Source: a candidate division WOR-1 bacterium RIFOXYB2_FULL_46_45 (GTDB lineage Bacteria > Margulisbacteria > WOR-1 > XYC2-FULL-46-14). From it: a DNA stretch of 64,000 nt. Location: NCBI GenBank assembly GCA_001771585.1, contig MEUE01000003.1, forward strand, positions 186,001 to 250,000, given 5' to 3'. A program made the translations under genes and the position numbers. Of this stretch, positions 1 to 64,000 are shown piece after piece (position 1 is the first letter of the stretch; each line of letters begins with the position of its first letter). The notes under the pieces are model-generated. The model was given only the letters and a program-made list of their open reading frames with translations, was not told the origin of the DNA and ran no database searches.

Positions 1-232
1 CAGAAGATGAAACCTTGAAAGACGAGGTATCTATACTGGTCGCATCCATGCTCTGGTCAAAGGTAACAGTAACCACCGTATTGGTTGGAGCTGAAGAAGA
101 ACCTCCAACAGGATATACGGAAACCACATAAGGAGCCAAAGGATTGGAACTTGGAGCCGCCTGCTTGCCGCAGCCAAAAAGCAACCCTCCAAATGCCATA
201 AAAAGAAAAAACACAATTAATTTATTTTTCAT
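1..232 (-). CDS. Lipoprotein with bacterial Ig-like domain, partial
   Basis: The gene runs off the left edge, so only about the first 77 residues are visible. I translated it directly: a Lys-rich start, a hydrophobic stretch and the lipobox LLFGC with Cys at about residue 21, which marks a lipoprotein signal peptide. After a short Ser/Pro linker comes PYVVSVYPVGGSS and then VTVTFDQSMD, the usual opening of Big_5/SbsA-type Ig-like domains. An in-frame ATG three bases upstream (position 235) is possible, but AGGAG is better spaced for 232. It is probably an exported, membrane-anchored adhesion or envelope protein; the function is otherwise unknown. Confidence 0.72.
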   Translation of the reverse strand, partial: MKNKLIVFFLFMAFGGLLFGCGKQAAPSSNPLAPYVVSVYPVGGSSSAPTNTVVTVTFDQSMDATSIDTSSFKVSSS

Positions 233-313
233 CATATATCTCCTTTTATATCTCTATTCTTAATTAATTCTAACACAATAACTAGAAAAAAAGAAAAAAG
301 AAAGAAAGGAAAA

Positions 314-1705
314 TTAGCAGTATAAATCCCGCTCGCCCTTTTCAATGCGGGCAAGCTTATCAATTACTATCTGTTTAACTTTGGGATTTTTCATCTTATC
401 AAGAACCCCTTGGATCGCCTTATTCCCGGCCTTCTTTGTTTCGGGCAAAGAATAATCCTCAAGATATTCCTTTAAAGTTAATAGCGCATTGGGAGTGCAG
501 TATTCATGGATAAACCCCGGGATCGCGAATTCCATAAAATGCTCCCCTGTCCTGCCCAAACGATAGCAAGAGGTGCAAAAAGACGGGATGTAGCCGTCTT
601 CCAAAAGCCCGCGCATAACTTCATCAAGTGACCTGGTATCACCCAGCTTAAACTGCTGGCGGTCTGATTCTTGATCTGCCTGAGAATCGGTATAACCGCC
701 AAGCTCCGTGCGGGAGCCGGCATCGATCTGGGAACATCCCAGATCAATCACTTCTTTTCTAATTTGCGGGTTCTCACGAGCCGTTAGAATCATTCCTGTA
801 TATGGAACCGCTAAACGCAAAATTGCCACCAGTCTTTTAAATTCTTCGTCAGAAACCAAGTATTTCGGATCGATCTTAACTCCCTGCGCCGGCTGGACGC
901 GGGGGAATGAAATAGTATGCGGACCGACATTCCATCTTTCTTCTAAGTGAATAGCATGGGAAACTAATCCCATAACTTCAAATTTCCAATCGTATAACCC
1001 GAATAATGCACCAATTCCCACATCATCAATTCCCGCTTCCTGCGCCCGGTCCAACCCGTACAATCTCCACAAATAGTCCGCCTTCTTCCCCCGTGGATGA
1101 TATTTTTTATATGTTTCTTGATGATAGGTCTCTTGAAAAATCTGATAGGTGCCAATCCCGGCCTCTTTTACCGTTTTAAATCCTTCTACATCAAGCGGAG
1201 GAGCGTTAATATTTACCCGGCGGATTTCCCCCCTGTCCTTTTTGGTGGCATAGGTAATCTTTACGGTTTTAGCGATAAAATCGGCGTCATATTTGGGATG
1301 TTCGCCGTAGACCAAAATCAGACGCTTATGCCCTTTTGATTCAAGAGTTTCAATCTCTTTCTTAAGTTCCGCGTCCGATAAAGTTCTGCGTCTTGCTTCC
1401 TTATTTGAAACACGAAAAGCACAGTATTGACAGTCGTTCACACAGTCGTTCCCTATATATAATGGAGCAAAAAGGACGATCCGGTTCCCGTAAACCAGCT
1501 CTTTAAGCTTTTTTGCCCCGGCAAAAATCTCGGCAATCAATTCCGGATCCTCGGTATTTAATAACGCGGCGACTTCGGACAGATCAAGACGCTGTTTGGA
1601 AAGGGATTTTTGAATGATCTCCCGAACCTCGATGCCTCGATCCCTTGATGCCTTGACCCCTTTTAGTAATCCTTGAATTTTCCCTTCGTCGATAAAACTC
1701 TCCAT
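314..1705 (-). CDS. hydG: [FeFe] hydrogenase maturase HydG (radical SAM tyrosine lyase)
   Basis: HydG cleaves tyrosine to make the CO and cyanide ligands (as a Fe(CO)2(CN)-cysteine synthon) of the [FeFe]-hydrogenase H-cluster. The 463-residue length is normal. The radical SAM cluster motif CX3CX2C is visible as CVNDCQYC at residues 88-95. The C-terminal accessory cluster motif CX2C-X22-C, which separates HydG from the thiamine enzyme ThiH, is present (CTSCYRLG... to HEYC, near residues 380-410). The HydE partner lies 3.7 kb downstream on the same strand (5420-6727), split off by accessory genes. HydF and the hydrogenase itself are not in the window. Confidence 0.96.
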   Translation of the reverse strand: MESFIDEGKIQGLLKGVKASRDRGIEVREIIQKSLSKQRLDLSEVAALLNTEDPELIAEIFAGAKKLKELVYGNRIVLFAPLYIGNDCVNDCQYCAFRVSNKEARRRTLSDAELKKEIETLESKGHKRLILVYGEHPKYDADFIAKTVKITYATKKDRGEIRRVNINAPPLDVEGFKTVKEAGIGTYQIFQETYHQETYKKYHPRGKKADYLWRLYGLDRAQEAGIDDVGIGALFGLYDWKFEVMGLVSHAIHLEERWNVGPHTISFPRVQPAQGVKIDPKYLVSDEEFKRLVAILRLAVPYTGMILTARENPQIRKEVIDLGCSQIDAGSRTELGGYTDSQADQESDRQQFKLGDTRSLDEVMRGLLEDGYIPSFCTSCYRLGRTGEHFMEFAIPGFIHEYCTPNALLTLKEYLEDYSLPETKKAGNKAIQGVLDKMKNPKVKQIVIDKLARIEKGERDLYC

Positions 1706-1791
1706 CTTTTAATAATAACACGGATTAAGCCTTGCGTAGAAATAGAAAGACCAGTAAAATTAACACTATATAAAACAAGGAGGAACCAAAC

Positions 1792-2411
1792 ATGACCGAC
1801 CGTAAAATATTGCTTGGTGAAAAGGACCTGCCCCAGAAATGGTATAACATCGCTCCGGATTTAAAAACGCCGCTGTCTCCGCCGCTGCATCCGGCGACCC
1901 ACAAGCCGCTGGGACCGGAGGATCTGGCTCCGATTTTCCCAATGGCGCTGATCGCACAGGAAATGTGCCGGGATCCTTGGATTGATATCCCAAATGAAAT
2001 CATGGACATCTTGAAAATGTGGCGGCCGACGCCGCTGGTCCGCGCGCTAAGTTTGGAAAAAGCGCTCAAAAACCGTACAGAAAACTTTTGATCCGGAGCT
2101 GGGGCGGAAAAATTGATCCCTCGCCCAGCACGATTACCAAATACGGCCGGGCGGTTTTGGAAAAAGACCCGAAAAGCACCGGCAGTTTGGGAATCGCCAT
2201 ATCCGAAGCGATTGAAGACACGGTCGGCAGGGAAGACACCAAATATTCTTTGGGATCGGTCTTAAACCATGTCATGCTCCACCAGACCGTGATCGGACTG
2301 GAAGCGATTGAGCAATTGAAATCGAACCGATGTTGTTCCGGCCAATTGGAAGATTACGAATACCCGATGGAAAAGATCAAAGAGGCCTTAAAGAGGGTGC
2401 CAAAGATTTAA
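1792..2411 (+). pseudogene. trpB: Ghost of a TrpB2-type tryptophan synthase beta chain with two internal deletions
   Basis: The first 90 or so codons match the N-terminus of the long TrpB2 family ([21 protein letters not shown]-like, WRPTPLVRA). Near 2065 the frame shifts straight into [14 protein letters not shown], which in TrpB2 lies about 75-80 residues further on. The missing part includes the SHKxN lysine that binds PLP. Sequence then continues through [12 protein letters not shown] and [20 protein letters not shown], and near 2323 jumps again to the extreme C-terminus ([18 protein letters not shown]). The glycine-rich phosphate loop and most of the C-terminal half are absent. A strong ribosome binding site (AAGGAGG) still precedes the ATG. 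It cannot encode an active synthase. Deletion sizes are judged from memory of the family. Confidence 0.88.
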
Positions 2412-2430
2412 AGTCCGGATTATTTATTTT

Positions 2431-3240
2431 ATGAGAACAGGATTGACCGGAGCCGGCATTATTCGCCCCCAAAAAATTGGCGTCTTCTCCGATGTCCACG
2501 GCAATTTACCGGCCCTGCGGGAGACATTATTCTTTCTGATATACGCGCAAGAAGTCGATCTCTTATTGTGCTGCGGCGACACTGTTGGCTACGGCTGTTT
2601 TCCAAACGAGTGCTACCAGGCCCTGCAAGCCAACAAAGTCAATGCAGTGACCGGAAACCACGAAAAATACATTAAACTGGCCTGGACACTTGACCCGGAA
2701 GGCTCTGGGATCGATCCATTTGAAAATCCCAAAAAATATCCAAGAATAAGCGAAATTGAAAGGGTCTCCCTCTGGACTTCGCAAAGATTAACCGTTGAAA
2801 ACCGGAGTTTTCTTTATGGTTTACCTGATTTTATTTCTTTCCCTGATTTAGGGCTTTCAATTTGCCATAGCCTGCAACATAACTATGTGGAAAATCCGGC
2901 AACAGCCGCGGCTCTTCTTGATCTTTATCAAACCAGGATCGTCTTTATCGGCCACACCCATCAGCCCGCCTATTGGTTTTTTGAAGAAGGAAATTTAATG
3001 CCAACGCCTGTAACCGGATCTCAAAGAATTTATATGGAGGAAAAAAACAGATATATAATAAATGTCGGATCGGTCGGCCAGCCCCGGGACGACAACACGG
3101 ATGCCTGTTGTGTTGTTTTCGAGCCGCCAGATATCCTCTCCTATCATAGAATACCCTACGATGTCTCCGAAATGACCGATGCTATGGGAGAACTTGCTTT
3201 TCCGGGTCGGTTTACAGGACGTTTATATTTGGGCTGGTAG
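2431..3240 (+). CDS. Calcineurin-like metallophosphoesterase (YfcE/MJ0936-like)
   Basis: This is a probable phosphodiesterase or protein phosphatase of the YfcE/MJ0936 type. The dinuclear metal motifs are in order: FSDVHGN near residue 20, CCGDTVGYG near 50, GNHE near 75 and GHTHQP near 175. The conserved NVGSVGQPRD block near residue 210 is typical of this branch. The 269-residue length fits. No convincing Shine-Dalgarno sequence precedes the ATG, and a slightly later start is possible. It sits just downstream of the trpB ghost and is convergent with the small lipoprotein gene. The substrate cannot be told from sequence. Confidence 0.9.
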   Translation: MRTGLTGAGIIRPQKIGVFSDVHGNLPALRETLFFLIYAQEVDLLLCCGDTVGYGCFPNECYQALQANKVNAVTGNHEKYIKLAWTLDPEGSGIDPFENPKKYPRISEIERVSLWTSQRLTVENRSFLYGLPDFISFPDLGLSICHSLQHNYVENPATAAALLDLYQTRIVFIGHTHQPAYWFFEEGNLMPTPVTGSQRIYMEEKNRYIINVGSVGQPRDDNTDACCVVFEPPDILSYHRIPYDVSEMTDAMGELAFPGRFTGRLYLGW

Positions 3241-3242
3241 CG

Positions 3243-3524
3243 CTACTCCCACGGAGGAACCGGCTTGGACTCTCCGGGTTTGAGCCCATCGAGATGCTTT
3301 AATATTTCGTTATAATTCTGATGGTTTTTTGGATAAGAAAGCTGCGCATCTCCTTTCATACCGCCCTCTCCCTGCCCTCGCAGATTAAGGACAATTGTGC
3401 CATCCTGAAGCATCGTGGCTTCGCCAATACTGTTCACCACACTGTCCCCTCCTTTTACTTTACAGCCTGAAGAAAGCAAAATAATAATAAAAACAAAAAT
3501 TAAAACCAAAAAAACACTTTTCAT
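3243..3524 (-). CDS. Small lipoprotein of unknown function
   Basis: Starting at MKSVFLVL gives a 93-residue protein with a clear lipoprotein signal peptide: hydrophobic core, then LLSSGC with Cys near residue 21. An earlier in-frame Met (3548) would put extra polar residues in front of the signal and overlap the upstream gene, so I prefer 3524. The mature part is short, glycine-rich and hydrophilic (DGTIVLNLRGQGEGG) with a Pro-rich end. The start lies one base past the stop of the SUKH gene, so the two are probably co-transcribed. No family is recognised. Confidence 0.72.
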   Translation of the reverse strand: MKSVFLVLIFVFIIILLSSGCKVKGGDSVVNSIGEATMLQDGTIVLNLRGQGEGGMKGDAQLSYPKNHQNYNEILKHLDGLKPGESKPVPPWE

Positions 3525-3525
3525 T

Positions 3526-4041
3526 TTACTGATATCCAAACCACTCAATCTTTTCTTTTTTTAAAACCAGATCAAGCCACCCGTTATACCATCCAACAAA
3601 ATTATTGAACGGCGAAAGACTAACCTCTCTTGACTGCATATCATAATTACCAACCTTTCCGCGATCTTTTCCGGTTACAATTAAAAGAGAATAATAAGTG
3701 CAGCCCTGTTCGCAAATAGTTATCGCTCCTTTTGAAGGATCATCCAGGCTAAACTCGGCTGAAAGCAAACCGTCGCCAGCATCGTTCCATCTGCTTAGAG
3801 GAAGAATCCCATAATACGGCCCGGCACCGCCATTACCGACTTCGAGCAGAAAACTGCGATAGTCGGACGGGAGAGCAATACTATGCTCTTTTTCAAAAGC
3901 GGCCGCTTGCAGCTCCGTCAAAGGCGGGTCCATCTTAAATTGATGCCGGTCAATGCCCAAACCGCAAGAAGCATATTGCTTCCATCCGCTGGATCGAACC
4001 CTATTCAACCTGTCTTTTATTGATTTAATTTTTATAATCAT
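3526..4041 (-). CDS. SMI1/KNR4 (SUKH) family protein
   Basis: The 171-residue protein carries the SUKH fold signature: LTELQAAAFEKEHSIALPSDY followed by FLLEVGNGGAGPYYGILPL, then a conserved central strand region and an aromatic end (FVGWYNGWLDLVL). In bacteria SUKH proteins often serve as immunity proteins for contact-dependent or polymorphic toxins, but many are stand-alone with unknown roles. No toxin gene is adjacent, so immunity is only a possibility. It is co-oriented and nearly contiguous with the small lipoprotein downstream. The region appears accessory. Confidence 0.84.
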   Translation of the reverse strand: MIIKIKSIKDRLNRVRSSGWKQYASCGLGIDRHQFKMDPPLTELQAAAFEKEHSIALPSDYRSFLLEVGNGGAGPYYGILPLSRWNDAGDGLLSAEFSLDDPSKGAITICEQGCTYYSLLIVTGKDRGKVGNYDMQSREVSLSPFNNFVGWYNGWLDLVLKKEKIEWFGYQ

Positions 4042-4169
4042 CGAATAACAATTATAACAGTAATTTCGACTATGTTCATATTATAATTCATGCCATTTTA
4101 AAAATTATTTTTGTCAAGATATTTAAAAGCAGCGGAAACGGATATTCTCAATCATTTAAGTTAAGATTT

Positions 4170-4445
4170 CTAACTTAAAAACCTTGTCGTCGTTCCAGAG
4201 TTCGCAAGTCTTTTGTAGTGTCCATAAATTTTTTTCCATCCCAGGCCAAGCCCAGCACCTCATGCGCGGGGAGATAAATTGAACCGAATCAAAGGCCATT
4301 CCTCTGGGCCACATAAAACCGGCACGGTCGGTCGGATACCTGTCAAATAAACCGGTTTCGGGATCGATTTTTTAAAGCCTATCGTCAAGCTTCCATAGGT
4401 ATCCATTAGCATACGTCAGTGACCACCCAAACCCAAGCCCCTTTT
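4170..4445 (-). pseudogene. Decayed WD/NHL-like propeller gene (glutamine cyclotransferase-like) in a 490-bp gap
   Basis: The stretch 4042-4531 has no intact gene. Reading the minus strand, one frame gives LTYANGYLWKLDDRL, a stop, then KIDPETGLFDRYP, and a shifted frame gives AHEVLGLAWDGKKFM. The blocks LTYxxGYLW, KIDPETG and GLAWDGK are the repeated blade motifs of glutamine cyclotransferase and SMP-30/NHL-like beta-propellers. Stops and frame changes between them show a decayed gene. The rest of the gap is AT-rich without recognisable content. The family assignment rests on short motifs only. Confidence 0.55.
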
Positions 4446-4531
4446 TTAGCAATGCATGTTTTTGCGCCTTTGTTGCAATAATATCTATATGGCGGAAACA
4501 TCAGGAGTATCATTATTAAAAACCGATACTA

Positions 4532-5368
4532 TCAAAAGACGGGTTTTGGAAAGGACCGAGAAACAACCTGACCTAAATTCAATTTAATATGCCTCCATAT
4601 CCAATGAAATTCCCGGAGAGGCAGAGCGTTCTCTTTTCTTTCGATTATTATAAGTGCCAATGCTATGTGAAATAAAACATCCTGTTCATCTTTACAATGC
4701 CCAATCAGAAAAGGAAAATCTCCAAGAAAATCTCTTCCAAAATCTTCTGTTGTTTTATGCCACCAAGAAGGCAAGGAAACTTCTTTTTCAAATAAAAACC
4801 CGCCATAGCTTGTTCTTAAGTGCCGATTCACATCCCCTAAATCACCACGAAAAAATTGAGCGTGTTCCATAAGAAAACGAAAGAAATCTCCTTTCGGACT
4901 TTTAAACAAACGGGTCTTTCCCAACTCGTCTAATTTACCAAACAAAAGTGCTCTCTTTTCTTCGTCTCTAACCGATCCTACCAGTCTTACAGTCTCGCAA
5001 GCCGCCTCAACCAAAAAGTTCCTGCCATCAAGCGCGGGATACATTTCGTAAAATTCATAATCAAATTTAGAAGCAAAATCCGGAGAACCATTCCTCCGAA
5101 TAAGTCTTACAATATCATCAATCGCTCTCGGCAAAAACCTGGCATTGGTACTTTGAAGAGCCGCGTGTATAGCAAGGCCGCCCAATGTTAATCCTGCCAA
5201 ACGAAATTTAATATCACAATCTCCACACCTCATAGCAAAATAGCGATCAGTTAAATCCGGAGCAGAAGGAATCACCATCACCCTCGGCTCACGACCATGT
5301 GCCCGCGATAATGCATTAAAGCGTTTAACAACTGTGGTTCTATCAACTGTTCCGGCACTTAATGACAT
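4532..5368 (-). CDS. Hypothetical protein, no recognised family
   Basis: This 278-residue soluble protein has no signal peptide or membrane segment. The start is well supported: AGGAGG lies about 10 bases before the ATG. Visible features are a paired cysteine motif CGDC near residue 48, an Arg-rich helical segment (IDDIVRLIRR), and an aromatic-rich C-terminal half (WWHKTTEDF, EFHWIWRHIKL). Its neighbours are the propeller ghost downstream and the hydE fusion upstream, with a gap of only about 50 bases. I do not recognise the fold and assign no function. Confidence 0.7.
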   Translation of the reverse strand: MSLSAGTVDRTTVVKRFNALSRAHGREPRVMVIPSAPDLTDRYFAMRCGDCDIKFRLAGLTLGGLAIHAALQSTNARFLPRAIDDIVRLIRRNGSPDFASKFDYEFYEMYPALDGRNFLVEAACETVRLVGSVRDEEKRALLFGKLDELGKTRLFKSPKGDFFRFLMEHAQFFRGDLGDVNRHLRTSYGGFLFEKEVSLPSWWHKTTEDFGRDFLGDFPFLIGHCKDEQDVLFHIALALIIIERKENALPLREFHWIWRHIKLNLGQVVSRSFPKPVF

Positions 5369-5419
5369 ATGTTTTTTCCTCCTATAATTATATCTGCAGC
5401 TTTTTTTTTAAATTTCAGA

Positions 5420-6727
5420 TTATTTTAACAAAGCCCCCAGATCGGTCGGAGCGCGGCCGATTGAGTAAAGTAAAGCAAGCGTTGAGTCGATTTGTTCTTG
5501 AATCCCTTCTCCGGCATGGGCACGGTTCGGATAAATCGCGTAATTTTTTGCAAATTTCTCCGGCGTGACATTCAACATCACCGAATTGGCCCCGGCCATC
5601 AACCCGAGCTCGCGCGCTTTCGACTCCAAGGTCTCAAACCCGGTGGTGACCAAAATTTTCGCGTTAACCGGATCGGCTATGCGAGAAACCGCCAGAACTT
5701 TTAGGACATCTTTTGTCGGAGGAGGCGGCATTCCGGCTAACGGGGTCTTTGGATGCGGCAGGAACGGTCCAAAAGTGTACATTTCGGTCTTTAATCTTCG
5801 AGTCAGCAAAATATCGTTTAACAAATCTTGAACGGTCTGTCCGGGGAGACCGATCAGGCCGCCGGTAATAATTAAATAACCGAGTTGAAAAGCCGCTTCA
5901 AGATGCTCAATTCTAGATTTTAATCCTCTTCCGGGATGAAGTTCACCATAAATCCTGGGATTACTAGATTCAAAACGCATCAATAAGCCGCGAGCTCCGG
6001 CTTTATACAATTTTCGTAACCCTTCCACTCCCACCTCTCCAAAACTTATAAAAATAAGGCAGGGCCATTTTGATTTTATGGTTGAAACGATTTCGCACAG
6101 GTCGTCAATTGAATAAGATTTATCTTCACCGCTTTGCAAAACCAGCGCCTGAAAACCGTATTTATTAATCGCTTGATCCGCCGCGTCATAAATTTCTTCT
6201 TTGGTCATTCGATAGCGGCCGAGGTCTTTGTTGTGGGTTGAAATCCCGCAGTAAGAACAGCTCTGGGAACAGTAATTTGAAAATTCGATGATCCCGTGGA
6301 CACAGCAGGAATTTTTCAGGTGTTTCTGCCGCAGGAAATTGGCGGTTTTATACAACAATTCCAATGTCTCTTTGTTTTTTATTTCCAACAAATAAAGAAG
6401 ATCGGAATCGGTAACCTTCCCCCCTTCGAGCACCTTGTCGAAAATCAGCCCCGCTTTCCGGTCGATCCTTTTTTTTTCAAGATCCATTCTGGACAAGCGC
6501 AGGTCGGTCTCCTGTAAATCAAAGAAGGTTTCTTTCCAGGTCGCCAAGATTTCGAGCGCCTCTTTTTCCGGAATTATTTTTATCGCGAAGCCCCCCTGGG
6601 CGTAGATGTAGTCTCCGACTTTGAGGTTTGAAAGCTCGCTGATCGCCTTTTTTGTCTCGCCGAAGTAGGAAACAACCGCGGTTTTCTCTTGTATTTCTAT
6701 TACTTTCCCGGGGATTGCGTAGCACAT
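5420..6727 (-). CDS. hydE: HypC-HydE fusion: HypC-like chaperone domain joined to [FeFe] hydrogenase maturase HydE
   Basis: Residues 1-75 are a HupF/HypC domain: the invariant Met-Cys start in MCYAIPGKVIEI, then LKVGDYIYAQGGFAI and EALEILATW. HypC uses Cys2 to carry the Fe(CN)2CO unit with HypD during [NiFe]-hydrogenase maturation. Residues from about 90 are HydE, the radical SAM enzyme of [FeFe]-cluster assembly: GIIEFSNYC, then CX3CX2C at Cys153/157/160, LGRYRMT and the C-terminal TIM barrel. The ATG coincides with the HypC start and one reading frame runs through both domains, so this is a real fusion. A -10 box 9 bases upstream suggests a near-leaderless mRNA. The distant neighbour hydG supports an [FeFe] role. 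Confidence 0.93.
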   Translation of the reverse strand: MCYAIPGKVIEIQEKTAVVSYFGETKKAISELSNLKVGDYIYAQGGFAIKIIPEKEALEILATWKETFFDLQETDLRLSRMDLEKKRIDRKAGLIFDKVLEGGKVTDSDLLYLLEIKNKETLELLYKTANFLRQKHLKNSCCVHGIIEFSNYCSQSCSYCGISTHNKDLGRYRMTKEEIYDAADQAINKYGFQALVLQSGEDKSYSIDDLCEIVSTIKSKWPCLIFISFGEVGVEGLRKLYKAGARGLLMRFESSNPRIYGELHPGRGLKSRIEHLEAAFQLGYLIITGGLIGLPGQTVQDLLNDILLTRRLKTEMYTFGPFLPHPKTPLAGMPPPPTKDVLKVLAVSRIADPVNAKILVTTGFETLESKARELGLMAGANSVMLNVTPEKFAKNYAIYPNRAHAGEGIQEQIDSTLALLYSIGRAPTDLGALLK

Positions 6728-6736
6728 GACAATTCA

Positions 6737-6742
6737 ATTATA
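6737..6742 (-). promoter_or_regulatory. -10 box of hypC-hydE
   Basis: A perfect TATAAT lies 9 bases before the ATG on the minus strand, with no Shine-Dalgarno sequence between. No good -35 hexamer is seen at 16-18 bases. If used, transcription would start within a few bases of the start codon. Confidence 0.5.
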
Positions 6743-6880
6743 GCAGAGATAAAAACTAGAAAAACTGGCTTTCCTTTTTTATATAGATTTAGCATTGCCA
6801 AGAATACTGCAGGAGAGCAGGAAAACAAGAAAAAAATTACATGTGCAAAATATATACCTTATGGTTTTTGCTTTATTATT

Positions 6881-7849
6881 CTAGACAAACAATTGTATCT
6901 TTTTATCGTAAATCTTGTGTGGGTCTTTATAAATAGTCTCCGAGAAATACTTTGTTATTTCACCTTGTTTTTCGGCCCCATACTTATCCCACAGGTCAGG
7001 AGAAAGGTAAAAGTTTTCAATATTTACAAGAATCAAATTAGAGACCAATTCCTTTAGTTCCTTTTCCGGCTTACCCGCCAACTGTTCTCTGATATAATCG
7101 TATTTCCCACTGTCTCTATGTTTATAGCCAAGCAACACATAGGTTTTTCCATTCTGAGGAAAAACGTTCACCATAAGAGGAAAAACATTGGGTTTTACTC
7201 TTTCAATATAATTCACTCTGTTACCTAAAAAATCATGCGTAGGCGTTATTGCCGAGGAAGCAGCCAAAGGATACTCTTCGTTAAATACAACTACATACGT
7301 TTTGATCTTCCAATAATTATTCTTCCCAAGACAAACGTTAAAAAAAACCCTTAACTCGGATACCAATTTATAACCCTCATCAATACCAAGTTGAAGGGAA
7401 TGAATTGGCTCGGGAGGCGAAGACATGTTTTTCGCAATTTTATCAATGCCATTTCTTGTTAATTCTAGGTTAAATTTTTTATGCCAATACCCACAGGAAG
7501 CCGCCCTGTATGCAAAAACAAACTCTTGTTCTCGGTTTCCTGGCTGATAATCATTTTCTTCAATCGGCTTAAAAATTTTATTATCATGATAATCACAAAA
7601 ACCAGTAAAAGTACTTGCCTTCTTTCTTCCAATATTCTTTGCTCCAATTTTGAAATTACTACTATTAAAGGTTGGCTGCATACCAATTACTATGCCATCT
7701 TTGGATATTTTATTAAGTATTCTGTTGTTTTGGATGGAGTGTGCTTTTATTATTTTTGACGAGCAATATTCATCCTTGTGGTAACATTCTTTAATTGATG
7801 GTTTAAGCTCTTTGTAAAACTCTTCGAATGACTGTTTTTTATTAGGCAT
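6881..7849 (-). CDS. HNH-like zinc-site protein of unknown function, AT-rich
   Basis: This 322-residue soluble protein has an N-terminal cluster of possible metal ligands: Cys/His in KECYHKDEYCSSKIIKAHSIQ, followed by the block KASTFTGFCDYHDNKIFKPIE. The order C...C...AHSIQ...GFCxxHD resembles HNH/treble-clef nucleases and a widespread uncharacterised family with the same block. The C-terminal part is a mixed region with VLLGYKHRDSG. Its base composition is clearly more AT-rich than the flanking genes, which suggests recent transfer. A defence role is possible given the accessory setting, but nothing here proves it. No clear ribosome binding site is visible. Confidence 0.7.
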   Translation of the reverse strand: MPNKKQSFEEFYKELKPSIKECYHKDEYCSSKIIKAHSIQNNRILNKISKDGIVIGMQPTFNSSNFKIGAKNIGRKKASTFTGFCDYHDNKIFKPIEENDYQPGNREQEFVFAYRAASCGYWHKKFNLELTRNGIDKIAKNMSSPPEPIHSLQLGIDEGYKLVSELRVFFNVCLGKNNYWKIKTYVVVFNEEYPLAASSAITPTHDFLGNRVNYIERVKPNVFPLMVNVFPQNGKTYVLLGYKHRDSGKYDYIREQLAGKPEKELKELVSNLILVNIENFYLSPDLWDKYGAEKQGEITKYFSETIYKDPHKIYDKKIQLFV

Positions 7850-7887
7850 GTTTGGTATTATTCTGACTCTTCCTTATTAGCTGGGTA

Positions 7888-8232
7888 TTACTTAACCATC
7901 GCGGATAATTGTCTTGCCAAATTATTGAGCTCTTTGTAAAACATCTCGTACTGTTCAATACTAATCAGTTTCTTCGCCATGAATATTTGGAAACAGGCAA
8001 CACATTCATAAACCGACCCTCTTGCCACAACATAGAAATTTCTTTTGTCTGTTTTGTGATACCTGCCGGCACCCTCGGCAATATTTAAAGCGATCGAAGT
8101 TGATGCTCTCTGAAGTTGATCAATTAATCTGGTATTTCCTTTTTGAGGGGTGGACTCTAAAAAGCTGTCAACTTTTTCAATAAATTGAATCGCATCCTTA
8201 TAAACGGGGAAATCCTCAAAATCAAAAGGCAT
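7888..8232 (-). CDS. Four-helix-bundle protein (S23/IVP family)
   Basis: A 114-residue all-helical protein of the 23S-intervening-sequence (S23/IVP) family, recognised by FEDFPVYKDAIQFIEKV, the core LQRASTSIALNIAEGAGR and YVVARGSVYECVACF. Members occur within 23S rRNA insertions or free in intergenic DNA; the molecular role is unknown. An upstream in-frame Met (8271) would place a low-complexity stretch in the protein, so I chose 8232. A second family member is at 20161-20517. Like that copy it sits next to a low-complexity inverted repeat, here spanning its own 5' region and the space up to the tRNA. Confidence 0.9.
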   Translation of the reverse strand: MPFDFEDFPVYKDAIQFIEKVDSFLESTPQKGNTRLIDQLQRASTSIALNIAEGAGRYHKTDKRNFYVVARGSVYECVACFQIFMAKKLISIEQYEMFYKELNNLARQLSAMVK

Positions 8233-8240
8233 ATTTTTTT

Positions 8241-8360
8241 CTTGTCCTCGTTCTCGTCCTTGTCCTATCAAAATCCGAACATAAAAATAAAAAGGACAAG
8301 AACAAGGACAAGGAGATCAAAATCCTCTGCCTCGACATTGCTCGGCATCGGATTTTGATC
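8241..8360. repeat. Low-complexity inverted repeat plus hairpin between four-helix gene and tRNA
   Basis: Left arm 8241-8277 and right arm 8291-8325 are imperfect inverted copies built from the word GGACAAG/GGACGAG in tandem. Each arm ends in TCAAAATCC. A second hairpin follows with exact arms GATCAAAATCC at 8315-8325 and its complement at 8350-8360, directly against the tRNA 3' end. There is no long T-run on either side, so terminator activity is uncertain. Confidence 0.7.
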
Positions 8361-8434
<74 letters not shown>

Positions 8435-8446
8435 ATATTATGCTAT

Positions 8447-8452
8447 TATACT
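8447..8452 (+). promoter_or_regulatory. Probable -10 box of plsY
   Basis: TATACT (overlapping TATTAT) ends 6 bases before the plsY ATG, with no Shine-Dalgarno sequence. The -35 region would fall inside the divergent tRNA gene and is weak. The spacing implies a leaderless transcript. Confidence 0.4.
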
Positions 8453-8458
8453 ATAGAT

Positions 8459-9058
8459 ATGCAAATAACGCTAATCTTGGCAGCCAGCTACCTGCTCGGG
8501 TCAATCCCATTCGGTTATATCATCGGATTAATCTACGGAAAAGATTTGACCAAAGAAGGAAGCGGAAATATCGGCGCGACCAATACTTTCCGCACGCTGG
8601 GAATTATTCCCGGCTCAATCGTCTTCTTTTTTGACCTGGCCAAAGGAGCGCTGGCAGTCCTCCTCTGTTCCCTGTTATACCCCAATCCGCTGGCGATCAT
8701 CGCCGCCGGAGCGATCGCGATCGCCGGACATACTTTTTCGGTCTTTATGGGATTTAAAGGCGGAAAAGGAGTCGCCACGGGCCTGGGAGTTCTCTTCGGG
8801 ATCGCGCCGGAAGTTTTTTTAATCTGCCTGGTTTGGACCGTTGTTATCACAGCGCTGACCCGTTATGTTTCCGTAACTTCGATAACCGGAGCGATCCTCG
8901 CAACAAGTTTAATGTTCTGGTTCGGAAAGCCGCTCTCCTATTCTATTTTTGTCGCCATAGCGTCGGCCTTTATAATCTACAAACATAAAGACAATATCAA
9001 ACGCCTGCTTGACGGGACAGAGAACCGGATCGGAGGGAAGAAAAAGAATGCCGTCTAA
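8459..9058 (+). CDS. plsY: Glycerol-3-phosphate acyltransferase PlsY
   Basis: PlsY is the polytopic membrane enzyme that transfers an acyl group from acyl-phosphate to glycerol-3-phosphate, the first step of phospholipid synthesis. The three conserved loops are visible: GSIPFGYIIG near residue 13, SGNIGATNTFR near residue 40 and FKGGKGVATGLG near residue 100. The 199 residues and about five hydrophobic segments fit the family. The gene overlaps the start of gpsA, which makes its substrate, so the two form a natural phospholipid operon. The ATG is used without an obvious ribosome binding site. Confidence 0.97.
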   Translation: MQITLILAASYLLGSIPFGYIIGLIYGKDLTKEGSGNIGATNTFRTLGIIPGSIVFFFDLAKGALAVLLCSLLYPNPLAIIAAGAIAIAGHTFSVFMGFKGGKGVATGLGVLFGIAPEVFLICLVWTVVITALTRYVSVTSITGAILATSLMFWFGKPLSYSIFVAIASAFIIYKHKDNIKRLLDGTENRIGGKKKNAV

Positions 9059-9971
9059 AATAGCGGTGATCGGGGCCGGGGCGTGGGGAACCTCCCTTGC
9101 CACCCTGTTTGCCGAGAACGGGCATACCGTCACCCTTTGGGCATACGAAGAGTTTGATTTTCCGCTCCCGCGATCCGTTGAAGTGGTTTCGGACTTACAA
9201 ACGGCCTGCCTGGATAAAGAGCTGATTGTTTTTGTCGTTCCGACCCAATTTACGCGGCAAACAATTAAAAAAATAAAAACGATACCCCAAAAAACCTTGC
9301 TGCTTTCCGCATCGAAAGGTATTGAAATCGATTCGCTCAAGAGGCCTTCCCAAATTATCGGTGAACATTTCAACCGCAAAGTCGCGGTCCTCTCCGGCCC
9401 CAATCTGGCGGTAGAAATCGCGCAAGGGCTCCCCGCGGCAACGGTTGTTACTTCCAAAGTGATCCAGCGGCTCCTCAATTCGCAAAGGTTCAGGGTTTAC
9501 ACCGGCAACGATGTAATCGGAGTGGAACTGGGAGGAGCCTTAAAAAATATTATCGCGATCGCCGCAGGCATCTGCGACGGTCTGAAACTCGGGGAAAACG
9601 CCCGCGCGGCGCTTTTGATACGGGGAATTTCCGAAATCACGCGGCTCGGAAAAAAATTGGGAGCAAAGGAAAATACTTTTTATGGCCTTTCGGGAATGGG
9701 GGACTTAATTCTAACCTGCGGCAGCAGCAAATCAAGAAACCACGAAGTCGGACGAAGGATAAGCGGGGGCGAAAAGATGGAAGAGATCGTAAAGTCGATG
9801 AGTCAGGTCGCTGAAGGGATCCCAACCAGTAAAGCGGTCTATAAGCTGGCGCGAAAACTAAAGCTTGAAATGCCGATCTCTTCCGGTGTTTATTCGGTCC
9901 TGTATGAAGGAGCGGAACCTTTCGCGATTATTTCCGAGCTCTTAAAAAGAAAGCCGAAAGCCGAAGATTAG
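9048..9971 (+). CDS. gpsA: NAD(P)-dependent glycerol-3-phosphate dehydrogenase GpsA
   Basis: GpsA reduces dihydroxyacetone phosphate to sn-glycerol-3-phosphate in the cytosol. The Rossmann motif GAGAWGTSLA is at residues 9-18, the SASKGIE and LSGPNLAVEI blocks follow, and the catalytic Lys is in GGALKNIIAIAAG. The start at 9048 places the dinucleotide fold at the N-terminus and has GGAGGG 10 bases upstream; the longer frame from 9009 adds only plsY-derived residues. It overlaps plsY by 11 bases. The 307-residue length is slightly short of the usual 330, without loss of a known motif. Confidence 0.97.
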   Translation: MPSKIAVIGAGAWGTSLATLFAENGHTVTLWAYEEFDFPLPRSVEVVSDLQTACLDKELIVFVVPTQFTRQTIKKIKTIPQKTLLLSASKGIEIDSLKRPSQIIGEHFNRKVAVLSGPNLAVEIAQGLPAATVVTSKVIQRLLNSQRFRVYTGNDVIGVELGGALKNIIAIAAGICDGLKLGENARAALLIRGISEITRLGKKLGAKENTFYGLSGMGDLILTCGSSKSRNHEVGRRISGGEKMEEIVKSMSQVAEGIPTSKAVYKLARKLKLEMPISSGVYSVLYEGAEPFAIISELLKRKPKAED

Positions 9972-10714
9972 TTCTTCCCTTTCTTTAGTTCCTTAATCTC
10001 TTCTTTTAATTTAACCATCTCCAGCTCCCGCCCGACAAAAAGCTGGTTTAACCGTTCGATGTCGGCATACTTGCTGCGCAGTTCCCGGTTAAATTCTTCA
10101 ATCGTCTTGATTTTCTTTTTCAGCTCTTCCGCGTAAGCGTCCGCATCTTCTTTTCTCTTTTTTAAATTATATCCTGCCGAAGCGGAGACCACCGCCGAGC
10201 CGACATAAAGGACCAGCATCGCCGAAAAATAATCGACAACATAGGGAGTGTTCTTCCAGATGTCGAGCCCGTAAGCGTTAAAATGAGGGATAATCTGCAG
10301 ATATTCCAGCCAGACCATCCCCCCAAAAGCGATAATTGCCATGATCGCGATAAAGATCGCCGTGGCAAAAGAAAAATAGAGCCCGGAGATGGCGATCGTC
10401 ACCGCCATCAGGAAGCCCCAAGTGTTCTCTATCCCTCCGCTAAAATAAAGGGCCAGGACAATGACCACAAGGTCAAGGACAAATTGCAGGTAGGAAAAAA
10501 TAAAAAGTATCTTTTTTGACTTAAGCAGGACGTAGGCCAAAAAATTCAGCAGGAAGGCCGCGGTTAAGATTATATAGGCCGGCAGAAGAATTTTGGCGGA
10601 GACAAACCCGAGCAGGGTCTTAAAGACCAGGAAGAAAAGAACCCCGCATAAAACAATGTTGCGTACCCGAAGCGAAGAATAAATATTGCCGATTTCGGTT
10701 TTTGCAAAAATCAT
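9968..10714 (-). CDS. Polytopic membrane protein with signalling coiled coil, kinase-less sensor
   Basis: The 248 residues contain about six hydrophobic segments between residues 18 and 185 and then a long coiled coil to the end. The coil ends with LNQLFVGRELEMVKLKEEI, a linker sequence commonly placed just before histidine-kinase or PAS modules. Here the protein stops after it, so no output domain is present. It is the last gene of the pilus operon, five bases after pilQ, and converges with gpsA with a four-base overlap. It may sense a membrane signal for the pilus through a partner; that is inference. Confidence 0.75.
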   Translation of the reverse strand: MIFAKTEIGNIYSSLRVRNIVLCGVLFFLVFKTLLGFVSAKILLPAYIILTAAFLLNFLAYVLLKSKKILFIFSYLQFVLDLVVIVLALYFSGGIENTWGFLMAVTIAISGLYFSFATAIFIAIMAIIAFGGMVWLEYLQIIPHFNAYGLDIWKNTPYVVDYFSAMLVLYVGSAVVSASAGYNLKKRKEDADAYAEELKKKIKTIEEFNRELRSKYADIERLNQLFVGRELEMVKLKEEIKELKKGKN

Positions 10715-10718
10715 GCCG

Positions 10719-11966
10719 TTAATTTATTATGGTGCTCTTGCGTCCCGCTTCTTCCTTGCCTTTGATAATGGACTTGATCTGATTGTCCATCGTGTTGAGA
10801 TATTCCGGGGTCACAATATGCGGCTTGATAAAAATAATAAGCTCCCGGTTCTCGTTGGAAATGGTATTTCTCTTAAACGCCATCCCGATAAAAGGGATGT
10901 TCATTAGGATTGGTATGCCGCTTTCAATCTGCAGTTCTTTTTTCTTTATCAGCCCGCCGATCACAATCGTCTGGCCGTCTTTAACCAGTACCTCGTTTTT
11001 GGTTTCGGTGGTGTTTTCGTTCGGGATCCCCGTGGTCTGGTCAACCGTCCCCTCGCTCACCTTCGGCTGGATCACCATCCTAATGTAGCCGCTGTCGCTC
11101 ACATGCGGGGTCAAATTCAGCTTGGTCCCGGTTTCCAGGAAATTGATCGAAGTGCTGGTCCCGGTGGTGGTTGTCAAATAGGTCTGGTAGCCGATCTTTT
11201 CACCGATCAAGATCGAGGCCTCTTTATGGTTGATGGTGGTAATCCGCGGAGAAGCCAGGACGCTGTAGTTGTCCTGCTCCAGGACGGCGGAAAGATAGGC
11301 CTCAAAGTTGTTGGAGATCACCTGCGCGTAGAGGGAAGAGGTCCCGCTGGCCGGACGCCCGGCGAAGTTGAGGGTTTGCACCATATTGTTGCGGTTATTG
11401 CCGGATATCCCTTTTAGATCAACCCCGATTGTCCCGTCATCCGATCTTTTTACTTCCACGATATTGGCCTCAACCACCACCTGGGTCTGGGCGACATCGA
11501 CATCTTGAATCGCCTTGATGATGCTCCCCATCCGGTCGCTACCGGCCTTGACGATGATCTGGTTATAGGACTTATTGATGGAGATGCTGTCGTCGCTCCC
11601 CAAAAGCGGCTTGATGCTGTCCTGCACCTCTTCGGCGTTGGCAAACTGAAGGGTGAAGGTCTTAACCGTCTTGTTGGTAGTTACAATGATCGTGTCCCCT
11701 TCACGGTACCAGTTGTACCCGCTGATCCTCAAGACCGATTCGAGCCCTTCCTGGGGTAAGACGCCGGAAAAAGACATCGTGATTTTACCCTTGATCGTTT
11801 CTCCCGCGACTATGTTTACCCCCATCTGCTTACCGAACATCTGCAAGACCGTTCTAATATCGGCGTCTTTCAGGCGAAAAGTCATCCTCTTCCCCGGATC
11901 CGCCGAAAAAGAAGCCGGAAGGAACAGGAACAAAATAAAAACTGCCGCCGCTATTTTTTTCAACAT
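10719..11966 (-). CDS. pilQ: Type IV pilus secretin PilQ
   Basis: PilQ forms the outer-membrane channel for the pilus, which implies a diderm envelope. A signal peptide (ending near FSA) leads into a short N-domain (TFRLKDADIRTVLQMFGKQMG), a second N-domain with the ring-building motif, and the C-terminal secretin barrel (VLASPRITTINHKEASILIG, ending IVIGGLIKKKE...IPILMNIPFIG). At 415 residues it lacks the AMIN domains of longer PilQ. It lies last among pilM-N-O-P-Q in the classic order. Confidence 0.95.
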   Translation of the reverse strand: MLKKIAAAVFILFLFLPASFSADPGKRMTFRLKDADIRTVLQMFGKQMGVNIVAGETIKGKITMSFSGVLPQEGLESVLRISGYNWYREGDTIIVTTNKTVKTFTLQFANAEEVQDSIKPLLGSDDSISINKSYNQIIVKAGSDRMGSIIKAIQDVDVAQTQVVVEANIVEVKRSDDGTIGVDLKGISGNNRNNMVQTLNFAGRPASGTSSLYAQVISNNFEAYLSAVLEQDNYSVLASPRITTINHKEASILIGEKIGYQTYLTTTTGTSTSINFLETGTKLNLTPHVSDSGYIRMVIQPKVSEGTVDQTTGIPNENTTETKNEVLVKDGQTIVIGGLIKKKELQIESGIPILMNIPFIGMAFKRNTISNENRELIIFIKPHIVTPEYLNTMDNQIKSIIKGKEEAGRKSTIIN

Positions 11967-11968
11967 CT

Positions 11969-12316
11969 TTATCCTCCCGGATTCAAATAAAGTCTTTTAA
12001 CCGTCCCATCTTTGGCCAATCCCACCCGATCTTTTTTGATCCCAACCACCTTCCAGCCGTAAACCTTGTCCCCCACTCCCACAATCGAATCGTCAATCAA
12101 CGCGACGCTTTTTTTGCCGGAAAGAATGATCCCCTGAAGAGAGAAACCGCTCTGTTCAACCGAAACCTCGTCCGTTGCGGTCCCCTTCTCTTTTACCGCA
12201 AAATCAACCTGAAAAGGATCCCTGATCTCTTTGGCCGATGCCGATTTTATGGCCGCATCGGAAACCGAAACGGAAACCAGCAAAAAAAACAGTACCAAAT
12301 AATAATATTTAATCAT
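11969..12316 (-). CDS. pilP: PilP-like pilus assembly lipoprotein/periplasmic protein
   Basis: A 115-residue exported protein with an N-terminal hydrophobic signal (about residues 4-20, no lipobox Cys), then the PilP hallmark EIRDPFQVDF and a small beta domain (GFSLQGIILSGKKSVALIDD, VGDKVYGWKVVGI). PilP links the inner-membrane PilMNO platform to the secretin. Its position between pilO and pilQ, with gaps of two bases, supports the call. It is shorter than proteobacterial PilP and is not lipidated. Confidence 0.85.
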   Translation of the reverse strand: MIKYYYLVLFFLLVSVSVSDAAIKSASAKEIRDPFQVDFAVKEKGTATDEVSVEQSGFSLQGIILSGKKSVALIDDSIVGVGDKVYGWKVVGIKKDRVGLAKDGTVKRLYLNPGG

Positions 12317-12318
12317 AT

Positions 12319-12822
12319 TTAATAATAAGACAAAAAGCCGATCGACGCGGTAACAATACTACCACTTTTATGCGACAAATTAAACAGCTCCGTAACCAAC
12401 AGGTTTGGAGATTTTTCGAGGACTTCCATAAACCGGTAGATGTCGTTGTAGGTCCCGTCAATAATAAGGTCAAAGCGCATCGCCATGGCCTCTTTGACCT
12501 GGATTGCCCGGTAGTCCGGTTTCAGGGAGACCAGGTTCAGGCCGATCCGGCTGGTATTCTCGGTTATATAATGAATGACTTCAACCGCGTTCTGTTCCTG
12601 ATCCTTTTTTTTGACCTCCCCCATCGTCCTGGTCTGGATCGATTTGAGCTGGCGCTCTTTGTCGAGCGCGGCCGAAAGATTCAGTTTTTCAATCTTTATG
12701 TCGTTGTTCAATTCGCCGATCAGTTTGAACTGTCCGGAAAAAAGATAGTTCCAGAAGAAAAAGACCACCACCACGCACAGCCCCCCGAACAGCATCCATT
12801 GTTCCCTTTTGCTTATTTTCAT
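12319..12822 (-). CDS. pilO: PilO-like pilus alignment protein
   Basis: The 167 residues comprise a short cytosolic start, one transmembrane segment (about residues 9-30), a coiled coil (LNNDIKIEKLNLSAALDKERQLKSI) and a ferredoxin-like periplasmic domain. This is the layout of PilO, which pairs with PilN. It starts inside the stop region of the pilMN gene (ATGA overlap), so translation is probably coupled. Sequence similarity to known PilO is weak; the order in the operon carries much of the call. Confidence 0.87.
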   Translation of the reverse strand: MKISKREQWMLFGGLCVVVVFFFWNYLFSGQFKLIGELNNDIKIEKLNLSAALDKERQLKSIQTRTMGEVKKKDQEQNAVEVIHYITENTSRIGLNLVSLKPDYRAIQVKEAMAMRFDLIIDGTYNDIYRFMEVLEKSPNLLVTELFNLSHKSGSIVTASIGFLSYY

Positions 12823-14438
12823 CTCTTCTTTATCTCCGCTTTTAACTCGAATTTAAAATTTTTGGGAGTATAATCCAATCCTTGGCCGGCCTGCACCAGT
12901 TCCACATCGTCAAAAAAATCCGAAAGGGAGAGGCTTGAAATAAATTTGGACAGCCCCTTCTCGGCCTTTTGTTCTTTTTCAAAAGAGAGCCCCTTGATCG
13001 TCAGCGCTTCCGAAGAAGGGGAAAAAGAAAGTTCCTTGAGCATGACCACCGGAGGGACATTTAAGCTCAAGTTTGAAAGGACGCTTGAAATCCTGATCCG
13101 GTCGGCCGCCACGGAAAGCAAAAGCCCCTTCCGCCCTTCCGCCTCTTTGGCGCTTTTAGCCAGCTCTTCCATCCGCGCTATTTTCGGCTGAAGCTCGGCC
13201 AAGGTTTTTTTCAGCTTCGTTTTTTCTTCGTTTAAAAGATAGATGTTCCCGTAAAAGAAAGCGTAAACGCCGGACAAAAGGATAAAAACAAGAACAAGAA
13301 GGGAAACCGGAGTAAAGCGTCTTTTTAGCATCGCCTTGAACGGATCGCGGTATTCTTCCGGAATCAGGTTGATCCGGCTCTTTTCCGCCAGGACCGCGCC
13401 GATAGCGGTCCCCAGCCGGGGCGCATCCTTTACCAGATGATCCTTATTTTCAATATTATCGGGGACCGTTATCCGGCTCAAGGGGACGGCGGTTTCACAT
13501 TTGATCCCGATTGAAGAAGAGATGATCTCGGCCAAATTGGGGGTTTGCGATGCCGAACCGGCAAAAATAACTTTGTTGATCTTGGTGTCGCTCACCTTGT
13601 TGCGGTAATATTCAATCGTCCGGATAATTTCTTCTTCGATCTTTTCGATCGCCGGGCGGACCACCGCCTGTAAATGCGCGATCGGGATATGTTCAAGCTT
13701 CGGAAACTTTTCTACCTCCATCGGAATGCCGTACTGGATGCGGATCTTTTCCGCTTCGTCGTAACTCAATTCCAGCCGTCCCTCTTCGGAGACCAGAATA
13801 GAGGTCATCGCCTTGGTGATGTCGTCGGTCCCGATTGGGATATCGCGGGCGAACTGGAGAGCTCCGTTGCCGTAAAAGCTGATATTGGTCAAATACTTCC
13901 CCATGTAAAGGAGGCAGACGACCCCCGGCTGTTTTATCTCCAGTTCAAAGGCGTAAAAGAGCGCCTCCGAAGCCGGAATGATGGAAACGGGTTTTATCCC
14001 GGCCAAGCCGGCGGTCTGCAAAGCTTTGAGGACGACATCCTGCTTGGCGGTGACAACCAGATAATTATTCTTGTTTTTGTCGGCGGAGCCGATCTTGAAA
14101 TAGCTGAAAACACCTTCTTCGATCTTAAAGGGGAGCTCGTCTTTCATCTGCCACTTGGCCGCCTCCGCCACCTCTTCGTCTTTTAAAGACGGGAGGGTGA
14201 TAATTTTGGAGACGACTTCCAGTCCGCCGATGGCGATTATCGCCTGTTTGCCGCGGGTATGGAGAAGAAATTTTTTGATCGCGTCGGCCTGAAAGACCTC
14301 CCGTTCCGGATGTTTGTTTAAAAGATCAAGCGGGATCTCAATGAGAGAAAAGCCGGTCAGGACCGCGTTTCCCCCCTTTTTCTCGACTTCGACGATCTTT
14401 ATTGAGCTGTTCCCTATATCTATTCCAAGTAGTGACAT
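12819..14438 (-). CDS. pilM: PilM-PilN fusion, pilus inner-membrane platform
   Basis: Residues 1-345 are PilM, the actin-like cytosolic ATPase: LLGIDIGNSSIKIVEVEKK at the start, the central IIRTIEYYRNK helix and KVIFAGSASQTPNL. Residues 350-539 are PilN: the conserved basic segment before one transmembrane helix (PVSLLVLVFILLSGVYAFF), a coiled coil and the periplasmic ferredoxin-like fold. In most bacteria these are two genes, and PilM binds the N-terminal tail of PilN; the fusion fixes that contact. The start at 14438 matches PilM; a longer frame from 14501 only adds antisense-like residues. Confidence 0.92.
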   Translation of the reverse strand: MSLLGIDIGNSSIKIVEVEKKGGNAVLTGFSLIEIPLDLLNKHPEREVFQADAIKKFLLHTRGKQAIIAIGGLEVVSKIITLPSLKDEEVAEAAKWQMKDELPFKIEEGVFSYFKIGSADKNKNNYLVVTAKQDVVLKALQTAGLAGIKPVSIIPASEALFYAFELEIKQPGVVCLLYMGKYLTNISFYGNGALQFARDIPIGTDDITKAMTSILVSEEGRLELSYDEAEKIRIQYGIPMEVEKFPKLEHIPIAHLQAVVRPAIEKIEEEIIRTIEYYRNKVSDTKINKVIFAGSASQTPNLAEIISSSIGIKCETAVPLSRITVPDNIENKDHLVKDAPRLGTAIGAVLAEKSRINLIPEEYRDPFKAMLKRRFTPVSLLVLVFILLSGVYAFFYGNIYLLNEEKTKLKKTLAELQPKIARMEELAKSAKEAEGRKGLLLSVAADRIRISSVLSNLSLNVPPVVMLKELSFSPSSEALTIKGLSFEKEQKAEKGLSKFISSLSLSDFFDDVELVQAGQGLDYTPKNFKFELKAEIKKR

Positions 14439-14439
14439 G

Positions 14440-15753
14440 TTATTTAAATTTTTGTACCTCCTGCCAGGGGCCAAAACGAATCCCGTTGTTCGACATGCCA
14501 TCCCGGTTCGGGTGATTGTCGGTAATAAAAGAGGTCAGACGAACGATCGGATCGTAGGTAATATTGATTCCGGCTTCGGCGGTTATATTAATTTCTCCGC
14601 CAGCATAAATTGCTCCCGTCACTTTAACAGGCTCACTGCTTTTAATATTTATGTCCGTTTCCGAAAAAACCAGTCCGGTAATATCTATTTGACGAGATGA
14701 TTCTCCTATGTTTGGAGGAGAAATGCTTCTCGCAACCAACGCCGGCAAGTAGAGATTCGGAAAAGTTTGGTTGTTTTTTGAATTAATCGTTAAACTTACT
14801 CCTTTTCTTATTTTTACCTCACCCATCGCTATCAAAGAACCGTTAATCGTTACCGAACCGCCACCAATCTCACCGACAGTAACATCATTGGCACAAAAAA
14901 CAATTCCATCATAAGACCCGGAAGGAATATTGCCGGCCATAGGCCTAACCGTAATTCCCGGCGGAACATTATAAAAAAAATTATAATCTACACTAATTGG
15001 GTACCAATAATCTTGTTGCAAATTAGAAGGAATATTAGGATCATAAGGTGAATCCCCTTGATAACGCTTATAATCAATATCATTCACTCCTGCCCAACTA
15101 GTGCTATTGGGAATACCCATCGCTGAAATCAAACGGGCACCGGGAGGAGGTGACCCGGGATAAGATACCGTTACCGTACCGCCCAAAAAATTCAAATTAA
15201 TGTCTTCCTTAGCCGCCACCGCATAATTCAAAGTCGGACATTGGTAGCGGTAGACGGTCCGGTTGACCGAGGCGTGAGAATTGCCGCTGTTGGCGGAAGA
15301 GGCGATAACGCACTGGTACCAGGGATAATATTGCGCTTCCAATAAGTGCGGATCGGCCATGTTATCCGTTTCTTTGGTCCTGATCAAAGTTAAGTAAACT
15401 CCAATTGTGCTGTTGTCCAAGGTTCTTCTGATAAAGTTATAATTGCCGTCACCCAAAAAAGGAGGATTCGACCCTGGCGGATAGCCAACCTGGTTTTCCG
15501 GTTGTAAATTAAACGGCGTTGTTGGGATCGATCCATCATAATTATTATCTTCCCACCGATAATCATTCTTTAAAATCTTGTCGATCGCGTAAGTTACTCC
15601 CCCCTCCGCCGCGTAGAAGGCCTTGGAATAATTGACCCCCTTGGCGGACGAAAGCAGATCGGCGGAAAAAAGGGAGATCAGCGTCACCCCCAGCAGAAGA
15701 AAGATGACCATCACAAAAATCGCCGCGATTAAAGAGACCCCCTGTTTTTTCAT
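14440..15753 (-). CDS. PilX/GspK-like large minor pilin with beta-rich domain (cassette 2)
   Basis: The N-terminus is a type III signal: basic KKQG, then VSLIAAIFVMVIFLLLGVTL. The usual Glu at +5 of the mature pilin is absent, as in GspK/PilX-type tip pilins. The helix continues into the AFYAAEGGVTYAIDKI block typical of PilX-like proteins. The C-terminal half is a glycine-rich beta-helix-like repeat region (VTINGSLIAMGEVKI, VTGAIYAGGEINI, GINITYDPIV). It shares this C-terminal block with the paralogue at 17457-18482. It ends one base before pilMN and starts in an ATGA overlap with the PilW-like gene. Confidence 0.85.
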   Translation of the reverse strand: MKKQGVSLIAAIFVMVIFLLLGVTLISLFSADLLSSAKGVNYSKAFYAAEGGVTYAIDKILKNDYRWEDNNYDGSIPTTPFNLQPENQVGYPPGSNPPFLGDGNYNFIRRTLDNSTIGVYLTLIRTKETDNMADPHLLEAQYYPWYQCVIASSANSGNSHASVNRTVYRYQCPTLNYAVAAKEDINLNFLGGTVTVSYPGSPPPGARLISAMGIPNSTSWAGVNDIDYKRYQGDSPYDPNIPSNLQQDYWYPISVDYNFFYNVPPGITVRPMAGNIPSGSYDGIVFCANDVTVGEIGGGSVTINGSLIAMGEVKIRKGVSLTINSKNNQTFPNLYLPALVARSISPPNIGESSRQIDITGLVFSETDINIKSSEPVKVTGAIYAGGEINITAEAGINITYDPIVRLTSFITDNHPNRDGMSNNGIRFGPWQEVQKFK

Positions 15754-16379
15754 TCCAACCTCAATTTTACAACCGTCGAAACATTAAAGGCGCGACCGCC
15801 TTCTTTGGCATCCAAAATTATCTTTATAAAGCGGTGGGGACCATAAGAACCAAGATCTTTAAAATCCGCCATCATAGTCGAACCGGTAAATTCATGCAAA
15901 GAACCATCGTCTGTCATTCCGTAATACTTGAAAGCAAGCCCCGCCGGATTGATCTTTGCCAGGTCAAACTTCAGGTACCAGACCTCACCGTCAGTCTCCT
16001 CGATGTTAAACCGGTTACTCTCCTTATAGGTTGCCGAATAGTCCGGATCGTTGAAAGCGTTGCGGTCATAAAAGATCAACTGGTCGGGCCTCATGGGATC
16101 AAGCCTAAAACCAACCGTGTTTAAGGCCGGATCGGAGACTTCAAATTTTATGTCGACATCGCTTATGGCCTTGATGTCCTGAATGCTTTTTATTTTTCGG
16201 AGTTCCGACACAATTTTTTTCATCGTCACATTCGCTTCGTTCTGCGCCGCGTTGGCATCTTTATAGTAGACCCAGATATCCATTCCCTTCATGATAAAGA
16301 GCGAAACAACACTCCCCAAAGCGGCGATCATCAAAACCGTGATGATTATTTCAATCAGCGTATATCCGCGCTTCTTCAT
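15750..16379 (-). CDS. PilW-like minor pilin (cassette 2)
   Basis: A 209-residue prepilin. The cleavage site is KKRG|YTLIEIIITVLMIAALGSVV with the Glu at +5. The helix is followed by MDIWVYYKDANAAQNEANVTMKKIVSELRKIKSI, the pattern of PilW/GspJ-type minor pilins, and a beta domain that contains VWYLKFDL. It overlaps both neighbours by four bases. The probable role is in the pilus tip or priming complex. Confidence 0.87.
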   Translation of the reverse strand: MKKRGYTLIEIIITVLMIAALGSVVSLFIMKGMDIWVYYKDANAAQNEANVTMKKIVSELRKIKSIQDIKAISDVDIKFEVSDPALNTVGFRLDPMRPDQLIFYDRNAFNDPDYSATYKESNRFNIEETDGEVWYLKFDLAKINPAGLAFKYYGMTDDGSLHEFTGSTMMADFKDLGSYGPHRFIKIILDAKEGGRAFNVSTVVKLRLE

Positions 16380-16882
16380 GGCTTAAACCTCGCCGGCAGG
16401 ATCGTCGAAAGGGCTTTGCCGTATAAAATATTGCCGAATGAATTTTTCTTTGCCACCTCAACCGTCAGTTTTCTCATGTCCATCACGGTTGGAGGAGGAG
16501 TATCCGAAAGCGCTTTTACCGTGATCGGCTCGCTGTTCTTGTTGATATATTCCATTGTTATTTTGTAAAAATACTCGGCAAACCTCCCCGGATAATTGAG
16601 CAGGTCGGTCGCGGGAAGAGGGATATCGGGATCGGAACCATCGTTGTCAAAACAGGTCCAATCGACAACAACAGTCCCGTCATAAGGATCGCGGTTTTTG
16701 TACCTTTCCTGCGCCTCTTCCATCTTCCCCTCTGCCAGCCATTTGACGGTCAGGTAGGTCTGGGTGTCGACGGAAGAGGTGGCGACCTGGGAAAAGACCG
16801 AGATCAAAGCGTAAAAAGCGATCGAAATTATGACCACGCTTATGATCAATTCAACCAGAGTTACGCCAAACCTCTTATTCAA
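16376..16882 (-). CDS. PilV/GspI-like minor pilin (cassette 2)
   Basis: A 168-residue prepilin with RFG|VTLVELIISVVIISIAFYAL and Glu at +5. The region after the helix, WLAEGKMEEAQ, is the GspI/PilV pattern (AExxME). It overlaps the FimT-like gene upstream and the PilW-like gene downstream. Its paralogue at 18962-19372 shares the helix and the AExxMEE block. Confidence 0.87.
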   Translation of the reverse strand: MNKRFGVTLVELIISVVIISIAFYALISVFSQVATSSVDTQTYLTVKWLAEGKMEEAQERYKNRDPYDGTVVVDWTCFDNDGSDPDIPLPATDLLNYPGRFAEYFYKITMEYINKNSEPITVKALSDTPPPTVMDMRKLTVEVAKKNSFGNILYGKALSTILPARFKP

Positions 16883-17408
16883 TCTTAACCTCCCCCGAAT
16901 TGGGATAAACCACCACCGTCTTTTGCTTTGATCCTCTGAAAAAAGTTATCCTAACATAATCTTTAAACAGATCCTGCATGCCAAAGCCGCTGTAGGGCTT
17001 CCCGTCAAAAGAGAAAACAATCTCGCCAACCGGATCGGTCCCTTCGGAGCGGTAAACGGTTCCGTCAAGATCCGCCCCGTATTGCTCCTCCAAAATCACC
17101 GGCCTTATCCTAGCCGGATCCTCATAATCCTTTGTTCCCGTGTCGTCCCTGTAGCGTGGCTGATAGGCAAAAAAAGGCGGATCGGCCGGATTATTTTTTA
17201 AAAAAGTTATTCCGTGCGGCATGCTCATGTTGACCGCCAACGAGCGCATATAGCGCAGGTCGGAGGCCATCCTTTTTGAAGCGTTGTCCAAGACAAAATC
17301 GGTTGAGCCGGTATAGCGGATAAAGAAAACCGCCGACAAAACGGCTACCAGCACTATTACCATCGTAAGTTCGATCAAAGTAAATCCTCTGCGGAATTTT
17401 TTTTGCAT
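16875..17408 (-). CDS. FimT/GspH-like minor pilin (cassette 2)
   Basis: A 177-residue prepilin: RRG|FTLIELTMVIVLVAVLSAVFF with Glu at +5, then ASKRMASDLRYMRSLAVNMSMPHGITF, the FimT/GspH signature. Of two in-frame ATGs (17414 and 17408) I chose the second, because it lies 7 bases after a -10 box, the same gap seen at several other genes here. It is the first gene of the second minor-pilin cassette. Confidence 0.85.
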   Translation of the reverse strand: MQKKFRRGFTLIELTMVIVLVAVLSAVFFIRYTGSTDFVLDNASKRMASDLRYMRSLAVNMSMPHGITFLKNNPADPPFFAYQPRYRDDTGTKDYEDPARIRPVILEEQYGADLDGTVYRSEGTDPVGEIVFSFDGKPYSGFGMQDLFKDYVRITFFRGSKQKTVVVYPNSGEVKIE

Positions 17409-17415
17409 TGGCATA

Positions 17416-17444
17416 ATTGTAAGACGGTTACATTATATTGTCAA
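17416..17444 (-). promoter_or_regulatory. Promoter of minor-pilin cassette 2
   Basis: On the minus strand TTGACA (17444-17439), a 17-base spacer and TACAAT (17421-17416) form a near-consensus sigma-70 promoter. The predicted start falls at the ATG 17408, so the message would be leaderless. Confidence 0.72.
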
Positions 17445-17456
17445 ACGGTTTTTTGG

Positions 17457-18482
17457 TTAAAAGTTTTGCCACTTGGTGATAACGATGTCGCCGTTGCTTC
17501 CCATGTAGGCGGTCTGCGTGACGCGGGGATCGTAGGTCAAATTAAAGCCGGAGCCGTTAACAATGCTGATCCGCCCTCCGCAGACGATCGCGCCTACAAT
17601 CGTGACATTGTCGATCACGTTGAAGGTGATATTCCCCGAAGAATAAATTAGGCCGTTTATGTAGCTGTCCTGCAAATGTGTTCCTGTTATTTCTCCCGTC
17701 ACCATAATATCGGCAACCAGCGCCGGATAATAGGCCTCGGAACTTATAAAAAGGTTGTCGGCCTGGTTCATGTTGATCTTGCCGCGGCAAATTAAAGAAC
17801 CGTTAATCGTAACATTGTCCCGGATTCGGACATTGCCGTCGACATAATTTACTCCGCTTAATGTAACTCCGCTCAAATCCAGGTCTCCGGCATAGTAATG
17901 CCCCTGGCTTTGCGCTATTCCCTTATATTGAGTCCAGTCAACCGACGGCAAAGAGACGCTTTCGTAAGAAGAGATGGAATAACTGCCGGACAGCTCAGAA
18001 ACAACATCCTGCCCGGACATCAAGCCTCCTCCGGTAACGGTTCCGGTGGCGTGGTTCAGATTAATCCTATCCACGGAATACATGGCATTAATCAAAGCGG
18101 CTTCAACCTGCCGCTCCAGTTCGATACGCACCCGCCTTTGGATCCCGGACAAAAAATTCCCGCGGTTCATGTAGCCGGTCGCTTCAATCGTGCAGGAGGA
18201 GGGATCGTTGCTGTAAATTATCGAATCAAAGACCCCCTCCCCCAGCGCCGTGTTGGAATGGCTCTGGCCGTTGTTGTCAAGCCAGTTTAAATCGGAGAGC
18301 AGGTCGTTGGCCAAAACGTATTCCGCCCCCCCCTCGGCTATATGCAAGGCCTTCAGGCCGTTTAAAACCAAAATGTTTGAAACCGACTCCGACGCGATAA
18401 AAGCGGCAACGGTGATCCCCAAAGCAGCAAAGACCACGATGACGTAAATTGTGACAATTAGCGCATAACCTTTTTTTCTCAT
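17457..18482 (-). CDS. PilX/GspK-like large minor pilin with beta-rich domain (cassette 1)
   Basis: A 341-residue paralogue of the 14440-15753 protein. The N-terminus is KKG|YALIVTIYVIVVFAALGITV without Glu at +5, followed by ALHIAEGGAEYVL. The C-terminal half is beta-helix-like (VRIRDNVTINGSLICRGKI, NVTIVGAIVCGGRI) and ends with FNLTYDPRVTQTAYM, clearly matching the other copy. It closes the first minor-pilin cassette, and its stop lies just upstream of the cassette 2 promoter. Probable role: tip component that lacks the Glu needed for packing within the shaft. Confidence 0.85.
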   Translation of the reverse strand: MRKKGYALIVTIYVIVVFAALGITVAAFIASESVSNILVLNGLKALHIAEGGAEYVLANDLLSDLNWLDNNGQSHSNTALGEGVFDSIIYSNDPSSCTIEATGYMNRGNFLSGIQRRVRIELERQVEAALINAMYSVDRINLNHATGTVTGGGLMSGQDVVSELSGSYSISSYESVSLPSVDWTQYKGIAQSQGHYYAGDLDLSGVTLSGVNYVDGNVRIRDNVTINGSLICRGKINMNQADNLFISSEAYYPALVADIMVTGEITGTHLQDSYINGLIYSSGNITFNVIDNVTIVGAIVCGGRISIVNGSGFNLTYDPRVTQTAYMGSNGDIVITKWQNF

Positions 18483-18965
18483 TTACGGAGCCCTCAATCT
18501 GCAAGCGCTTTGCAGTTCAAAATGTTCTCCGCCTTTGGACAATTTGAGTGCGATCCGAATCGAACGCAATTCGGCGGCGGTAGCGGCAGAATTTCCGGCG
18601 GCATTCCGGTAGGTAAAACTCAAGCCGTCGGAAGTCAAATTGTCGCTTAGCGAATAGCCGTCCAAATCAAGGTAGTAATAGGTTCCGCCGTTCCCAAGCC
18701 GGATCGTGTGGGAAACCCCGGAATGGTCATAAAAGGAAAAGGCCGAAGAGTTCATGGTTGTGACTTCAAGTGTTGAGGGTATCCCGCGGACCTGGTCAAG
18801 CATCCTGCTCATCGCGATTCTCGATTCGATCTGAAGAATATTCCGCTCCCTTAATAACTGCCACGCCTCTATCCCTTTGACGATAAAGACGCTCAAGCCG
18901 TAGACCACCAGGGCCAAAACCGCAAGGCCGATCACCGTTTCAACCAAAGTAAAGCCCTTCTTCAC
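18483..18965 (-). CDS. PilW/GspJ-like minor pilin (cassette 1)
   Basis: A 160-residue prepilin: MKKG|FTLVETVIGLAVLALVVYGL with Glu at +5, then GIEAWQLLRERNILQIESRIAMSRMLDQVR, the PilW/GspJ pattern. It abuts the PilX-like gene and overlaps the PilV-like gene by four bases, so the cassette is tightly coupled. Confidence 0.86.
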   Translation of the reverse strand: MKKGFTLVETVIGLAVLALVVYGLSVFIVKGIEAWQLLRERNILQIESRIAMSRMLDQVRGIPSTLEVTTMNSSAFSFYDHSGVSHTIRLGNGGTYYYLDLDGYSLSDNLTSDGLSFTYRNAAGNSAATAAELRSIRIALKLSKGGEHFELQSACRLRAP

Positions 18966-19372
18966 GGGTTATACCTCACCTTGAGGGTGACAAGCTTAAT
19001 CGGAACGGACAGCGCTTCTCCGGTCACGATCACTTCAATCCTCTTATAATTGGTCGGTTGAACCGCCGCCGGCTGATTTAAATCGGAGAGGTCAACGCAT
19101 ACCACATTGACCCGATTGTAAAAATCGGAAAACTCGCCGCCAAAGCCGGTGGCCTCCCTGCTTATCAAGTCCGTGTTCCAATCTTTTCCTTCGGCGGTAA
19201 ATTCTTCCATCGCCTGTTCCGCCAAAAATTCGGCGGTCAAAAGCTGCTGGCTCCCCACGTTCTTAAACGTAGTGTCGCCAAAAACGCTGATCAAGGTATA
19301 AAAAGCGATCGAGATGATCCCGATGCTTATGATTATCTCAACAAGGGTAAATCCCCTTTTTTGTCCCTTCAA
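18962..19372 (-). CDS. PilV/GspI-like minor pilin (cassette 1), TTG start
   Basis: The frame is open from 19540, but the first residues only mirror the overlapping upstream gene and the pilin signal begins at KGQKRG|FTLVEIIISIGIISIAF. A TTG at 19372 overlaps the upstream stop (TTGA) and has GGAAAGG a suitable distance upstream, giving 136 residues. The block AEFLAEQAMEEF is the GspI/PilV pattern. Coupled re-initiation at the shared TTGA is likely. Confidence 0.82.
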   Translation of the reverse strand: MKGQKRGFTLVEIIISIGIISIAFYTLISVFGDTTFKNVGSQQLLTAEFLAEQAMEEFTAEGKDWNTDLISREATGFGGEFSDFYNRVNVVCVDLSDLNQPAAVQPTNYKRIEVIVTGEALSVPIKLVTLKVRYNP

Positions 19373-19881
19373 TTGATTGACACCTTTCCGCTGCGGGGCG
19401 CGACATAAACCGATCGGCCGGAGCCGTTGCTGTGGGAAATTTGGATATCGGAGCGGCTCAAAAATTCTCCGCCCAGGTTGTTGGAGGGGACCCCGTCGGC
19501 GCTGAAAATTATGTAGTCGTAAAGGATCGATGAATTGCACAGCACGGAAGAAAGTGTGACCCCGGAATACGTCTCTCCAAGATTGACGCTGAAATTCGCT
19601 CCCATTTTGACAGGGTCGGTAACCGCCTCTTCGGAAGCGTAGGATGGATCATAGTGAAAAAGATAATAGGAGTTTTGGCCGGCGTTAAACCTTATGCCGT
19701 ACCAGTCGCGATGGGAAACCGCCAGGTTCTGGGCGTAGCGGATGTCGGAAGCGATTTTTTGCGAAGCCGCGTCAAGCATGTGCGTCCCCGAACCGCGGAA
19801 AACAATGTTAACGGTTATCGCGACAATTGCCAGCAGGGCAATGACCATCGCCAGTTCAATTATGGTAAATCCTTTTCGCAC
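19369..19881 (-). CDS. FimT/GspH-like minor pilin (cassette 1), GTG start
   Basis: A 170-residue prepilin: VRKG|FTIIELAMVIALLAIVAI with Glu at +5 and AASQKIASDIRYAQNLAVSHRDWYGIRF. The open frame extends to an ATG at 19941, but those codons lie in the copied 3' end of a glycosyltransferase gene. GTG at 19881 sits 7 bases after a -10 box and starts right before the pilin signal, so I prefer it. It opens the whole pilus operon. Confidence 0.82.
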   Translation of the reverse strand: MRKGFTIIELAMVIALLAIVAITVNIVFRGSGTHMLDAASQKIASDIRYAQNLAVSHRDWYGIRFNAGQNSYYLFHYDPSYASEEAVTDPVKMGANFSVNLGETYSGVTLSSVLCNSSILYDYIIFSADGVPSNNLGGEFLSRSDIQISHSNGSGRSVYVAPRSGKVSIN

Positions 19882-19888
19882 CGAAGCT

Positions 19889-19917
19889 ATTCTAGTTTTT
19901 ATAAGATGATTTGTCAA
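19889..19917 (-). promoter_or_regulatory. Promoter of minor-pilin cassette 1
   Basis: TTGACA (19917-19912), 17 bases, TAGAAT (19894-19889) on the minus strand. The -35 lies in the Val-Asp-Lys codons of the duplicated glycosyltransferase tail, and the -10 begins with its stop codon TAG. The gap of 7 bases to the GTG implies a leaderless message. Confidence 0.72.
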
Positions 19918-20035
19918 CGAGATAGCGCCAGCAGACCGCAAGAGTTTGCAGGCCGTAGATGGTGCTGTTTACAAAATTGACCGAAGAGGCCTCGGAAAAA
20001 TAGCGGCAGGGGATCGCGATCTCCCCCACTCTGAA
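19892..20035 (-). pseudogene. Diverged copy of the 3' end of the GT2 gene at 20718
   Basis: These 47 codons and stop read FRVGEIAIPCRYFSEASSV and on to WRYLVDKSSYKN, matching the last 47 codons of the intact gene at 20718-21437. By eye about 90% of bases agree, and only about four residues differ. The upstream edge ends abruptly at AT-rich sequence leading into a low-complexity palindrome. It lacks the catalytic domain, so it is a remnant, yet it still carries the promoter of the pilus operon. Confidence 0.85.
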
Positions 20036-20040
20036 AATAA

Positions 20041-20160
20041 ATCTATTTTCTCCTTACTCCTCTCTACTAACTACTTACCATACAATATGGAAACTTTTTT
20101 CGTCCAATGAGCCATTTCGCATAGAAAGGAGTAAGTGGAAAGGAGAAAGTAGAGAGGAGG
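20041..20160. repeat. Low-complexity imperfect palindrome downstream of four-helix gene
   Basis: Left arm about 20049-20080 is pyrimidine-rich (CTCCTTACTCCTCTCTAC). Right arm about 20128-20160 is its imperfect complement, built from GGAGTAAG, GGAAAGGAG and GTAGAGAGGAG words. The loop is about 45 bases. It begins where the GT2 copy ends and stops at the end of the four-helix gene. Confidence 0.72.
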
Positions 20161-20517
20161 CTAATCCGGCAGAGAACGAATTAATCCGGCCAGCATTTTT
20201 GCGATTTCCTCTCCTTGATCATATAAGAACTTGAACTCTTCCGGATTAATCTTTTTTCTTCGCAACAGTATTTCTAAAACGGGGATACACTCATGCAACG
20301 ATCCCCGACTTGTATAATAAAACTGCTTTCTCTCTTTCGTATGGATTCTTCCGTTTGCTTCGGCAATATTTAACGGAATTGAAATCGCGGCTCGACGAAG
20401 TTGGTCGGCCAACTTATTAAATCCGCTCCCCCGCATATTTTCACAAACCGAAAAAATCCTGTCGACAAAATTGACTGACTTTTGATAAGCTTCCAGTTTT
20501 TCGAATAAGAAGGCCAT
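20161..20517 (-). CDS. Four-helix-bundle protein (S23/IVP family), second copy
   Basis: A 118-residue helical protein with the family core FEKLEAYQKSVNFVDRIF, LADQLRRAAISIPLNIAEANGR and FYYTSRGSLHECIPVLEIL. An in-frame Met three codons upstream is possible; MAFLFEKL is the usual family opening. It is the only gene in the roughly 680-base insert between a complete GT2 gene and a diverged copy of that gene's 3' end. Its function is unknown; related small bundles also serve as accessory proteins of diversity-generating retroelements, but no reverse transcriptase is here. Confidence 0.9.
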   Translation of the reverse strand: MAFLFEKLEAYQKSVNFVDRIFSVCENMRGSGFNKLADQLRRAAISIPLNIAEANGRIHTKERKQFYYTSRGSLHECIPVLEILLRRKKINPEEFKFLYDQGEEIAKMLAGLIRSLPD

Positions 20518-20541
20518 ATAAACCATCCCAGCAATTTTGCC

Positions 20542-20560
20542 GCCTGCCGGACAGGCAGGC
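20542..20560. repeat. Short GC-rich palindrome
   Basis: Exact 7-base arms GCCTGCC and GGCAGGC around a 5-base loop. Compact GC palindromes of this kind are frequent intergenic elements in many uncultured bacterial genomes. It lies just upstream of the four-helix gene and has no T-run for a terminator. Confidence 0.7.
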
Positions 20561-20670
20561 CAGAACCAGAATAAGAAAGGATGGCTCCTCTGGCCCCGAT
20601 TTTATCGGGATAAAAAGATTTTGACGACAAAAACTATTGATTTGATTTCCGTTAATCCAAATCTTTTTAT

Positions 20671-20691
20671 GTTCCGACTTTAAGTCGGAAC
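20671..20691. repeat. Perfect palindrome with 10-base arms
   Basis: Arms GTTCCGACTT and AAGTCGGAAC around one central base. It lies about 30 bases after the GT2 stop. On the minus strand it is followed by A-rich, not T-rich sequence, so it is not a classic terminator. Confidence 0.7.
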
Positions 20692-20714
20692 GACAGAGGA
20701 GAGATCCTTTGCAT

Positions 20715-20743
20715 TATCTAGTTTTTATAGCGGGCTTTGTCAA
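20715..20743 (-). promoter_or_regulatory. Promoter-like sequence at GT2 gene end
   Basis: TTGACA, 17 bases, TAGATA, with the -35 in the last codons of the GT2 gene and the -10 starting at its stop codon. It matches the cassette 1 promoter position in the duplicated copy and would drive the four-helix gene with a leader of about 190 bases. Confidence 0.5.
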
Positions 20744-21437
20744 CGAGGTAATGCCAGCAGACCGAAAGAGTTTGCAGGCCGTAAATGGTGCTGTTCACAA
20801 AATTGACCGAAGAGGCCTCTGAAAAATAGCGGCAGGGAATCGCGATCTCCCCCACCCTGAACTTGTTCGCCGCCGCCTCCGCCAGAAATTCGGTGTCGAA
20901 AACAAAATTGTCGGAGTTTTTTTGGTACGGGACCGTCTCCAAAACTTTGCGGCTGTAGGCGCGCATGCCGGTATGATATTCGGACAATTTTAATCCCAGG
21001 GTTAAATTTTCACACAAAGTCAAAAAGCGGTTGGAGATAAATTTATAAATCGGCATCCCGCCGGCCAGAGTTCCTCTTTTTCCTCCCAATATCCGGGATC
21101 CAAGCATGACATCTTTTTCTCCTTTGATAATTGGAGCAATCAGTTGGGGGATCTTGGTCGCGTCGTACTGCCAGTCGGGATGGATCATCACGATTATATC
21201 CGCCCCCTCTTTCAACGCCGCGTCGTAGAGCATCTTCTGGTTGCCGCCATAGCCAAGGTTGAGCGGAGTTTTCAGGACTTTGATCCCAAGTGACCGGGCA
21301 ATTTCGATCGTATTGTCGTGGGAGCAGTCGTCGCCCAAAATAATCTCGGAGACGATATCTTTGGGAATATCTTCGTAGGTCCTCCGCAACGTTTTTGCCG
21401 CGTTATAGGCGGGCATGATGACTATGGTTTTGGGCAT
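20718..21437 (-). CDS. GT2 family glycosyltransferase (GT-B of this locus)
   Basis: A 239-residue DPM1-like GT2 enzyme: VIMPAYNAAKTLRRT at the start, the DDCSHDNT nucleotide-sugar motif, NLGYGGNQKMLYDAA and MIHPDWQYD as the DxD-like region. There is no C-terminal membrane segment, so it probably acts at the cytosolic membrane face, moving a sugar to a polyprenyl or glycan acceptor. Its 5' end was once overlapped by the GT2 gene at 22832-23560; an ATPase cassette now separates them. The present start lies 8 bases after a good -10 box supplied by the cassette. Confidence 0.92.
   Translation of the reverse strand: MPKTIVIMPAYNAAKTLRRTYEDIPKDIVSEIILGDDCSHDNTIEIARSLGIKVLKTPLNLGYGGNQKMLYDAALKEGADIIVMIHPDWQYDATKIPQLIAPIIKGEKDVMLGSRILGGKRGTLAGGMPIYKFISNRFLTLCENLTLGLKLSEYHTGMRAYSRKVLETVPYQKNSDNFVFDTEFLAEAAANKFRVGEIAIPCRYFSEASSVNFVNSTIYGLQTLSVCWHYLVDKARYKN
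21412..21437. repeat. Left 26-bp direct repeat flanking the ATPase cassette
   Basis: Exact 26-base match to 22822-22847; identity stops sharply on both sides. This copy holds the first nine codons of the intact GT-B gene. Confidence 0.95.
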
Positions 21438-21445
21438 AAAGCTTA

Positions 21446-21474
21446 AGTATAGTTAAGGATTACTTTTTTGTCAA
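21446..21474 (-). promoter_or_regulatory. Outward promoter for the GT-B gene
   Basis: TTGACA (21474-21469), a 17-base spacer and TATACT (21451-21446) on the minus strand. The gap to the GT-B start codon is 8 bases with no Shine-Dalgarno sequence. It lies in the inserted segment. Confidence 0.72.
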
Positions 21475-21481
21475 CTTACCC

Positions 21482-21510
21482 TTGACATTCGCCATCTTGC
21501 ACAGTATAGT
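21482..21510 (+). promoter_or_regulatory. Promoter of the DUF4143 ATPase gene
   Basis: TTGACA (21482-21487), 17 bases, TATAGT (21505-21510). The predicted start near 21517 gives a leader of about 43 bases. The -10 lies inside the inverted repeat at 21497-21525. Confidence 0.75.
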
Positions 21511-21525
21511 AAGTATACTGTGCAA
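21497..21525. promoter_or_regulatory. Operator-like dyad over the ATPase promoter
   Basis: Perfect 12-base arms TTGCACAGTATA and TATACTGTGCAA separated by 5 bases, covering the -10 box. A third half-site, TTGCACAGTAT, lies at 21538-21548 in the leader. This arrangement suits a dimeric repressor; which protein binds it is unknown. Confidence 0.75.
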
Positions 21526-21559
21526 AAAAGAGATATTTTGCACAGTATGGTATAAAATC

Positions 21560-22828
21560 ATGCTAAAAAATGCTGTTTTAAAGCAAAAAGAAGAAAAAAA
21601 GAGGCTTTTGTCGTTATCTTATGTGGAACGAACAAAAATGAAAGAAGCCATGAAATGGCTTGATTCGGATCTGATCAAAGTCGTTTTAGGTCCGCGCCGG
21701 GCCGGAAAATCGATCTTTTCGTTGATGCTTTTACGTAATCGGGAATTCGCCTATTTTAATTTTGACGACGAATCCGTTCCGGAAGAAAATTTTGACTGCG
21801 ACCTGCTATTGCAAGAATTACACGCCGCTTATGGTAAGACCAAATACATCTTGTTTGACGAAATACAAAACCTACCCAGGTGGGAACTGTTTGTCAACCG
21901 CCTGCATCGAGAAGGATACAATCTGGTTTTAACCGGATCAAATGCTAATTTATTAAGCAAAGAATTGTCTACCGCTCTCACCGGACGGCATATCCCGATA
22001 GAAATTTTGCCTTTTGACTTCAAAGAGTTTCTGCGAGCCAGGCAGTATGAAATAACACCGGATCAGGCAGTTATCCCGGAAAAAAAAGGCCGGCTTTTGA
22101 ATTTACTGGAACAATACATGAAAAGCGGCGGTTATCCGGAAATAGTCGTTAAAAACCTTGATCCTAAAGAATATCTTTCCGTTCTTTTTGATTCTCTACT
22201 TTTTAAAGATGTCGTCAAAAGGCACAAAATAAGGTTTTCCGGCCAAATAGACGATCTGGGCTCATACTTGATCAACAATGTATCCTGCCGGTACAGCTTA
22301 AGAAAATTAGCCTCCGTTCTGGGCTTTAAAAGCGGCGTCACCCTGGAAAAATATGTGCGCTACCTGATTGAGGCCTATATAATATTTTCACTTAGCCGCT
22401 ATTCGCACAAGGCGGGGGAACGGCTAATATCCCCGAAGAAAACTTATGTGGTTGACAACGGCTTGATCGGCGCCAAAGCGATTCAACATTCTCCGGACAA
22501 CGGTAAACTGCTGGAAAACATGCTGTTTATTGAACTGGTTAAAAAGGGCTTTGAGCCCAATCGGGAACTGTTCTATTACAAAACCAGAAACAACCGCGAG
22601 ATAGATTTTGTGACAAAGAAAGGGACGGAGATAATCGAATTAATCCAAATCGCGTATGAATCAAAAAACCCCGACACGGAACAACGGGAGATAAAGGCGC
22701 TCCTTGAAGCTAATCAAGAACTAAAGGCCGGCAAACTGACCGTTATTACGTGGGACGAAAAAAAAGAGCTAACCAAAGAAGGCTTAACTATTAATTTTGT
22801 CCCTGTTTGGGAGAGGATGATGGCATGA
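21560..22828 (+). CDS. AAA+ ATPase with DUF4143 C-terminal domain
   Basis: A 422-residue stand-alone ATPase. Walker A is LGPRRAGKS near residue 40, Walker B YILFDEIQN near 95, and the sensor region LVLTGSNANLLSKELST follows. The GRHIPIEILPFDFKEFL block leads to the DUF4143 part with a winged-helix-like segment and the nuclease-like motif FYYKTRNNREIDFV. The family is widespread, spreads readily between genomes and has no settled role. The ATG at 21560 follows the promoter and operator; the longer frame from 21482 would read through them. The last codons lie in the right direct repeat. Confidence 0.93.
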   Translation: MLKNAVLKQKEEKKRLLSLSYVERTKMKEAMKWLDSDLIKVVLGPRRAGKSIFSLMLLRNREFAYFNFDDESVPEENFDCDLLLQELHAAYGKTKYILFDEIQNLPRWELFVNRLHREGYNLVLTGSNANLLSKELSTALTGRHIPIEILPFDFKEFLRARQYEITPDQAVIPEKKGRLLNLLEQYMKSGGYPEIVVKNLDPKEYLSVLFDSLLFKDVVKRHKIRFSGQIDDLGSYLINNVSCRYSLRKLASVLGFKSGVTLEKYVRYLIEAYIIFSLSRYSHKAGERLISPKKTYVVDNGLIGAKAIQHSPDNGKLLENMLFIELVKKGFEPNRELFYYKTRNNREIDFVTKKGTEIIELIQIAYESKNPDTEQREIKALLEANQELKAGKLTVITWDEKKELTKEGLTINFVPVWERMMA

Positions 22829-22847
22829 TGACTATGGTTTTGGGCAT
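22822..22847. repeat. Right 26-bp direct repeat flanking the ATPase cassette
   Basis: Exact copy of 21412-21437. Here it supplies the last codons and TAG stop of the GT2 gene at 22832 on the minus strand and the final codons of the ATPase on the plus strand. Confidence 0.95.
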
Positions 22848-23560
22848 GGGTCCTTCTTTATTTTCGGCAAAGACAAAATAAAGCGCAAATGTTCCATCAC
22901 AACCTTAAAAACCTTGATTTTGGAACGGCCGTATTTTCGAACCGATAAAACGGCCGGATATTCCACAATATTCAAACCAAGATAAATTGACCGCACCATA
23001 ACCTCGGTTACAGCGATAAATCCGTTATTTTCAAATTTTAATTTATTGGCGGCTTCTCTTTTATAAATCCGCATAAAGCTGGTATAAGTATAAATCCGGT
23101 CGGATACCAATCTGCGGTATAGCCAGGAAGCCCCCTTACTGAAAACCAGTCGCCACACCGGCACTCCCTCCACTCCACCCTTTGGATGATATGGCGAAGC
23201 TGAAACAACATCAATTTTATCGTCTTTTGAAATTATCTCCAACATGGCGCAAATTTCTTCCGGCGCAAAAGTGCAGTCTGAATCTAGGAATACAATATAA
23301 TCGCCGGAAAAAGCATCAAATCCGGAACGCATCGCCGCACCAATCCCCAGATTTTTAGGGTGTCGAATTATTTTGGCCTGCGAAAAAAACTGCTTCAATA
23401 AATCAAAAGTAGAATCAGTGCTTCCATCATCGATCAAGATCAACTCAACCTCATAATTTTCTTCGAGTTGCTTAATAACCGGTGAGATTCGAGAATGAAG
23501 AATTGAAATCCCCTGTTCTTCATCTAAAAAAGGGATAGAAATAGACAGTTCTTTTCGCAT
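22832..23560 (-). CDS. GT2 family glycosyltransferase (GT-A of this locus)
   Basis: A 242-residue polyprenyl-phosphate-type GT2: SISIPFLDEEQGI, LILIDDGSTDSTFDLL, HPKNLGIGAAMRSGF and VFLDSDCTFAP (DxD). It lacks the two C-terminal membrane helices of many DPM-like enzymes. Its stop codon is provided by the 26-base repeat. The gene was probably the first of a two-gene unit with GT-B before the ATPase insertion. It diverges from the methyltransferase gene. Confidence 0.92.
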   Translation of the reverse strand: MRKELSISIPFLDEEQGISILHSRISPVIKQLEENYEVELILIDDGSTDSTFDLLKQFFSQAKIIRHPKNLGIGAAMRSGFDAFSGDYIVFLDSDCTFAPEEICAMLEIISKDDKIDVVSASPYHPKGGVEGVPVWRLVFSKGASWLYRRLVSDRIYTYTSFMRIYKREAANKLKFENNGFIAVTEVMVRSIYLGLNIVEYPAVLSVRKYGRSKIKVFKVVMEHLRFILSLPKIKKDPCPKP

Positions 23561-23609
23561 ATAACAACTTTGTTCTTATTCTAACATAATTTCATGTTAA
23601 GATTAATCA

Positions 23610-24254
23610 ATGGATTACTACCAAACAAACTACAGGGATTATTTGGCACAAAATCCGGATAAAAAAATCCAATTTTACCTCAACAAGATAAAAAAATACG
23701 CCGGCAACATGCGTTCTATTTTTGAAATCGGCTTTGGAAAGGGGCTTTTTCTAAAAAAGGCGTCAGAAGCGGGCCTCGCGGTTTCCGGTTGTGAAATTAA
23801 CCAGGAAGCGACCAAAGAAACAAAAAACTTATTGCCCAAAGCCAAGCTTTATTGCGGTGAGTTTGACCAAAATCTTTCCGACTTAGAAATTATAACCGCC
23901 TTTGACGTGGTTGAACATATAAAAGAAGTGGAAAAGCTGTTCGATCTAGTTTTTAAGAAATTAAAACCGGGAGGACTCTTTGTTTTTGTCTGCCCGGTCT
24001 ACGACGGACCGCTTGGCGCGCTGGTAAACTTGCTGGATAAAGATTTAACCCATCTCCACAAAAAATCCCGTTTTTTTTGGATCAAAACGGCAGAGGAGAA
24101 CGGATTCAAAATCCTTGAGTGGCAGGGCATTTTAAGATACCTGCTTCCCAATAAGTACTATATTCATCAAGAAATGCGAGGGCTACTAAAGTTTATTTCA
24201 CCGGCGATGTTGGTCGTTTGTTCTAAGCCATATGATAGAATTAGCATGCCGTGA
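23610..24254 (+). CDS. SAM-dependent class I methyltransferase
   Basis: A 214-residue methyltransferase of the Methyltransf_23 type. Motif I is IFEIGFGKGLFLKKA near residue 35, the acidic ribose-binding position is in SGCEIN, motif II/III is ITAFDVVEHIKEVEKLF and LKPGGLFVFVCPV. It starts the plus-strand glycan gene run and its TGA overlaps the GTG of the next gene, so a role in modifying a surface glycan or lipid is likely. The substrate is unknown. Confidence 0.88.
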   Translation: MDYYQTNYRDYLAQNPDKKIQFYLNKIKKYAGNMRSIFEIGFGKGLFLKKASEAGLAVSGCEINQEATKETKNLLPKAKLYCGEFDQNLSDLEIITAFDVVEHIKEVEKLFDLVFKKLKPGGLFVFVCPVYDGPLGALVNLLDKDLTHLHKKSRFFWIKTAEENGFKILEWQGILRYLLPNKYYIHQEMRGLLKFISPAMLVVCSKPYDRISMP

Positions 24255-25537
24255 AAAACAATAAATTTATCCCAACCACGCTAAATACCATTATGGTTCT
24301 AGTCCCCATAATAATTTTAATTTATTTTATATTTCGTTATTATGTTGATGCCCCATTTTTGGATCAATGGTCATTAGTCCCTTTGTTGGAAAAATACTGC
24401 CGGAATAATTTGTCCATTAATGATCTATGGGCTCAACACAATGAACACAGAATTTTCTTTCCTCAATTAGTCATGCTTTTAATGGCGGGAGCAACCGGCT
24501 GGAATATAGGTTTTGAGGTTGGCATTAATATTCTTTTGGCAGTTTGTCTGCTAATTGTTATTGCTCTTCAAACCCATAAGATTAAAGATGGTCATTGGCT
24601 TCTTCCCGCAATCTCCATTTTGATTTTTTCACTGGTGCAATGGGAAAATTGGCTATGGGGATGGCAGTTACAAATCTTCCTTAACGTTTTAGCCGTAACT
24701 GCCGGATTATTCCTTCTTTCCAATGACCCGCCAAAACGGCGCAATTTTATTGGGGCACTTCTCCTTGGTATTGTAGCGTCTTATTCATTCGCCAACGGCA
24801 TCTTATACTGGCCAATCGGGTTTGCTATCTTGTTGGCTGGCAACTATAAAAAATATAATTATGTAATACTTTGGGGAATTGCCGGAATAATGTCAATTGT
24901 GCTATATTTTTACGGTTATCACTCCATCTCCTCCCACCCTTCTATGCTTGTATTGTTTCGATCTCCCATTGAATATCTCAAATATTTCTTTGCCTATCTG
25001 GGAGGAGCACTTGGTAAACCCAATGCTATCTTAATCGGAATGGGAGGTTTATTTATTTGGTCAATCTGTATAGTATTCTTAAAACTGAATCAAAAATTTG
25101 AGAAAAAAACACTTCTTCCTTTTATTGCCTTGGGACTTTATCCCATCGGAAGCGCCCTGCTGACCGGAATAGGAAGAACCGGCTTTGGCTACAATCAAGC
25201 CTTGGCCTCCCGCTATACCACAATTTCCAATCTCTTTTGGATTTCTATTTTATTCTTCTTGTTTATAATAATAAAATCAGGAAAAACAAAGTATCAAACA
25301 TATATCTCTTTATTCGTGTTCTCTATCATCCTTACCCTAAATCTACAGGCTTCTTTTCATTATGCAGGAATGTTTAAAGTGTGGAAGGAATGGTTCGAAC
25401 CGGCTAAGAAAGAACTGGTTTCCTTAAAAAATCAAGGATTTTTAAATAGACTTTGCCCCTATGAACCCAACCTAATAACCGAGAGAGCCCCTATTCTTAA
25501 AAAATATAAGCTGTCTGTATTCAGAATTGGCAGGTAA
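24251..25537 (+). CDS. Polytopic membrane protein, glycan-related
   Basis: A 428-residue protein starting with GTG in a GTGA overlap with the methyltransferase gene. It has about ten hydrophobic segments. The first outside loop carries DAPFLDQWSLVPLLEKY and NEHRIFFPQLVM, with an acidic-aromatic pattern seen in first loops of GT-C glycosyltransferases and related O-antigen proteins. The sequence is AT-rich like its neighbours. The exact enzyme class is not certain; a lipid-linked sugar transferase is the best guess from context. Confidence 0.72.
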   Translation: MKNNKFIPTTLNTIMVLVPIIILIYFIFRYYVDAPFLDQWSLVPLLEKYCRNNLSINDLWAQHNEHRIFFPQLVMLLMAGATGWNIGFEVGINILLAVCLLIVIALQTHKIKDGHWLLPAISILIFSLVQWENWLWGWQLQIFLNVLAVTAGLFLLSNDPPKRRNFIGALLLGIVASYSFANGILYWPIGFAILLAGNYKKYNYVILWGIAGIMSIVLYFYGYHSISSHPSMLVLFRSPIEYLKYFFAYLGGALGKPNAILIGMGGLFIWSICIVFLKLNQKFEKKTLLPFIALGLYPIGSALLTGIGRTGFGYNQALASRYTTISNLFWISILFFLFIIIKSGKTKYQTYISLFVFSIILTLNLQASFHYAGMFKVWKEWFEPAKKELVSLKNQGFLNRLCPYEPNLITERAPILKKYKLSVFRIGR

Positions 25538-25547
25538 GAATTAATAT

Positions 25548-27209
25548 ATGCATAAAAAAACAATACTTCTTAAAATTCTGCTAATAATATCAATCTCCCT
25601 CTTCACAATAAGCCTGTTTAAAAATATTTCATTCCCCCTCTTGTGGAATGATGAATCAGAAACCGCCATGATGGCCAAACACGTTCTAGCTTTCGGTTAT
25701 CCAAAAATTCATGATGGTAAAAATATGGTTTATCACTTCACCAATGCCGTTGGAATGAACAAAAAATATGACGCCAATCTTAATTGCACCTGGACATCCT
25801 ACTATTTCGCCGCGATCGGAGAATCCCTTGCGCGCGGGACCGACAATCTCTACGCAAAAACCGCGCTCCTAAGAATTCCCTTTGCCCTGCTGGGACTGCT
25901 TGGCGTTTTAATCTTTGCGCTGGGTTCAATCAATGTGTTCGAGGACAACAATAAAAAACTGTTGTTTTTAAACTTGTTCTTTCTTTTTGAGTTCTTTTCT
26001 GTCCCTCTGCTCCTGCATCTAAAAGAGGCAAGATATTACAGCGTTATTGTTTTTCTGGTTGCGTTTTTGTTTTTTGTGTATTTTAAATATATCATCTTCA
26101 AAAAAATATCTTTTATTTCATACTTCCTAAGTACGATTGTATTATTGTTTTTTTTGTTTAATACATTTTATCCGGCCTTTTTTATTTTTATCGCCACCGC
26201 CTGCGCTCATCAGTTCTTTTTATTCGCGGCAGAAGCATTAAAGGCAAAAAACACAATTAGGCCCTTGTTCTTCGGCTTTGCCAAAAAACTGTCCCCTCTT
26301 ATTGCCTCATTGCTACTGATGATTCCCTTTATGGTTTTCTTTAGGATATTTGAAATATCTCGTTCTTATCACACGCATAAAACCATCGACTTGGCCTCAT
26401 ACTTTAACAACCTTCACAATATTTGGAAGTTTTTTGAAAATTATGATTTCATTTATTTGGCCTTGAGCATGAAAATAATTTTATTGTTTTTTCTGGCTTA
26501 TTTTATTAAAAACAAAATTACTTTTCCAATCAATCAAAAACTACAAATCTCTAATTTTCTGACACTGTTTTTGTTTGTTTACATGGTTATCGTTGCTAGG
26601 ATGCCTTATTTTTTTCAGCGTTATTTTATTGTTCTACAGCCGATCCTTATCATAATATTGTTGCTTGACGGGTTTTCGATATTTGAATATTTAAAGCACT
26701 ACAACCAAAAAGAGCCGACCAATAAAATAAAAAGAATTGTTCCGCTATCGATTATTGCTATCTTTGCTTTCGGAACAATTAATCTAATTCCTGTCCTCAA
26801 CAATCATTTATATGAATTGTTTCATCAATACAAGGGGCCTCTTGATTTTGTCATCCCACATATAAAGGAAAATTACACAAACCCGGAGAACCTTATAATC
26901 GCCACCAATTACGAGGAAACTTCTTACATGTATTACCTGGGAAGCAAAACAATAATAGGATTCGTATATAATAATTTGGAAGAGGACCTAAAAGAAGAAC
27001 CGGACATTATAATTCCCAGAAAAGCATGGGGAAACAACCAAATGCTTAAAATGTTTTTCAAAAAAAATCGATACAATAAAAAAACTTTCCCTGTTTTTGA
27101 TTATTTATTCAACAATATCCCCGAAATGTCTTACCATTTGTTCGAAACAGAATTTGCCCAAAATGACAATGAAGGCCTAGCTGTTTATACAAAGAAAAAC
27201 TCAAAATAG
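25548..27209 (+). CDS. GT-C family membrane glycosyltransferase, probable
   Basis: A 553-residue protein with about a dozen membrane segments. The first periplasmic loop has LLWNDESETAMMAKHVLAFGYP, the acidic DE motif placed after the first helix as in ArnT/PMT-type GT-C enzymes that use polyprenyl-phosphate sugars. LREARYY-like LKEARYYSVIV later in the membrane part also fits that group. It follows the polytopic gene by 10 bases, and its end overlaps the convergent YfhO gene by 9 bases. Acceptor and sugar are unknown. Confidence 0.8.
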   Translation: MHKKTILLKILLIISISLFTISLFKNISFPLLWNDESETAMMAKHVLAFGYPKIHDGKNMVYHFTNAVGMNKKYDANLNCTWTSYYFAAIGESLARGTDNLYAKTALLRIPFALLGLLGVLIFALGSINVFEDNNKKLLFLNLFFLFEFFSVPLLLHLKEARYYSVIVFLVAFLFFVYFKYIIFKKISFISYFLSTIVLLFFLFNTFYPAFFIFIATACAHQFFLFAAEALKAKNTIRPLFFGFAKKLSPLIASLLLMIPFMVFFRIFEISRSYHTHKTIDLASYFNNLHNIWKFFENYDFIYLALSMKIILLFFLAYFIKNKITFPINQKLQISNFLTLFLFVYMVIVARMPYFFQRYFIVLQPILIIILLLDGFSIFEYLKHYNQKEPTNKIKRIVPLSIIAIFAFGTINLIPVLNNHLYELFHQYKGPLDFVIPHIKENYTNPENLIIATNYEETSYMYYLGSKTIIGFVYNNLEEDLKEEPDIIIPRKAWGNNQMLKMFFKKNRYNKKTFPVFDYLFNNIPEMSYHLFETEFAQNDNEGLAVYTKKNSK

Positions 27210-29582
27210 TTTCCTTCTAAAAAGATATCCGATTAAACATATGGAAGTAAGCAGGCTTACATAAAAACCAATTTTAAAAGAAAGCGGCTCATAAGAAAAA
27301 GCAACTGTGTATTTCCCTTTTTTTAAAGGCACTGCCCTAAACATATAATCGGCCTTATAGATTTTTTCTTCTTTTCCATTTACATAGACTTTCCAGCCGG
27401 GATAAAATCGATCAGTCAGCAACAAAATCCCCGGCTGTTTAAGCGAAACGGCGATTTTAACCTCCCCCGCGGAATATTTTTCAAGCTTGACATCATAAGA
27501 CGCCTGGTTGATTTTATTTTTAGAAAAATCAAATCCTGGAATTTTCTCCTCCAGCACAACCTCCCTTCTTCCAAAATATCGGGGGGATGAAATATATTTC
27601 AAAACATTCTCTTCTTTTTTAATAATCTTACACCGTGGCAAGGCCATCACTCTTGGAAAATAATTGCTGTTTTCAAACAAAAAGATATCCTTCCCTCTTA
27701 ATTTCATCTTGTCTCTAAAAATAAGCTTATATCCCCTAATATTAAACCCCTGATCCGTTAATAAATATTTAAAATTCAAAAGATTAAGCAGATCTATATC
27801 GGCAAATTGATCCTTTTTAGGATTCAAGCGGTTAATGGCTTCTTGCATATCAATAATATAGGGATCAGTAATAGATTCATAGCCATCCAATAAAGAAACC
27901 TTATAAAGCATGTTCTGATTCTCTGTTAATATATTGCGTAAATCAACGACTCCTTCCTTAAAGTCTATAATTTCGTTATATGTCCAAAATATTTTCGCCC
28001 TCCTTAATTTGGGAGAAACCCCCACCCGAAACAAGTCCTTATCTTTTTTTACAATCTCCATTACCGGAGCTTTTAGGTAATAATATTTGTCTTTAATGGA
28101 AAAATTTGATTTGTAATTAGCTGAAAATACATCGACTACCAATAAAAACATTATGGTAATCTTTAAAATTGTGATTTTTCCTGTTTGAGCCGAAAACCTT
28201 ATTAGCATCCAAACCAAAGTCAAAAGCAAACACTGAAAACCAAAATTAATTATATTTCTCTGATAAACAAAATCAACATTAATCGAATTAATTTGAGCGA
28301 GTTCCTCAAAGAGCAATCTCCTAGTAATAAATTCAGCTATGTTTTGCTGTGAAAATAAAATAATAAAAAGAACAAAAAGAAGGACAATCACCACGAAAAA
28401 AAACTTTAAAAAATTATTGAGAAACCTTGATCCATTCTTTTTTATTTCATCGCATAATCCGTCAAACCCAAACCCTGCCAATAAGGAGATCAGGAAAGTA
28501 CTGATTAATATAAACTTCTGCGGATAGCGTATAAAGCCGAAAAATGGGACAAACTTATAAAAAAACCAAAAAAATGGAGTTCTTGAACCAAAAGCCAGTA
28601 GAAAACTGACAATTAAAGCAATAAAAAGAAATCTTTTGTTTTTAACAAAAATAAATGAACAAATCATCAATATAATTGGAACAATCCCAAGATAAAAAGA
28701 TTTAGCCCACTCAAGAGTAGAAAAAGAAAAAATGTCCAAATGAAATAAATATGGCACCAAAAAAGATAAAAGCTTGTGTGGACCAAGAGACCAAGCAGTC
28801 GCCTCTTCAAAAGAGACCCCCCTACTGCGGACAGAATTAAAAATAAATTCTAAAAAAGGGCAAAGCTGAACCGAAGCTAAAAAGACAAATATAATTCCCG
28901 CAGAAGATAAAATTAAAAAATTACGTAAAAAGTCCGGTTTCTTCCTGACAAACCCATCGTAACATATATAAAAAAAAACAAATAAAACCGTGGCAAGCAA
29001 AACAGTAGGCTCTCCCCCTAGAAACATCAATGTCAAGAAAAAGGCAGAAAAAATTGTATTTCTGGAACAGTTGAAAAAATCTTTTAATAAAAAGGCCCTG
29101 CGGATAAATATAATTAATAATGGCAACCATGCCGCGGGCGCCAGGGTTGTGGGCATGTGTAAGACAGAAAGTAAAAACCCGGAAAAGGCAAAAACAAAAC
29201 CAGAAATTAAAGAGGCCCATCGGCTCATCTTAAACTCACGGCATAATAAATAAGTAAAAAGAAAAGCAAGCGGATAATGAATTATTATTGAAAGGTTAAA
29301 AGCAAAATCGAATGGTAGAAAATAAAACAAGACCGTAATGGGATAAAGCGTCCAGGTTTGGAGCGTCGCAAAGAACGGGTATCCGGCAAATATATAAGGA
29401 TTCCATAATGGAAAATAGCCGGACTTGACTGATTCCACCAGATAATGACGGTATGGATAAAAATAATAGGTTAAATCGGAAAAGTAAAAAAGATACCCCT
29501 GAAAAATTTCCCTAAAAAACCATACAAAAAAAATAAAAAGGATAAAACCAAAAACCAAGAGATCCTTAAATCGATTGTTCAT
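27201..29582 (-). CDS. YfhO family membrane protein
   Basis: A 793-residue protein with an N-terminal membrane block of about twelve helices and a soluble C-terminal domain before a last helix. The motif FPLWNPYIFAGYPFFATLQT near residue 55 is the signature of the YfhO family, which is linked to glycosylation of lipoteichoic acid in Bacillus and is GT-C-like. The C-terminal part has LLLTDRFYPGWKVYVNGKE, also conserved in YfhO. The gene stands alone on the minus strand and is AT-rich. Confidence 0.88.
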   Translation of the reverse strand: MNNRFKDLLVFGFILFIFFVWFFREIFQGYLFYFSDLTYYFYPYRHYLVESVKSGYFPLWNPYIFAGYPFFATLQTWTLYPITVLFYFLPFDFAFNLSIIIHYPLAFLFTYLLCREFKMSRWASLISGFVFAFSGFLLSVLHMPTTLAPAAWLPLLIIFIRRAFLLKDFFNCSRNTIFSAFFLTLMFLGGEPTVLLATVLFVFFYICYDGFVRKKPDFLRNFLILSSAGIIFVFLASVQLCPFLEFIFNSVRSRGVSFEEATAWSLGPHKLLSFLVPYLFHLDIFSFSTLEWAKSFYLGIVPIILMICSFIFVKNKRFLFIALIVSFLLAFGSRTPFFWFFYKFVPFFGFIRYPQKFILISTFLISLLAGFGFDGLCDEIKKNGSRFLNNFLKFFFVVIVLLFVLFIILFSQQNIAEFITRRLLFEELAQINSINVDFVYQRNIINFGFQCLLLTLVWMLIRFSAQTGKITILKITIMFLLVVDVFSANYKSNFSIKDKYYYLKAPVMEIVKKDKDLFRVGVSPKLRRAKIFWTYNEIIDFKEGVVDLRNILTENQNMLYKVSLLDGYESITDPYIIDMQEAINRLNPKKDQFADIDLLNLLNFKYLLTDQGFNIRGYKLIFRDKMKLRGKDIFLFENSNYFPRVMALPRCKIIKKEENVLKYISSPRYFGRREVVLEEKIPGFDFSKNKINQASYDVKLEKYSAGEVKIAVSLKQPGILLLTDRFYPGWKVYVNGKEEKIYKADYMFRAVPLKKGKYTVAFSYEPLSFKIGFYVSLLTSICLIGYLFRRKLF

Positions 29583-29610
29583 GTTATCATTCTACAGTAA
29601 AATCAATCTT

Positions 29611-29656
29611 AAAAAAAGAGGAAGGCAACTCTTTAATTTCAAGTTGCCTCCCTCTT
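29611..29656 (-). terminator. Rho-independent terminator of pilA
   Basis: On the minus strand a stem of about 14 pairs (AAGAGG.AGGCAACT with its complement) around an 11-base loop is followed by seven T residues. It lies about 35 bases after the pilA stop. Confidence 0.88.
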
Positions 29657-29688
29657 AAATCGATAAAAAATATTTCTTACCCTAGGAA

Positions 29689-30072
29689 CTACCAACTAGC
29701 ATCATTCGCCGCCCAAACTCTTCCGCTGGCAGAATTATACACCCATCCGCTCGCGCTAGCAACTGATCCTGAATAAGCAGCAAGAGTATACATAACCACA
29801 CTCGAATCCGATATTTTATTAATAGGTACCTGCCCATCCTGAAACATATCTGCATAAATACTTGCCGGATAACCAGGTGAAGTCCCTAATGCAATATTGC
29901 TTGCATAAGTCACCGCAACCGCACCTCTTATTGCTCCAAGGGCTCCTTTGGTGGCTGAATTCTTCGCCTGATCCTGTAAGTTAACAAACCTCGGCAACAC
30001 CATCGCCGCCAGAATACCCAAAATAGCAATAACCATCACAAGTTCGATCAATGTAAAACCTTTCTTTCTCAT
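29689..30072 (-). CDS. pilA: Type IV major pilin
   Basis: A 127-residue prepilin: RKKG|FTLIELVMVIAILGILAAMVL with Glu at +5, then LPRFVNLQDQAKNSATKGALGAIRGAV. The small globular domain contains no cysteine pair. The strong ribosome binding site AAGGAGG, two consensus promoters and a dedicated terminator mark it as a highly expressed single-gene unit, consistent with the main pilus subunit. pilC, pilB and the regulators lie upstream on the same strand. Confidence 0.93.
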   Translation of the reverse strand: MRKKGFTLIELVMVIAILGILAAMVLPRFVNLQDQAKNSATKGALGAIRGAVAVTYASNIALGTSPGYPASIYADMFQDGQVPINKISDSSVVMYTLAAYSGSVASASGWVYNSASGRVWAANDASW

Positions 30073-30094
30073 TTGTCACCTCCTTCGTTTGTAA

Positions 30095-30123
30095 ATTCTA
30101 TATAAACCAATCCAATCTGTCAA
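30095..30123 (-). promoter_or_regulatory. Proximal promoter of pilA
   Basis: TTGACA (30123-30118), 17-base spacer, TAGAAT (30100-30095). Start predicted about 20 bases before the ATG, with AGGAGG in between. Confidence 0.8.
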
Positions 30124-30146
30124 CCCATATAATCCGCAATGTTGTA

Positions 30147-30174
30147 ATTATATACTGCCAAAAAATCTTGTCAA
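30147..30174 (-). promoter_or_regulatory. Distal promoter of pilA
   Basis: TTGACA (30174-30169), 16-base spacer, perfect TATAAT (30152-30147). It stands in tandem with the proximal promoter about 50 bases downstream. Confidence 0.75.
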
Positions 30175-30184
30175 GGCAATTTTA

Positions 30185-30211
30185 CTACTGCTGATAGACC
30201 TTAATCAAATC
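30185..30211 (-). pseudogene. Ghost of the pilC 3' end
   Basis: The minus strand reads DLIKVYQQ and stop, identical in protein to the last eight residues of pilC (stop at 30264), but most codons use different synonymous bases and a TAG stop instead of TGA. A GC palindrome lies between the two copies. Confidence 0.72.
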
Positions 30212-30221
30212 CCCCTCCTTC

Positions 30222-30238
30222 GTCCGCCTGCGGCGGAC
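30222..30238. repeat. GC-rich palindrome between pilC and its 3' ghost
   Basis: Exact 7-base arms GTCCGCC and GGCGGAC around TGC; a partial repeat CCGGCGGGC follows. It has no T-run, so terminator function is doubtful. Confidence 0.7.
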
Positions 30239-30263
30239 TCCGGCGGGCAAGCACATTGGAGAA

Positions 30264-31487
30264 TCATTGTTGATATACTTTTATCAGATCCCACATTGGC
30301 AAAAAGATGCCTAATGCCAAAATAGTGACAAAGACCGCCAGGACGGCGATCATCAGCGGCTCAATTAGGGGGGTCAGGTTCTTGATCATATAATCGGCAT
30401 CACGGTCAAAATAATCGGCGACTTTGGAGAGCATCCCCTCCAGGTTCCCCGACTTCTCCCCGATTGAAACCATCTGGATCGCCAGCGGCGGAATAATTTT
30501 ATTATGCTCCCGCATCGGATCGGCCAGCGTCCGCCCCTTCGCCACCTCCTCCCTCATATAACCGATAATGTCGGAGACGACCCGGTTGTCGATCGTGTCT
30601 TTGATGATCAAAAGGGCGTCCAGGATCGGAACACCCGCCTTGAGCATCGAAGAAAGCATTCTGGTAAAGCGCGACAGGGTCAGCTTGCGGTTCAATTGCC
30701 CGAAAACCGGAAGTTTTAATAAGACCCCATCCCACCACAGTTTCCCCGAAGGGGTTGAGATCAACATCTTAAAAAGATAAACCAAAGCAAAAAGAACCGG
30801 GATCACGATATAAAAATATTGGCGGATCACATAGTTGGTCCCAATCAAGATCCTGGTCGGCATCGGAAGCTCCGCCCCGGAAGAAGCGAAGACCGAAGAG
30901 AATTTTGGGACGACAAAAGTTATCACAAACAAAAACGCGACAATCAGTGTGACCGCCACCAGCGTCGGATAGCGGGTGGCCGATTTGATCTTTTGGACAT
31001 TGTCATAATCCCGCTCCAAAAGACCGGCCAGCCGGTCCAAAACATCGCCCAAGATACCCGCCTTCTCCCCCACCCGGATCATCGCCACAAAGGGGAGAGA
31101 AAAAACCTTGGGAAACTTTGAAAGCGCCTCCGAAAAAGAGGTCCCCCCTTGGATGTCCCTTTTGATTGAAGCGATAACCGTCTTAAGATACGGGGCAACC
31201 ATCTGCTCATGCAAGGCATCGAGCGACTCCAAAAGCGGCACCCCCGCCTCCAGGATAGAGGAAAGCTGCCTCACAAAAACCAGCAGGTCTTCGGTCTTCA
31301 CCTTCTGGAATTTTAAAAGATAATTATCAAGCTTAAGCGAAGCGGCCGACGACTTTTCGGAAATTGAGATCGGGATAAATCCCAGATCGACCAGCCGCCC
31401 GGCGACTGCGTTTGAATCCTGCGCCTCCATCGAGCCGCCAACCGTCGTTCCGCTTTTGTCTTTTGCTTTGTACGAATAAAGCGGCAT
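30264..31487 (-). CDS. pilC: Type IV pilus inner-membrane platform protein PilC
   Basis: PilC (GspF family) is the membrane protein on which the PilB motor acts. The 407 residues show the family start LYSYKAKDKSGTTVGGSMEA, two repeated GspF cytosolic domains (VFVRQLSSILEAGVPLLESL and RFTRMLSSMLKAGVPILDAL) and three membrane helices near residues 170, 220 and 375. It overlaps the stop of the histidine kinase gene by one base. A diverged copy of its last eight codons lies 50 bases downstream. Confidence 0.96.
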   Translation of the reverse strand: MPLYSYKAKDKSGTTVGGSMEAQDSNAVAGRLVDLGFIPISISEKSSAASLKLDNYLLKFQKVKTEDLLVFVRQLSSILEAGVPLLESLDALHEQMVAPYLKTVIASIKRDIQGGTSFSEALSKFPKVFSLPFVAMIRVGEKAGILGDVLDRLAGLLERDYDNVQKIKSATRYPTLVAVTLIVAFLFVITFVVPKFSSVFASSGAELPMPTRILIGTNYVIRQYFYIVIPVLFALVYLFKMLISTPSGKLWWDGVLLKLPVFGQLNRKLTLSRFTRMLSSMLKAGVPILDALLIIKDTIDNRVVSDIIGYMREEVAKGRTLADPMREHNKIIPPLAIQMVSIGEKSGNLEGMLSKVADYFDRDADYMIKNLTPLIEPLMIAVLAVFVTILALGIFLPMWDLIKVYQQ

Positions 31488-32593
31488 TAGCCCCCCTTAT
31501 AAACCGGGATGGTAAAACAAAATAAAGAACCCTTGTTTATTTCCGATTCAACCCAAATCTTACCCCCCTGCTCCTCCACCAGATTTTTGGCAATGTAGAG
31601 CCCCAACCCGCTCCCCTTTTCCGGCGGCTTGACGTTGCCGGTATTTTTTACCTGTTCATATTTGCCAAAAATCTTTTTTAAGTTCTCCTCTGATATCCCG
31701 ATCCCGGTATCCTTTACGCAAAATTTTATCATTTTCCTTTCCACAACCGCCGAAATTTCAACGCCCCCCGATACGGTGTATTTGTAAGCGTTGTTTAATA
31801 AATTAGCGATAACCTGAGCCAGGCGGTCTTCATCCGCCGCGATTGCCGGAAGGACCGGATCAATATCGGCAGAGAGCGTGAGCCCCTTTTTATCAAAAAG
31901 CGGCTTAAAAGAATTTACCAGTCCGGTAATCAGCGGTTGGATCAAAACCTTGCCGATCTCAATCTTCAAGTGGCCGGTCTCCATCTTGACTATGTCCAAA
32001 ACGTTGTCAACCAGTTTCGCCAGCCGTTTTTCGTTCCGTTCGGCCAGCTCCACGCATTCTTTTTGCTTGGGAGTGAGGTCCCCGATCGCCCCTTCCCTTA
32101 ACATGCTGATTGTTTCGGCGATTACCGTGAGCGGCGTGCGCAGTTCATGGGAAACGGTGGCGATAAAATCGTATTTAAGGCGGTCGAGCTTCCGGAGCTC
32201 GGTGACATTGTTAAAAACCACGACCACCCCCTCTATCTCCCCCGCCGGCAGGCGAAACGGCGCCATTACCGCCCTCAAAAAAATTTCTTCCGCTCCCTCC
32301 GGACGCAAAATCAATTCGGTCTCAAAGTTTGATCCCGACTGCACCACCTCGTTGATCTTTGCGGTGATATCCGGATAATTGAACTGTCCTCCTTTTGTTA
32401 TATTAAAAATCCGCATCGCCTGCGGATTAAAATAAAGGACCCTGCCGTCCTTGTCGAGAACGGCAACGGGATCTCCCAGGTTTTCCAGGATCAGCCCGAA
32501 GCGGAGTTTTTCGGATTCAAGCTCTTTTTTTACCGATTCAATATCTTCAAGAACATTCAGAATAGCGCGGTGAGTCGATGAGTCTTCAGTCAA
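31487..32593 (-). CDS. PAS-domain sensor histidine kinase, cytosolic
   Basis: A 368-residue kinase without membrane segments: an N-terminal coiled coil, a PAS domain (GLILENLGDPVAVLDKDGRV, residues about 28-130), the HisKA box DFIATVSHELRTPLTVI with the phosphorylated His, and the HATPase domain with N, G1 (VKDTGIGIS) and G2 (GSGLGLYIAKNLV) boxes. It lies between pilB and pilC and overlaps pilB by 8 bases, so it is expressed with the motor. Its likely partner is the receiver protein that starts the operon. A role in pilus control is inferred from context. Confidence 0.94.
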   Translation of the reverse strand: MTEDSSTHRAILNVLEDIESVKKELESEKLRFGLILENLGDPVAVLDKDGRVLYFNPQAMRIFNITKGGQFNYPDITAKINEVVQSGSNFETELILRPEGAEEIFLRAVMAPFRLPAGEIEGVVVVFNNVTELRKLDRLKYDFIATVSHELRTPLTVIAETISMLREGAIGDLTPKQKECVELAERNEKRLAKLVDNVLDIVKMETGHLKIEIGKVLIQPLITGLVNSFKPLFDKKGLTLSADIDPVLPAIAADEDRLAQVIANLLNNAYKYTVSGGVEISAVVERKMIKFCVKDTGIGISEENLKKIFGKYEQVKNTGNVKPPEKGSGLGLYIAKNLVEEQGGKIWVESEINKGSLFCFTIPVYKGG

Positions 32594-34256
32594 GCTGGGT
32601 CACCCTCAAGACCTCATCAAGAGTGGTCTTCCCTTGCATCGTCTTTAGCAGTCCGTCTTCGCGCAGAGTATGCATACCGGCCTTCAACGCGGCCGCTTTG
32701 ATCACATGCGACGGTGTCTTTTCCAAGACCAGGTCTTTGATCTCGTTATTCAAGACCAGCTGTTCAAAAATCGCCAGCCGGCCGCGATAGCCGCGATCAT
32801 GGCACTGGCGGCACCCCTTTCCTTTGTAAAGCTCTTTAACATTATTTTTCTTAAAAAACTCATACTGTTCCAGAAGGGCCGGATCGATCGGATAAGCGGT
32901 TTTGCAGTTGGGACAAATTGTCCTGACCAGCCGCTGGGCGATCACCGCCGCGGTGGCCGAAGAGACCAAAAAGGGCTCAACTCCCATCTCCACCAAGCGA
33001 GTTAAAGCTCCCGCGGCATCGTTGGTATGCAGGGTAGCAAAGACCAAGTGTCCGGTCAGCGCCGCTTCAATCGCGATGCGGGCGGTCTCCAGGTCGCGTA
33101 TTTCTCCTACTAAGATTATATCCGGATCCTGCCGCAACATTGATCGGAGGGCGGTTGAAAAGAGCAGGCCGGCTTTGACGTTCACCGCCGCCTGGCGGAT
33201 CCCGGCAAGTTCGTATTCGACCGGATCCTCAATCGTTATAATATTCCGGTCAACCGAGTTAATCGAATTGAGCGTGGCATAAAGAGTGGTGGTTTTTCCG
33301 GAACCGGTCGGACCGGTTACCAGGATGATCCCGTAAGGACGCTTGATAATCTCTTGAAAAATCTTCAGGTTCTCGTCTTGAAAACCGAGGTCCTGCAAGC
33401 TCAAGATCATCGCCTGCTTGTCCAAAAGGCGCATCACCACCGCCTCCCCGTGCACAGAGGGATAGGTCGAAACACGGACATCAATTTGCCGCCCTTCATA
33501 ATTAAATTCCATCCTCCCGTCTTGGGGCAGGCGCGATTCGGCGATATCAAGATCCGACAGAATTTTTATGCGGGCCACCATCGGCGCGTGCAGATGGAGC
33601 GGAGAAGTTGAAGCTTCGTGCATGATACCGTCTACCCGGTAGCGGACCACCACCGAATCCTCGTGCGGATCGATGTGGACGTCGGAGGCACGCTCCTCCA
33701 TTGCCTGAACCATGATCAGGCTGACCAGTTTTGAAACGGGAGCGTCTTCGGCCACTTCCAGGATCTCTTTTTTTACCGCGTTTTTCCCCGGCTGGCCGAG
33801 CGCCTGGATCACCTCTTCAAGCGCTCCGGAGATTCCATAGTATTGGTTCAAAGCGGCGCTAATGTCGGAAGGAGTGGCCGCCATCACCTCAACCTGCATT
33901 CTGGTCCGGGCCCGAAGCTCGTCGGTCGCCTGGATATCGAAAGGATCGATCATCGCAACCGAAAGGGTTTTTCCGGTCTTAAAAAGCGGAACCAGACCGT
34001 ACTTTTTGGCAATGTTGGCGGGGACCAGTTCGATCACCGAAGGGTCGATCAAATAACTGCTAAGGTCAACCCGCGGGATATCGAGTTCCGATTCGAAAAA
34101 TTCGAGGAGCTGTTTTTCGTTTAGATATTTTCTTACCAGAATAACGCGAACCAAACTCTTGCCGCTCTCTTTTGACTCTTTGACCAGCTGGGCGATCTTC
34201 TCTTCGGTCATCAGCTTAGACTGGAGCAGGGCCTCTTTGATATCCCTTCTTTTCAC
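32586..34256 (-). CDS. pilB: Type IV pilus extension ATPase PilB
   Basis: PilB is the hexameric motor that drives pilus assembly. The 556 residues include the N-terminal MshEN/T2SSE_N domain (QLLEFFESELDIPRVDLSSY), the Walker A GPTGSGKTT, the Asp box, the Walker B region DPDIILVGEIRD, the His box ATLHTNDA and a four-cysteine zinc site (CPNC and CRQCHDRGYRGR). It overlaps the response regulator and histidine kinase genes, forming RR-pilB-HK-pilC. No pilT is present in the window. Confidence 0.97.
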   Translation of the reverse strand: MKRRDIKEALLQSKLMTEEKIAQLVKESKESGKSLVRVILVRKYLNEKQLLEFFESELDIPRVDLSSYLIDPSVIELVPANIAKKYGLVPLFKTGKTLSVAMIDPFDIQATDELRARTRMQVEVMAATPSDISAALNQYYGISGALEEVIQALGQPGKNAVKKEILEVAEDAPVSKLVSLIMVQAMEERASDVHIDPHEDSVVVRYRVDGIMHEASTSPLHLHAPMVARIKILSDLDIAESRLPQDGRMEFNYEGRQIDVRVSTYPSVHGEAVVMRLLDKQAMILSLQDLGFQDENLKIFQEIIKRPYGIILVTGPTGSGKTTTLYATLNSINSVDRNIITIEDPVEYELAGIRQAAVNVKAGLLFSTALRSMLRQDPDIILVGEIRDLETARIAIEAALTGHLVFATLHTNDAAGALTRLVEMGVEPFLVSSATAAVIAQRLVRTICPNCKTAYPIDPALLEQYEFFKKNNVKELYKGKGCRQCHDRGYRGRLAIFEQLVLNNEIKDLVLEKTPSHVIKAAALKAGMHTLREDGLLKTMQGKTTLDEVLRVTQLD

Positions 34257-34633
34257 TTTTTCTTCTTCTCCAGCTTTTGCGCGATCAGCTCCAAAAGCTT
34301 GGCGGGATCAAACGGCTTGGTGAGATAGCAATCGGCGCCGACCTCCCCTCCGGTGGTCTTGTCGATATCGGCAGCTTTGGCGGTGAGCATGATAACCGGG
34401 ATGTCTTTAAACCTCTCGTCGAACTTGATCATCCGGCAGACCTTGAAACCGTCAAGTTTGGGAAGCATCACGTCAAGGAGGATCAGATCCGGATTTTCGG
34501 AACGGATCTTTTCAAGGCCGATTAACCCGTCTCCGGCGCTCAACACCCCGTAACCGGCGATCTCCAGCCGCATTTTTAGGGCTTCGACTATGTCCGGTTC
34601 GTCGTCAATAATTAAAATCTTTTTGTCTGGCAT
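34253..34633 (-). CDS. Stand-alone response regulator receiver protein
   Basis: A 126-residue CheY-like receiver: the acidic pair in ILIIDDEPDIVEALK, the phospho-acceptor Asp in DLILLDVMLPKLDGF, the switch Thr in VIMLTAK and Lys in CYLTKPFDP. No output domain is present. It overlaps pilB by four bases and is the first gene of the unit that also encodes the PAS histidine kinase, so the two are a likely pair acting on pilus assembly. Confidence 0.93.
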   Translation of the reverse strand: MPDKKILIIDDEPDIVEALKMRLEIAGYGVLSAGDGLIGLEKIRSENPDLILLDVMLPKLDGFKVCRMIKFDERFKDIPVIMLTAKAADIDKTTGGEVGADCYLTKPFDPAKLLELIAQKLEKKKK

Positions 34634-34643
34634 GCCAAAAAAG

Positions 34644-34672
34644 ATTATATGCTACAATAGAAAAATAATCAA
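34644..34672 (-). promoter_or_regulatory. Promoter of the RR-pilB-HK-pilC operon
   Basis: TTGATT (34672-34667), 17-base spacer, TATAAT (34649-34644). The ATG lies 10 bases after the -10, so the leader is almost absent. A divergent -10 (TACAAT at 34653-34658) for hflX overlaps it on the other strand. Confidence 0.68.
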
Positions 34673-34674
34673 CC

Positions 34675-35754
34675 ATGGAAAAAAAAGAAAAAGCGATATT
34701 GGTCGGGGTTAAATTTAAAAACGACCTCCTCCCCCTCTCCGAATCATTGGAAGAGCTAAAGCGGCTGGTCTATTCGTCGGGAGCGGAGACGATCGCGGTT
34801 TTGACGCAGACCAAAGAGCGCCCCGACAGCAAATACTTCATCGGTTCCGGAAAGCTGAAAGAATTACAGGAACTGCTGCAGGGTGAAAACGCCGACCTGG
34901 TAATTTTTGACCATGAGCTCTCCCCTTCCCAGGCCAGGAACCTGGAAGAAGAGCTGCGGATCAAAATTGTCGACCGGACCGAGTTGATTCTTGATATTTT
35001 CGCGCAGCACGCTCATACCGCCGAGGGGCGCTTGCAGGTGGAGCTGGCGCAACTGGACTTTATGCAGACCCACCTGGTCGGCCACGGGGTGGCGTTATCA
35101 CGGCTGGGAGGGGGGATCGGAACAAGAGGCCCGGGGGAAACCAAACTTGAGACCGACCGCCGGATTATCCGGAAACGAATTTCTCTTCTGAAAAAAGAGA
35201 TCGAGAAACTGGGAAAAAAAAGAGAGGTCCTGCGTACACGAAGAAAGGCCTCGGACTTAAAAGTGGCCGCCTTGGTCGGCTACACCAACTCCGGCAAATC
35301 GACTCTTTTAAACACTTTAACCGACGCGAAGGTCTTGACGCAAGATAAGCTCTTCGCGACTCTTGATCCGGTCACCCGGAGATTTTATCTTGACGGAAAA
35401 ACGATCCTCATCACCGACACGGTCGGCTTTATCCAAAAGCTCCCCCACCAATTGGTTGACGCTTTCAAGTCAACGCTAGAAGAGACGATCGAGGCGGACC
35501 TGCTCCTGAATGTGGTTGATGTCTCTTCATCTTATGCCGAGCACCAGATTGAGGCGGTCAACCGGATTCTCTCCGAATTAAATGTGGTCGCGACCCCGAT
35601 GGTTTATGTTTTTAATAAAATCGATAAGGAATCGGACGAGTGCAAACTGCGGGAACTGGCGGCAAAATACAAGCCGGCGGTCTTTATTTCGGCTTTGAAC
35701 GGAAAAGGATTGGATGATTTGCTAAAGATTGCGTCCAACCGCCTGGGCCACTGA
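34675..35754 (+). CDS. hflX: Ribosome-associated GTPase HflX
   Basis: HflX binds the 50S subunit and rescues or splits stalled ribosomes. The N-terminal HflX domain ([46 protein letters not shown]) is followed by the linker [17 protein letters not shown], the coiled coil, and the GTPase domain with G1 [10 protein letters not shown]3 DTVGF and G4 NKID. At 359 residues it lacks the long C-terminal extension of E. coli HflX. It diverges from the pilus operon, and its end overlaps the DAHP synthase gene by 33 bases in convergent orientation. Confidence 0.96.
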
Positions 35755-36741
35755 TTTTAAGCGTTTGATAAGCCGCGCGAAAGTTTCGGGGCGCAGCGAT
35801 TGTCCCCCGTCCGAGAAAGCTTCTTCAGGATGCTGGTGTACCTCAATTATTAACCCGTCCGCCCCGGCGGCAACCGAAGCCAAAGACATCGCCTCGACCA
35901 GGTCCCATTTCCCGGTCCCATGGGACGGGTCAACCACCACCGGCAGGTGGCTCAATTTTTTTATGACCGGCACCGCGTTTAGATCAAGCGTGTTGCGGGT
36001 GTAGGTTTCAAAGGTGCGGATCCCGCGTTCGCATAAAATGACATTGTGGTTCCCGCCTGACAAGATATATTCGGCCGACATCAGCAGTTCTTCAATTGTG
36101 GTGGCGGCTCCCCTCTTTAAAAGAACCGGGGTCTTAACTTTGCCGACCTCTTTTAATAAGGAAAAATTCTGGATGTTGCGCGCCCCGATCTGGATGACGT
36201 CGGCGTATTCCACAACATGCTTCAAATCCCTCACATCCATCAGCTCGGTTACAACCGGCAGTCCGGCCTTTTTCCCCGCTTCGGCCAGATATTTTAATCC
36301 GGCAACTCCCAACCCCTGGAAACTATAGGGAGAGGTGCGCGGTTTGAAAGCCCCGCCCCTCAAAGCGGTTGCCCCCGCCGCCTTTACCTCTTTGGCAATC
36401 TCAATGATTTCATCGCGCCCTTCCACCGCGCAAGGCCCGGCGATGACGCAAACCGGTGATTTTCCGCCGATTGAAACATTTTTATTTAATTTTATGACCG
36501 AATCTTCTTTGCGGAATTCGCGGCTGACCAGCTTAAACGGCTTGCGGATCGGGATAATTTCGGAGACGCCGGGCAAAACTGAAAAAGCTTCGATTTCAAT
36601 CGCGCTCTTGTCGCCGATCGCCCCGATCACCGTCCGCTCCGTCCCGCGGGAAAAATGGACCCCGAAGCCGTGCTTCTTTAATTTTTCGGAGACAAAATTG
36701 ATCTGCTCTTCGGTCGCCTCCGGCTTCATCACGATGATCAT
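35722..36741 (-). CDS. aroF: 3-deoxy-7-phosphoheptulonate (DAHP) synthase, type I beta
   Basis: The enzyme condenses phosphoenolpyruvate and erythrose-4-phosphate, the first step of the shikimate pathway. The N-terminal ferredoxin-like regulatory domain (residues 1-75, [20 protein letters not shown]) is typical of the Thermotoga-type enzyme. The barrel has [51 protein letters not shown] and the metal region [14 protein letters not shown]. It overlaps aroH by four bases and is translated after it, which supports a shared aromatic-acid unit. Confidence 0.96.
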
Positions 36742-37094
36742 GTTCTTTGCCTCCTCAAAATCTTTGCCCCTTCAAGATAGACATGTTTCATCTTCATCTG
36801 CGGCATGTGAGTGTTGACATGCAACAGGACCCGGACGCATTTTTCCAAGCTTTTGGGGACCGGTATTTCCCTGGTGCAGAGGAGTGCGGTATCTTTCCAC
36901 CCGATGATGCGGGCCGCCTCCGCCGGAAAAGCGGCGTTCAAATCGTCGGTAACGGAGAAAAAAACCGAAGCGACCTCGTCGGCCCTTATTTTATTCTGTT
37001 CCGCGATCTCCGACAAAAGGCGCTTGACCGCGTCGATAATTTCTTCTTTTGTATTGCTCCTGACCGTGATGGCCCCTCTGATTCCTCTTAACAT
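36738..37094 (-). CDS. aroH: Chorismate mutase, AroH type
   Basis: A 118-residue Bacillus-type chorismate mutase that makes prephenate for Phe and Tyr. Diagnostic blocks are [10 protein letters not shown] with the active-site Arg, [20 protein letters not shown], the Cys in [11 protein letters not shown] and VRVLLHVNT with the second active-site Arg. It lies between birA and the DAHP synthase gene with short or overlapping junctions, consistent with a small operon. Confidence 0.95.
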
Positions 37095-37097
37095 ATA

Positions 37098-37616
37098 TTA
37101 AATTATATCATACTCTTTTTTAAAAGCGGATAAAAAACCGGAAAGAAAGTCCTCCCGGTCTATTTCTCTTCCCGATTCAATCAATAGCGAAGTTGCCTTC
37201 CCTTCCAATTCTTTTGGAAATGACCTAATATTGGTGTTGACCCCGATCCCGATAATCAACCGTTTGCCGCTCTTTTCGGTCAAGATCCCGCACACTTTTT
37301 TTCCTGCGATTAAAATGTCGTTTGGCAATTTAATTTCGGAATTGGGAATCAGTGAAGCCAAAACTTTCGCGGTAAGCAGGGTTAAAGGAAGAAGGTCCGT
37401 TATATCTTTTTTTGGCATCAAGACAATCGAGAAATAAAGGCCCCCTTTCGGAGAATACCAGGCGCTCCCCGGCTTCCCCCTCCCTTTGGTCTGTTCCTCC
37501 GCCACAATAACGGTCCATTCCTCGTTTACAAGGCGCGCTTCGTCGGACGTTGACGTGGTTTGCGGAAAACGAATTAAGGAAAAACTCGAATCTTTATCTC
37601 GAATTTTTAGTCCCAA
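37098..37616 (-). CDS. birA: Biotin--protein ligase BirA, catalytic core only
   Basis: BirA activates biotin and attaches it to the acetyl-CoA carboxylase carrier. The 172-residue protein has TSTSDEARL, the biotin-AMP loop EEQTKGRGKPGSAWYSP, GLYFSIVLMP and KLPNDILIAGKKVCGIL with the catalytic Lys. It lacks the N-terminal DNA-binding domain and the C-terminal SH3-like domain, so it cannot be a biotin repressor. The start is TTG. The first 17 codons are made of ATTCG-type low-complexity sequence continuous with the intergenic repeat upstream. Confidence 0.9.
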   Translation of the reverse strand: MGLKIRDKDSSFSLIRFPQTTSTSDEARLVNEEWTVIVAEEQTKGRGKPGSAWYSPKGGLYFSIVLMPKKDITDLLPLTLLTAKVLASLIPNSEIKLPNDILIAGKKVCGILTEKSGKRLIIGIGVNTNIRSFPKELEGKATSLLIESGREIDREDFLSGFLSAFKKEYDII

Positions 37617-37805
37617 ATTAACTCTAATCCTCCTACCCGAATATATTTCTCGAACGACCGAATATGTCGCGAATATCCCCTCCCCATCCCCTTTTTGCCT
37701 TCAATAATGGGTTCGGGAAATGTATTTGAGTATTCGTGATATCCATATTCGAGACCTCGCTATTCGAATTCGTTCGAGATTAATGATTCGTGATAAAAAT
37801 TCGGG
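37565..37805. repeat. ATTCG/GAATAT low-complexity repeat with inverted arms
   Basis: About 240 bases rich in the words CGAATAT, ATTCG, TCTCGAA and ATTCGTGAT, occurring in both orientations so that the left (37565-37665) and right (37720-37805) halves can pair imperfectly. A C-rich segment near 37675-37695 forms the loop. It fills the space between birA and the SLH porin gene and runs into the birA coding start. No other feature is seen in the gap. Confidence 0.75.
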
Positions 37806-37823
37806 ACTTCTTTCTTCCTCTCA

Positions 37824-39236
37824 TCAAAAGCGGTAGAGCAATCCGGCGGCGGCAAAATCGCTGGTCTGACCAATTACCGGATCCTGTTGCAGTCGGTAGT
37901 AGGTGTCAAAATCGGCTTGGGGAGCAATATTGTAAGTTAATCCGACCTGGGCGGTGGCGCGGGACTTGGCCTTATCTTTTCCGTAGCCAAAATCACTCGA
38001 CATCCGGACATCCCCTTTTCCTTTCAACGACCATTTATCGTTTATGCCCTGGACCAGTTCGCCGCCAAGGTTGACGGTGGCATTTTCAAGGGCACGGTCA
38101 AAAAAGTCGAGACCGGCATAATCAAATTGGGAAGCCAGGGCCAGATAGTCGCCGCCGATTTTTGATCCGGAAAGGGTTACTTTGGTTTTGGTGTTGAAAG
38201 GATCGTCAAGATAAACTTTTGCTCCCGCCATCATCCCGCTCCTCCCCCCTTTCGCAATTCCGACCTGGGCATCCATTTTTACTTTGGAAGAAATCGGAGC
38301 CGAAGCGCTGAAGACACCGCGCAGGTCACGGGTCTTGACCGGCCCGGTCCCGTCGATGTAATAATCGCCCTGCGCGGAAAGGTCGATATTCCGGTCCGGA
38401 ACGGTATATCCGACCATCCCACGGAATCGGTTGGAAGTAATTTTTCCGGTCAAGCTTTTGGCGGCCGCGAAATAGCCCCCCTTAACCCGTGTCCCAAAAA
38501 AACCGGTCTGCAAATCAACTCCGGTGTAGGGGCGTTCATACACGATTCCGGTTTCCGAAGGGAGGAGTCCGGTCCCGTCGGTGTGCTGCTGCGGTCCCGG
38601 TCCAATGGTCAATAAAACATCCATCGGATCCCTAAACCCAAGTTCGGACAAGCCGATGTTGGCCGGATTGACCGAAGTTTTCGCCTGGATATCAAGCAGG
38701 CGGTTTATGATATCGCTCCCGCCGTTGTAGTAGCCGGCATCCATCGTATCAAGGTTAAATTTGAGGCTGGTCCCCGCCCCCAGATCGTTCATCATGGAAG
38801 CGATCACACGATAGCTTGCCACCGGACCGTGGCTGTTCAAATCGTTCACCATCAGATTTCCATAACGCAGAACCGATTCAACCGAACCGGAAACCGGAAT
38901 TTGGGATGATTTTTTCATCGTCGCAAGTTGTTCCTTGATCGAATCGAGATCGGCTTTGATGTTTTTTTGTTCAACACCGCCGGTCGCTTCGATCAACTTG
39001 GTTAAGAATGAGGCGAGCTCATAACGGGAAATTTTTTGTTTGCCGCGAAAAGTTCCGTCCGGAAAACCTTGGGTTATTCCCAATTTGACCAAAGTATAGA
39101 CCGAGCCGGCCGCCCAGCTTTTGTCCGGAACATCTTTAAATTTTATGGCAGACGCTTCGGTTGTTGCGGCCATTGAAAACCCGGTGGCTAATAACCAATA
39201 ACCGATCACCAATAACCAAATGCGCATTTTTATCAT
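37824..39236 (-). CDS. SLH-domain outer-membrane porin, OmpM-like
   Basis: A signal peptide (WLLVIGYWLLATGFSMA) leads into one S-layer homology domain, KFKDVPDKSWAAGSVYTLVK...ITQGFPDGTFRGKQKISRYELASFLTKL (residues about 38-90), a short coiled coil (IKADLDSIKEQLATM) and a long beta-barrel ending in a C-terminal Phe for BAM insertion. OmpM-type proteins of this layout bind modified peptidoglycan with the SLH domain and tether the outer membrane in diderm Terrabacteria. I start at 39236; a Met at 39227 is equally possible, and the frame open to 39389 is antisense to the next gene. Confidence 0.87.
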   Translation of the reverse strand: MIKMRIWLLVIGYWLLATGFSMAATTEASAIKFKDVPDKSWAAGSVYTLVKLGITQGFPDGTFRGKQKISRYELASFLTKLIEATGGVEQKNIKADLDSIKEQLATMKKSSQIPVSGSVESVLRYGNLMVNDLNSHGPVASYRVIASMMNDLGAGTSLKFNLDTMDAGYYNGGSDIINRLLDIQAKTSVNPANIGLSELGFRDPMDVLLTIGPGPQQHTDGTGLLPSETGIVYERPYTGVDLQTGFFGTRVKGGYFAAAKSLTGKITSNRFRGMVGYTVPDRNIDLSAQGDYYIDGTGPVKTRDLRGVFSASAPISSKVKMDAQVGIAKGGRSGMMAGAKVYLDDPFNTKTKVTLSGSKIGGDYLALASQFDYAGLDFFDRALENATVNLGGELVQGINDKWSLKGKGDVRMSSDFGYGKDKAKSRATAQVGLTYNIAPQADFDTYYRLQQDPVIGQTSDFAAAGLLYRF

Positions 39237-39267
39237 TACTTCCATAATATATGCCGATTTAAGCCGT

Positions 39268-39296
39268 TTGTCAAGGTATGCGGAGAATGGTATAAT
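39268..39296 (+). promoter_or_regulatory. Promoter of the small membrane protein/DJ-1 unit
   Basis: TTGTCA (39268-39273), 17-base spacer, TATAAT (39291-39296). The ATG at 39306 is 9 bases downstream and lacks a Shine-Dalgarno sequence. Confidence 0.72.
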
Positions 39297-39305
39297 CCCT
39301 CTGAT

Positions 39306-39554
39306 ATGCAAAAAATTATTCCGCTCATCTGTTCTTTTTTTGTGATCGGTTTGGGGCAAATCGTAAAGGGAGGAAAAGAGAACAGCCATAAAGGACTGCT
39401 CCTTATTTTGACCTGTTACTTTGCCATTCCGCTGGGACTTTATTTCATCCTGATGCTGCTGCCGGGGATGTTTTTTCTTTTTTCGCTCGCGATCGGAAGT
39501 TCCGTCATCATCGGCCTGTGGCTTTATGGAATAATTGACGCGCTAAAAAAATGA
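39306..39554 (+). CDS. Small membrane protein of unknown function
   Basis: 82 residues with two long hydrophobic segments. The opening IIPLICSFFVIGLGQIVKG resembles TM2-type small membrane proteins (GLGQIxxG turn), followed by GLLLILTCYFAIPLG and VIIGLWLYGIIDALKK. Its end overlaps the start of the DJ-1 gene by four bases, so the two are coupled. The role is unknown. Confidence 0.78.
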   Translation: MQKIIPLICSFFVIGLGQIVKGGKENSHKGLLLILTCYFAIPLGLYFILMLLPGMFFLFSLAIGSSVIIGLWLYGIIDALKK

Positions 39555-40066
39555 AAAAAAACGCCCTGATAATTATTGCCTTCAAAAATTTCCGCGATGA
39601 GGAATATCTGGAACCGAAAGCGGTCCTCGAAGCGGCCGGGATCGAGGTTAAAACCGCTTCGACTCAAGTTGGGACTGCCTCCGGCAAATTGGGGGCAAAG
39701 GTCCCGGTTGACCTTGCGATCGAGGATGTCGCCGCGGCCGACTACGACGCGGTGATTTTTGTCGGCGGTCCGGGATGTTACGATTATTACAACAATCCTA
39801 TCGCGCTAACAATCGCCCAAGCAGCGGTTAAGCATAACAAGATTTTGGCTGCAATTTGTTCTGCGGGCGGGATTCTGGCCCATGCCGGTGTTTTGAAAGG
39901 AAAAAAGGCTACCGTATTTCCATCCGAAGCGGAACTCTTAAAATCCAAAGGGGCAATTTATACCGGGGCGAAAGTTGAAATTGACGGGAATATAATTACC
40001 GCGGACGGTCCGCAATCGGCGCGAAAATTCGGAGAGGCGGTGGCGGGGTTGATGGGGGGATCGTAA
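39551..40066 (+). CDS. DJ-1/PfpI family protein
   Basis: A 171-residue glutamine amidotransferase-like fold of the DJ-1/PfpI superfamily. The nucleophile elbow is AAICSAGGILAHAG with Cys near residue 101, and the acidic partner is in the NFRDEEYLEP segment near residue 15. YDAVIFVGGPGCYDYYNNP is the usual oxyanion region. Members act as glyoxalase/deglycase, peptidase or redox sensors; the sequence does not decide among them. It is translated with the small membrane protein. Confidence 0.92.
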   Translation: MKKNALIIIAFKNFRDEEYLEPKAVLEAAGIEVKTASTQVGTASGKLGAKVPVDLAIEDVAAADYDAVIFVGGPGCYDYYNNPIALTIAQAAVKHNKILAAICSAGGILAHAGVLKGKKATVFPSEAELLKSKGAIYTGAKVEIDGNIITADGPQSARKFGEAVAGLMGGS

Positions 40067-40070
40067 TGTT

Positions 40071-41081
40071 TCAATCGGGGGCATTTGCGGTTTTTGATTG
40101 ACCGGAAATAATACATAACGCATTATCCCCAGCAATTCTGGCGCCAGAAGCGTTAATTCGCTTGTCGGGAAAATGTTCTGAACGCGCCCTGACAAATTCA
40201 GAAAGTTCTTTCGGGTCATCAAGAAATGTCCCTCTTACGTCCAACATGGACAGATTCGGAAACTGGAAGGCAAGGGAAGTAAAAAGAAGGTCGTCTCCAA
40301 ACGAATGGGCATCCCCTCCTCCGTCCGGCTTATGCCGACATCCTTCTAAGTGCAATCTTTCAACAACCCCCTCAACCGGCACCAGGTCGTTTATTCCCGA
40401 ACAATCAAATCCGTCCGCCTTAAACCGGATCACCAACCCGCCTCCCTCTGTTGTCTCTACCGGACCGATCTTCCCTCTTAATATCAATTCTATGTATTCC
40501 CGCTGGCCCCGCCCAAACTCCGCTTCATAAAAGCAGTAGATAAGACGGGAAATCCCTTCGGATCTTAATATGTCCGTAAACTCCGGAAAGTTCATAAACA
40601 GCCTTGCAAGATACTCTCTGGTTTTTATCCTAAGGGAAGCCATCGCGGGCGGGGCGCAAAAATCGATAACCTTTTTTGCGTGGAACAACAATTGGCTCGC
40701 CGTATCAAACGCTTTTTCATACCCCGCCTCTCTCCAAAAGCCGCGTTCTTCCAGGTCCAACATCGCCGCATCCAATACCTTTGCCAGCGGAAAATTTTGG
40801 ATCGTCTCATTTTTATCTCTGCTTTCAAATTCCGGGAGAACAAATCCGCTTGCATCATCAACACTCATTGAAATGGTTAAAAAACTCGCCAATTGGTTTA
40901 ATTCAAAAGAATATAAGAGTTGATAGGCCGGTACAACAGTTAATGGCGCACATGAGACCCTAAGGGCAACCGGATCATCCATGACTTCGTGGGGAGGAAG
41001 AATTCTTTTTCCCCGATAAGGATGATAAGTATAAGCCGGCGGGAGTGATTTACTTAAGGGGTAAGGGCTCATGATTCTCAT
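40071..41081 (-). CDS. Hypothetical protein, no recognised family
   Basis: A 336-residue soluble protein. GAGGAG lies 9 bases before the ATG, which supports the start. The N-terminus is Pro/Tyr-rich without a signal peptide (SLPPAYTYHPYRGKRILPP); the middle is helical (IKTREYLARLFMNFPEFTDIL). The C-terminal third, with VERLHLEGC, LSMLDVRGTFLDDPKELSEF and KRINASGARI, reads like a short leucine-rich-repeat-like stack. No catalytic motif is seen. It stands alone between convergent DJ-1 and divergent polX. Confidence 0.7.
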   Translation of the reverse strand: MRIMSPYPLSKSLPPAYTYHPYRGKRILPPHEVMDDPVALRVSCAPLTVVPAYQLLYSFELNQLASFLTISMSVDDASGFVLPEFESRDKNETIQNFPLAKVLDAAMLDLEERGFWREAGYEKAFDTASQLLFHAKKVIDFCAPPAMASLRIKTREYLARLFMNFPEFTDILRSEGISRLIYCFYEAEFGRGQREYIELILRGKIGPVETTEGGGLVIRFKADGFDCSGINDLVPVEGVVERLHLEGCRHKPDGGGDAHSFGDDLLFTSLAFQFPNLSMLDVRGTFLDDPKELSEFVRARSEHFPDKRINASGARIAGDNALCIISGQSKTANAPD

Positions 41082-41178
41082 TTATAAAAGCTCCTCTATC
41101 TTTTCCAGTCCTGTTGTGTTTATTTCGTACCGGTTTTTAAGAAATTTCACTTTATTTTTGGCTCCCGTTTTTTCATGC

Positions 41179-41184
41179 TATAAT
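41179..41184 (+). promoter_or_regulatory. -10 box of polX
   Basis: Perfect TATAAT, 8 bases before the ATG of polX, no Shine-Dalgarno sequence in between. The -35 is weak (TTTTGG). Confidence 0.5.
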
Positions 41185-41192
41185 TCCATCAA

Positions 41193-42878
41193 ATGCAAAA
41201 CTCTGAATTTGCCAAATTATTCTACGAAATCTCCGAACTCCTTGAGTTAAAAAATGAAAACCCTTTTAAAATCCGTGCGTACCAAAAAGCGGCACGGAAT
41301 GTCGAAGACCTGTCAAAAAACTTAACCGAAATCTACAAATCGGATGGATTAAAAGGGCTCGAAGAAATTCCCGGGATCGGGAAAAATATCGCCGAACATA
41401 TCGAAGAGATAATTAAGACCGGGAAATTAAAAAAATACGAATCCTTAAAAAAAGAATTTCCCAGGGGTCTTATCGAACTGACCAATATCCCGGGAATGGG
41501 CCCAAAGACCGCGATAAAGCTCCGCAAAGAATTGGGGATCGATTCGGTTAAAAAACTGGAGGCCGCCGCCAAAGCGGGAAAAATAAATAACGCCGCCAAT
41601 ATTCTGCGCGGGATCGATTTAAAAAAGAGGAGTCGCGGGCGTTATCTGATTGACGACGCCGCTTCCCATGCCGAACTGATCGTCAACGAATTAAAAAAAA
41701 TAAAAGGGATCAAAAAAATCCTCCCCTGCGGATCATTGCGCCGCGGGCAGGAGACGGTCGGCGACCTGGACATCCTAGTCGTCTCCGAAAATCCGGGACC
41801 GGTTATGGACGCTTTTACCCGGCTTCCATATGTAAAAAACATTCTGGCAAAAGGCAAAACAAAATCATCGGTGATTTTAAAAAACGGGATGCAGGCGGAC
41901 TTAAGGGTGGTCCCCGAAAAAAGTTTCGGGGCGGCGGCGCACTACTTTACCGGATGTCGTGCTCACAATATTCATATCCGGCAATTGGCGCAAAAGAAGG
42001 GCTGGAAAGTTTCCGAATACGGGATATTTAAAGGCAAAAAACAGATTGGAGGAGAAACCGAGGAAGATCTGTTTGAAAAATTCGGTTTACAATACATCCC
42101 GCCGGAACTGCGGGAGATGCGGGGAGAATTCGAGGCGGCGGCAAAAGATCAAATCCCCAAACTGGTTGAATTAAAAGATATCAAGGGCGATCTGCATATG
42201 CATACAAAGGCCACCGATGGCGCAAACACCATCGCAGAGATGGCGGAGGCAGCAAAAAAGTTGGGCTATGAATATATTTTGATCACTGACCATACAAAAT
42301 CGACTCGCGTGGCGCACGGACTAACCGGAAAAGAGATGTTGGGACATTTGGGAAAAATAAAAAGCATCAAAGGGATCAAGGTATTGGCAGGAGTAGAAGT
42401 TGATATTTTGAAAGATGGTTCGCTTGATTATCCCGATGAAATCTTAAAACAATTTGACCTGGTCGTCGCTTCGATCCATTCCAATTTCAAGATGCCGAAG
42501 GAGCAAATGACCGCAAGGGTAATAAGAGCTTTTCAAAATAAATACGTAAATATCTTCTCCCACCCTACCGGGCGGTTGATTAACGAACGCGAGCCGTATC
42601 AAATTGATTTGGAAGAGATCCTAAAGGCGGCAAAGAAATATAATGTGGCGATTGAAGTGAATGCCCATCCAAAAAGACTCGACTTAACTGATATCTGGTG
42701 CAAGCGGGCAAAGGAGCTGGGAGTAAAAGTCGTTGTTTCAACCGACGCCCATTCGACCGATCAGCTGCAGCTTATGAAATACGGCATTTTAACCGCCCGC
42801 CGCGGCTGGCTTGAGAAAAAAAACGTGTTGAATTGCCTCTCCCATGATAAACTGCTAAAGAGCTTACATGCAAAATAA
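41193..42878 (+). CDS. polX: DNA polymerase/3'-5' exonuclease PolX
   Basis: A 561-residue bacterial family X polymerase, used in base-excision gap filling. In order: HhH DNA-binding region (LEEIPGIGKNIAEHIEEI, LTNIPGMGPKTAIKLRKEL), the polymerase beta palm with GSLRRGQETVGDLDILVV carrying the metal Asp pair, and a C-terminal PHP nuclease domain (GDLHMHTKATDG, ITDHTKS, GVEVDIL, EVNAHPKRLD, STDAHS). All PHP metal ligands are visible. It overlaps the RNase HI gene by 11 bases. Confidence 0.96.
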   Translation: MQNSEFAKLFYEISELLELKNENPFKIRAYQKAARNVEDLSKNLTEIYKSDGLKGLEEIPGIGKNIAEHIEEIIKTGKLKKYESLKKEFPRGLIELTNIPGMGPKTAIKLRKELGIDSVKKLEAAAKAGKINNAANILRGIDLKKRSRGRYLIDDAASHAELIVNELKKIKGIKKILPCGSLRRGQETVGDLDILVVSENPGPVMDAFTRLPYVKNILAKGKTKSSVILKNGMQADLRVVPEKSFGAAAHYFTGCRAHNIHIRQLAQKKGWKVSEYGIFKGKKQIGGETEEDLFEKFGLQYIPPELREMRGEFEAAAKDQIPKLVELKDIKGDLHMHTKATDGANTIAEMAEAAKKLGYEYILITDHTKSTRVAHGLTGKEMLGHLGKIKSIKGIKVLAGVEVDILKDGSLDYPDEILKQFDLVVASIHSNFKMPKEQMTARVIRAFQNKYVNIFSHPTGRLINEREPYQIDLEEILKAAKKYNVAIEVNAHPKRLDLTDIWCKRAKELGVKVVVSTDAHSTDQLQLMKYGILTARRGWLEKKNVLNCLSHDKLLKSLHAK

Positions 42879-43278
42879 AATCCAAGTTTTTATCGACGGC
42901 GCCGCAAGAGGGAACCCGGGACCAGCCGGGATCGGGATTGCCGTCTTAGACCACGATAAAATCATAAAAGAATTCGCGGATTATATCGGGGAGACAACCA
43001 ACAATGTCGCCGAATACACCGCGCTTTTAAGAGGACTGGAAGAGACCCTGCTGCTTGGATACAAAGAGGCCGACTTCTTTTCCGATTCGGAACTTCTGGT
43101 AAAACAGCTGAAGGGCGAATACCGCGTTAAAGACGAAAAATTAAAGCCGCTCTTTATGAACGCGCAGATGCTGGCCAAAAGATTCAAGCATTTTTCGATC
43201 ACCCATATTCGGCGGGAGAAGAACAAATTGGCGGACGAATTGGCTAATTTGGGAATTGACAAAAAAACAAAGGCGTAG
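42868..43278 (+). CDS. rnhA: Ribonuclease HI-like protein
   Basis: A 136-residue RNase H fold. The catalytic acids are in IDGAARGNPGPAGIG (Asp9), NNVAEYTALLRGL (Glu), FFSDSELLVKQL (Asp) and NKLADELANLG (Asp). The layout matches the short, archaeal-like RNase HI group without a basic protrusion. It overlaps polX, so a joint role in DNA repair or primer removal is plausible. A large imperfect palindrome follows its stop. Confidence 0.93.
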   Translation: MQNKIQVFIDGAARGNPGPAGIGIAVLDHDKIIKEFADYIGETTNNVAEYTALLRGLEETLLLGYKEADFFSDSELLVKQLKGEYRVKDEKLKPLFMNAQMLAKRFKHFSITHIRREKNKLADELANLGIDKKTKA

Positions 43279-43397
43279 GCATAGGCGCAGGCGTAGGTAA
43301 GGCAAAGGAAAGGAAAACAAAAATTATAATATTTTTTCCTTTCCTTTTTCTTCTTTCCTCTCCTTATCCTTCCTATGCCTATGCCTGCGCCTTCGCC
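43272..43397. repeat. Low-complexity imperfect palindrome after RNase HI gene
   Basis: Left arm 43270-43318 repeats words such as GGCGTAGGCATAGGCGCAGG and AAAGGAAAGG. Right arm 43331-43397 is the imperfect complement (CCTTTCC, CCTATGCCTATGCCTGCGCC). The loop is about 12 AT-rich bases. The structure lies between convergent genes and could act as a two-way terminator. Confidence 0.78.
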
Positions 43398-44345
43398 TTA
43401 ATTTGAGGGGGATCGATCGCGCTCAAAAAGGAAGATAACCCCGCCGATCAAGCCGGTCAAGTAGCGGCCGAAGTGCGAAAGGATCGAGATCGAAAAAGCG
43501 ACAGCGGGAGAGACCCCGATTTGCCCCAGAAAGAAAATATAGGCCCCGTCCTGCAAACCAAGCCCGCTGATTGAGATCGGCAGGACCGTGATGATAAAAA
43601 TGATCGGCGTGATCACATAAAAATAGATCGGAGAAACATTGGCCGAAACGGCGACCGAGACCAGATAAAGGCAGTAGCAGGTGATCACGTTGCTCGCGAG
43701 CGAAACTAAAATCGCTTTTATAAGCTCCCGCGGATGGCTGCGGTAGAGGTTGAAGCTGAAATAAAAATTCCGGACGATCCTCTCGATCCGCAAAAAAGAG
43801 AGGAGCGGAAGGATAAACTTGAATCTCTTCCCCACCCTCATGCTAAAAACAACCAGAAAAAAGAAAATCAGAAAAACAGACAACCAGAGGATAATGCCTT
43901 CGGCAATTTTGAGATCAAAATCCCCCTTGAAAAGAAAAATGCTGATGACCGCCAAAAGCGTGATCGAAACCAGGCCGATGATCCGATCCATCAAAACGGT
44001 GGTGGTAAACTCAACCGTCTTCCCGTGCTTTTTGGCCAGCTTATAGATTTTGACCGCGTCGCCGCCGACCGCGGACGGAAGGAAGAGGTTGAAAAACAGA
44101 CCAATCCAGTAAACCGGGACCAGAACCCTAAGCGAAATATCCTTAAAAAATATCTTGAGCAGTATCTCCCACCTGACGACCATGATTAAAGTAGCCGCAA
44201 GACCGAGCGCAATGCTGAAGGCCAAAAGCGCCAGATTGGTTTGGGACAAAACTTTTGACAGTGCCGCGAAATCGACCCTGGTTACGGCAAACCAGAGGAA
44301 GCCGAGGCTCACTACCAGCTTTAGGATTGTCTTTACTTTTCCCAT
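43398..44345 (-). CDS. Flippase-like membrane protein (YbhN/lysylphosphatidylglycerol synthase TM family)
   Basis: A 315-residue protein with about eight membrane segments, of the UPF0104/LPG_synthase_TM family. Recognisable parts are the N-terminal VSLGFLWFAVTRVDF, the loop GLFFNLFLPSAVGGDAVKIY, which is the family signature, LMDRIIGL, and ISISGLGLQDGAYIFFLGQIGVS. Such proteins are linked to lipid or lipid-linked sugar transport. It stands alone, divergent from the RNase P RNA gene. Confidence 0.9.
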   Translation of the reverse strand: MGKVKTILKLVVSLGFLWFAVTRVDFAALSKVLSQTNLALLAFSIALGLAATLIMVVRWEILLKIFFKDISLRVLVPVYWIGLFFNLFLPSAVGGDAVKIYKLAKKHGKTVEFTTTVLMDRIIGLVSITLLAVISIFLFKGDFDLKIAEGIILWLSVFLIFFFLVVFSMRVGKRFKFILPLLSFLRIERIVRNFYFSFNLYRSHPRELIKAILVSLASNVITCYCLYLVSVAVSANVSPIYFYVITPIIFIITVLPISISGLGLQDGAYIFFLGQIGVSPAVAFSISILSHFGRYLTGLIGGVIFLFERDRSPSN

Positions 44346-44371
44346 TAAGTTATTTTACCACAATAGCATGC

Positions 44372-44377
44372 TATAAT
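44372..44377 (+). promoter_or_regulatory. -10 box of rnpB
   Basis: Perfect TATAAT ending 6 bases before the first base of the RNase P RNA. The -35 is not obvious. Confidence 0.65.
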
Positions 44378-44383
44378 AAAATT

Positions 44384-44712
44384 GAGGCAGGCTGGATGAC
44401 TACCCCGAGCATAGTCGAGGGGAGGAAAGTCCGGGCTCCACAGAGCGGCGTGGTTGCTAACGGCAACCGAGAGAAATCTTAGGGAAAGTGCAACAGAAAA
44501 TACACAGCCGAATCCGCCCTAAAGGCGAGATGGCAATGGTGAAAACGGGAGGTAAGAGCTCCCGACGGACTGACCGGAGACGGTCGCGTTGTAAACCCCA
44601 CGCGGAGCAAGGTCAAATAGGGAGATGGACGGCTCGTCCGCTAGCATCCCGAGTAGACCGCATAGATAGATGGTCATCTTAAATGACAGAACCCGGCTTA
44701 CAGGCCTGCCTC
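44384..44712 (+). ncRNA. rnpB: RNase P RNA, bacterial type A
   Basis: The catalytic RNA that trims tRNA 5' leaders. The P1 strands GAGGCAGG and CCTGCCTC pair at the two ends. The conserved core is present: GAGGAAAGTCCGGGCTCC near the 5' end, the ACAGAAAATACA segment, and the 3' core AGACAGAA-type ATGACAGAACCCGGCTTACAG. The length of 329 nt is normal. The 3' end merges with a GCCTGCC palindrome followed by TTTT that may end transcription. Confidence 0.95.
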
Positions 44713-44790
44713 GCTTTGGCTCGTCAAGGCGGGCCTGCCTTTTGGAACTTGCGACCGGCGACAGTTGTCTAATAAGAAGCAGTTAAAAAA

Positions 44791-46005
44791 ATGAAGACCG
44801 GCAAGATAATATTATTAATTGTTTTTTTGTTTTTAGCTTCCTGCGCATCTTTTGGCGCGACCTGGCAGGAAACGCTAACTTTAACCGATAAAAACAACGA
44901 ACAGATCAAAAGCGCGGTCAAGCAGGCCGAATCGTACGAATGGTCGTACCGCAAATCGTTCTCTAGCTTTTTACCTCAACTTTCCGCTAGCGCCGGGATG
45001 ACACGGAGCGGAACCTCGGATTCTTATTCCTATGGATTAAGCGCGACTCAAAGTATCTTCAGCGGTTTTGAAAACATCTTCAACATGCAGGCCGCCTACG
45101 CCCAATATTGTTATCAGAGAGAATCGGCACAAAATACCCGGGCGACCGCTTATTACAACGTCCGCTCGGCCTTTGTCTCGACCGCGATCGCATCCGAAAA
45201 CATAAAGATCCAGGAAGCGATCTTAAAAAGGAGAAAAGAAAACTCGCGGCTGATCCAATTGCGCTTTGAAAGCGGCAGGGAAAATCACGGAAATTTATTG
45301 CGGACGCAGGCGGATGTCCTGCAGGCGGAATATGATCTCACCGCTGCGAAAAGATCGCTTGAACTCGCCCGTTTGAACCTGTCACAGCTGGTCGGCGAAG
45401 AGATAAAAGAAGTTGCCGCTCCGGATAAAGTAATGGAACCGGCGCTTCCTCAAACCGAAACACTCCTGCCGGTCTCTCCTGCCTACCTGATGTCCAAATA
45501 CCAGCTTGAATCGGCCGAAATCAGCCAACGGGCAACCCTGTCGGAATTTCTGCCGACCCTGTCGCTCTCCGGAAATTATAAAAAATCGGGGAGCAGCTGG
45601 CCTCCCGCGAGCAGAAGTGATTCCTGGAGCTTGAACTTTTCTTATTCTTTCTTCCCCGGCGGCAGCAACTTTGCCGACCGGATCATTTACGGGCTGAAAC
45701 TGGACCAGGCGAAAGAGGATTTCAAGAAGTCCGAAAAGGACCTGCGCTATAATATAGAAGACGCGGCGGTTAATTACAAGAACGCCGCGCAGGCGCTCCT
45801 GGTCAAAGCGGCCTACCTCAAGGCGGCCGAAGAGCGGGCCAAAATCGCGCGGACCAAATATGTCGCCGGACTGATGTCATACGAGGACTGGGACCGGATC
45901 GAGAACGAGCTGGTCTCTTCTGAAAAAGATAACCTGTCGCAAAAATCAAGGGCACTGCTGGCCGAAGCGGCCTGGTATAAATCATATGGGGGGTGGATAA
46001 AATGA
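44791..46005 (+). CDS. TolC-family outer-membrane efflux protein
   Basis: A 404-residue exported protein: signal peptide (residues 1-23, ending ASFGA), then the two OEP repeats of alternating coiled coil and beta hairpin. FSSFLPQLSASAGMTRS and SATQSIFSGFENIFNM begin the first repeat, and LSEFLPTLSLSGNYKKSGSS with FSYSFFPGGSNF the second. It forms the outer-membrane tunnel of a tripartite exporter; the adaptor and permease genes follow at once, the adaptor in an ATGA overlap. Confidence 0.92.
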   Translation: MKTGKIILLIVFLFLASCASFGATWQETLTLTDKNNEQIKSAVKQAESYEWSYRKSFSSFLPQLSASAGMTRSGTSDSYSYGLSATQSIFSGFENIFNMQAAYAQYCYQRESAQNTRATAYYNVRSAFVSTAIASENIKIQEAILKRRKENSRLIQLRFESGRENHGNLLRTQADVLQAEYDLTAAKRSLELARLNLSQLVGEEIKEVAAPDKVMEPALPQTETLLPVSPAYLMSKYQLESAEISQRATLSEFLPTLSLSGNYKKSGSSWPPASRSDSWSLNFSYSFFPGGSNFADRIIYGLKLDQAKEDFKKSEKDLRYNIEDAAVNYKNAAQALLVKAAYLKAAEERAKIARTKYVAGLMSYEDWDRIENELVSSEKDNLSQKSRALLAEAAWYKSYGGWIK

Positions 46006-46955
46006 AACAAGTATTAAGTATTAAGTACAAAGTATTAACCATTTTGGTTCTATCTACTGTTGCTCTTTCCTGTGCGCCGAAGAAGGGGGAAAAGTATGAA
46101 ACAGTAAAGATTGAAAGAGGAAGCATCAATTCCGTCATCTCCGCAACCGGGATTGTTGAGCCGCATAACCGCCTAGAGATAAAACCGTCGGTAGCTGGGA
46201 GGATCGAAAGCGTCCTGGTTGAAGAAGGGGAAAAAGTTAAAAAAGGGCAGATCCTCGCCTGGATGAGCTCGACCGAACGGGCAACCCTGCTTGACGCCGC
46301 CCGCGCCCAGGGAGAAGAAGAGATGAAATATTGGGAGGAGCTTTATCGCCCCACCCCGATCACCGCCCCCTTAAACGGCTTCATCATAAAAAGAGATGCC
46401 GAGCCGGGACAATCGGTCACCCAAAACGATGCCTCGCTCACGATGGCCGACCGCCTGATGGTTAAAGCGCAGGTTGACGAGACCGATATCGGCAAGATAA
46501 AAATCGGACAGGCCGCGTACGTTATCCTCGATTCTTATCCGGATAAAAAAGTGAGCGCTAAGGTCAACCAGATTGCCTACGAATCAACGCTGGTCAACAA
46601 CGTCAACCTCTATGAAATCGACGTTTTACCGAAAACAATCCCCCGTTTTTTTCGTTCGGGAATGAGCGCCACCGTTAACTTTGAATTGGAGCGGAAAGAA
46701 AACATCCTTATTCTTCCCGGAAAAGCGGTCAGGAAAAGAAACGGCAATGCCTTTGTCTTTACGCGCAAGGATAACGGATCGACCCCTCAACAGCTTGAGG
46801 TCTCAACCGGGATCGAAGGACAGGATTTGATTGAAATAATATCCGGGCTCAAAGAAGGAGCTGAAGTTATCATCCCCAACGCCGCGTTATTAAAAACAGT
46901 TTCGCAGAACAGCCGGCGGGGTCCAATCCGCAATCCTTTCAGCAAACAAAACTGA
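46002..46955 (+). CDS. Periplasmic adaptor (HlyD/MacA-like) of a tripartite exporter
   Basis: A 317-residue membrane-fusion protein. The N-terminal signal is followed by the barrel-sandwich half VEPHNRLEIKPSVAGRIESVLV, an unusually short hairpin (TLLDAARAQGEEEMKYWEEL), APLNGFIIKRDAEPGQSV and the beta-barrel parts. The start at 46002 overlaps the tolC stop and has a G-rich ribosome binding site. The first 12 codons are spelled by AAGTATTAAGTA-type word repeats that encode the signal peptide. The Cys at residue 21 is not in a convincing lipobox. Confidence 0.9.
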   Translation: MKQVLSIKYKVLTILVLSTVALSCAPKKGEKYETVKIERGSINSVISATGIVEPHNRLEIKPSVAGRIESVLVEEGEKVKKGQILAWMSSTERATLLDAARAQGEEEMKYWEELYRPTPITAPLNGFIIKRDAEPGQSVTQNDASLTMADRLMVKAQVDETDIGKIKIGQAAYVILDSYPDKKVSAKVNQIAYESTLVNNVNLYEIDVLPKTIPRFFRSGMSATVNFELERKENILILPGKAVRKRNGNAFVFTRKDNGSTPQQLEVSTGIEGQDLIEIISGLKEGAEVIIPNAALLKTVSQNSRRGPIRNPFSKQN

Positions 46956-48181
46956 TGTTTAATTTTTTGTTTTCGACCGTTCTTGATTACTGCCACGAAG
47001 CGAAAGTGTCGCTGATCCACAACAAGCTCCGTTCCTTTCTTTCGATCCTGGGAGTTGTGATCGGGGTCGCGGCGGTGGTCGCAATGCTGGCAATTGGAAC
47101 CGGAGCGCAAAAAAACGTCGAAAAAAGCATGTCGGCCTTAGGAACCAATCTTCTGATGGTGCGCTCCTCTTATTCTTCCAGGGGAATAGCTCTGGGAGCC
47201 GATTCGGTCACCCGCTTCACGTTTGAAGACCTTGAATCGCTGCAGAAGATTGAGGGGGCGGCCAGAGTTGTCCCCTATGTCAGCGGAAGGGCACAGGCGG
47301 TTTTTCAGGGAAAGAACGTAAATACTACCGTATTGGGAAGCAATACCGATTACCAGATAGCAAGGGATTCCATCCCCAAAGAAGGCCGCTTTTTTACAAA
47401 AAAAGAAATGAATTTAAGGTCAAAAGTCGCGGTGCTGGGGGCCACCGTCGCCGAACAGCTTTTTGGAAGAGACGATCCGATTGACAAAAATATCCGGATC
47501 AACCGGATCAATTTTACGGTGATCGGCGTCCTGCCGTCAAAGGGGATTTCCGGTTTCAGGAATGTCGACGACCAAATTGTTATCCCGGTAACAACCGCAA
47601 TGTACCGCCTTTTAGGGACCGACTACATCAGCTACTTTGACGTGCAGGCGGAGAACCCCGAAGCGGTCGATTATCTTTCGGATGAGATTGTCGCGGCAAT
47701 AGCAAAAACCCACCGTTTGAACGAATCGCAGACCGAACAGGTTGAAGTGAGGAACATGGCCGATATCCAAAAGGCGGCCAGCGAGATGGTGTCGACTTTC
47801 GCTTTTCTGCTTGGCGCGATCGCGGCGGTAAGTTTACTGGTCGGGGGGATCGGGATCATGAATATTATGCTGGTGATGGTGATGGAGCGGACCCGGGAGA
47901 TCGGCTTGAGGAAGGCGCTGGGGGCCAAGAAGCGCGATATCCTTTCGCAATTTTTAATCGAAGCGGTTTTGATCTGTCTTTTGGGGGGAGTGATCGGGAT
48001 CGCGGTCGGGACTTTTATCTCTTTGCTGATCGGCTTTGTCGCGCAGTGGAATATTTTTATTTCGATTGAATCGATCGTTTTGGCTTTTACCTTTTCAATT
48101 TCAATCGGGGTAATCTTTGGCCTCTCCCCCGCCTGGAAAGCGGCCAACCTCCAGCCGATTGAAGCGCTGCGTTATGAATAA
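46955..48181 (+). CDS. MacB-like ABC transporter permease, no ATPase domain
   Basis: A 408-residue FtsX-type permease: first helix in LRSFLSILGVVIGVAAVVAM, a MacB_PCD periplasmic domain, and three C-terminal helices with GGIGIMNIMLVMVMERTREIGLRKALGA. In MacB the nucleotide-binding domain is fused at the N-terminus or encoded next door; here neither is present between tolC, the adaptor and the convergent transpeptidase. The start abuts the adaptor stop. An ATPase must come from elsewhere if the pump is active. Confidence 0.93.
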   Translation: MFNFLFSTVLDYCHEAKVSLIHNKLRSFLSILGVVIGVAAVVAMLAIGTGAQKNVEKSMSALGTNLLMVRSSYSSRGIALGADSVTRFTFEDLESLQKIEGAARVVPYVSGRAQAVFQGKNVNTTVLGSNTDYQIARDSIPKEGRFFTKKEMNLRSKVAVLGATVAEQLFGRDDPIDKNIRINRINFTVIGVLPSKGISGFRNVDDQIVIPVTTAMYRLLGTDYISYFDVQAENPEAVDYLSDEIVAAIAKTHRLNESQTEQVEVRNMADIQKAASEMVSTFAFLLGAIAAVSLLVGGIGIMNIMLVMVMERTREIGLRKALGAKKRDILSQFLIEAVLICLLGGVIGIAVGTFISLLIGFVAQWNIFISIESIVLAFTFSISIGVIFGLSPAWKAANLQPIEALRYE

Positions 48182-50334
48182 AGCCGCTTAAAAATCTCCA
48201 GCGCGTCGCGATTGTCCAATTTCTTAAGATCGATCCGCATCAGCATCAGTTCCCTGATGAAATCGTGGAAGAGTTGCTGATCCCTGACCGAAAAATATTT
48301 AAAGTCGGAAAGGAGCGCTTTTCTTATCCCCGAAATATCGTCCCAGCGTTCTTTGAGCGCGTCATAAGCGTTGGCCCCTTTTATAACCGTCACCGCGTAG
48401 AGAAACAGATCGTAACGCATCCCGTAAATTTTTTCGGGAGGAAGGGAACTTTTATCGAGCGACTGGAAATCGGCGGGGACAACCGCCGCTTCGGAGCTGG
48501 TTAGCGCCAATCCAAAATTAAGCTTATAACAGCCGCTGTAGAGCGGCTCGATCAAATCGTCGCGCTCCGGATTCTTTACAAAATCAGAGCAGGCCTTATA
48601 GAGAGAGAAACTATTGCTGTATTCTATGCAGTCATCTAACTCTTCCTTCGGAGCGGAGATGATACTGATCAAATCATCAACCAGCCGGCGCTGTTCCATC
48701 ATCAGATCTCCGGAGGTGTGGACCAGCTCCGGGGAGGGACGAATGCCGTCCGGCGAAAGCTGGATCGGATACTTGCCGAAAGGATTGCTCCCCCAGCGAG
48801 CCTGAATTAATTTCCCGTCTTCCCCTTTCACTTTTTCAAAATATTCAAAGGTCCGGTTCTCGGCATCGGACTCAAGATCGTCTTTTATAACCGAGGGGAT
48901 CCCTTTACCATCAAAGGTCCATCTCCCTTTTTCTTTTTTTAGCAGACCTCCCATCGGAATTACGGTAGTATCACGATAGGCGTTTGAAAGATAGTTTTCC
49001 ATCTTCTTGTAAACATAGTAGGTCCCGGCAGTGGTGGGATACGACAATTTGTCTTCAAAAATCGGACGCCCCTTGCCGTCTCTCCCCTGCATAACATACA
49101 TTTTGTTTTGGGGACCCCCTTTAATTTCAATCTTGGCCATGGGGGACCCGTTTAAATAGATAATCCAAAAACCCTGCTTCGGATAAACTTCAGCCTTCAA
49201 GGCGCCCGCCCCCCACTTTGTCCGGAGTATCTCAAGATCTTCTTCAAAATTAACCAGGTCGGCCAGGTATGGGATCAAAGCTATCTTCTCTTCATCAATT
49301 ATCTTGTTGTAATTGTTAACCACCACTCTTGTTTTGAGCGGAAGGAGCCGGTACAACAGATAACTGTTGCGGGGGGAGACGTGCAGACAGCCGTGGCTTT
49401 TGTAAAGATCTCCCAGCATTTTGTTTAAAAGGACCCCGTAGTTGTAACGGTTAAGATAATCAACCGAAGAAAAAGAAAAAGCATATGCCTCTTTGGTCAG
49501 GTATTCTTTGAGCGCCTCCGCTTCTCTTGACGAATAAGCGGTGCGCTCTTCTTCCGGAGCAAAAAAAGATGAAAAGGACATCTGCAGACTTTTGCGCAGC
49601 TCACGTGGAAGTCCGGCTTCCCGAAACTCAAGACGGTCGTTAATCCATTCAACGACCGAAAGCCGCTGGTTTTCGCGATTAAAAACCCCCATCTTCACCA
49701 GATCGTTTTGAACTTCTCCCAAAGCAATTATTTCGTCGGCAAAACCGTCAATTATGACATCCTGTTTCACAACCAGCTCCGGCGGGGAGATCCCTTTTTG
49801 CGGATAAACTTTTTCTCCGTCCTTACTCCAAAGCAGGGCGTAAAAAGGCTTCTCCTGTTTCCTGAAAATCTCATACTCTCCCCTCTTTGTTTCCCCGTCC
49901 ATACCGCCGGTCGCGTGGACTTTAAAGAGCGGCTTCCCGTCAACCAGGACATAAAGGATTTTAAGGGCCGGATAAAAATCGAGCTCGGTTGTTTCCGGCT
50001 GTAGCGTTTGCGAAAGTTCGGCAACGGCGGTCTCAAGGAACGGGACCTGTTCCAGCTCCTTTGGTATCCTGTTCCAATCACATTCCTCGATGGTAAGTTT
50101 TGTCCCTTTGGGAATTATTTTAACGAGGGCATAAAGGTCGGAAGGATAGAAATAAATGTCGCCAGCGCTTGCCGGTTGTTCGCCCAACAGGCGGTTGGCA
50201 CGCGAAACCCAGTTTGTCGCGTTAATTTCTTTTAAGCTTTGGTATTCTTCCGCCAAAACAACGGTAGAAAACAAAAACAGCAGACAAAAAAGCCCCAGAA
50301 TTACCCGGGGCTTTAATTGTTTGTTTGCGAACAT
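48172..50334 (-). CDS. Two-domain L,D-transpeptidase (YkuD) protein, exported
   Basis: A 720-residue protein with a signal peptide (VILGLFCLLFLFSTVVLA). The first YkuD-like domain has KILYVLVDGKPLFKVHATGG, HATGGxxGxTKRGEY and the catalytic motif YKSHGCLHVSPRNS near residue 315, with the nucleophilic Cys. A second related region follows (GFWIIYLNGSPMAKIEIKGG, YPTTAGTYYVYKKM) without a clear catalytic Cys. The enzyme would form 3-3 cross-links or attach proteins to peptidoglycan. Its ATG shares one base with the RRM gene stop, and a terminator hairpin lies in codons 7-17. Confidence 0.86.
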   Translation of the reverse strand: MFANKQLKPRVILGLFCLLFLFSTVVLAEEYQSLKEINATNWVSRANRLLGEQPASAGDIYFYPSDLYALVKIIPKGTKLTIEECDWNRIPKELEQVPFLETAVAELSQTLQPETTELDFYPALKILYVLVDGKPLFKVHATGGMDGETKRGEYEIFRKQEKPFYALLWSKDGEKVYPQKGISPPELVVKQDVIIDGFADEIIALGEVQNDLVKMGVFNRENQRLSVVEWINDRLEFREAGLPRELRKSLQMSFSSFFAPEEERTAYSSREAEALKEYLTKEAYAFSFSSVDYLNRYNYGVLLNKMLGDLYKSHGCLHVSPRNSYLLYRLLPLKTRVVVNNYNKIIDEEKIALIPYLADLVNFEEDLEILRTKWGAGALKAEVYPKQGFWIIYLNGSPMAKIEIKGGPQNKMYVMQGRDGKGRPIFEDKLSYPTTAGTYYVYKKMENYLSNAYRDTTVIPMGGLLKKEKGRWTFDGKGIPSVIKDDLESDAENRTFEYFEKVKGEDGKLIQARWGSNPFGKYPIQLSPDGIRPSPELVHTSGDLMMEQRRLVDDLISIISAPKEELDDCIEYSNSFSLYKACSDFVKNPERDDLIEPLYSGCYKLNFGLALTSSEAAVVPADFQSLDKSSLPPEKIYGMRYDLFLYAVTVIKGANAYDALKERWDDISGIRKALLSDFKYFSVRDQQLFHDFIRELMLMRIDLKKLDNRDALEIFKRLYS
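50286..50314 (-). terminator. Rho-independent terminator within the L,D-transpeptidase start
   Basis: On the minus strand AAAGCCCC and GGGGCTTT form an 8-bp stem around a 10-base loop and are followed directly by T residues (six in all). It lies 20 bases after the RRM stop and inside the first codons of the next gene. Confidence 0.85.
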
Positions 50335-50630
50335 TAGAACATGAAGTTGCGGTATCCGCCGCTTCTACGTTCTCTTGGCGCGCGCTCGGTCTTGGGACGG
50401 GCCTCGTTAACTGTGATTTCCCGATCGCCCCATTTGTAGCCGGTCATTGCTGAAACGGCTTTTTCGGCGTCGGCATCTTCCATATCAACAAAACCAAACC
50501 CGCGTGAGCGGTTGGACATTTTGTCCGTCACGATGCGAGCGGAGATAACCGCGCCAAATTCTTCAAATTTGGCTTTCAGTTCTTCGTCGCCGACAGACCA
50601 GGGTAAATTACCCACGAAAATGCTTTTCAT
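50334..50630 (-). CDS. RRM-type RNA-binding protein
   Basis: A 98-residue protein made of one RRM domain: RNP2 IFVGNLPW at residues 4-11 and RNP1 RSRGFGFVDM near residues 42-51, then a short Arg/Gly tail. It resembles the cold-induced Rbp proteins of cyanobacteria. It has its own consensus promoter, a leader of about 138 bases, the ribosome binding site AAAGGAGA and a terminator right after the stop, so it is a strongly expressed single-gene unit. An RNA chaperone role at low temperature is a reasonable inference. Confidence 0.93.
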   Translation of the reverse strand: MKSIFVGNLPWSVGDEELKAKFEEFGAVISARIVTDKMSNRSRGFGFVDMEDADAEKAVSAMTGYKWGDREITVNEARPKTERAPRERRSGGYRNFMF

Positions 50631-50774
50631 TTGTTTGTTTCTCCTTTGTGAAGTTTTTCTGCTATCAATGGACTATTGAGGCCTAACTTTTTATGTGGCA
50701 TCGACATGATTTTAGTCGCAGAATTCAACTAATAATCTCAACCATTAATCTCGACCTTCCTTAACATACTACCA

Positions 50775-50803
50775 ATTGTAGCACCCCGGTTTAAAAATGT
50801 CAA
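50775..50803 (-). promoter_or_regulatory. Promoter of the RRM gene with long leader
   Basis: TTGACA (50803-50798), 17-base spacer, TACAAT (50780-50775). The -35 overlaps the carB stop. The leader to the ATG is about 138 bases, long enough for a regulatory fold; no known riboswitch is recognised in it. Confidence 0.8.
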
Positions 50804-53800
50804 GCGGCAAAGCGATGGTATTCTTGCAGAGGGCAGACGTCAAAACCTTTCCGCTTTGCCGCCTCAATCCCGTTGACGGCCGCCTGGGCGCCGGATAAAG
50901 TGGTAATCAGCGGAATTCCCCTCATCACCGCCCCGGAACGGATGAGCGCCTCGTCCGCTTTTTGTTTCTGGTTGCCGGAAGGGGTATTGATCAGCAAACT
51001 GATTTCGCCGCTTTTCAGGTGGTCCATCACGTCCGGCCGCCCCTCCCCGATCCTCGCAACTTCTTCAACCGGAGAGACCCCGTTGTTGCGCAAAACCTCG
51101 GCCGTGCCTAATGTAGCCAGAATTGAAAAACCCAGGTCGCGGAGTTTTTTTACAATATAAATTATGTTGCGCTTGTCGTGGTCTTTTACCGAAACAAAAA
51201 CTTTGCCGGAAAGCGGCAGGCGCTGGCCGGCGGCGATTTGCGATTTCATGAAGGCCGAACCGAAGTCGGCATCAATCCCCATCACTTCCCCGGTCGATTT
51301 CATCTCCGGCCCCAGGACCGTGTCCACCCCCGGAAAACGGTTGAAAGGGAAGACCGCCTCTTTGACCGAAAAATATTTCGGTTCAATTTCTTTGACTTTG
51401 AGCTCCTTCAAAGTTTTTCCGGTCATGACCCGGGTCGCCACCTTTGCCCAGGGGATCCCGGTCGCTTTGCTGACATAGGGGATCGTGCGCGAAGCGCGCG
51501 GATTGACTTCCAAAACATAAACCCGGTCGTTTTTAACCGCGTATTGCACGTTCATCAGCCCTTTTACTTTGAGCTCTTGGGCCAGAGCGCGGGTATTCTT
51601 TTTGATCATGGAAACGATCTGTTTGCTTAGGGAAAAAGCCGGAATGGAACAGGCCGAATCGCCGGAGTGGATCCCCGCCTCTTCGATATGCTCCATGATC
51701 CCGCAAATCAAGCTTTCAACCCCGTCGGAAACGCAGTCGACATCAACTTCAATCGCGTCTTCCAAAAACTTGTCGACCAAAATCGGCCGTTCGGGAGAAA
51801 CATTAATCGCCTTCTGCATATATTCGTCAAGCTCCGCTTCGCTGTAAACCAGCCGCATGGCGCGCCCGCCCAAAACATAGGAGGGGCGGACCAAAACCGG
51901 GTAGCCGATCTTTTTGGCGATCTTCATGGCATTTGATTTTGAAAAGGCGGTCCCGTTGGGCGGCTGGTTCAGTTTTAGTTTACGGATCATCGCGGAAAAA
52001 AGCTTCCGGTCTTCCGCCCGGTCGATCGACTTGGGGGAAGTACCGATAATTTTTACTCCGGCCCGCTCAAGTCCCAGTGCGATATTAAGCGGCGTCTGGC
52101 CACCGAATTGCACAATCACACCGTCGGGCCGCTCTTTTTTTACGATGTTCAAAACGTCTTCGACCGTCACCGGTTCAAAATAAAGCCGGTCGGAGGTGTC
52201 GTAGTCGGTTGAAACGGTTTCGGGATTGGAATTGACCATGATCGATTCAAACCCGTCTTCGCGCAGGGCAAAAGAGGCGTGGCAGCAGCAATAGTCGAAC
52301 TCAATCCCCTGCCCGATCCGGTTCGGCCCACCGCCCAGGATCATGATCTTTTTCTTTTTTCCGACGCGGATCTCGTCTTCCGTCTCGTAGGTGGAATAAT
52401 AATAGGGAGTGTATGCCTCAAACTCGGCGGCGCAGGTGTCAACCAGCTTGTAAACCGGGCTGATCCCGGATTTCTCCCGTATTTTTCTGACCTCTTCTTC
52501 TTTTTTACCGGTTAAAAACGCCAGCTGGCGGTCGGAAAAACCGAGTTGTTTTAATCGGAAAAGTTCGGCCGGATTTTTAAGCGCTTTCGCCTTAATTTTT
52601 TTGCCTTCGTCGACAATCTGTTTTAAGTTATGGAGGAACCAGCGGTCAATTTTTGAGGCCTTATAAATCCGGTCAATTGACATCCCGCTTTCAAGGGCGT
52701 ATTTAACGTAAAAAATCCGGTCTGGATTGGGAACGCTCAATTTTTGGGAGAGAAGTTTCGGGTCGTATTCGTCTTTTCCGTCGAACCCAAAGCCGGCCCT
52801 CCCGATCTCAAGCGAACGGAGCCCCTTTTGGAAAGCCTCTTTAAAAGTCCTCCCGATCGCCATCGTCTCTCCCACCGATTTCATGGAGGTGCCGATCACC
52901 GGTTCGGCATCGGGAAATTTTTCAAAGGTAAAGCGCGGGATCTTAACGACGCAATAATCGATGGTCGGCTCAAATGACGCCGGCGTCTCTTTGGTGATAT
53001 CGTTTCTGATCTCGTCAAGCGTGTAACCGACCGAAAGTTTGGCGGCAAATTTTGCGATCGGAAACCCGGTCGCTTTTGAGGCCAGCGCGGAAGAACGCGA
53101 AACACGGGGGTTCATTTCGATAATCACCATGCGGCCGTTGTCCGGATGGACCGCGAACTGGACATTGGAACCGCCGGTCTCAACCCCGATCTCGCGGATC
53201 GCCGCGATCGATTGGTCGCGCATCTTCTGGTATTCGCGGTCGGTTAAGGTCTGCGCCGGAGCAACCGTGATCGAATCTCCGGTATGCACCCCCATCGGAT
53301 CGATATTTTCAATCGAACAGATAATGACCACATTGTCTTTTTTGTCCCGCATCACCTCAAGTTCGAATTCTTTCCAGCCGGTCAAATCCTCTTCAATCAA
53401 AACCTGGGAGATTGGAGAAAGCTCCAGGCCCAGTTTGACGATCCGGTCAAATTCTTCCCGGTTGAAGGCAACTCCTGAACCGGTCCCTCCCAGGGTAAAA
53501 GCGGGGCGGATAATCACCGGGAGGCCGACCTGTTCCAAAACCTGTTCGGATTCTTTAATCGTTTTGGCCAAACCGGAACGGGGAAGGTCCAGACCGGCTT
53601 TTTTCATCGCTTCCTTGAAAAGTTCGCGGTCTTCGGCTTTTTTGATCGCTTTGATGTCGGCGCCGATAACTTCGACGTTGAATTTTTTCAAAACTCCCAT
53701 TTCGTCCAAAGCAACCGCGGTGTTCAAGGCGGTCTGTCCGCCCAGAGTCGGCAGGAGCGCGTCGGGACGCTCTTTTTCGATAATTTTGGCGCACATCTCC

Positions 53801-54012
53801 GGTGTCACCGGCTCGACATAAGTCCGGTTAGCCATCTCCGGATCTGTCATGATGGTGGCGGGGTTCGAGTTGATCAAAATAACTTCATAGCCCTCTTCAC
53901 GCAGGGCTTTGCAGGCCTGGGAGCCGGAATAATCGAACTCGCAGGCCTGGCTGATGATGATCGGCCCGGCGCCGATGATCATTATTTTTTTTATGTCAGT
54001 TCTTTTTGGCAT
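50800..54012 (-). CDS. carB: Carbamoyl-phosphate synthase large subunit
   Basis: CarB makes carbamoyl phosphate from bicarbonate, ATP and the ammonia delivered by CarA, for pyrimidine and arginine synthesis. The 1,070-residue length is standard. Two homologous halves are visible, each with a pre-ATP-grasp start ([21 protein letters not shown] and [21 protein letters not shown]), ATP-grasp domain and NPRxSRS/NPRASRT motif. The C-terminal MGS-like allosteric domain ([20 protein letters not shown]) is present. It overlaps carA by 17 bases. Confidence 0.98.
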
Positions 54013-55084
54013 CTTCCATCATCCTTGTAAAACGTTCAAATAAATGGACGGCATCATGCGGCCCCGGCCCGGCTTCGGGATGGTGCTGCACCGAAAAGAT
54101 CGGAAATTTCTTGTGCGCCATCCCTTCCGCGGTCCGGTCATTCAAGTTGATATGGGTCAATTCGATCTCCTCTTTTGAAAGTGTGCTCATGTCAACCGCA
54201 AAGCCGTGGTTCTGGGCGGTGATCTCAACTTTTTTGGTCGCCAATTCCATCACCGGCTGGTTGCCGCCGTGATGGCCGAATTTTAATTTGTAGGTCTTCC
54301 CCCCCAGCGCCAGCCCCAGTAATTGGTTCCCCAGGCAAATGCCGAAGATCGGAAGTTTGCCGATTAACTTTTTAATATTTTCAATGGCGTAGGTCACCGC
54401 CGCCGGATCGGCGGGACCGTTGGAGAGAAGAATTCCGTCGGGCTTGGCTTGTAAAAGTTTTTCGGCCGGATAATCGGCCGGATAGACCGTAACGGCACAG
54501 CCGGCCTTTTCCAGGTTGCGCAAAATATTCAGCTTGACCCCATAATCGTAAACCGCGACTTTATATTTTCCTTTATTGTTGAAACGGTACGGTTTTTTGC
54601 AGGTAACAATTTTGACCAAATCGACCCCTTCCACCCCGCGCGATTCACGCGCTTTTTTGACCAGTTTTTTTCCGTCCGATTCGACGGTTGAGATGATCCC
54701 TTTGAGCGATCCGTTAATCCGCAATTTGCGGGTCAGCATGCGGGTATCAATCCCTTCGATCCCGACAATCTTATGTTTTTTGAGGTAGCGGTCAAGCTTC
54801 TGGGTGGCGCGGAAGTTGGAAGCGACCTGCGAATTTTCACGGACGACAAAGGCCTCCACTTGCGGCACGGGAGACTCGATGTCTTCGTCGTTGACCCCGT
54901 AGTTGCCGATCAAAGGATAGGTCATGGTGACGATTTGGCCTTTGTAGGACGGGTCGGTTAGGATTTCCTGGTAGCCGGTCAAGGAGGTGTTGAAAACCAC
55001 TTCACCGGATTTTTCCCCTTCCGCTCCAAACGACCAGCCGCTAAAAATCGTACCGTCTTCAAGCGCCAGGATTGCTTTCTTCAT
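53996..55084 (-). CDS. carA: Carbamoyl-phosphate synthase small subunit
   Basis: CarA hydrolyses glutamine and channels ammonia to CarB. The 362 residues show the N-terminal domain ([36 protein letters not shown]) and the class I glutamine amidotransferase domain with the nucleophile in [15 protein letters not shown] and the His-Glu pair in [14 protein letters not shown]. It starts five bases after the ygiQ stop and overlaps carB, so it is inside the rpsT-carB operon. Confidence 0.98.
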
Positions 55085-55089
55085 TACCG

Positions 55090-56814
55090 CTATTCTAACT
55101 TATTCAAGAGCACCCTGGCAAGTTCCCTCTTTCCCAAAATCGTGAGCGCTTTCATCACTTGCCTCTTATTCTTTTCCAAATACGGCTGAAGAAGCGCGCG
55201 CTGGAGGGAGCGCTCCTCCCCCTTCGGTACGTGGACCGGCTTTCCGGTATACGGATCAAGCCCGGTATAGTACATGCAGGTTGCGGCGGTCATCGGGGTT
55301 GGAGTAAAATTTTGCACTTGTTGAACCCTGATATTGTTCTTCTTAAGAAAGAGCGCCAGCTCAAGCATGTGGTTTAATGTTGTCCCGGGATGGGAAGAGA
55401 TGAAATAGGGGATCAAAAACTGCCGCTTCCCGTGTTTTTGGTTCAGCCGTTCAAATTCTTTTTTGAACTTTAAAAACCGGTCAAACTTCGGCTTCTTCAT
55501 CAGAAGCAAAACTTCTTCGCAGATATGCTCGGGGGCGACCGAAAGCTGTCCGCCGACATGATGCCGGACCAGCTCTTCCATATAATCGGGATCCAAAAGG
55601 GCCAGATCGTAACGGATACCGGAATTGATAAAAACATGTTTCATCCCCGGAAGTTCCCGGATTTGTTTTAGCATTTTTAACATCGGCTTGGAGTTGGTAT
55701 CCAGATTTTTACAGATCGTCGGATAGATACAGCTTACGCGCGCGCACCCTTCCGGGCTTTTACATTCCATCTTATACATATTGGCGGTCGGGCCGCCGAT
55801 ATCAAGAATGTTCCCTTTAAAATCTTTTTGTTTCATTATAATATTTTGAATTTCATCTTTGATTGAGGTTTCGCTTCGGCTCTGAATATATTTCCCCTGA
55901 TGGTTGGTGATGGCGCAGAAGGAACAGCCGCCGAAACAGCCGCGGTGGGAGATCGTCGAGAATTTTACAAAATCAAAAGCCGGGACACAACAAGATTCCC
56001 TGGTAAATGGGAGCTTGAACAGTCCTTCAAATTCTTCCTGGCTCAAATTCTCCGGCGGATAAACAACCAAGAATCTCCCCTGGCACGGTTGTATGATTGT
56101 TCGGGGATGTCTTTTGGCATATTCGAGTGAATATAACTTGAACGCTTCGGCATACTTTCTTTTGTCGGTTGACACTTCTTCATACGACGGCAGCAACAAA
56201 TAATCCTTATATTCCGAAATATCTTTTTTAATTATTGCCGAATTTGGTATTTTGAATTTAGAATTTTGAGCTTGTTTAGAGTTTAGGGTTTCGGATTTGA
56301 TTGAATCCGCAAGCTTCCATATTCCTTGTTCCGACATTCCGTAGAACAACAAATCCGCTTTCGAATCAAATAAAAGGGATCGCCGCACCTTGTCGTCCCA
56401 AAAATCATAATGCGCGAAGCGCCGCAAGCTGGCTTCCACTCCGCCCAGAACAATTATTGATCCGGGGAAGAGCTGTTTTAGTTTATTGGTATATATAATA
56501 GAAGCGCGGTCGGGGCGATGGCCGGCTTCCCCGTTTGGTGAGTACATATCATCGCGGCGGACCTTTTTATCGGCGGTGTAGTTGTTGACCATCGAATCGA
56601 GGTTCCCGGCGGTGACAGCAAAGAACAAGTTCGGTTTCCCAAGCGCGAGAAAATCTTTGTCGGATTTCCAGTCGGGCTGCGGAATAATTCCGACTTTAAA
56701 ACCTTTTGATTCTAAAAATCTCCTAATTAACGCCGCGCCGAAGCTGGGGTGGTCGACGTACGCGTCGCCGGAGACAATGATGATATCAAACGTTTTCAAC
56801 TCCCCTCCCCACAT
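55090..56814 (-). CDS. YgiQ family radical SAM protein
   Basis: A 574-residue radical SAM protein of the YgiQ/UPF0313 group, function unknown. The N-terminus (DIIIVSGDAYVDHPSFGAALIRRFLE) is typical, and the cluster motif CX3CX2C is CFGGCSFC in SHRGCFGGCSFCAITNHQG. I start at the ATG 56814; a TTG 15 bases later behind GGGAGGGG is possible, and the frame open to 56898 overlaps ispE. Between the N-terminal region and the radical SAM part an in-frame low-complexity insert encodes LNSKQAQNSKFKIPNS. Confidence 0.92.
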   Translation of the reverse strand: MWGGELKTFDIIIVSGDAYVDHPSFGAALIRRFLESKGFKVGIIPQPDWKSDKDFLALGKPNLFFAVTAGNLDSMVNNYTADKKVRRDDMYSPNGEAGHRPDRASIIYTNKLKQLFPGSIIVLGGVEASLRRFAHYDFWDDKVRRSLLFDSKADLLFYGMSEQGIWKLADSIKSETLNSKQAQNSKFKIPNSAIIKKDISEYKDYLLLPSYEEVSTDKRKYAEAFKLYSLEYAKRHPRTIIQPCQGRFLVVYPPENLSQEEFEGLFKLPFTRESCCVPAFDFVKFSTISHRGCFGGCSFCAITNHQGKYIQSRSETSIKDEIQNIIMKQKDFKGNILDIGGPTANMYKMECKSPEGCARVSCIYPTICKNLDTNSKPMLKMLKQIRELPGMKHVFINSGIRYDLALLDPDYMEELVRHHVGGQLSVAPEHICEEVLLLMKKPKFDRFLKFKKEFERLNQKHGKRQFLIPYFISSHPGTTLNHMLELALFLKKNNIRVQQVQNFTPTPMTAATCMYYTGLDPYTGKPVHVPKGEERSLQRALLQPYLEKNKRQVMKALTILGKRELARVLLNKLE

Positions 56815-57580
56815 TCTCAACCAGATAACTCTGCGGATGTTTTTTGCGGATAGCTTCGAGGATTTTGATCCCCTTCTCTTCCGATTCGACAATCCCAAAA
56901 ACGCTTGATCCGGAACCGGACATTTGTGATTTCAAACAGCCGAGTTTCAGCAGTTCCTTCTTTAATTCCCCGATCTCCGGATACTGCGAAAGAACGACAC
57001 TCTCAAGGTCGTTATCGGTTGACGAAACAACCGGTTTGAAATTTTGATAGACCCAGGCGGTTGAAATTAAAATCTGCGGAGTCACCAAAACAAACCAGGT
57101 TTTTGGCAAAGGTTCAATCGGCTCAACCAACTCCCCCCTCCCTCTAACCCTCCCCCTTCCGCCGATAAGACAAAAAGGGACGTCTGATCCGACACTCTCT
57201 CCAAGAACCCGAAGATCCGATTCCGAAAGCATCGTCTTGTACATTATATTAAGGCCGACCAAGACCGCCGCCGCATCGGCGGAACCGCCCCCCAGGCCGG
57301 CCGCATGAGGAACCAGCTTTTGAATTTCAATTTTGACTCCCTGATTTATAGCGGTCTTCTCAAAAAAAGCCAGCGCGGCTTTGTAAACCGTATTGGACCG
57401 ATCGGTTGGAATAAGAGGGTTGGTGCAAAAGATTTTTATCCCTTTAGAAAGCGGATCGAGCTTGATTGAATCATAAAGGGAGATCGACTGCATGATGGAA
57501 TCAATTTCGTGATAGCCGTCGGGGCGTTTTCCGATGACCTTGAGGGAAAGGTTGAGCTTAGCGTTTGCCCGAAGCTGCAT
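56786..57580 (-). CDS. ispE: 4-diphosphocytidyl-2-C-methyl-D-erythritol kinase IspE
   Basis: IspE phosphorylates CDP-ME in the non-mevalonate isoprenoid pathway. The 264 residues show the GHMP-kinase layout: AKLNLSLKVIGKRPDGYHEI, the ATP loop PHAAGLGGGSADAAAVLVGL, the GSDVPFCLIGG region and the C-terminal MSGSGSSVFGI. After CLIGG lies an in-frame low-complexity insert, RGRVRGRGELVEP, encoded by GGGAGGG-type words. It overlaps the rpsT end by 23 bases and the ygiQ start. Confidence 0.96.
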   Translation of the reverse strand: MQLRANAKLNLSLKVIGKRPDGYHEIDSIMQSISLYDSIKLDPLSKGIKIFCTNPLIPTDRSNTVYKAALAFFEKTAINQGVKIEIQKLVPHAAGLGGGSADAAAVLVGLNIMYKTMLSESDLRVLGESVGSDVPFCLIGGRGRVRGRGELVEPIEPLPKTWFVLVTPQILISTAWVYQNFKPVVSSTDNDLESVVLSQYPEIGELKKELLKLGCLKSQMSGSGSSVFGIVESEEKGIKILEAIRKKHPQSYLVENVGRGVENV

Positions 57581-57824
57581 TTAATCTCATCAGGCGTGAT
57601 TTCTTGCGGGCGGCGTTGTTCTTTTTATAAACCTTTTTGATCGCGGCCTTGTCGATCCATTTCTGGGCGGTTTTGACCAGCTCAAGGACGTTCTCCTTCT
57701 TTTCGGAAATCGCCTTGATCGCTTCTTTCATCAGCCGTTTGACTTTGTTCTTATAAAAAAGGTTCAGTTGACGGTTGCGGGCGGAGGTTTTTATGCGCTT
57801 TTTGGCTGACTTTATGTTGGCCAT
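57558..57824 (-). CDS. rpsT: 30S ribosomal protein S20
   Basis: An 88-residue highly basic three-helix protein that binds 16S rRNA. The start ANIKSAKKRIKTSARNRQLN and the end NNAARKKSRLMRLNA are family-typical. AAGGAG precedes the ATG. It is the first gene of the minus-strand operon with ispE, ygiQ, carA and carB. S20 often stands alone in other bacteria. Confidence 0.97.
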   Translation of the reverse strand: MANIKSAKKRIKTSARNRQLNLFYKNKVKRLMKEAIKAISEKKENVLELVKTAQKWIDKAAIKKVYKKNNAARKKSRLMRLNAASGKR

Positions 57825-57846
57825 TTTTCTTTTTCTCCTTTTCTAC

Positions 57847-57876
57847 TTGACAACTTTATCAAAAGTGCGTTATATT
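57847..57876 (+). promoter_or_regulatory. Promoter of accD-accA
   Basis: TTGACA (57847-57852), 18-base spacer, TATATT (57871-57876). Start predicted near 57883, about 30 bases before the ATG. Confidence 0.65.
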
Positions 57877-57877
57877 T

Positions 57878-57906
57878 ATTGTACCATACAAAAGTATTCC
57901 AAACAA
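57878..57906 (-). promoter_or_regulatory. Promoter of the rpsT operon
   Basis: TTGTTT (57906-57901), 17-base spacer, TACAAT (57883-57878), on the minus strand. It overlaps the downstream part of the divergent accD promoter region. Confidence 0.62.
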
Positions 57907-57913
57907 CCCCATC

Positions 57914-58792
57914 ATGGCAAAATTAGCCCTTCATCAATGGTTCCAAAAAAGAAAACTTGAAAAAGAGGCCGGTCCCGCTTCCGAGCGGCTGGATATCCCG
58001 GGCAACTTATGGATCAAATGCACCAAATGCCAAGTCGCTATTTTTGCAAAAGACCTGGACGCGAATTTAAAGGTCTGCCCGAAATGCGGCTATCATTTCA
58101 AACTCTCCGCTCGCGAGAGGATTGAAGCGACCATTGATCCCGAAACTTTCACCGAAATCAGCCCCTTCCTCCATTCAAAGGATTTTTTGGGGTTTGTCGA
58201 CTCGGCTCCCTACAGCCAGCGGATCTTAAAGAGTGAAGAAAAAACCGGCTTGGCCGACGCGATTGTGATCGGCGAAGGAGAATTGCACGGAATTGAGGTC
58301 GGGATCGGAGTGATGGACTTTTCTTTTATGGGAGGGAGCATGGGATCGGTGGTCGGAGAAAAAGTTACCCGCATCGCCGAGATCTGCCTCGATAAAAAAA
58401 TACCGCTTATAATTTTCAGCTCCTCCGGCGGCGCTAGGATGCAGGAGGGAATTATGTCCCTTATGCAGATGGCCAAGACCTCCGCCGCTTTGAGCCGGCT
58501 CCGCTCTGCTGCGATCCCCTATCTTTCAATTATGACCGACCCGACCACCGGAGGGACCACCGCCAGCTTCGCGATGCTGGGCGACTTAAATATTGCCGAG
58601 CCGGGAGCGCTGATCGGCTTTGCCGGACCAAGGGTGATCGAACAGACCATCCGCCAAAAGCTTCCGCCCGGTTTTCAGCGCGCTGAATTTTTGGAAAAAC
58701 ACGGGATGGTCGACATCGTCTCGGAAAGGGGTAAAATGAAGGAAGAGCTTAAAAAAGTTCTTCATTTTTTTGAAAATGCCGCAAAAACCTAA
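57914..58792 (+). CDS. accD: Acetyl-CoA carboxylase carboxyltransferase beta subunit
   Basis: AccD with AccA transfers the carboxyl group from biotin to acetyl-CoA, giving malonyl-CoA for fatty acids. The N-terminal four-cysteine zinc ribbon is complete (Cys36, 39, 55, 58 in CTKC...CPKC). The crotonase-like core has [34 protein letters not shown] and [15 protein letters not shown]. The 292-residue length is normal. It overlaps accA by 17 bases. The biotin ligase gene birA is elsewhere in the window. Confidence 0.97.
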
Positions 58793-59774
58793 TCGCGTCC
58801 TGCTTGAATTTGAAAAGCCGCTGCTTGAGCTTTATAAAAAGATCGACGATCTTAAAATGCAGGACATGGACATGTCCGAAGAGATCAAGATGCTCGAAAA
58901 AAGGATCGAAACGCTCCAGCGCGATATTTTTTCAAATTTAACCCCGATCCAGATCGTGCAGGTGGCCCGGCACATCAAACGGCCGACCACGCTTGATTTG
59001 ATAAATTTGATCTTCAACGATTTTGTCGAGATGCGCGGCGACCGGAATTTTTCGGACGATCCGGCGATGGTCGGCGGCCTGGCAATGCTCCCCGGCTGTA
59101 AAAAATCAAACCCACTGGGAGAAACGATTTTTGACCAGCCGGTCGTTTTGATCGGGCAACAAAAAGGGAGCAACACCAAAGAGAATATCAAACGCAATTT
59201 CGGAATGGCGCATCCGGAGGGCTACCGCAAAGCCCTGCGATTGATGCATCTGGCGGAGAGATTCAACGCGCCGATCATAAGCTTTATCGACACCCCCGGC
59301 GCCTTCTGTGGAATTGGAGCGGAAGAACGCGGACAGGCGGAGGCGATCGCTAAAAATTTGAGAAGCATGGCCGGACTTTCGGTTCCGTTTATTTCAATTG
59401 TTATCGGCGAAGGGGGATCGGGAGGGGCGCTCGGAATCGGGATGGGAAACCGGGTCCTGATGCTTGAATTTTCAATCTACTCGGTAATTTCTCCGGAGGG
59501 CTGCGCTTCAATTTTATTCAGGGACGCTAAAAAAGCGCCCCACGCGGCGGAGGTCTCAAAGATCACAGCAATTGACCTCTTGGAAATGAACGTAATAGAT
59601 GAGATAATAAAGGAACCGGTCGGCGGAGCGCACAACAATTACAAAGAGACCGCCTTGAACATCGGTTCTGCGATTAAAAAACACCTGTCAGATTTAGCAA
59701 GATTGTCGTCCCGCGAGTTGATCGCGGATCGTTACCGCAAATATCGCAACATGGGATATTTCACGGAAGAATAA
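58776..59774 (+). CDS. accA: Acetyl-CoA carboxylase carboxyltransferase alpha subunit
   Basis: AccA pairs with AccD in the carboxyltransferase. The 332 residues include the N-terminal helical region ([17 protein letters not shown]), [48 protein letters not shown] and [14 protein letters not shown], the CoA/biotin site. The ATG at 58776 is preferred to a TTG two codons earlier. Three bases separate its stop from a tRNA-Leu gene. Confidence 0.97.
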
Positions 59775-59777
59775 CTT

Positions 59778-59861
59778 GCCGCTGTGGTGGAATTGGCAGA
59801 CGCGTTCGCCTCAAAAGCGAATGGGGGCAACCCCGTGTCGGTTCGACTCCGACCAGCGGCA
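59778..59861 (+). tRNA. tRNA-Leu (CAA)
   Basis: An 84-nt class II tRNA. Acceptor GCCGCTG/CAGCGGC, anticodon stem TTCGC/GCGAA with loop CTCAAAA, so anticodon CAA for UUG. The long variable arm pairs (GGGG/CCCC). T-arm TCGGTTCGACTCCGA is complete. No CCA is encoded. It starts four bases after accA. Confidence 0.96.
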
Positions 59862-59875
59862 TTAGTAAAAAAGGC

Positions 59876-59957
59876 GCCCAGGTGGCGGAACTGGCAGACG
59901 CGCACGATTCAGGTTCGTGTGGGTAACACCGTGGAGGTTCAAGTCCTCTCCTGGGCA
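59876..59957 (+). tRNA. tRNA-Leu (CAG)
   Basis: An 82-nt class II tRNA: acceptor GCCCAGG/CCTGGGC, anticodon stem CACGA/TCGTG with loop TTCAGGT, anticodon CAG for CUG. Variable arm GTGGG/CACCG region pairs in part. No CCA is encoded. It lies 14 bases after the CAA gene and 20 bases before rho. Confidence 0.96.
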
Positions 59958-59977
59958 TTTCATATAAGGAGGAAAAA

Positions 59978-61222
59978 ATGGATATAGTTGCATTGGAAGG
60001 AAAGACATTGCCGGAATTGTACGAGGTCGCGAAGGGATTGAACATTGAAAACTACAAACAGCTGAAGAAGCATGATTTGATTTTCAGGATTTTGGAGGGA
60101 CAGACCAAGCAGAGCGGTAATCTTTTTGCGAAGGGAGTGCTTGAAATCCTGCCGGAGGGCTACGGCTTCTTGAGGACCAACGGCTACCTCCCCTCTCGCG
60201 ATGATATCTATATTTCACAAACCCAGATCAGGAGATTTAATCTGCAGAACGGAGACCTGGTCTCGGGACAGATCCGCCCTCCCAAAGAAGGAGAAAAATA
60301 TTACAGCTTGTTAAAGATCGAAGCGATCAACAACGCCAATCCGGAATTGACCCGCGACAGGATTTCCTATGAAGATCTGACTCCGATTTTTCCCGACGAG
60401 AGATACCAGCTGGAATATCCCAAGTGCCCGATGGCCTCCCGGCTGATCGACCTTTTGGCCCCGATCGGAAAGGGACAGCGGGCAATGATCGTTTCTCCTC
60501 CCAAAGCGGGAAAGACGACCATTTTAAAAAACATCGCCAACAGCATCGCGGAAAATTATCCGGAAGCGATGATTAAAGTTTTACTGGTTGACGAGCGGCC
60601 GGAAGAAGTTACCGATATGCGCCGGTCAGTCAAGGGAGAGGTAGTCGCGTCGACCTTCGACGAGCCACCGGAGGCACACATCCATGTGGCCGAACTTTTG
60701 ATCGAATCGGCCAAACGGCTGGTTGAGACCAAAAAAGACGTGGTGGTCCTTTTGGATTCGATCACACGATTAGCCCGCGCCTACAACCTGGTCACCCCCC
60801 CCTCCGGAAGGACCCTGTCGGGAGGACTGGATCCGACCTGCCTCCACCGCCCGAAAAGATTTTTCGGAGCGGCCAGAAATATTGAGGAAGGCGGAAGCTT
60901 GACGATCCTCGCCACCGCGCTCGTTGACACCGGTTCCCGCATGGACGACATTATATATGAAGAATTCAAAGGGACCGGGAATATGGAACTGCATTTGAAC
61001 CGCAAGCTGGCCGATTCCAGAATTTTCCCGGCGATCGACATCAAAATGTCGGGAACCAGGAGAGAAGAACTGCTGTTGACGGATCAGGAACTGAGCAAGA
61101 CCAGGCTGCTCCGCAAGATCATGGCCGACTATGAATCGCTCGATGCCACCGACCAGCTGATCAAGCGCATCGCCGAATTCAAGACCAACAAGGCCTTCCT
61201 GGACTCGGCGGATGTCAAATAG
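59978..61222 (+). CDS. rho: Transcription termination factor Rho
   Basis: Rho is the hexameric RNA helicase that ends transcription. The 414 residues show the Rho_N domain (LPELYEVAKGLNIENYKQLKK), the cold-shock-like RNA-binding domain (GVLEILPEGYGFLRTNGY) and the RecA-type ATPase with Walker A PPKAGKTTI, LLVDERPEEVTDM and the Q-loop/secondary RNA site. AAGGAGG precedes the ATG. It has no long N-terminal insert. It overlaps the MurF gene by 11 bases. Confidence 0.97.
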   Translation: MDIVALEGKTLPELYEVAKGLNIENYKQLKKHDLIFRILEGQTKQSGNLFAKGVLEILPEGYGFLRTNGYLPSRDDIYISQTQIRRFNLQNGDLVSGQIRPPKEGEKYYSLLKIEAINNANPELTRDRISYEDLTPIFPDERYQLEYPKCPMASRLIDLLAPIGKGQRAMIVSPPKAGKTTILKNIANSIAENYPEAMIKVLLVDERPEEVTDMRRSVKGEVVASTFDEPPEAHIHVAELLIESAKRLVETKKDVVVLLDSITRLARAYNLVTPPSGRTLSGGLDPTCLHRPKRFFGAARNIEEGGSLTILATALVDTGSRMDDIIYEEFKGTGNMELHLNRKLADSRIFPAIDIKMSGTRREELLLTDQELSKTRLLRKIMADYESLDATDQLIKRIAEFKTNKAFLDSADVK

Positions 61223-62252
61223 AATCTCAATCGACACCCGCACCATCAAACCGGGCGACCTCTTCATCCCGATTAAGGGCCCCAACTTTGACGGGCATGA
61301 TTTTATAGAAGAAGCGAAGAGAAAAGGGGCCAAGGTTCTTGATGTTAAAGACGGCTTGAAAGCCCTGCAGGATTTAGCGCGCAAGCACCGCAATAAGTTT
61401 AAAATCCCGATAATCGGCATAACCGGAAGCTGCGGAAAAACCACTACCAAAGAGATGCTGGCTTCAATCTTGTCGCAAAAGTATCCTGTCTTAAAAAATG
61501 AAGAAAATCTAAACAACGAAATCGGGGTTCCGCTAACGCTTTTGAAACTGCGAAAGAAACATAGGGTGGCCGTGATTGAAATGGCGATCCAAAAACCGGG
61601 AGACATGGAAGAACTGGTTGAAATTGTCCGTCCCACCCACGCGATTGTCACCAATGTCGGCGAAGCGCACCTTGAACACATGAAGAGCGTAAAAAATACG
61701 GGGAGGGAAAAACAAAAAATCTTTCGATATGCGGTCCATAAGCCGCTCTCCCCCGCCCGTTTAAAAATCGACCTGCCGATTCCCGGAAAACATAATATAA
61801 AAAATGCCATGGCCGCCGCCGCGATGGCCAAAAAACTCGGCTGTACCAAAAAACAAATTATGGAAGGATTAAAAAAATTCAGGCCGGCAAGCAAACGGAT
61901 GGAAATTATAAAGAAGAACGGGATCACAATCCTAAACGACTGCTACAATGCCAACCCGCAGTCGATGAGAGCGGCCCTTGAGACGCTGGCGGAATTCAAA
62001 GGGCGCAAAACCGCCGTCCTGGGAGACATGCTGGAGCTGGGAAGCGGAGCGAAAAAAAAGCATAAAGAGATCCTGGCCTTCGCGAAAAAGATCGGGATCG
62101 ACCGCGTTTTTACCTACGGGGACAACTGGCCGAAAAAATCGCCTGTAAAAAATATCCGTCCGGGTGATATAATTCTTGTTAAGGGTTCGCGGGGGATGAA
62201 GATGGAAAATATAGTTGCCGGGATGGCGGAACTGGCAGACGCACACGATTAA
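61212..62252 (+). CDS. murF: MurF-like ligase, shortened; 3' end lies inside a tRNA gene
   Basis: MurF adds D-Ala-D-Ala to the UDP-MurNAc-tripeptide. Visible are SIDTRTIKPGDLFIPIKGPNFDGHDF, the P-loop GITGSCGKTTTKE, ENLNNEIGVPLTLL, NVGEAHLEH, PGKHNIKNAMAAAA and LNDCYNANPQSMRAAL. At 346 residues it is about 100 short of the family. Between GEAHLEHMKS and the PGKHN block the central domain segment with the nucleotide-contacting Asn-Ala-Asp motif is missing in frame, and the N-terminus is brief. The last 12 codons, ending AGMAELADAHD, are spelled by the tRNA-Leu gene, whose anticodon loop gives the TAA stop. Activity is uncertain. Confidence 0.88.
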   Translation: MSNRISIDTRTIKPGDLFIPIKGPNFDGHDFIEEAKRKGAKVLDVKDGLKALQDLARKHRNKFKIPIIGITGSCGKTTTKEMLASILSQKYPVLKNEENLNNEIGVPLTLLKLRKKHRVAVIEMAIQKPGDMEELVEIVRPTHAIVTNVGEAHLEHMKSVKNTGREKQKIFRYAVHKPLSPARLKIDLPIPGKHNIKNAMAAAAMAKKLGCTKKQIMEGLKKFRPASKRMEIIKKNGITILNDCYNANPQSMRAALETLAEFKGRKTAVLGDMLELGSGAKKKHKEILAFAKKIGIDRVFTYGDNWPKKSPVKNIRPGDIILVKGSRGMKMENIVAGMAELADAHD

Positions 62253-62298
62253 GGGTCGTGCGCCGCAAGGTGTGGGAGTTCAAATCTCCCTCCCGGCA
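62217..62298 (+). tRNA. tRNA-Leu with anticodon AAG, overlapping murF
   Basis: An 82-nt class II tRNA: acceptor GCCGGGA/TCCCGGC, D-arm GGCGGAACTGGCAGACGC, anticodon stem CACGA/TCGTG with loop TTAAGGG, T-arm GGGAGTTCAAATCTCCC. With U33 in place the anticodon is AAG, for CUU. G37 fits the CUN leucine tRNAs. Bacteria normally use GAG here; A34 would need deamination to inosine. Its first 36 bases are also murF codons. No CCA is encoded. Confidence 0.9.
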
Positions 62299-62318
62299 AT
62301 CTTATCTCAAATTCCCGC

Positions 62319-62346
62319 TTGCGCGCACAAGTTTTTGGGGTATAAT
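62319..62346 (+). promoter_or_regulatory. Probable promoter of the flagellar hook operon
   Basis: TTGCGC (62319-62324), 16-base spacer, TATAAT (62341-62346), 32 bases before the fliK start. An imperfect AT-rich dyad (GGTATAATA / TATAATACC) covers the -10 and the bases after it. No sigma-28 or sigma-54 element is evident. Confidence 0.5.
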
Positions 62347-62378
62347 AACGAGTATTATAATACCGGGAGGAGAGAATT

Positions 62379-63116
62379 TTGAACCAAGGACCGATCAAGC
62401 CCAAAGATATTTCCATACCCGGCCTGTCGGGGGAAAACCCTGCCCAAAAAAAACGTTCCGACGGATCTTTTGAAATTGTTTTAAACGGCGCCGAAGCCGA
62501 CCTCGAAAAAAAGAAAAAGATCATGAATATCAGCTGCTGGGCTGAACTTGAAAAATTTTTCAACATTCTCCCTCTTGAATTCAAGTTTGATTTTGCCTCC
62601 CAAAAACTTTCCGAAAATCCCCTGCCCAAAAATAAGGAACAGGTAAAAAACAACGATAACGGCGGCGCTCAAGCCGAAGTGAAACAGGCGACAGCAAAGA
62701 TACAAAACACCGAAGCGCTGAAAGAGGCCTTAATCAACCACATCCCTCTCCCCTCAAACATTCCCGTCCCTTCAACTTCTTTTATGTCGCTTTTTGTGAA
62801 CATGGAACCGCTCTCAAAAAGCAATCTGCAGGCTGTGATCAACGAGATCGTCAAACAGGCCAAGCTGGTCAAGACCGGGGAAAAGACCGAGCTCTCCCTT
62901 TCTCTTCTGCAAAAAGAACTGGGAGAGATGTACGTCACGCTTTCGATGAAAAACGGACAGGTCTTGATCCAGATCAATGCCGGGGCGGAAACCAAAAAAC
63001 TTTTTGAAAACCACCTAGAAGAGCTGAAAATGGCATTGAAAGAAGCCAAAGTGCAATTAGACGGAATTAAAATTACGGAGGTGGATTATGAGCGTAGCTC
63101 CCGCAACCCTGGCTAG
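62379..63116 (+). CDS. fliK: Flagellar hook-length control protein FliK
   Basis: A 245-residue protein starting with TTG behind GGGAGGAG. The N-terminal half is polar and low in order (typical of the FliK ruler), and the C-terminal part from about residue 150 is the Flg_hook domain: TELSLSLLQKELGEMYVTLSM, VLIQINAGAETKKLF, HLEELKMALKEAKVQLDGI. FliK measures hook length and switches export specificity. It is short compared with about 400 residues in enterics. It overlaps the next gene by 29 bases and begins the hook cluster. Confidence 0.88.
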   Translation: MNQGPIKPKDISIPGLSGENPAQKKRSDGSFEIVLNGAEADLEKKKKIMNISCWAELEKFFNILPLEFKFDFASQKLSENPLPKNKEQVKNNDNGGAQAEVKQATAKIQNTEALKEALINHIPLPSNIPVPSTSFMSLFVNMEPLSKSNLQAVINEIVKQAKLVKTGEKTELSLSLLQKELGEMYVTLSMKNGQVLIQINAGAETKKLFENHLEELKMALKEAKVQLDGIKITEVDYERSSRNPG

Positions 63117-63420
63117 TTTAGGTTATTTGACCGGAACAAAAAACACCGAATCCGCGCTGATCGGCTCCGGGTCGATTTATTCCAATCCGGAAATTTTTAA
63201 GATCATGCTGGCCCAGATGATCAACGGCAGTCCTTCTGATCTCGAGATATTGTTCGGCAACGACAACGAAGAAGAAGAAAATTCTTCGGACTGGTTTTTG
63301 GGGAGCTCGATCTTTTCCAACAATCCCCTCCAGACCGCCAATTTGACCGATACCAACGGTTCAAACATCGTTTTAAACAGTAATCTGGCAATCAATAATT
63401 TGATTTCCAATCTTATTTAA
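63088..63420 (+). CDS. Hypothetical protein of the flagellar hook operon
   Basis: A 110-residue protein, Asn/Ser/Leu-rich, with an acidic stretch (GNDNEEEENSSDWF). GGAGGTGG precedes the ATG. It lies exactly between fliK and a hook/rod gene, the place where flgD, the hook-cap scaffold, usually stands. The segment IFKIMLAQMINGSPSDL faintly recalls the FlgD N-terminal FLxLLxxQLxxQDP helix, but no FlgD domain follows. I leave it unnamed. Confidence 0.72.
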   Translation: MSVAPATLASLGYLTGTKNTESALIGSGSIYSNPEIFKIMLAQMINGSPSDLEILFGNDNEEEENSSDWFLGSSIFSNNPLQTANLTDTNGSNIVLNSNLAINNLISNLI

Positions 63421-63434
63421 GGAGGCGGAACAAC

Positions 63435-64000
63435 ATGTTTGACATAATGAACCAGGCCAAAAACGCGATTGAATCGTACAACTCGGCCCTTTCGATCCAT
63501 TCGGCCAACATTGCCAATATGTCGGTCAACGGATACAAGGCGCTCAATGTCTCTTTCGAATCGATTTTGGCGCAGGTTATGAACGGCGGTTCGGCCGCCT
63601 CAATCGCCGCAAACAGAGGTGGAACCAATCCTCTCCAGTACGGATCGGGAACCGGCATCGCCGAAGTTTCAATCGATTTTTCACAGGGCACCGCGGTATC
63701 CGCTTCCAGTATCGACCTGGCCATAAGCGGCATCGGTCTTTTCATCGTTTCGGCGGACGGGGGGAGTAGCTACCGCTACACCCGCTCCGGTGATTTTACG
63801 GTTGATTCGACCGGTCACCTGCTCACCGCCGCCGGCCATCAGGTTTACGGATTGAACGCTTCAGGAACGCTTGTTCCGATTAACGGTCTTTCCGGAACTT
63901 CTTCACAATACAGCTGGGATACCTCCGGAAATCTGCTTTACAACGGCAGTTCAACCGGTTTTCGGATCGGCCTGACTTATTTTAACAACCCGGGAGGGCT
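63435..64000 (+). CDS. Flagellar hook/basal-body rod protein (FlgE/FlgF/FlgG family), partial
   Basis: The gene runs off the right edge; about 188 residues are visible by direct translation. GGAGG lies 9 bases before the ATG. The N-terminal rod motif ALSIHSANIANMSVNGYKA is the Flg_bb_rod signature, and DLAISGIGLFIVSADGG with YTRSGDFTVDSTGHLLTAAG is the conserved FlgE/F/G block. The presence of a D1-like domain after that and the fliK context favour FlgE (hook), but FlgF or FlgG cannot be excluded. Confidence 0.92.
   Translation, partial: MFDIMNQAKNAIESYNSALSIHSANIANMSVNGYKALNVSFESILAQVMNGGSAASIAANRGGTNPLQYGSGTGIAEVSIDFSQGTAVSASSIDLAISGIGLFIVSADGGSSYRYTRSGDFTVDSTGHLLTAAGHQVYGLNASGTLVPINGLSGTSSQYSWDTSGNLLYNGSSTGFRIGLTYFNNPGG

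Follow-up and report, generated by a model that had tools for sequence, protein, structure and literature searches.

A compact unit holding a single gene, which encodes an AAA_14-DUF4143 ATPase, lies between two adjoining glycosyltransferase genes of the candidate division WOR-1 bacterium RIFOXYB2_FULL_46_45, and it almost certainly arrived there by insertion. We found it in a 64,000-nucleotide stretch of contig MEUE01000003.1 (the window, whose positions are used below unless a contig is named). Similar inserts, each with one gene and bounded by long target duplications of variable length, occur elsewhere in this genome and in its phylum, and some of the target sites are present as single copies in related species.

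The window unit is 1.4 kb long. A preliminary description had it bounded by an exact 26-bp direct repeat, and this is what the sequence contains: GGCATGATGACTATGGTTTTGGGCAT is present in two exact copies, at 21412-21437 and 22822-22847. Both flanking genes encode family 2 glycosyltransferases on the minus strand. The left copy contains the first codons of the downstream gene (20718-21437), including its start codon, and the right copy contains the final codons of the upstream gene (22832-23560) together with its stop. As had also been claimed, joining the flanks makes the two genes overlap by 16 nt, ATGCCCAAAACCATAG. The ATPase (422 amino acids; 21560-22828, plus strand) is encoded from an ATG at 21560 to a TGA at 22826-22828, the mechanically called reading frame beginning at a TTG at 21482. 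This TGA, a point missing from the earlier account, is itself inside the right repeat copy, so that the last codon positions and the stop of the ATPase are supplied by the target. The open reading frame list and a Pfam search gave no transposase in the insert and no gene other than the ATPase.

The preliminary description proposed looking for a relative with an unoccupied junction, and G001, a genome from the same family, has one. There, both glycosyltransferase genes are adjacent and uninterrupted, with the same neighbors and without the ATPase; the downstream and upstream proteins are 86% and 62% identical, respectively, to those of the window, each over 235 amino acids. Given this empty site, the state seen in the window is an insertion. 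Two further loci are similar: a repeat at the apparent start of mnmA (L171) is a single copy without an insert in sister species G036, G031, and G046, and one at the start of obg (L175) is a single copy without an insert in G046 and G031. At several loci, joining the flanks restores long reading frames, and the repeat sits at either the beginning or the end of the host gene (mnmA, obg, tsaD, mdh, and proA, as named by eye from the protein sequences); the host gene stays whole because the long duplication falls there. The unit had been portrayed as repairing what it interrupts. Both host genes are indeed kept intact, but this does not need a design: a gene stays complete when a long target duplication falls at its start or end, and insertions of this kind are the only ones expected to survive.

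Within 1 kb of the ATPase insert, the end of the glycosyltransferase gene is also present as a 145-bp direct repeat (90% identical; 19891-20035 and 20717-20861). It brackets a 23S_rRNA_IVP gene (four-helix bundle) around 20161-20526, with no counterpart at that place in the G001 locus. This second insertion is the older of the two and likewise duplicated its target.

How general is the arrangement? The survey of other DUF4143 genes that had been suggested found repeats both in this genome and in the phylum. Here, exact direct repeats of 19 to 37 bp flank five of the seven DUF4143 genes. When the same flank-repeat test was applied to all open reading frames of at least 100 amino acids in about 0.86 Mb of the genome, 14 of 744 were positive, and five of these were DUF4143 genes (Fisher p ~2e-8), making DUF4143 the most enriched family among repeat-flanked reading frames. 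The other nine, of about 737, include 23S_rRNA_IVP genes, a nucleotidyltransferase, and tandem paralogues. Across 110 DUF4143 loci of this and related genomes, about 27 to 28 have repeats of 17 to 135 bp, where re-paired flanks, used as the null, predict at most 0.1. By score, 30 loci reach at least 16 (0.1 expected) and 25 reach at least 20 (none expected); re-paired flanks almost never reach 17, and the null is about zero at scores of at least 18. Neither of the counterarguments foreseen in the preliminary description, the lack of an empty-site ancestor and family members without repeats, overturned the insertion.

The repeats in the phylum are about 75 to 100% identical, as expected for insertions of different ages, and the median pairwise identity of the repeat-flanked proteins is 23%, so diverse a set that it is not the product of one recent burst. 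About 75% of DUF4143 genes have no detectable repeat. Genomes were sampled at one per species, so fresh insertions are rarely seen, and test windows reaching 300 to 1000 bp from the gene would fail to detect much larger inserts. Among the 30 loci, L048 is a neighboring paralogue, and the L026 and L120 repeats are in part of low complexity. At L167 and L170, a 40-bp palindrome stands on either side of the ATPase gene, and these repeats may be operator copies rather than target duplications. The overall result is independent of these five loci.

At 27 loci the inserts measure 1238 to 1509 bp and hold one ATPase gene with 12 to 144 bp upstream of it; a wider scan gave larger spans at only four loci. 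Relative to the end of the stop codon, the right end lies at -10 to +12 bp in 15 of the 27; in 7, the target copy contains part or all of that codon. Comparison of the first 60 nt with the reverse complement of the last 60 nt in 28 inserts gave no signal of terminal inverted repeats beyond the null. No end sequences common to the inserts were found, and the target sequences are unrelated between loci. The inserts differ from an insertion sequence or DDE transposon in having no transposase, no terminal inverted repeats, and no target duplication of fixed length.

The protein belongs to a widespread family. Both domains score above the curated Pfam cutoffs, AAA_14 (PF13173) at 108.3 bits (E value of 3.5e-31; cutoff, 27) and DUF4143 (PF13635) at 79.1 bits (E value of 4e-22; cutoff, 28.1). 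In a structure model of the window protein (pLDDT 93), the AAA+ core resembles Orc1/Cdc6, Sso1545, RuvB, and TnsC, and the modeled domain that follows is a winged helix as read from its secondary structure. The archaeal AAA+ ATPases Sso1545 and PABY2304 (2fna and 2qen) are among the closest solved structures by fold, a likeness of architecture alone. The C-terminal domain is modeled as alpha-beta-beta-beta-alpha-beta (pLDDT 88), a PD-(D/E)XK-like fold that matches McrC best, with Can2 and Hjc also among the matches. McrBC likewise pairs an AAA+ motor with a PD-(D/E)XK nuclease; DUF4143 proteins differ in being a fused single chain, and the window's subfamily in lacking the E-x-K residues. Across the family, E319 and E347 are invariant and D349 is nearly so. 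Where most other DUF4143 proteins keep E-x-K, the window's subfamily has Q-x-A. The window protein and other repeat-flanked members (4 of 4 proteins tested; window E value of 1.7e-101) match the PADLOC models of PDC-S01, a single-gene phage defense candidate. PDC-S01 is reported to be the fourth most common defense across prokaryotes, in a source that describes experimental validation as pending for most PDCs (PMC12988326). In the part of that source consulted, S01 is described as transferred across domains, and no insertion unit or target duplication is given (PMC12988326).

The insert carries two promoters that point in opposite directions. The outward one (21446-21474, minus strand) consists of TTGACA (21474-21469), a 17-nt spacer, and TATACT (21451-21446), followed after 8 nt by the glycosyltransferase ATG, and it matches 11 of 12 consensus positions. 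The preliminary description had drawn attention to this promoter, and it is present in the window as stated; it is not general in the DUF4143 family, since among the other inserts an outward promoter is marginal at L134 and clear at none. The ATPase promoter lies at 21482-21510 on the plus strand (TTGACA, 17-nt spacer, TATAGT). Its -10 box is covered by a palindrome, TTGCACAGTATA-N5-TATACTGTGCAA (21497-21525), with a third half-site at 21538-21548, and this palindrome is likely an operator. Upstream of DUF4143 genes generally, promoter palindromes are enriched (42% versus 6.4% at scores of at least 9) and differ between loci, which suggests that these genes are autoregulated.

Outside the phylum, samples were small and repeats were rare. 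On named plasmids of other phyla, 1 of 12 DUF4143 loci has a repeat, a weak one, and in Chloroflexota 1 of 8 copies has a degenerate 41-bp repeat. Moraxella bovis has two plasmid types with 96% identical DUF4143 copies, and the similarity stops inside the stop codon. In Thermus thermophilus, five aligned contexts have a common right boundary about 45 bp past the stop, behind a terminator-like sequence; the DUF4143 flanks on HB27 and HB8 pTT27 gave no long repeats when scanned. Also on T. thermophilus plasmids, DUF4143 genes or fragments (L287-L290) have near-identical C-terminal ends in differing contexts, a pattern that loss or exchange of N-terminal parts might produce. On Simkania negevensis pSn (L176), a DUF4143 gene lies between two integrase-annotated reading frames, and on Emticicia pEMTOL02 (L185) one lies between an araD-like gene and araA in an arabinose operon; neither locus gave long repeats.

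Long repeats also bound other compact modules in the WOR-1 genome, namely MNT/HEPN modules, a nucleotidyltransferase, and 23S_rRNA_IVP genes. One MNT/HEPN-type module (G000:C1 115619-116371) has 28-bp repeats, and another (G000:C1 286631-287889), with 33/72-bp repeats, also contains a 23S_rRNA_IVP gene. In relatives, 3 of 19 HepT loci have strong repeats, two of these being orthologues. Of 30 23S_rRNA_IVP genes taken for comparison, 7 reach a score of 16; about 3 to 4 of these look clean, and the others have low-complexity flanks or a tRNA-region repeat. The MNT/HepT toxin-antitoxin modules thus resemble the DUF4143 inserts in compactness, in their long direct repeats, and in the genomes in which they occur, the same and related ones; they differ in having two genes and unrelated proteins. 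Because they bear the same signature, DUF4143 may not be the only family moved in this way. This favors a common route for compact modules, and self-movement of the ATPase is also compatible with it. At L158, a DUF4143 gene and an apparent MNT nucleotidyltransferase gene seem to lie together within a 61-bp repeat. At G000:C1 749145-752170, a 629-amino-acid reading frame adjoins ruvA, and the 3' part of ruvA recurs on the far side of this frame (repeats of 122, 69, and 41 bp).

How might such units move? The account we find most plausible, and hold tentatively, is capture at a staggered break, helped by an agent acting in trans and followed by retention under selection. We imagine that the compact unit, promoter and ATPase gene, entered the glycosyltransferase operon when it was joined to a target broken with widely staggered ends. 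Fill-in of the overhangs would duplicate the target, 26 bp in the window and 17 to 135 bp in general. If nothing recognizes the ends, they would be ragged and any target would be acceptable. The ATPase would be a passenger, and a host or trans-acting process would move it and the MNT/HepT modules alike. The unit might persist by being selected for or hard to lose, as a candidate single-gene defense with an autoregulated promoter may be, and unselected inserts would be lost again through recombination between the repeats. Capture does not easily explain why right ends lie within about 12 bp of the stop in 15 of 27 inserts, some of which have perfect repeats, or the rarity of short inserts lacking a gene in the 0.8 Mb scanned. 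The account must also invoke decay, other routes, or lineage limits, because about three-quarters of the genes are without repeats and the plasmid and Chloroflexota counts are so low.

Self-transposition, in which the AAA+ and PD-(D/E)XK-like protein makes widely staggered cuts in the target and places a copy of its gene there, is a lesser possibility. The ATPase is the sole gene in the insert, and its family is the most enriched among repeat-flanked reading frames. Its C-terminal fold matches McrC and other DNA-acting nucleases, its core is like Orc1/Cdc6, RuvB, and TnsC, and the right end is at the stop codon between the Moraxella plasmids too. However, the inserts offer no common end sequences to recognize, and unrelated modules have the same signature. 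The window's subfamily lacks E-x-K, yet such copies are flanked as often as others (repeats at 5 of 12 lacking loci versus 23 of 93, a rough count from a pattern search that put the window copy itself in the wrong class), though another copy could act in trans to move them. For the same reasons, and since neither transposase nor terminal repeats were found in the inserts, the view of the unit as a self-contained cargo is unproven. One can envision a new class of transposable unit, in which the ATPase recognizes its own gene, cuts with a stagger of 20 to 130 bp, and pastes itself without inverted repeats or a known transposase, so that a candidate defense gene is its own vehicle; we regard this as rather doubtful.

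We disfavor a conventional transposase acting in trans, of the type found in IS1549 and IS1634. Those elements make long direct repeats of variable length, 8 to 514 bp (PMC2266710), and in this they resemble the DUF4143 inserts; they have a DDE transposase and terminal inverted repeats, and the inserts have neither. Equally improbable to us is template-switch replication (MMBIR-like), by which a stalled fork would copy a donor gene and re-enter upstream of the break, duplicating the target. This would account for variable repeat length and for the missing ends and transposase, but it predicts random donor boundaries rather than a right end at the stop, and it does not predict one gene per insert. 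That the repeats are attL and attR of an integrase system or integron is very unlikely: the window repeat is perfect at both ends, but repeats at different loci are unrelated and unequal in length, with no common att core, and the insert has no integrase. Tandem duplication can give repeat-flanked stretches, and some pairs in this genome arise so, but it can be dismissed here, along with chance and assembly artifact, given a null near zero, the independence of the genomes, and the sister species whose empty sites have one copy.

A very common and unexplained bacterial gene, which encodes an ATPase fused to a nuclease-like domain and is listed as an antiviral candidate, thus occurs as a single-gene insert between long copies of its target sequence, and direct tests of its spread and possible excision are now feasible. 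If PDC-S01 travels in this way, the spread of the family, precise excision between the repeats, and the sharing of a route with toxin-antitoxin modules all become testable. Long repeats around single genes are also a signature by which other one-gene mobile units can be spotted in unannotated genomes.
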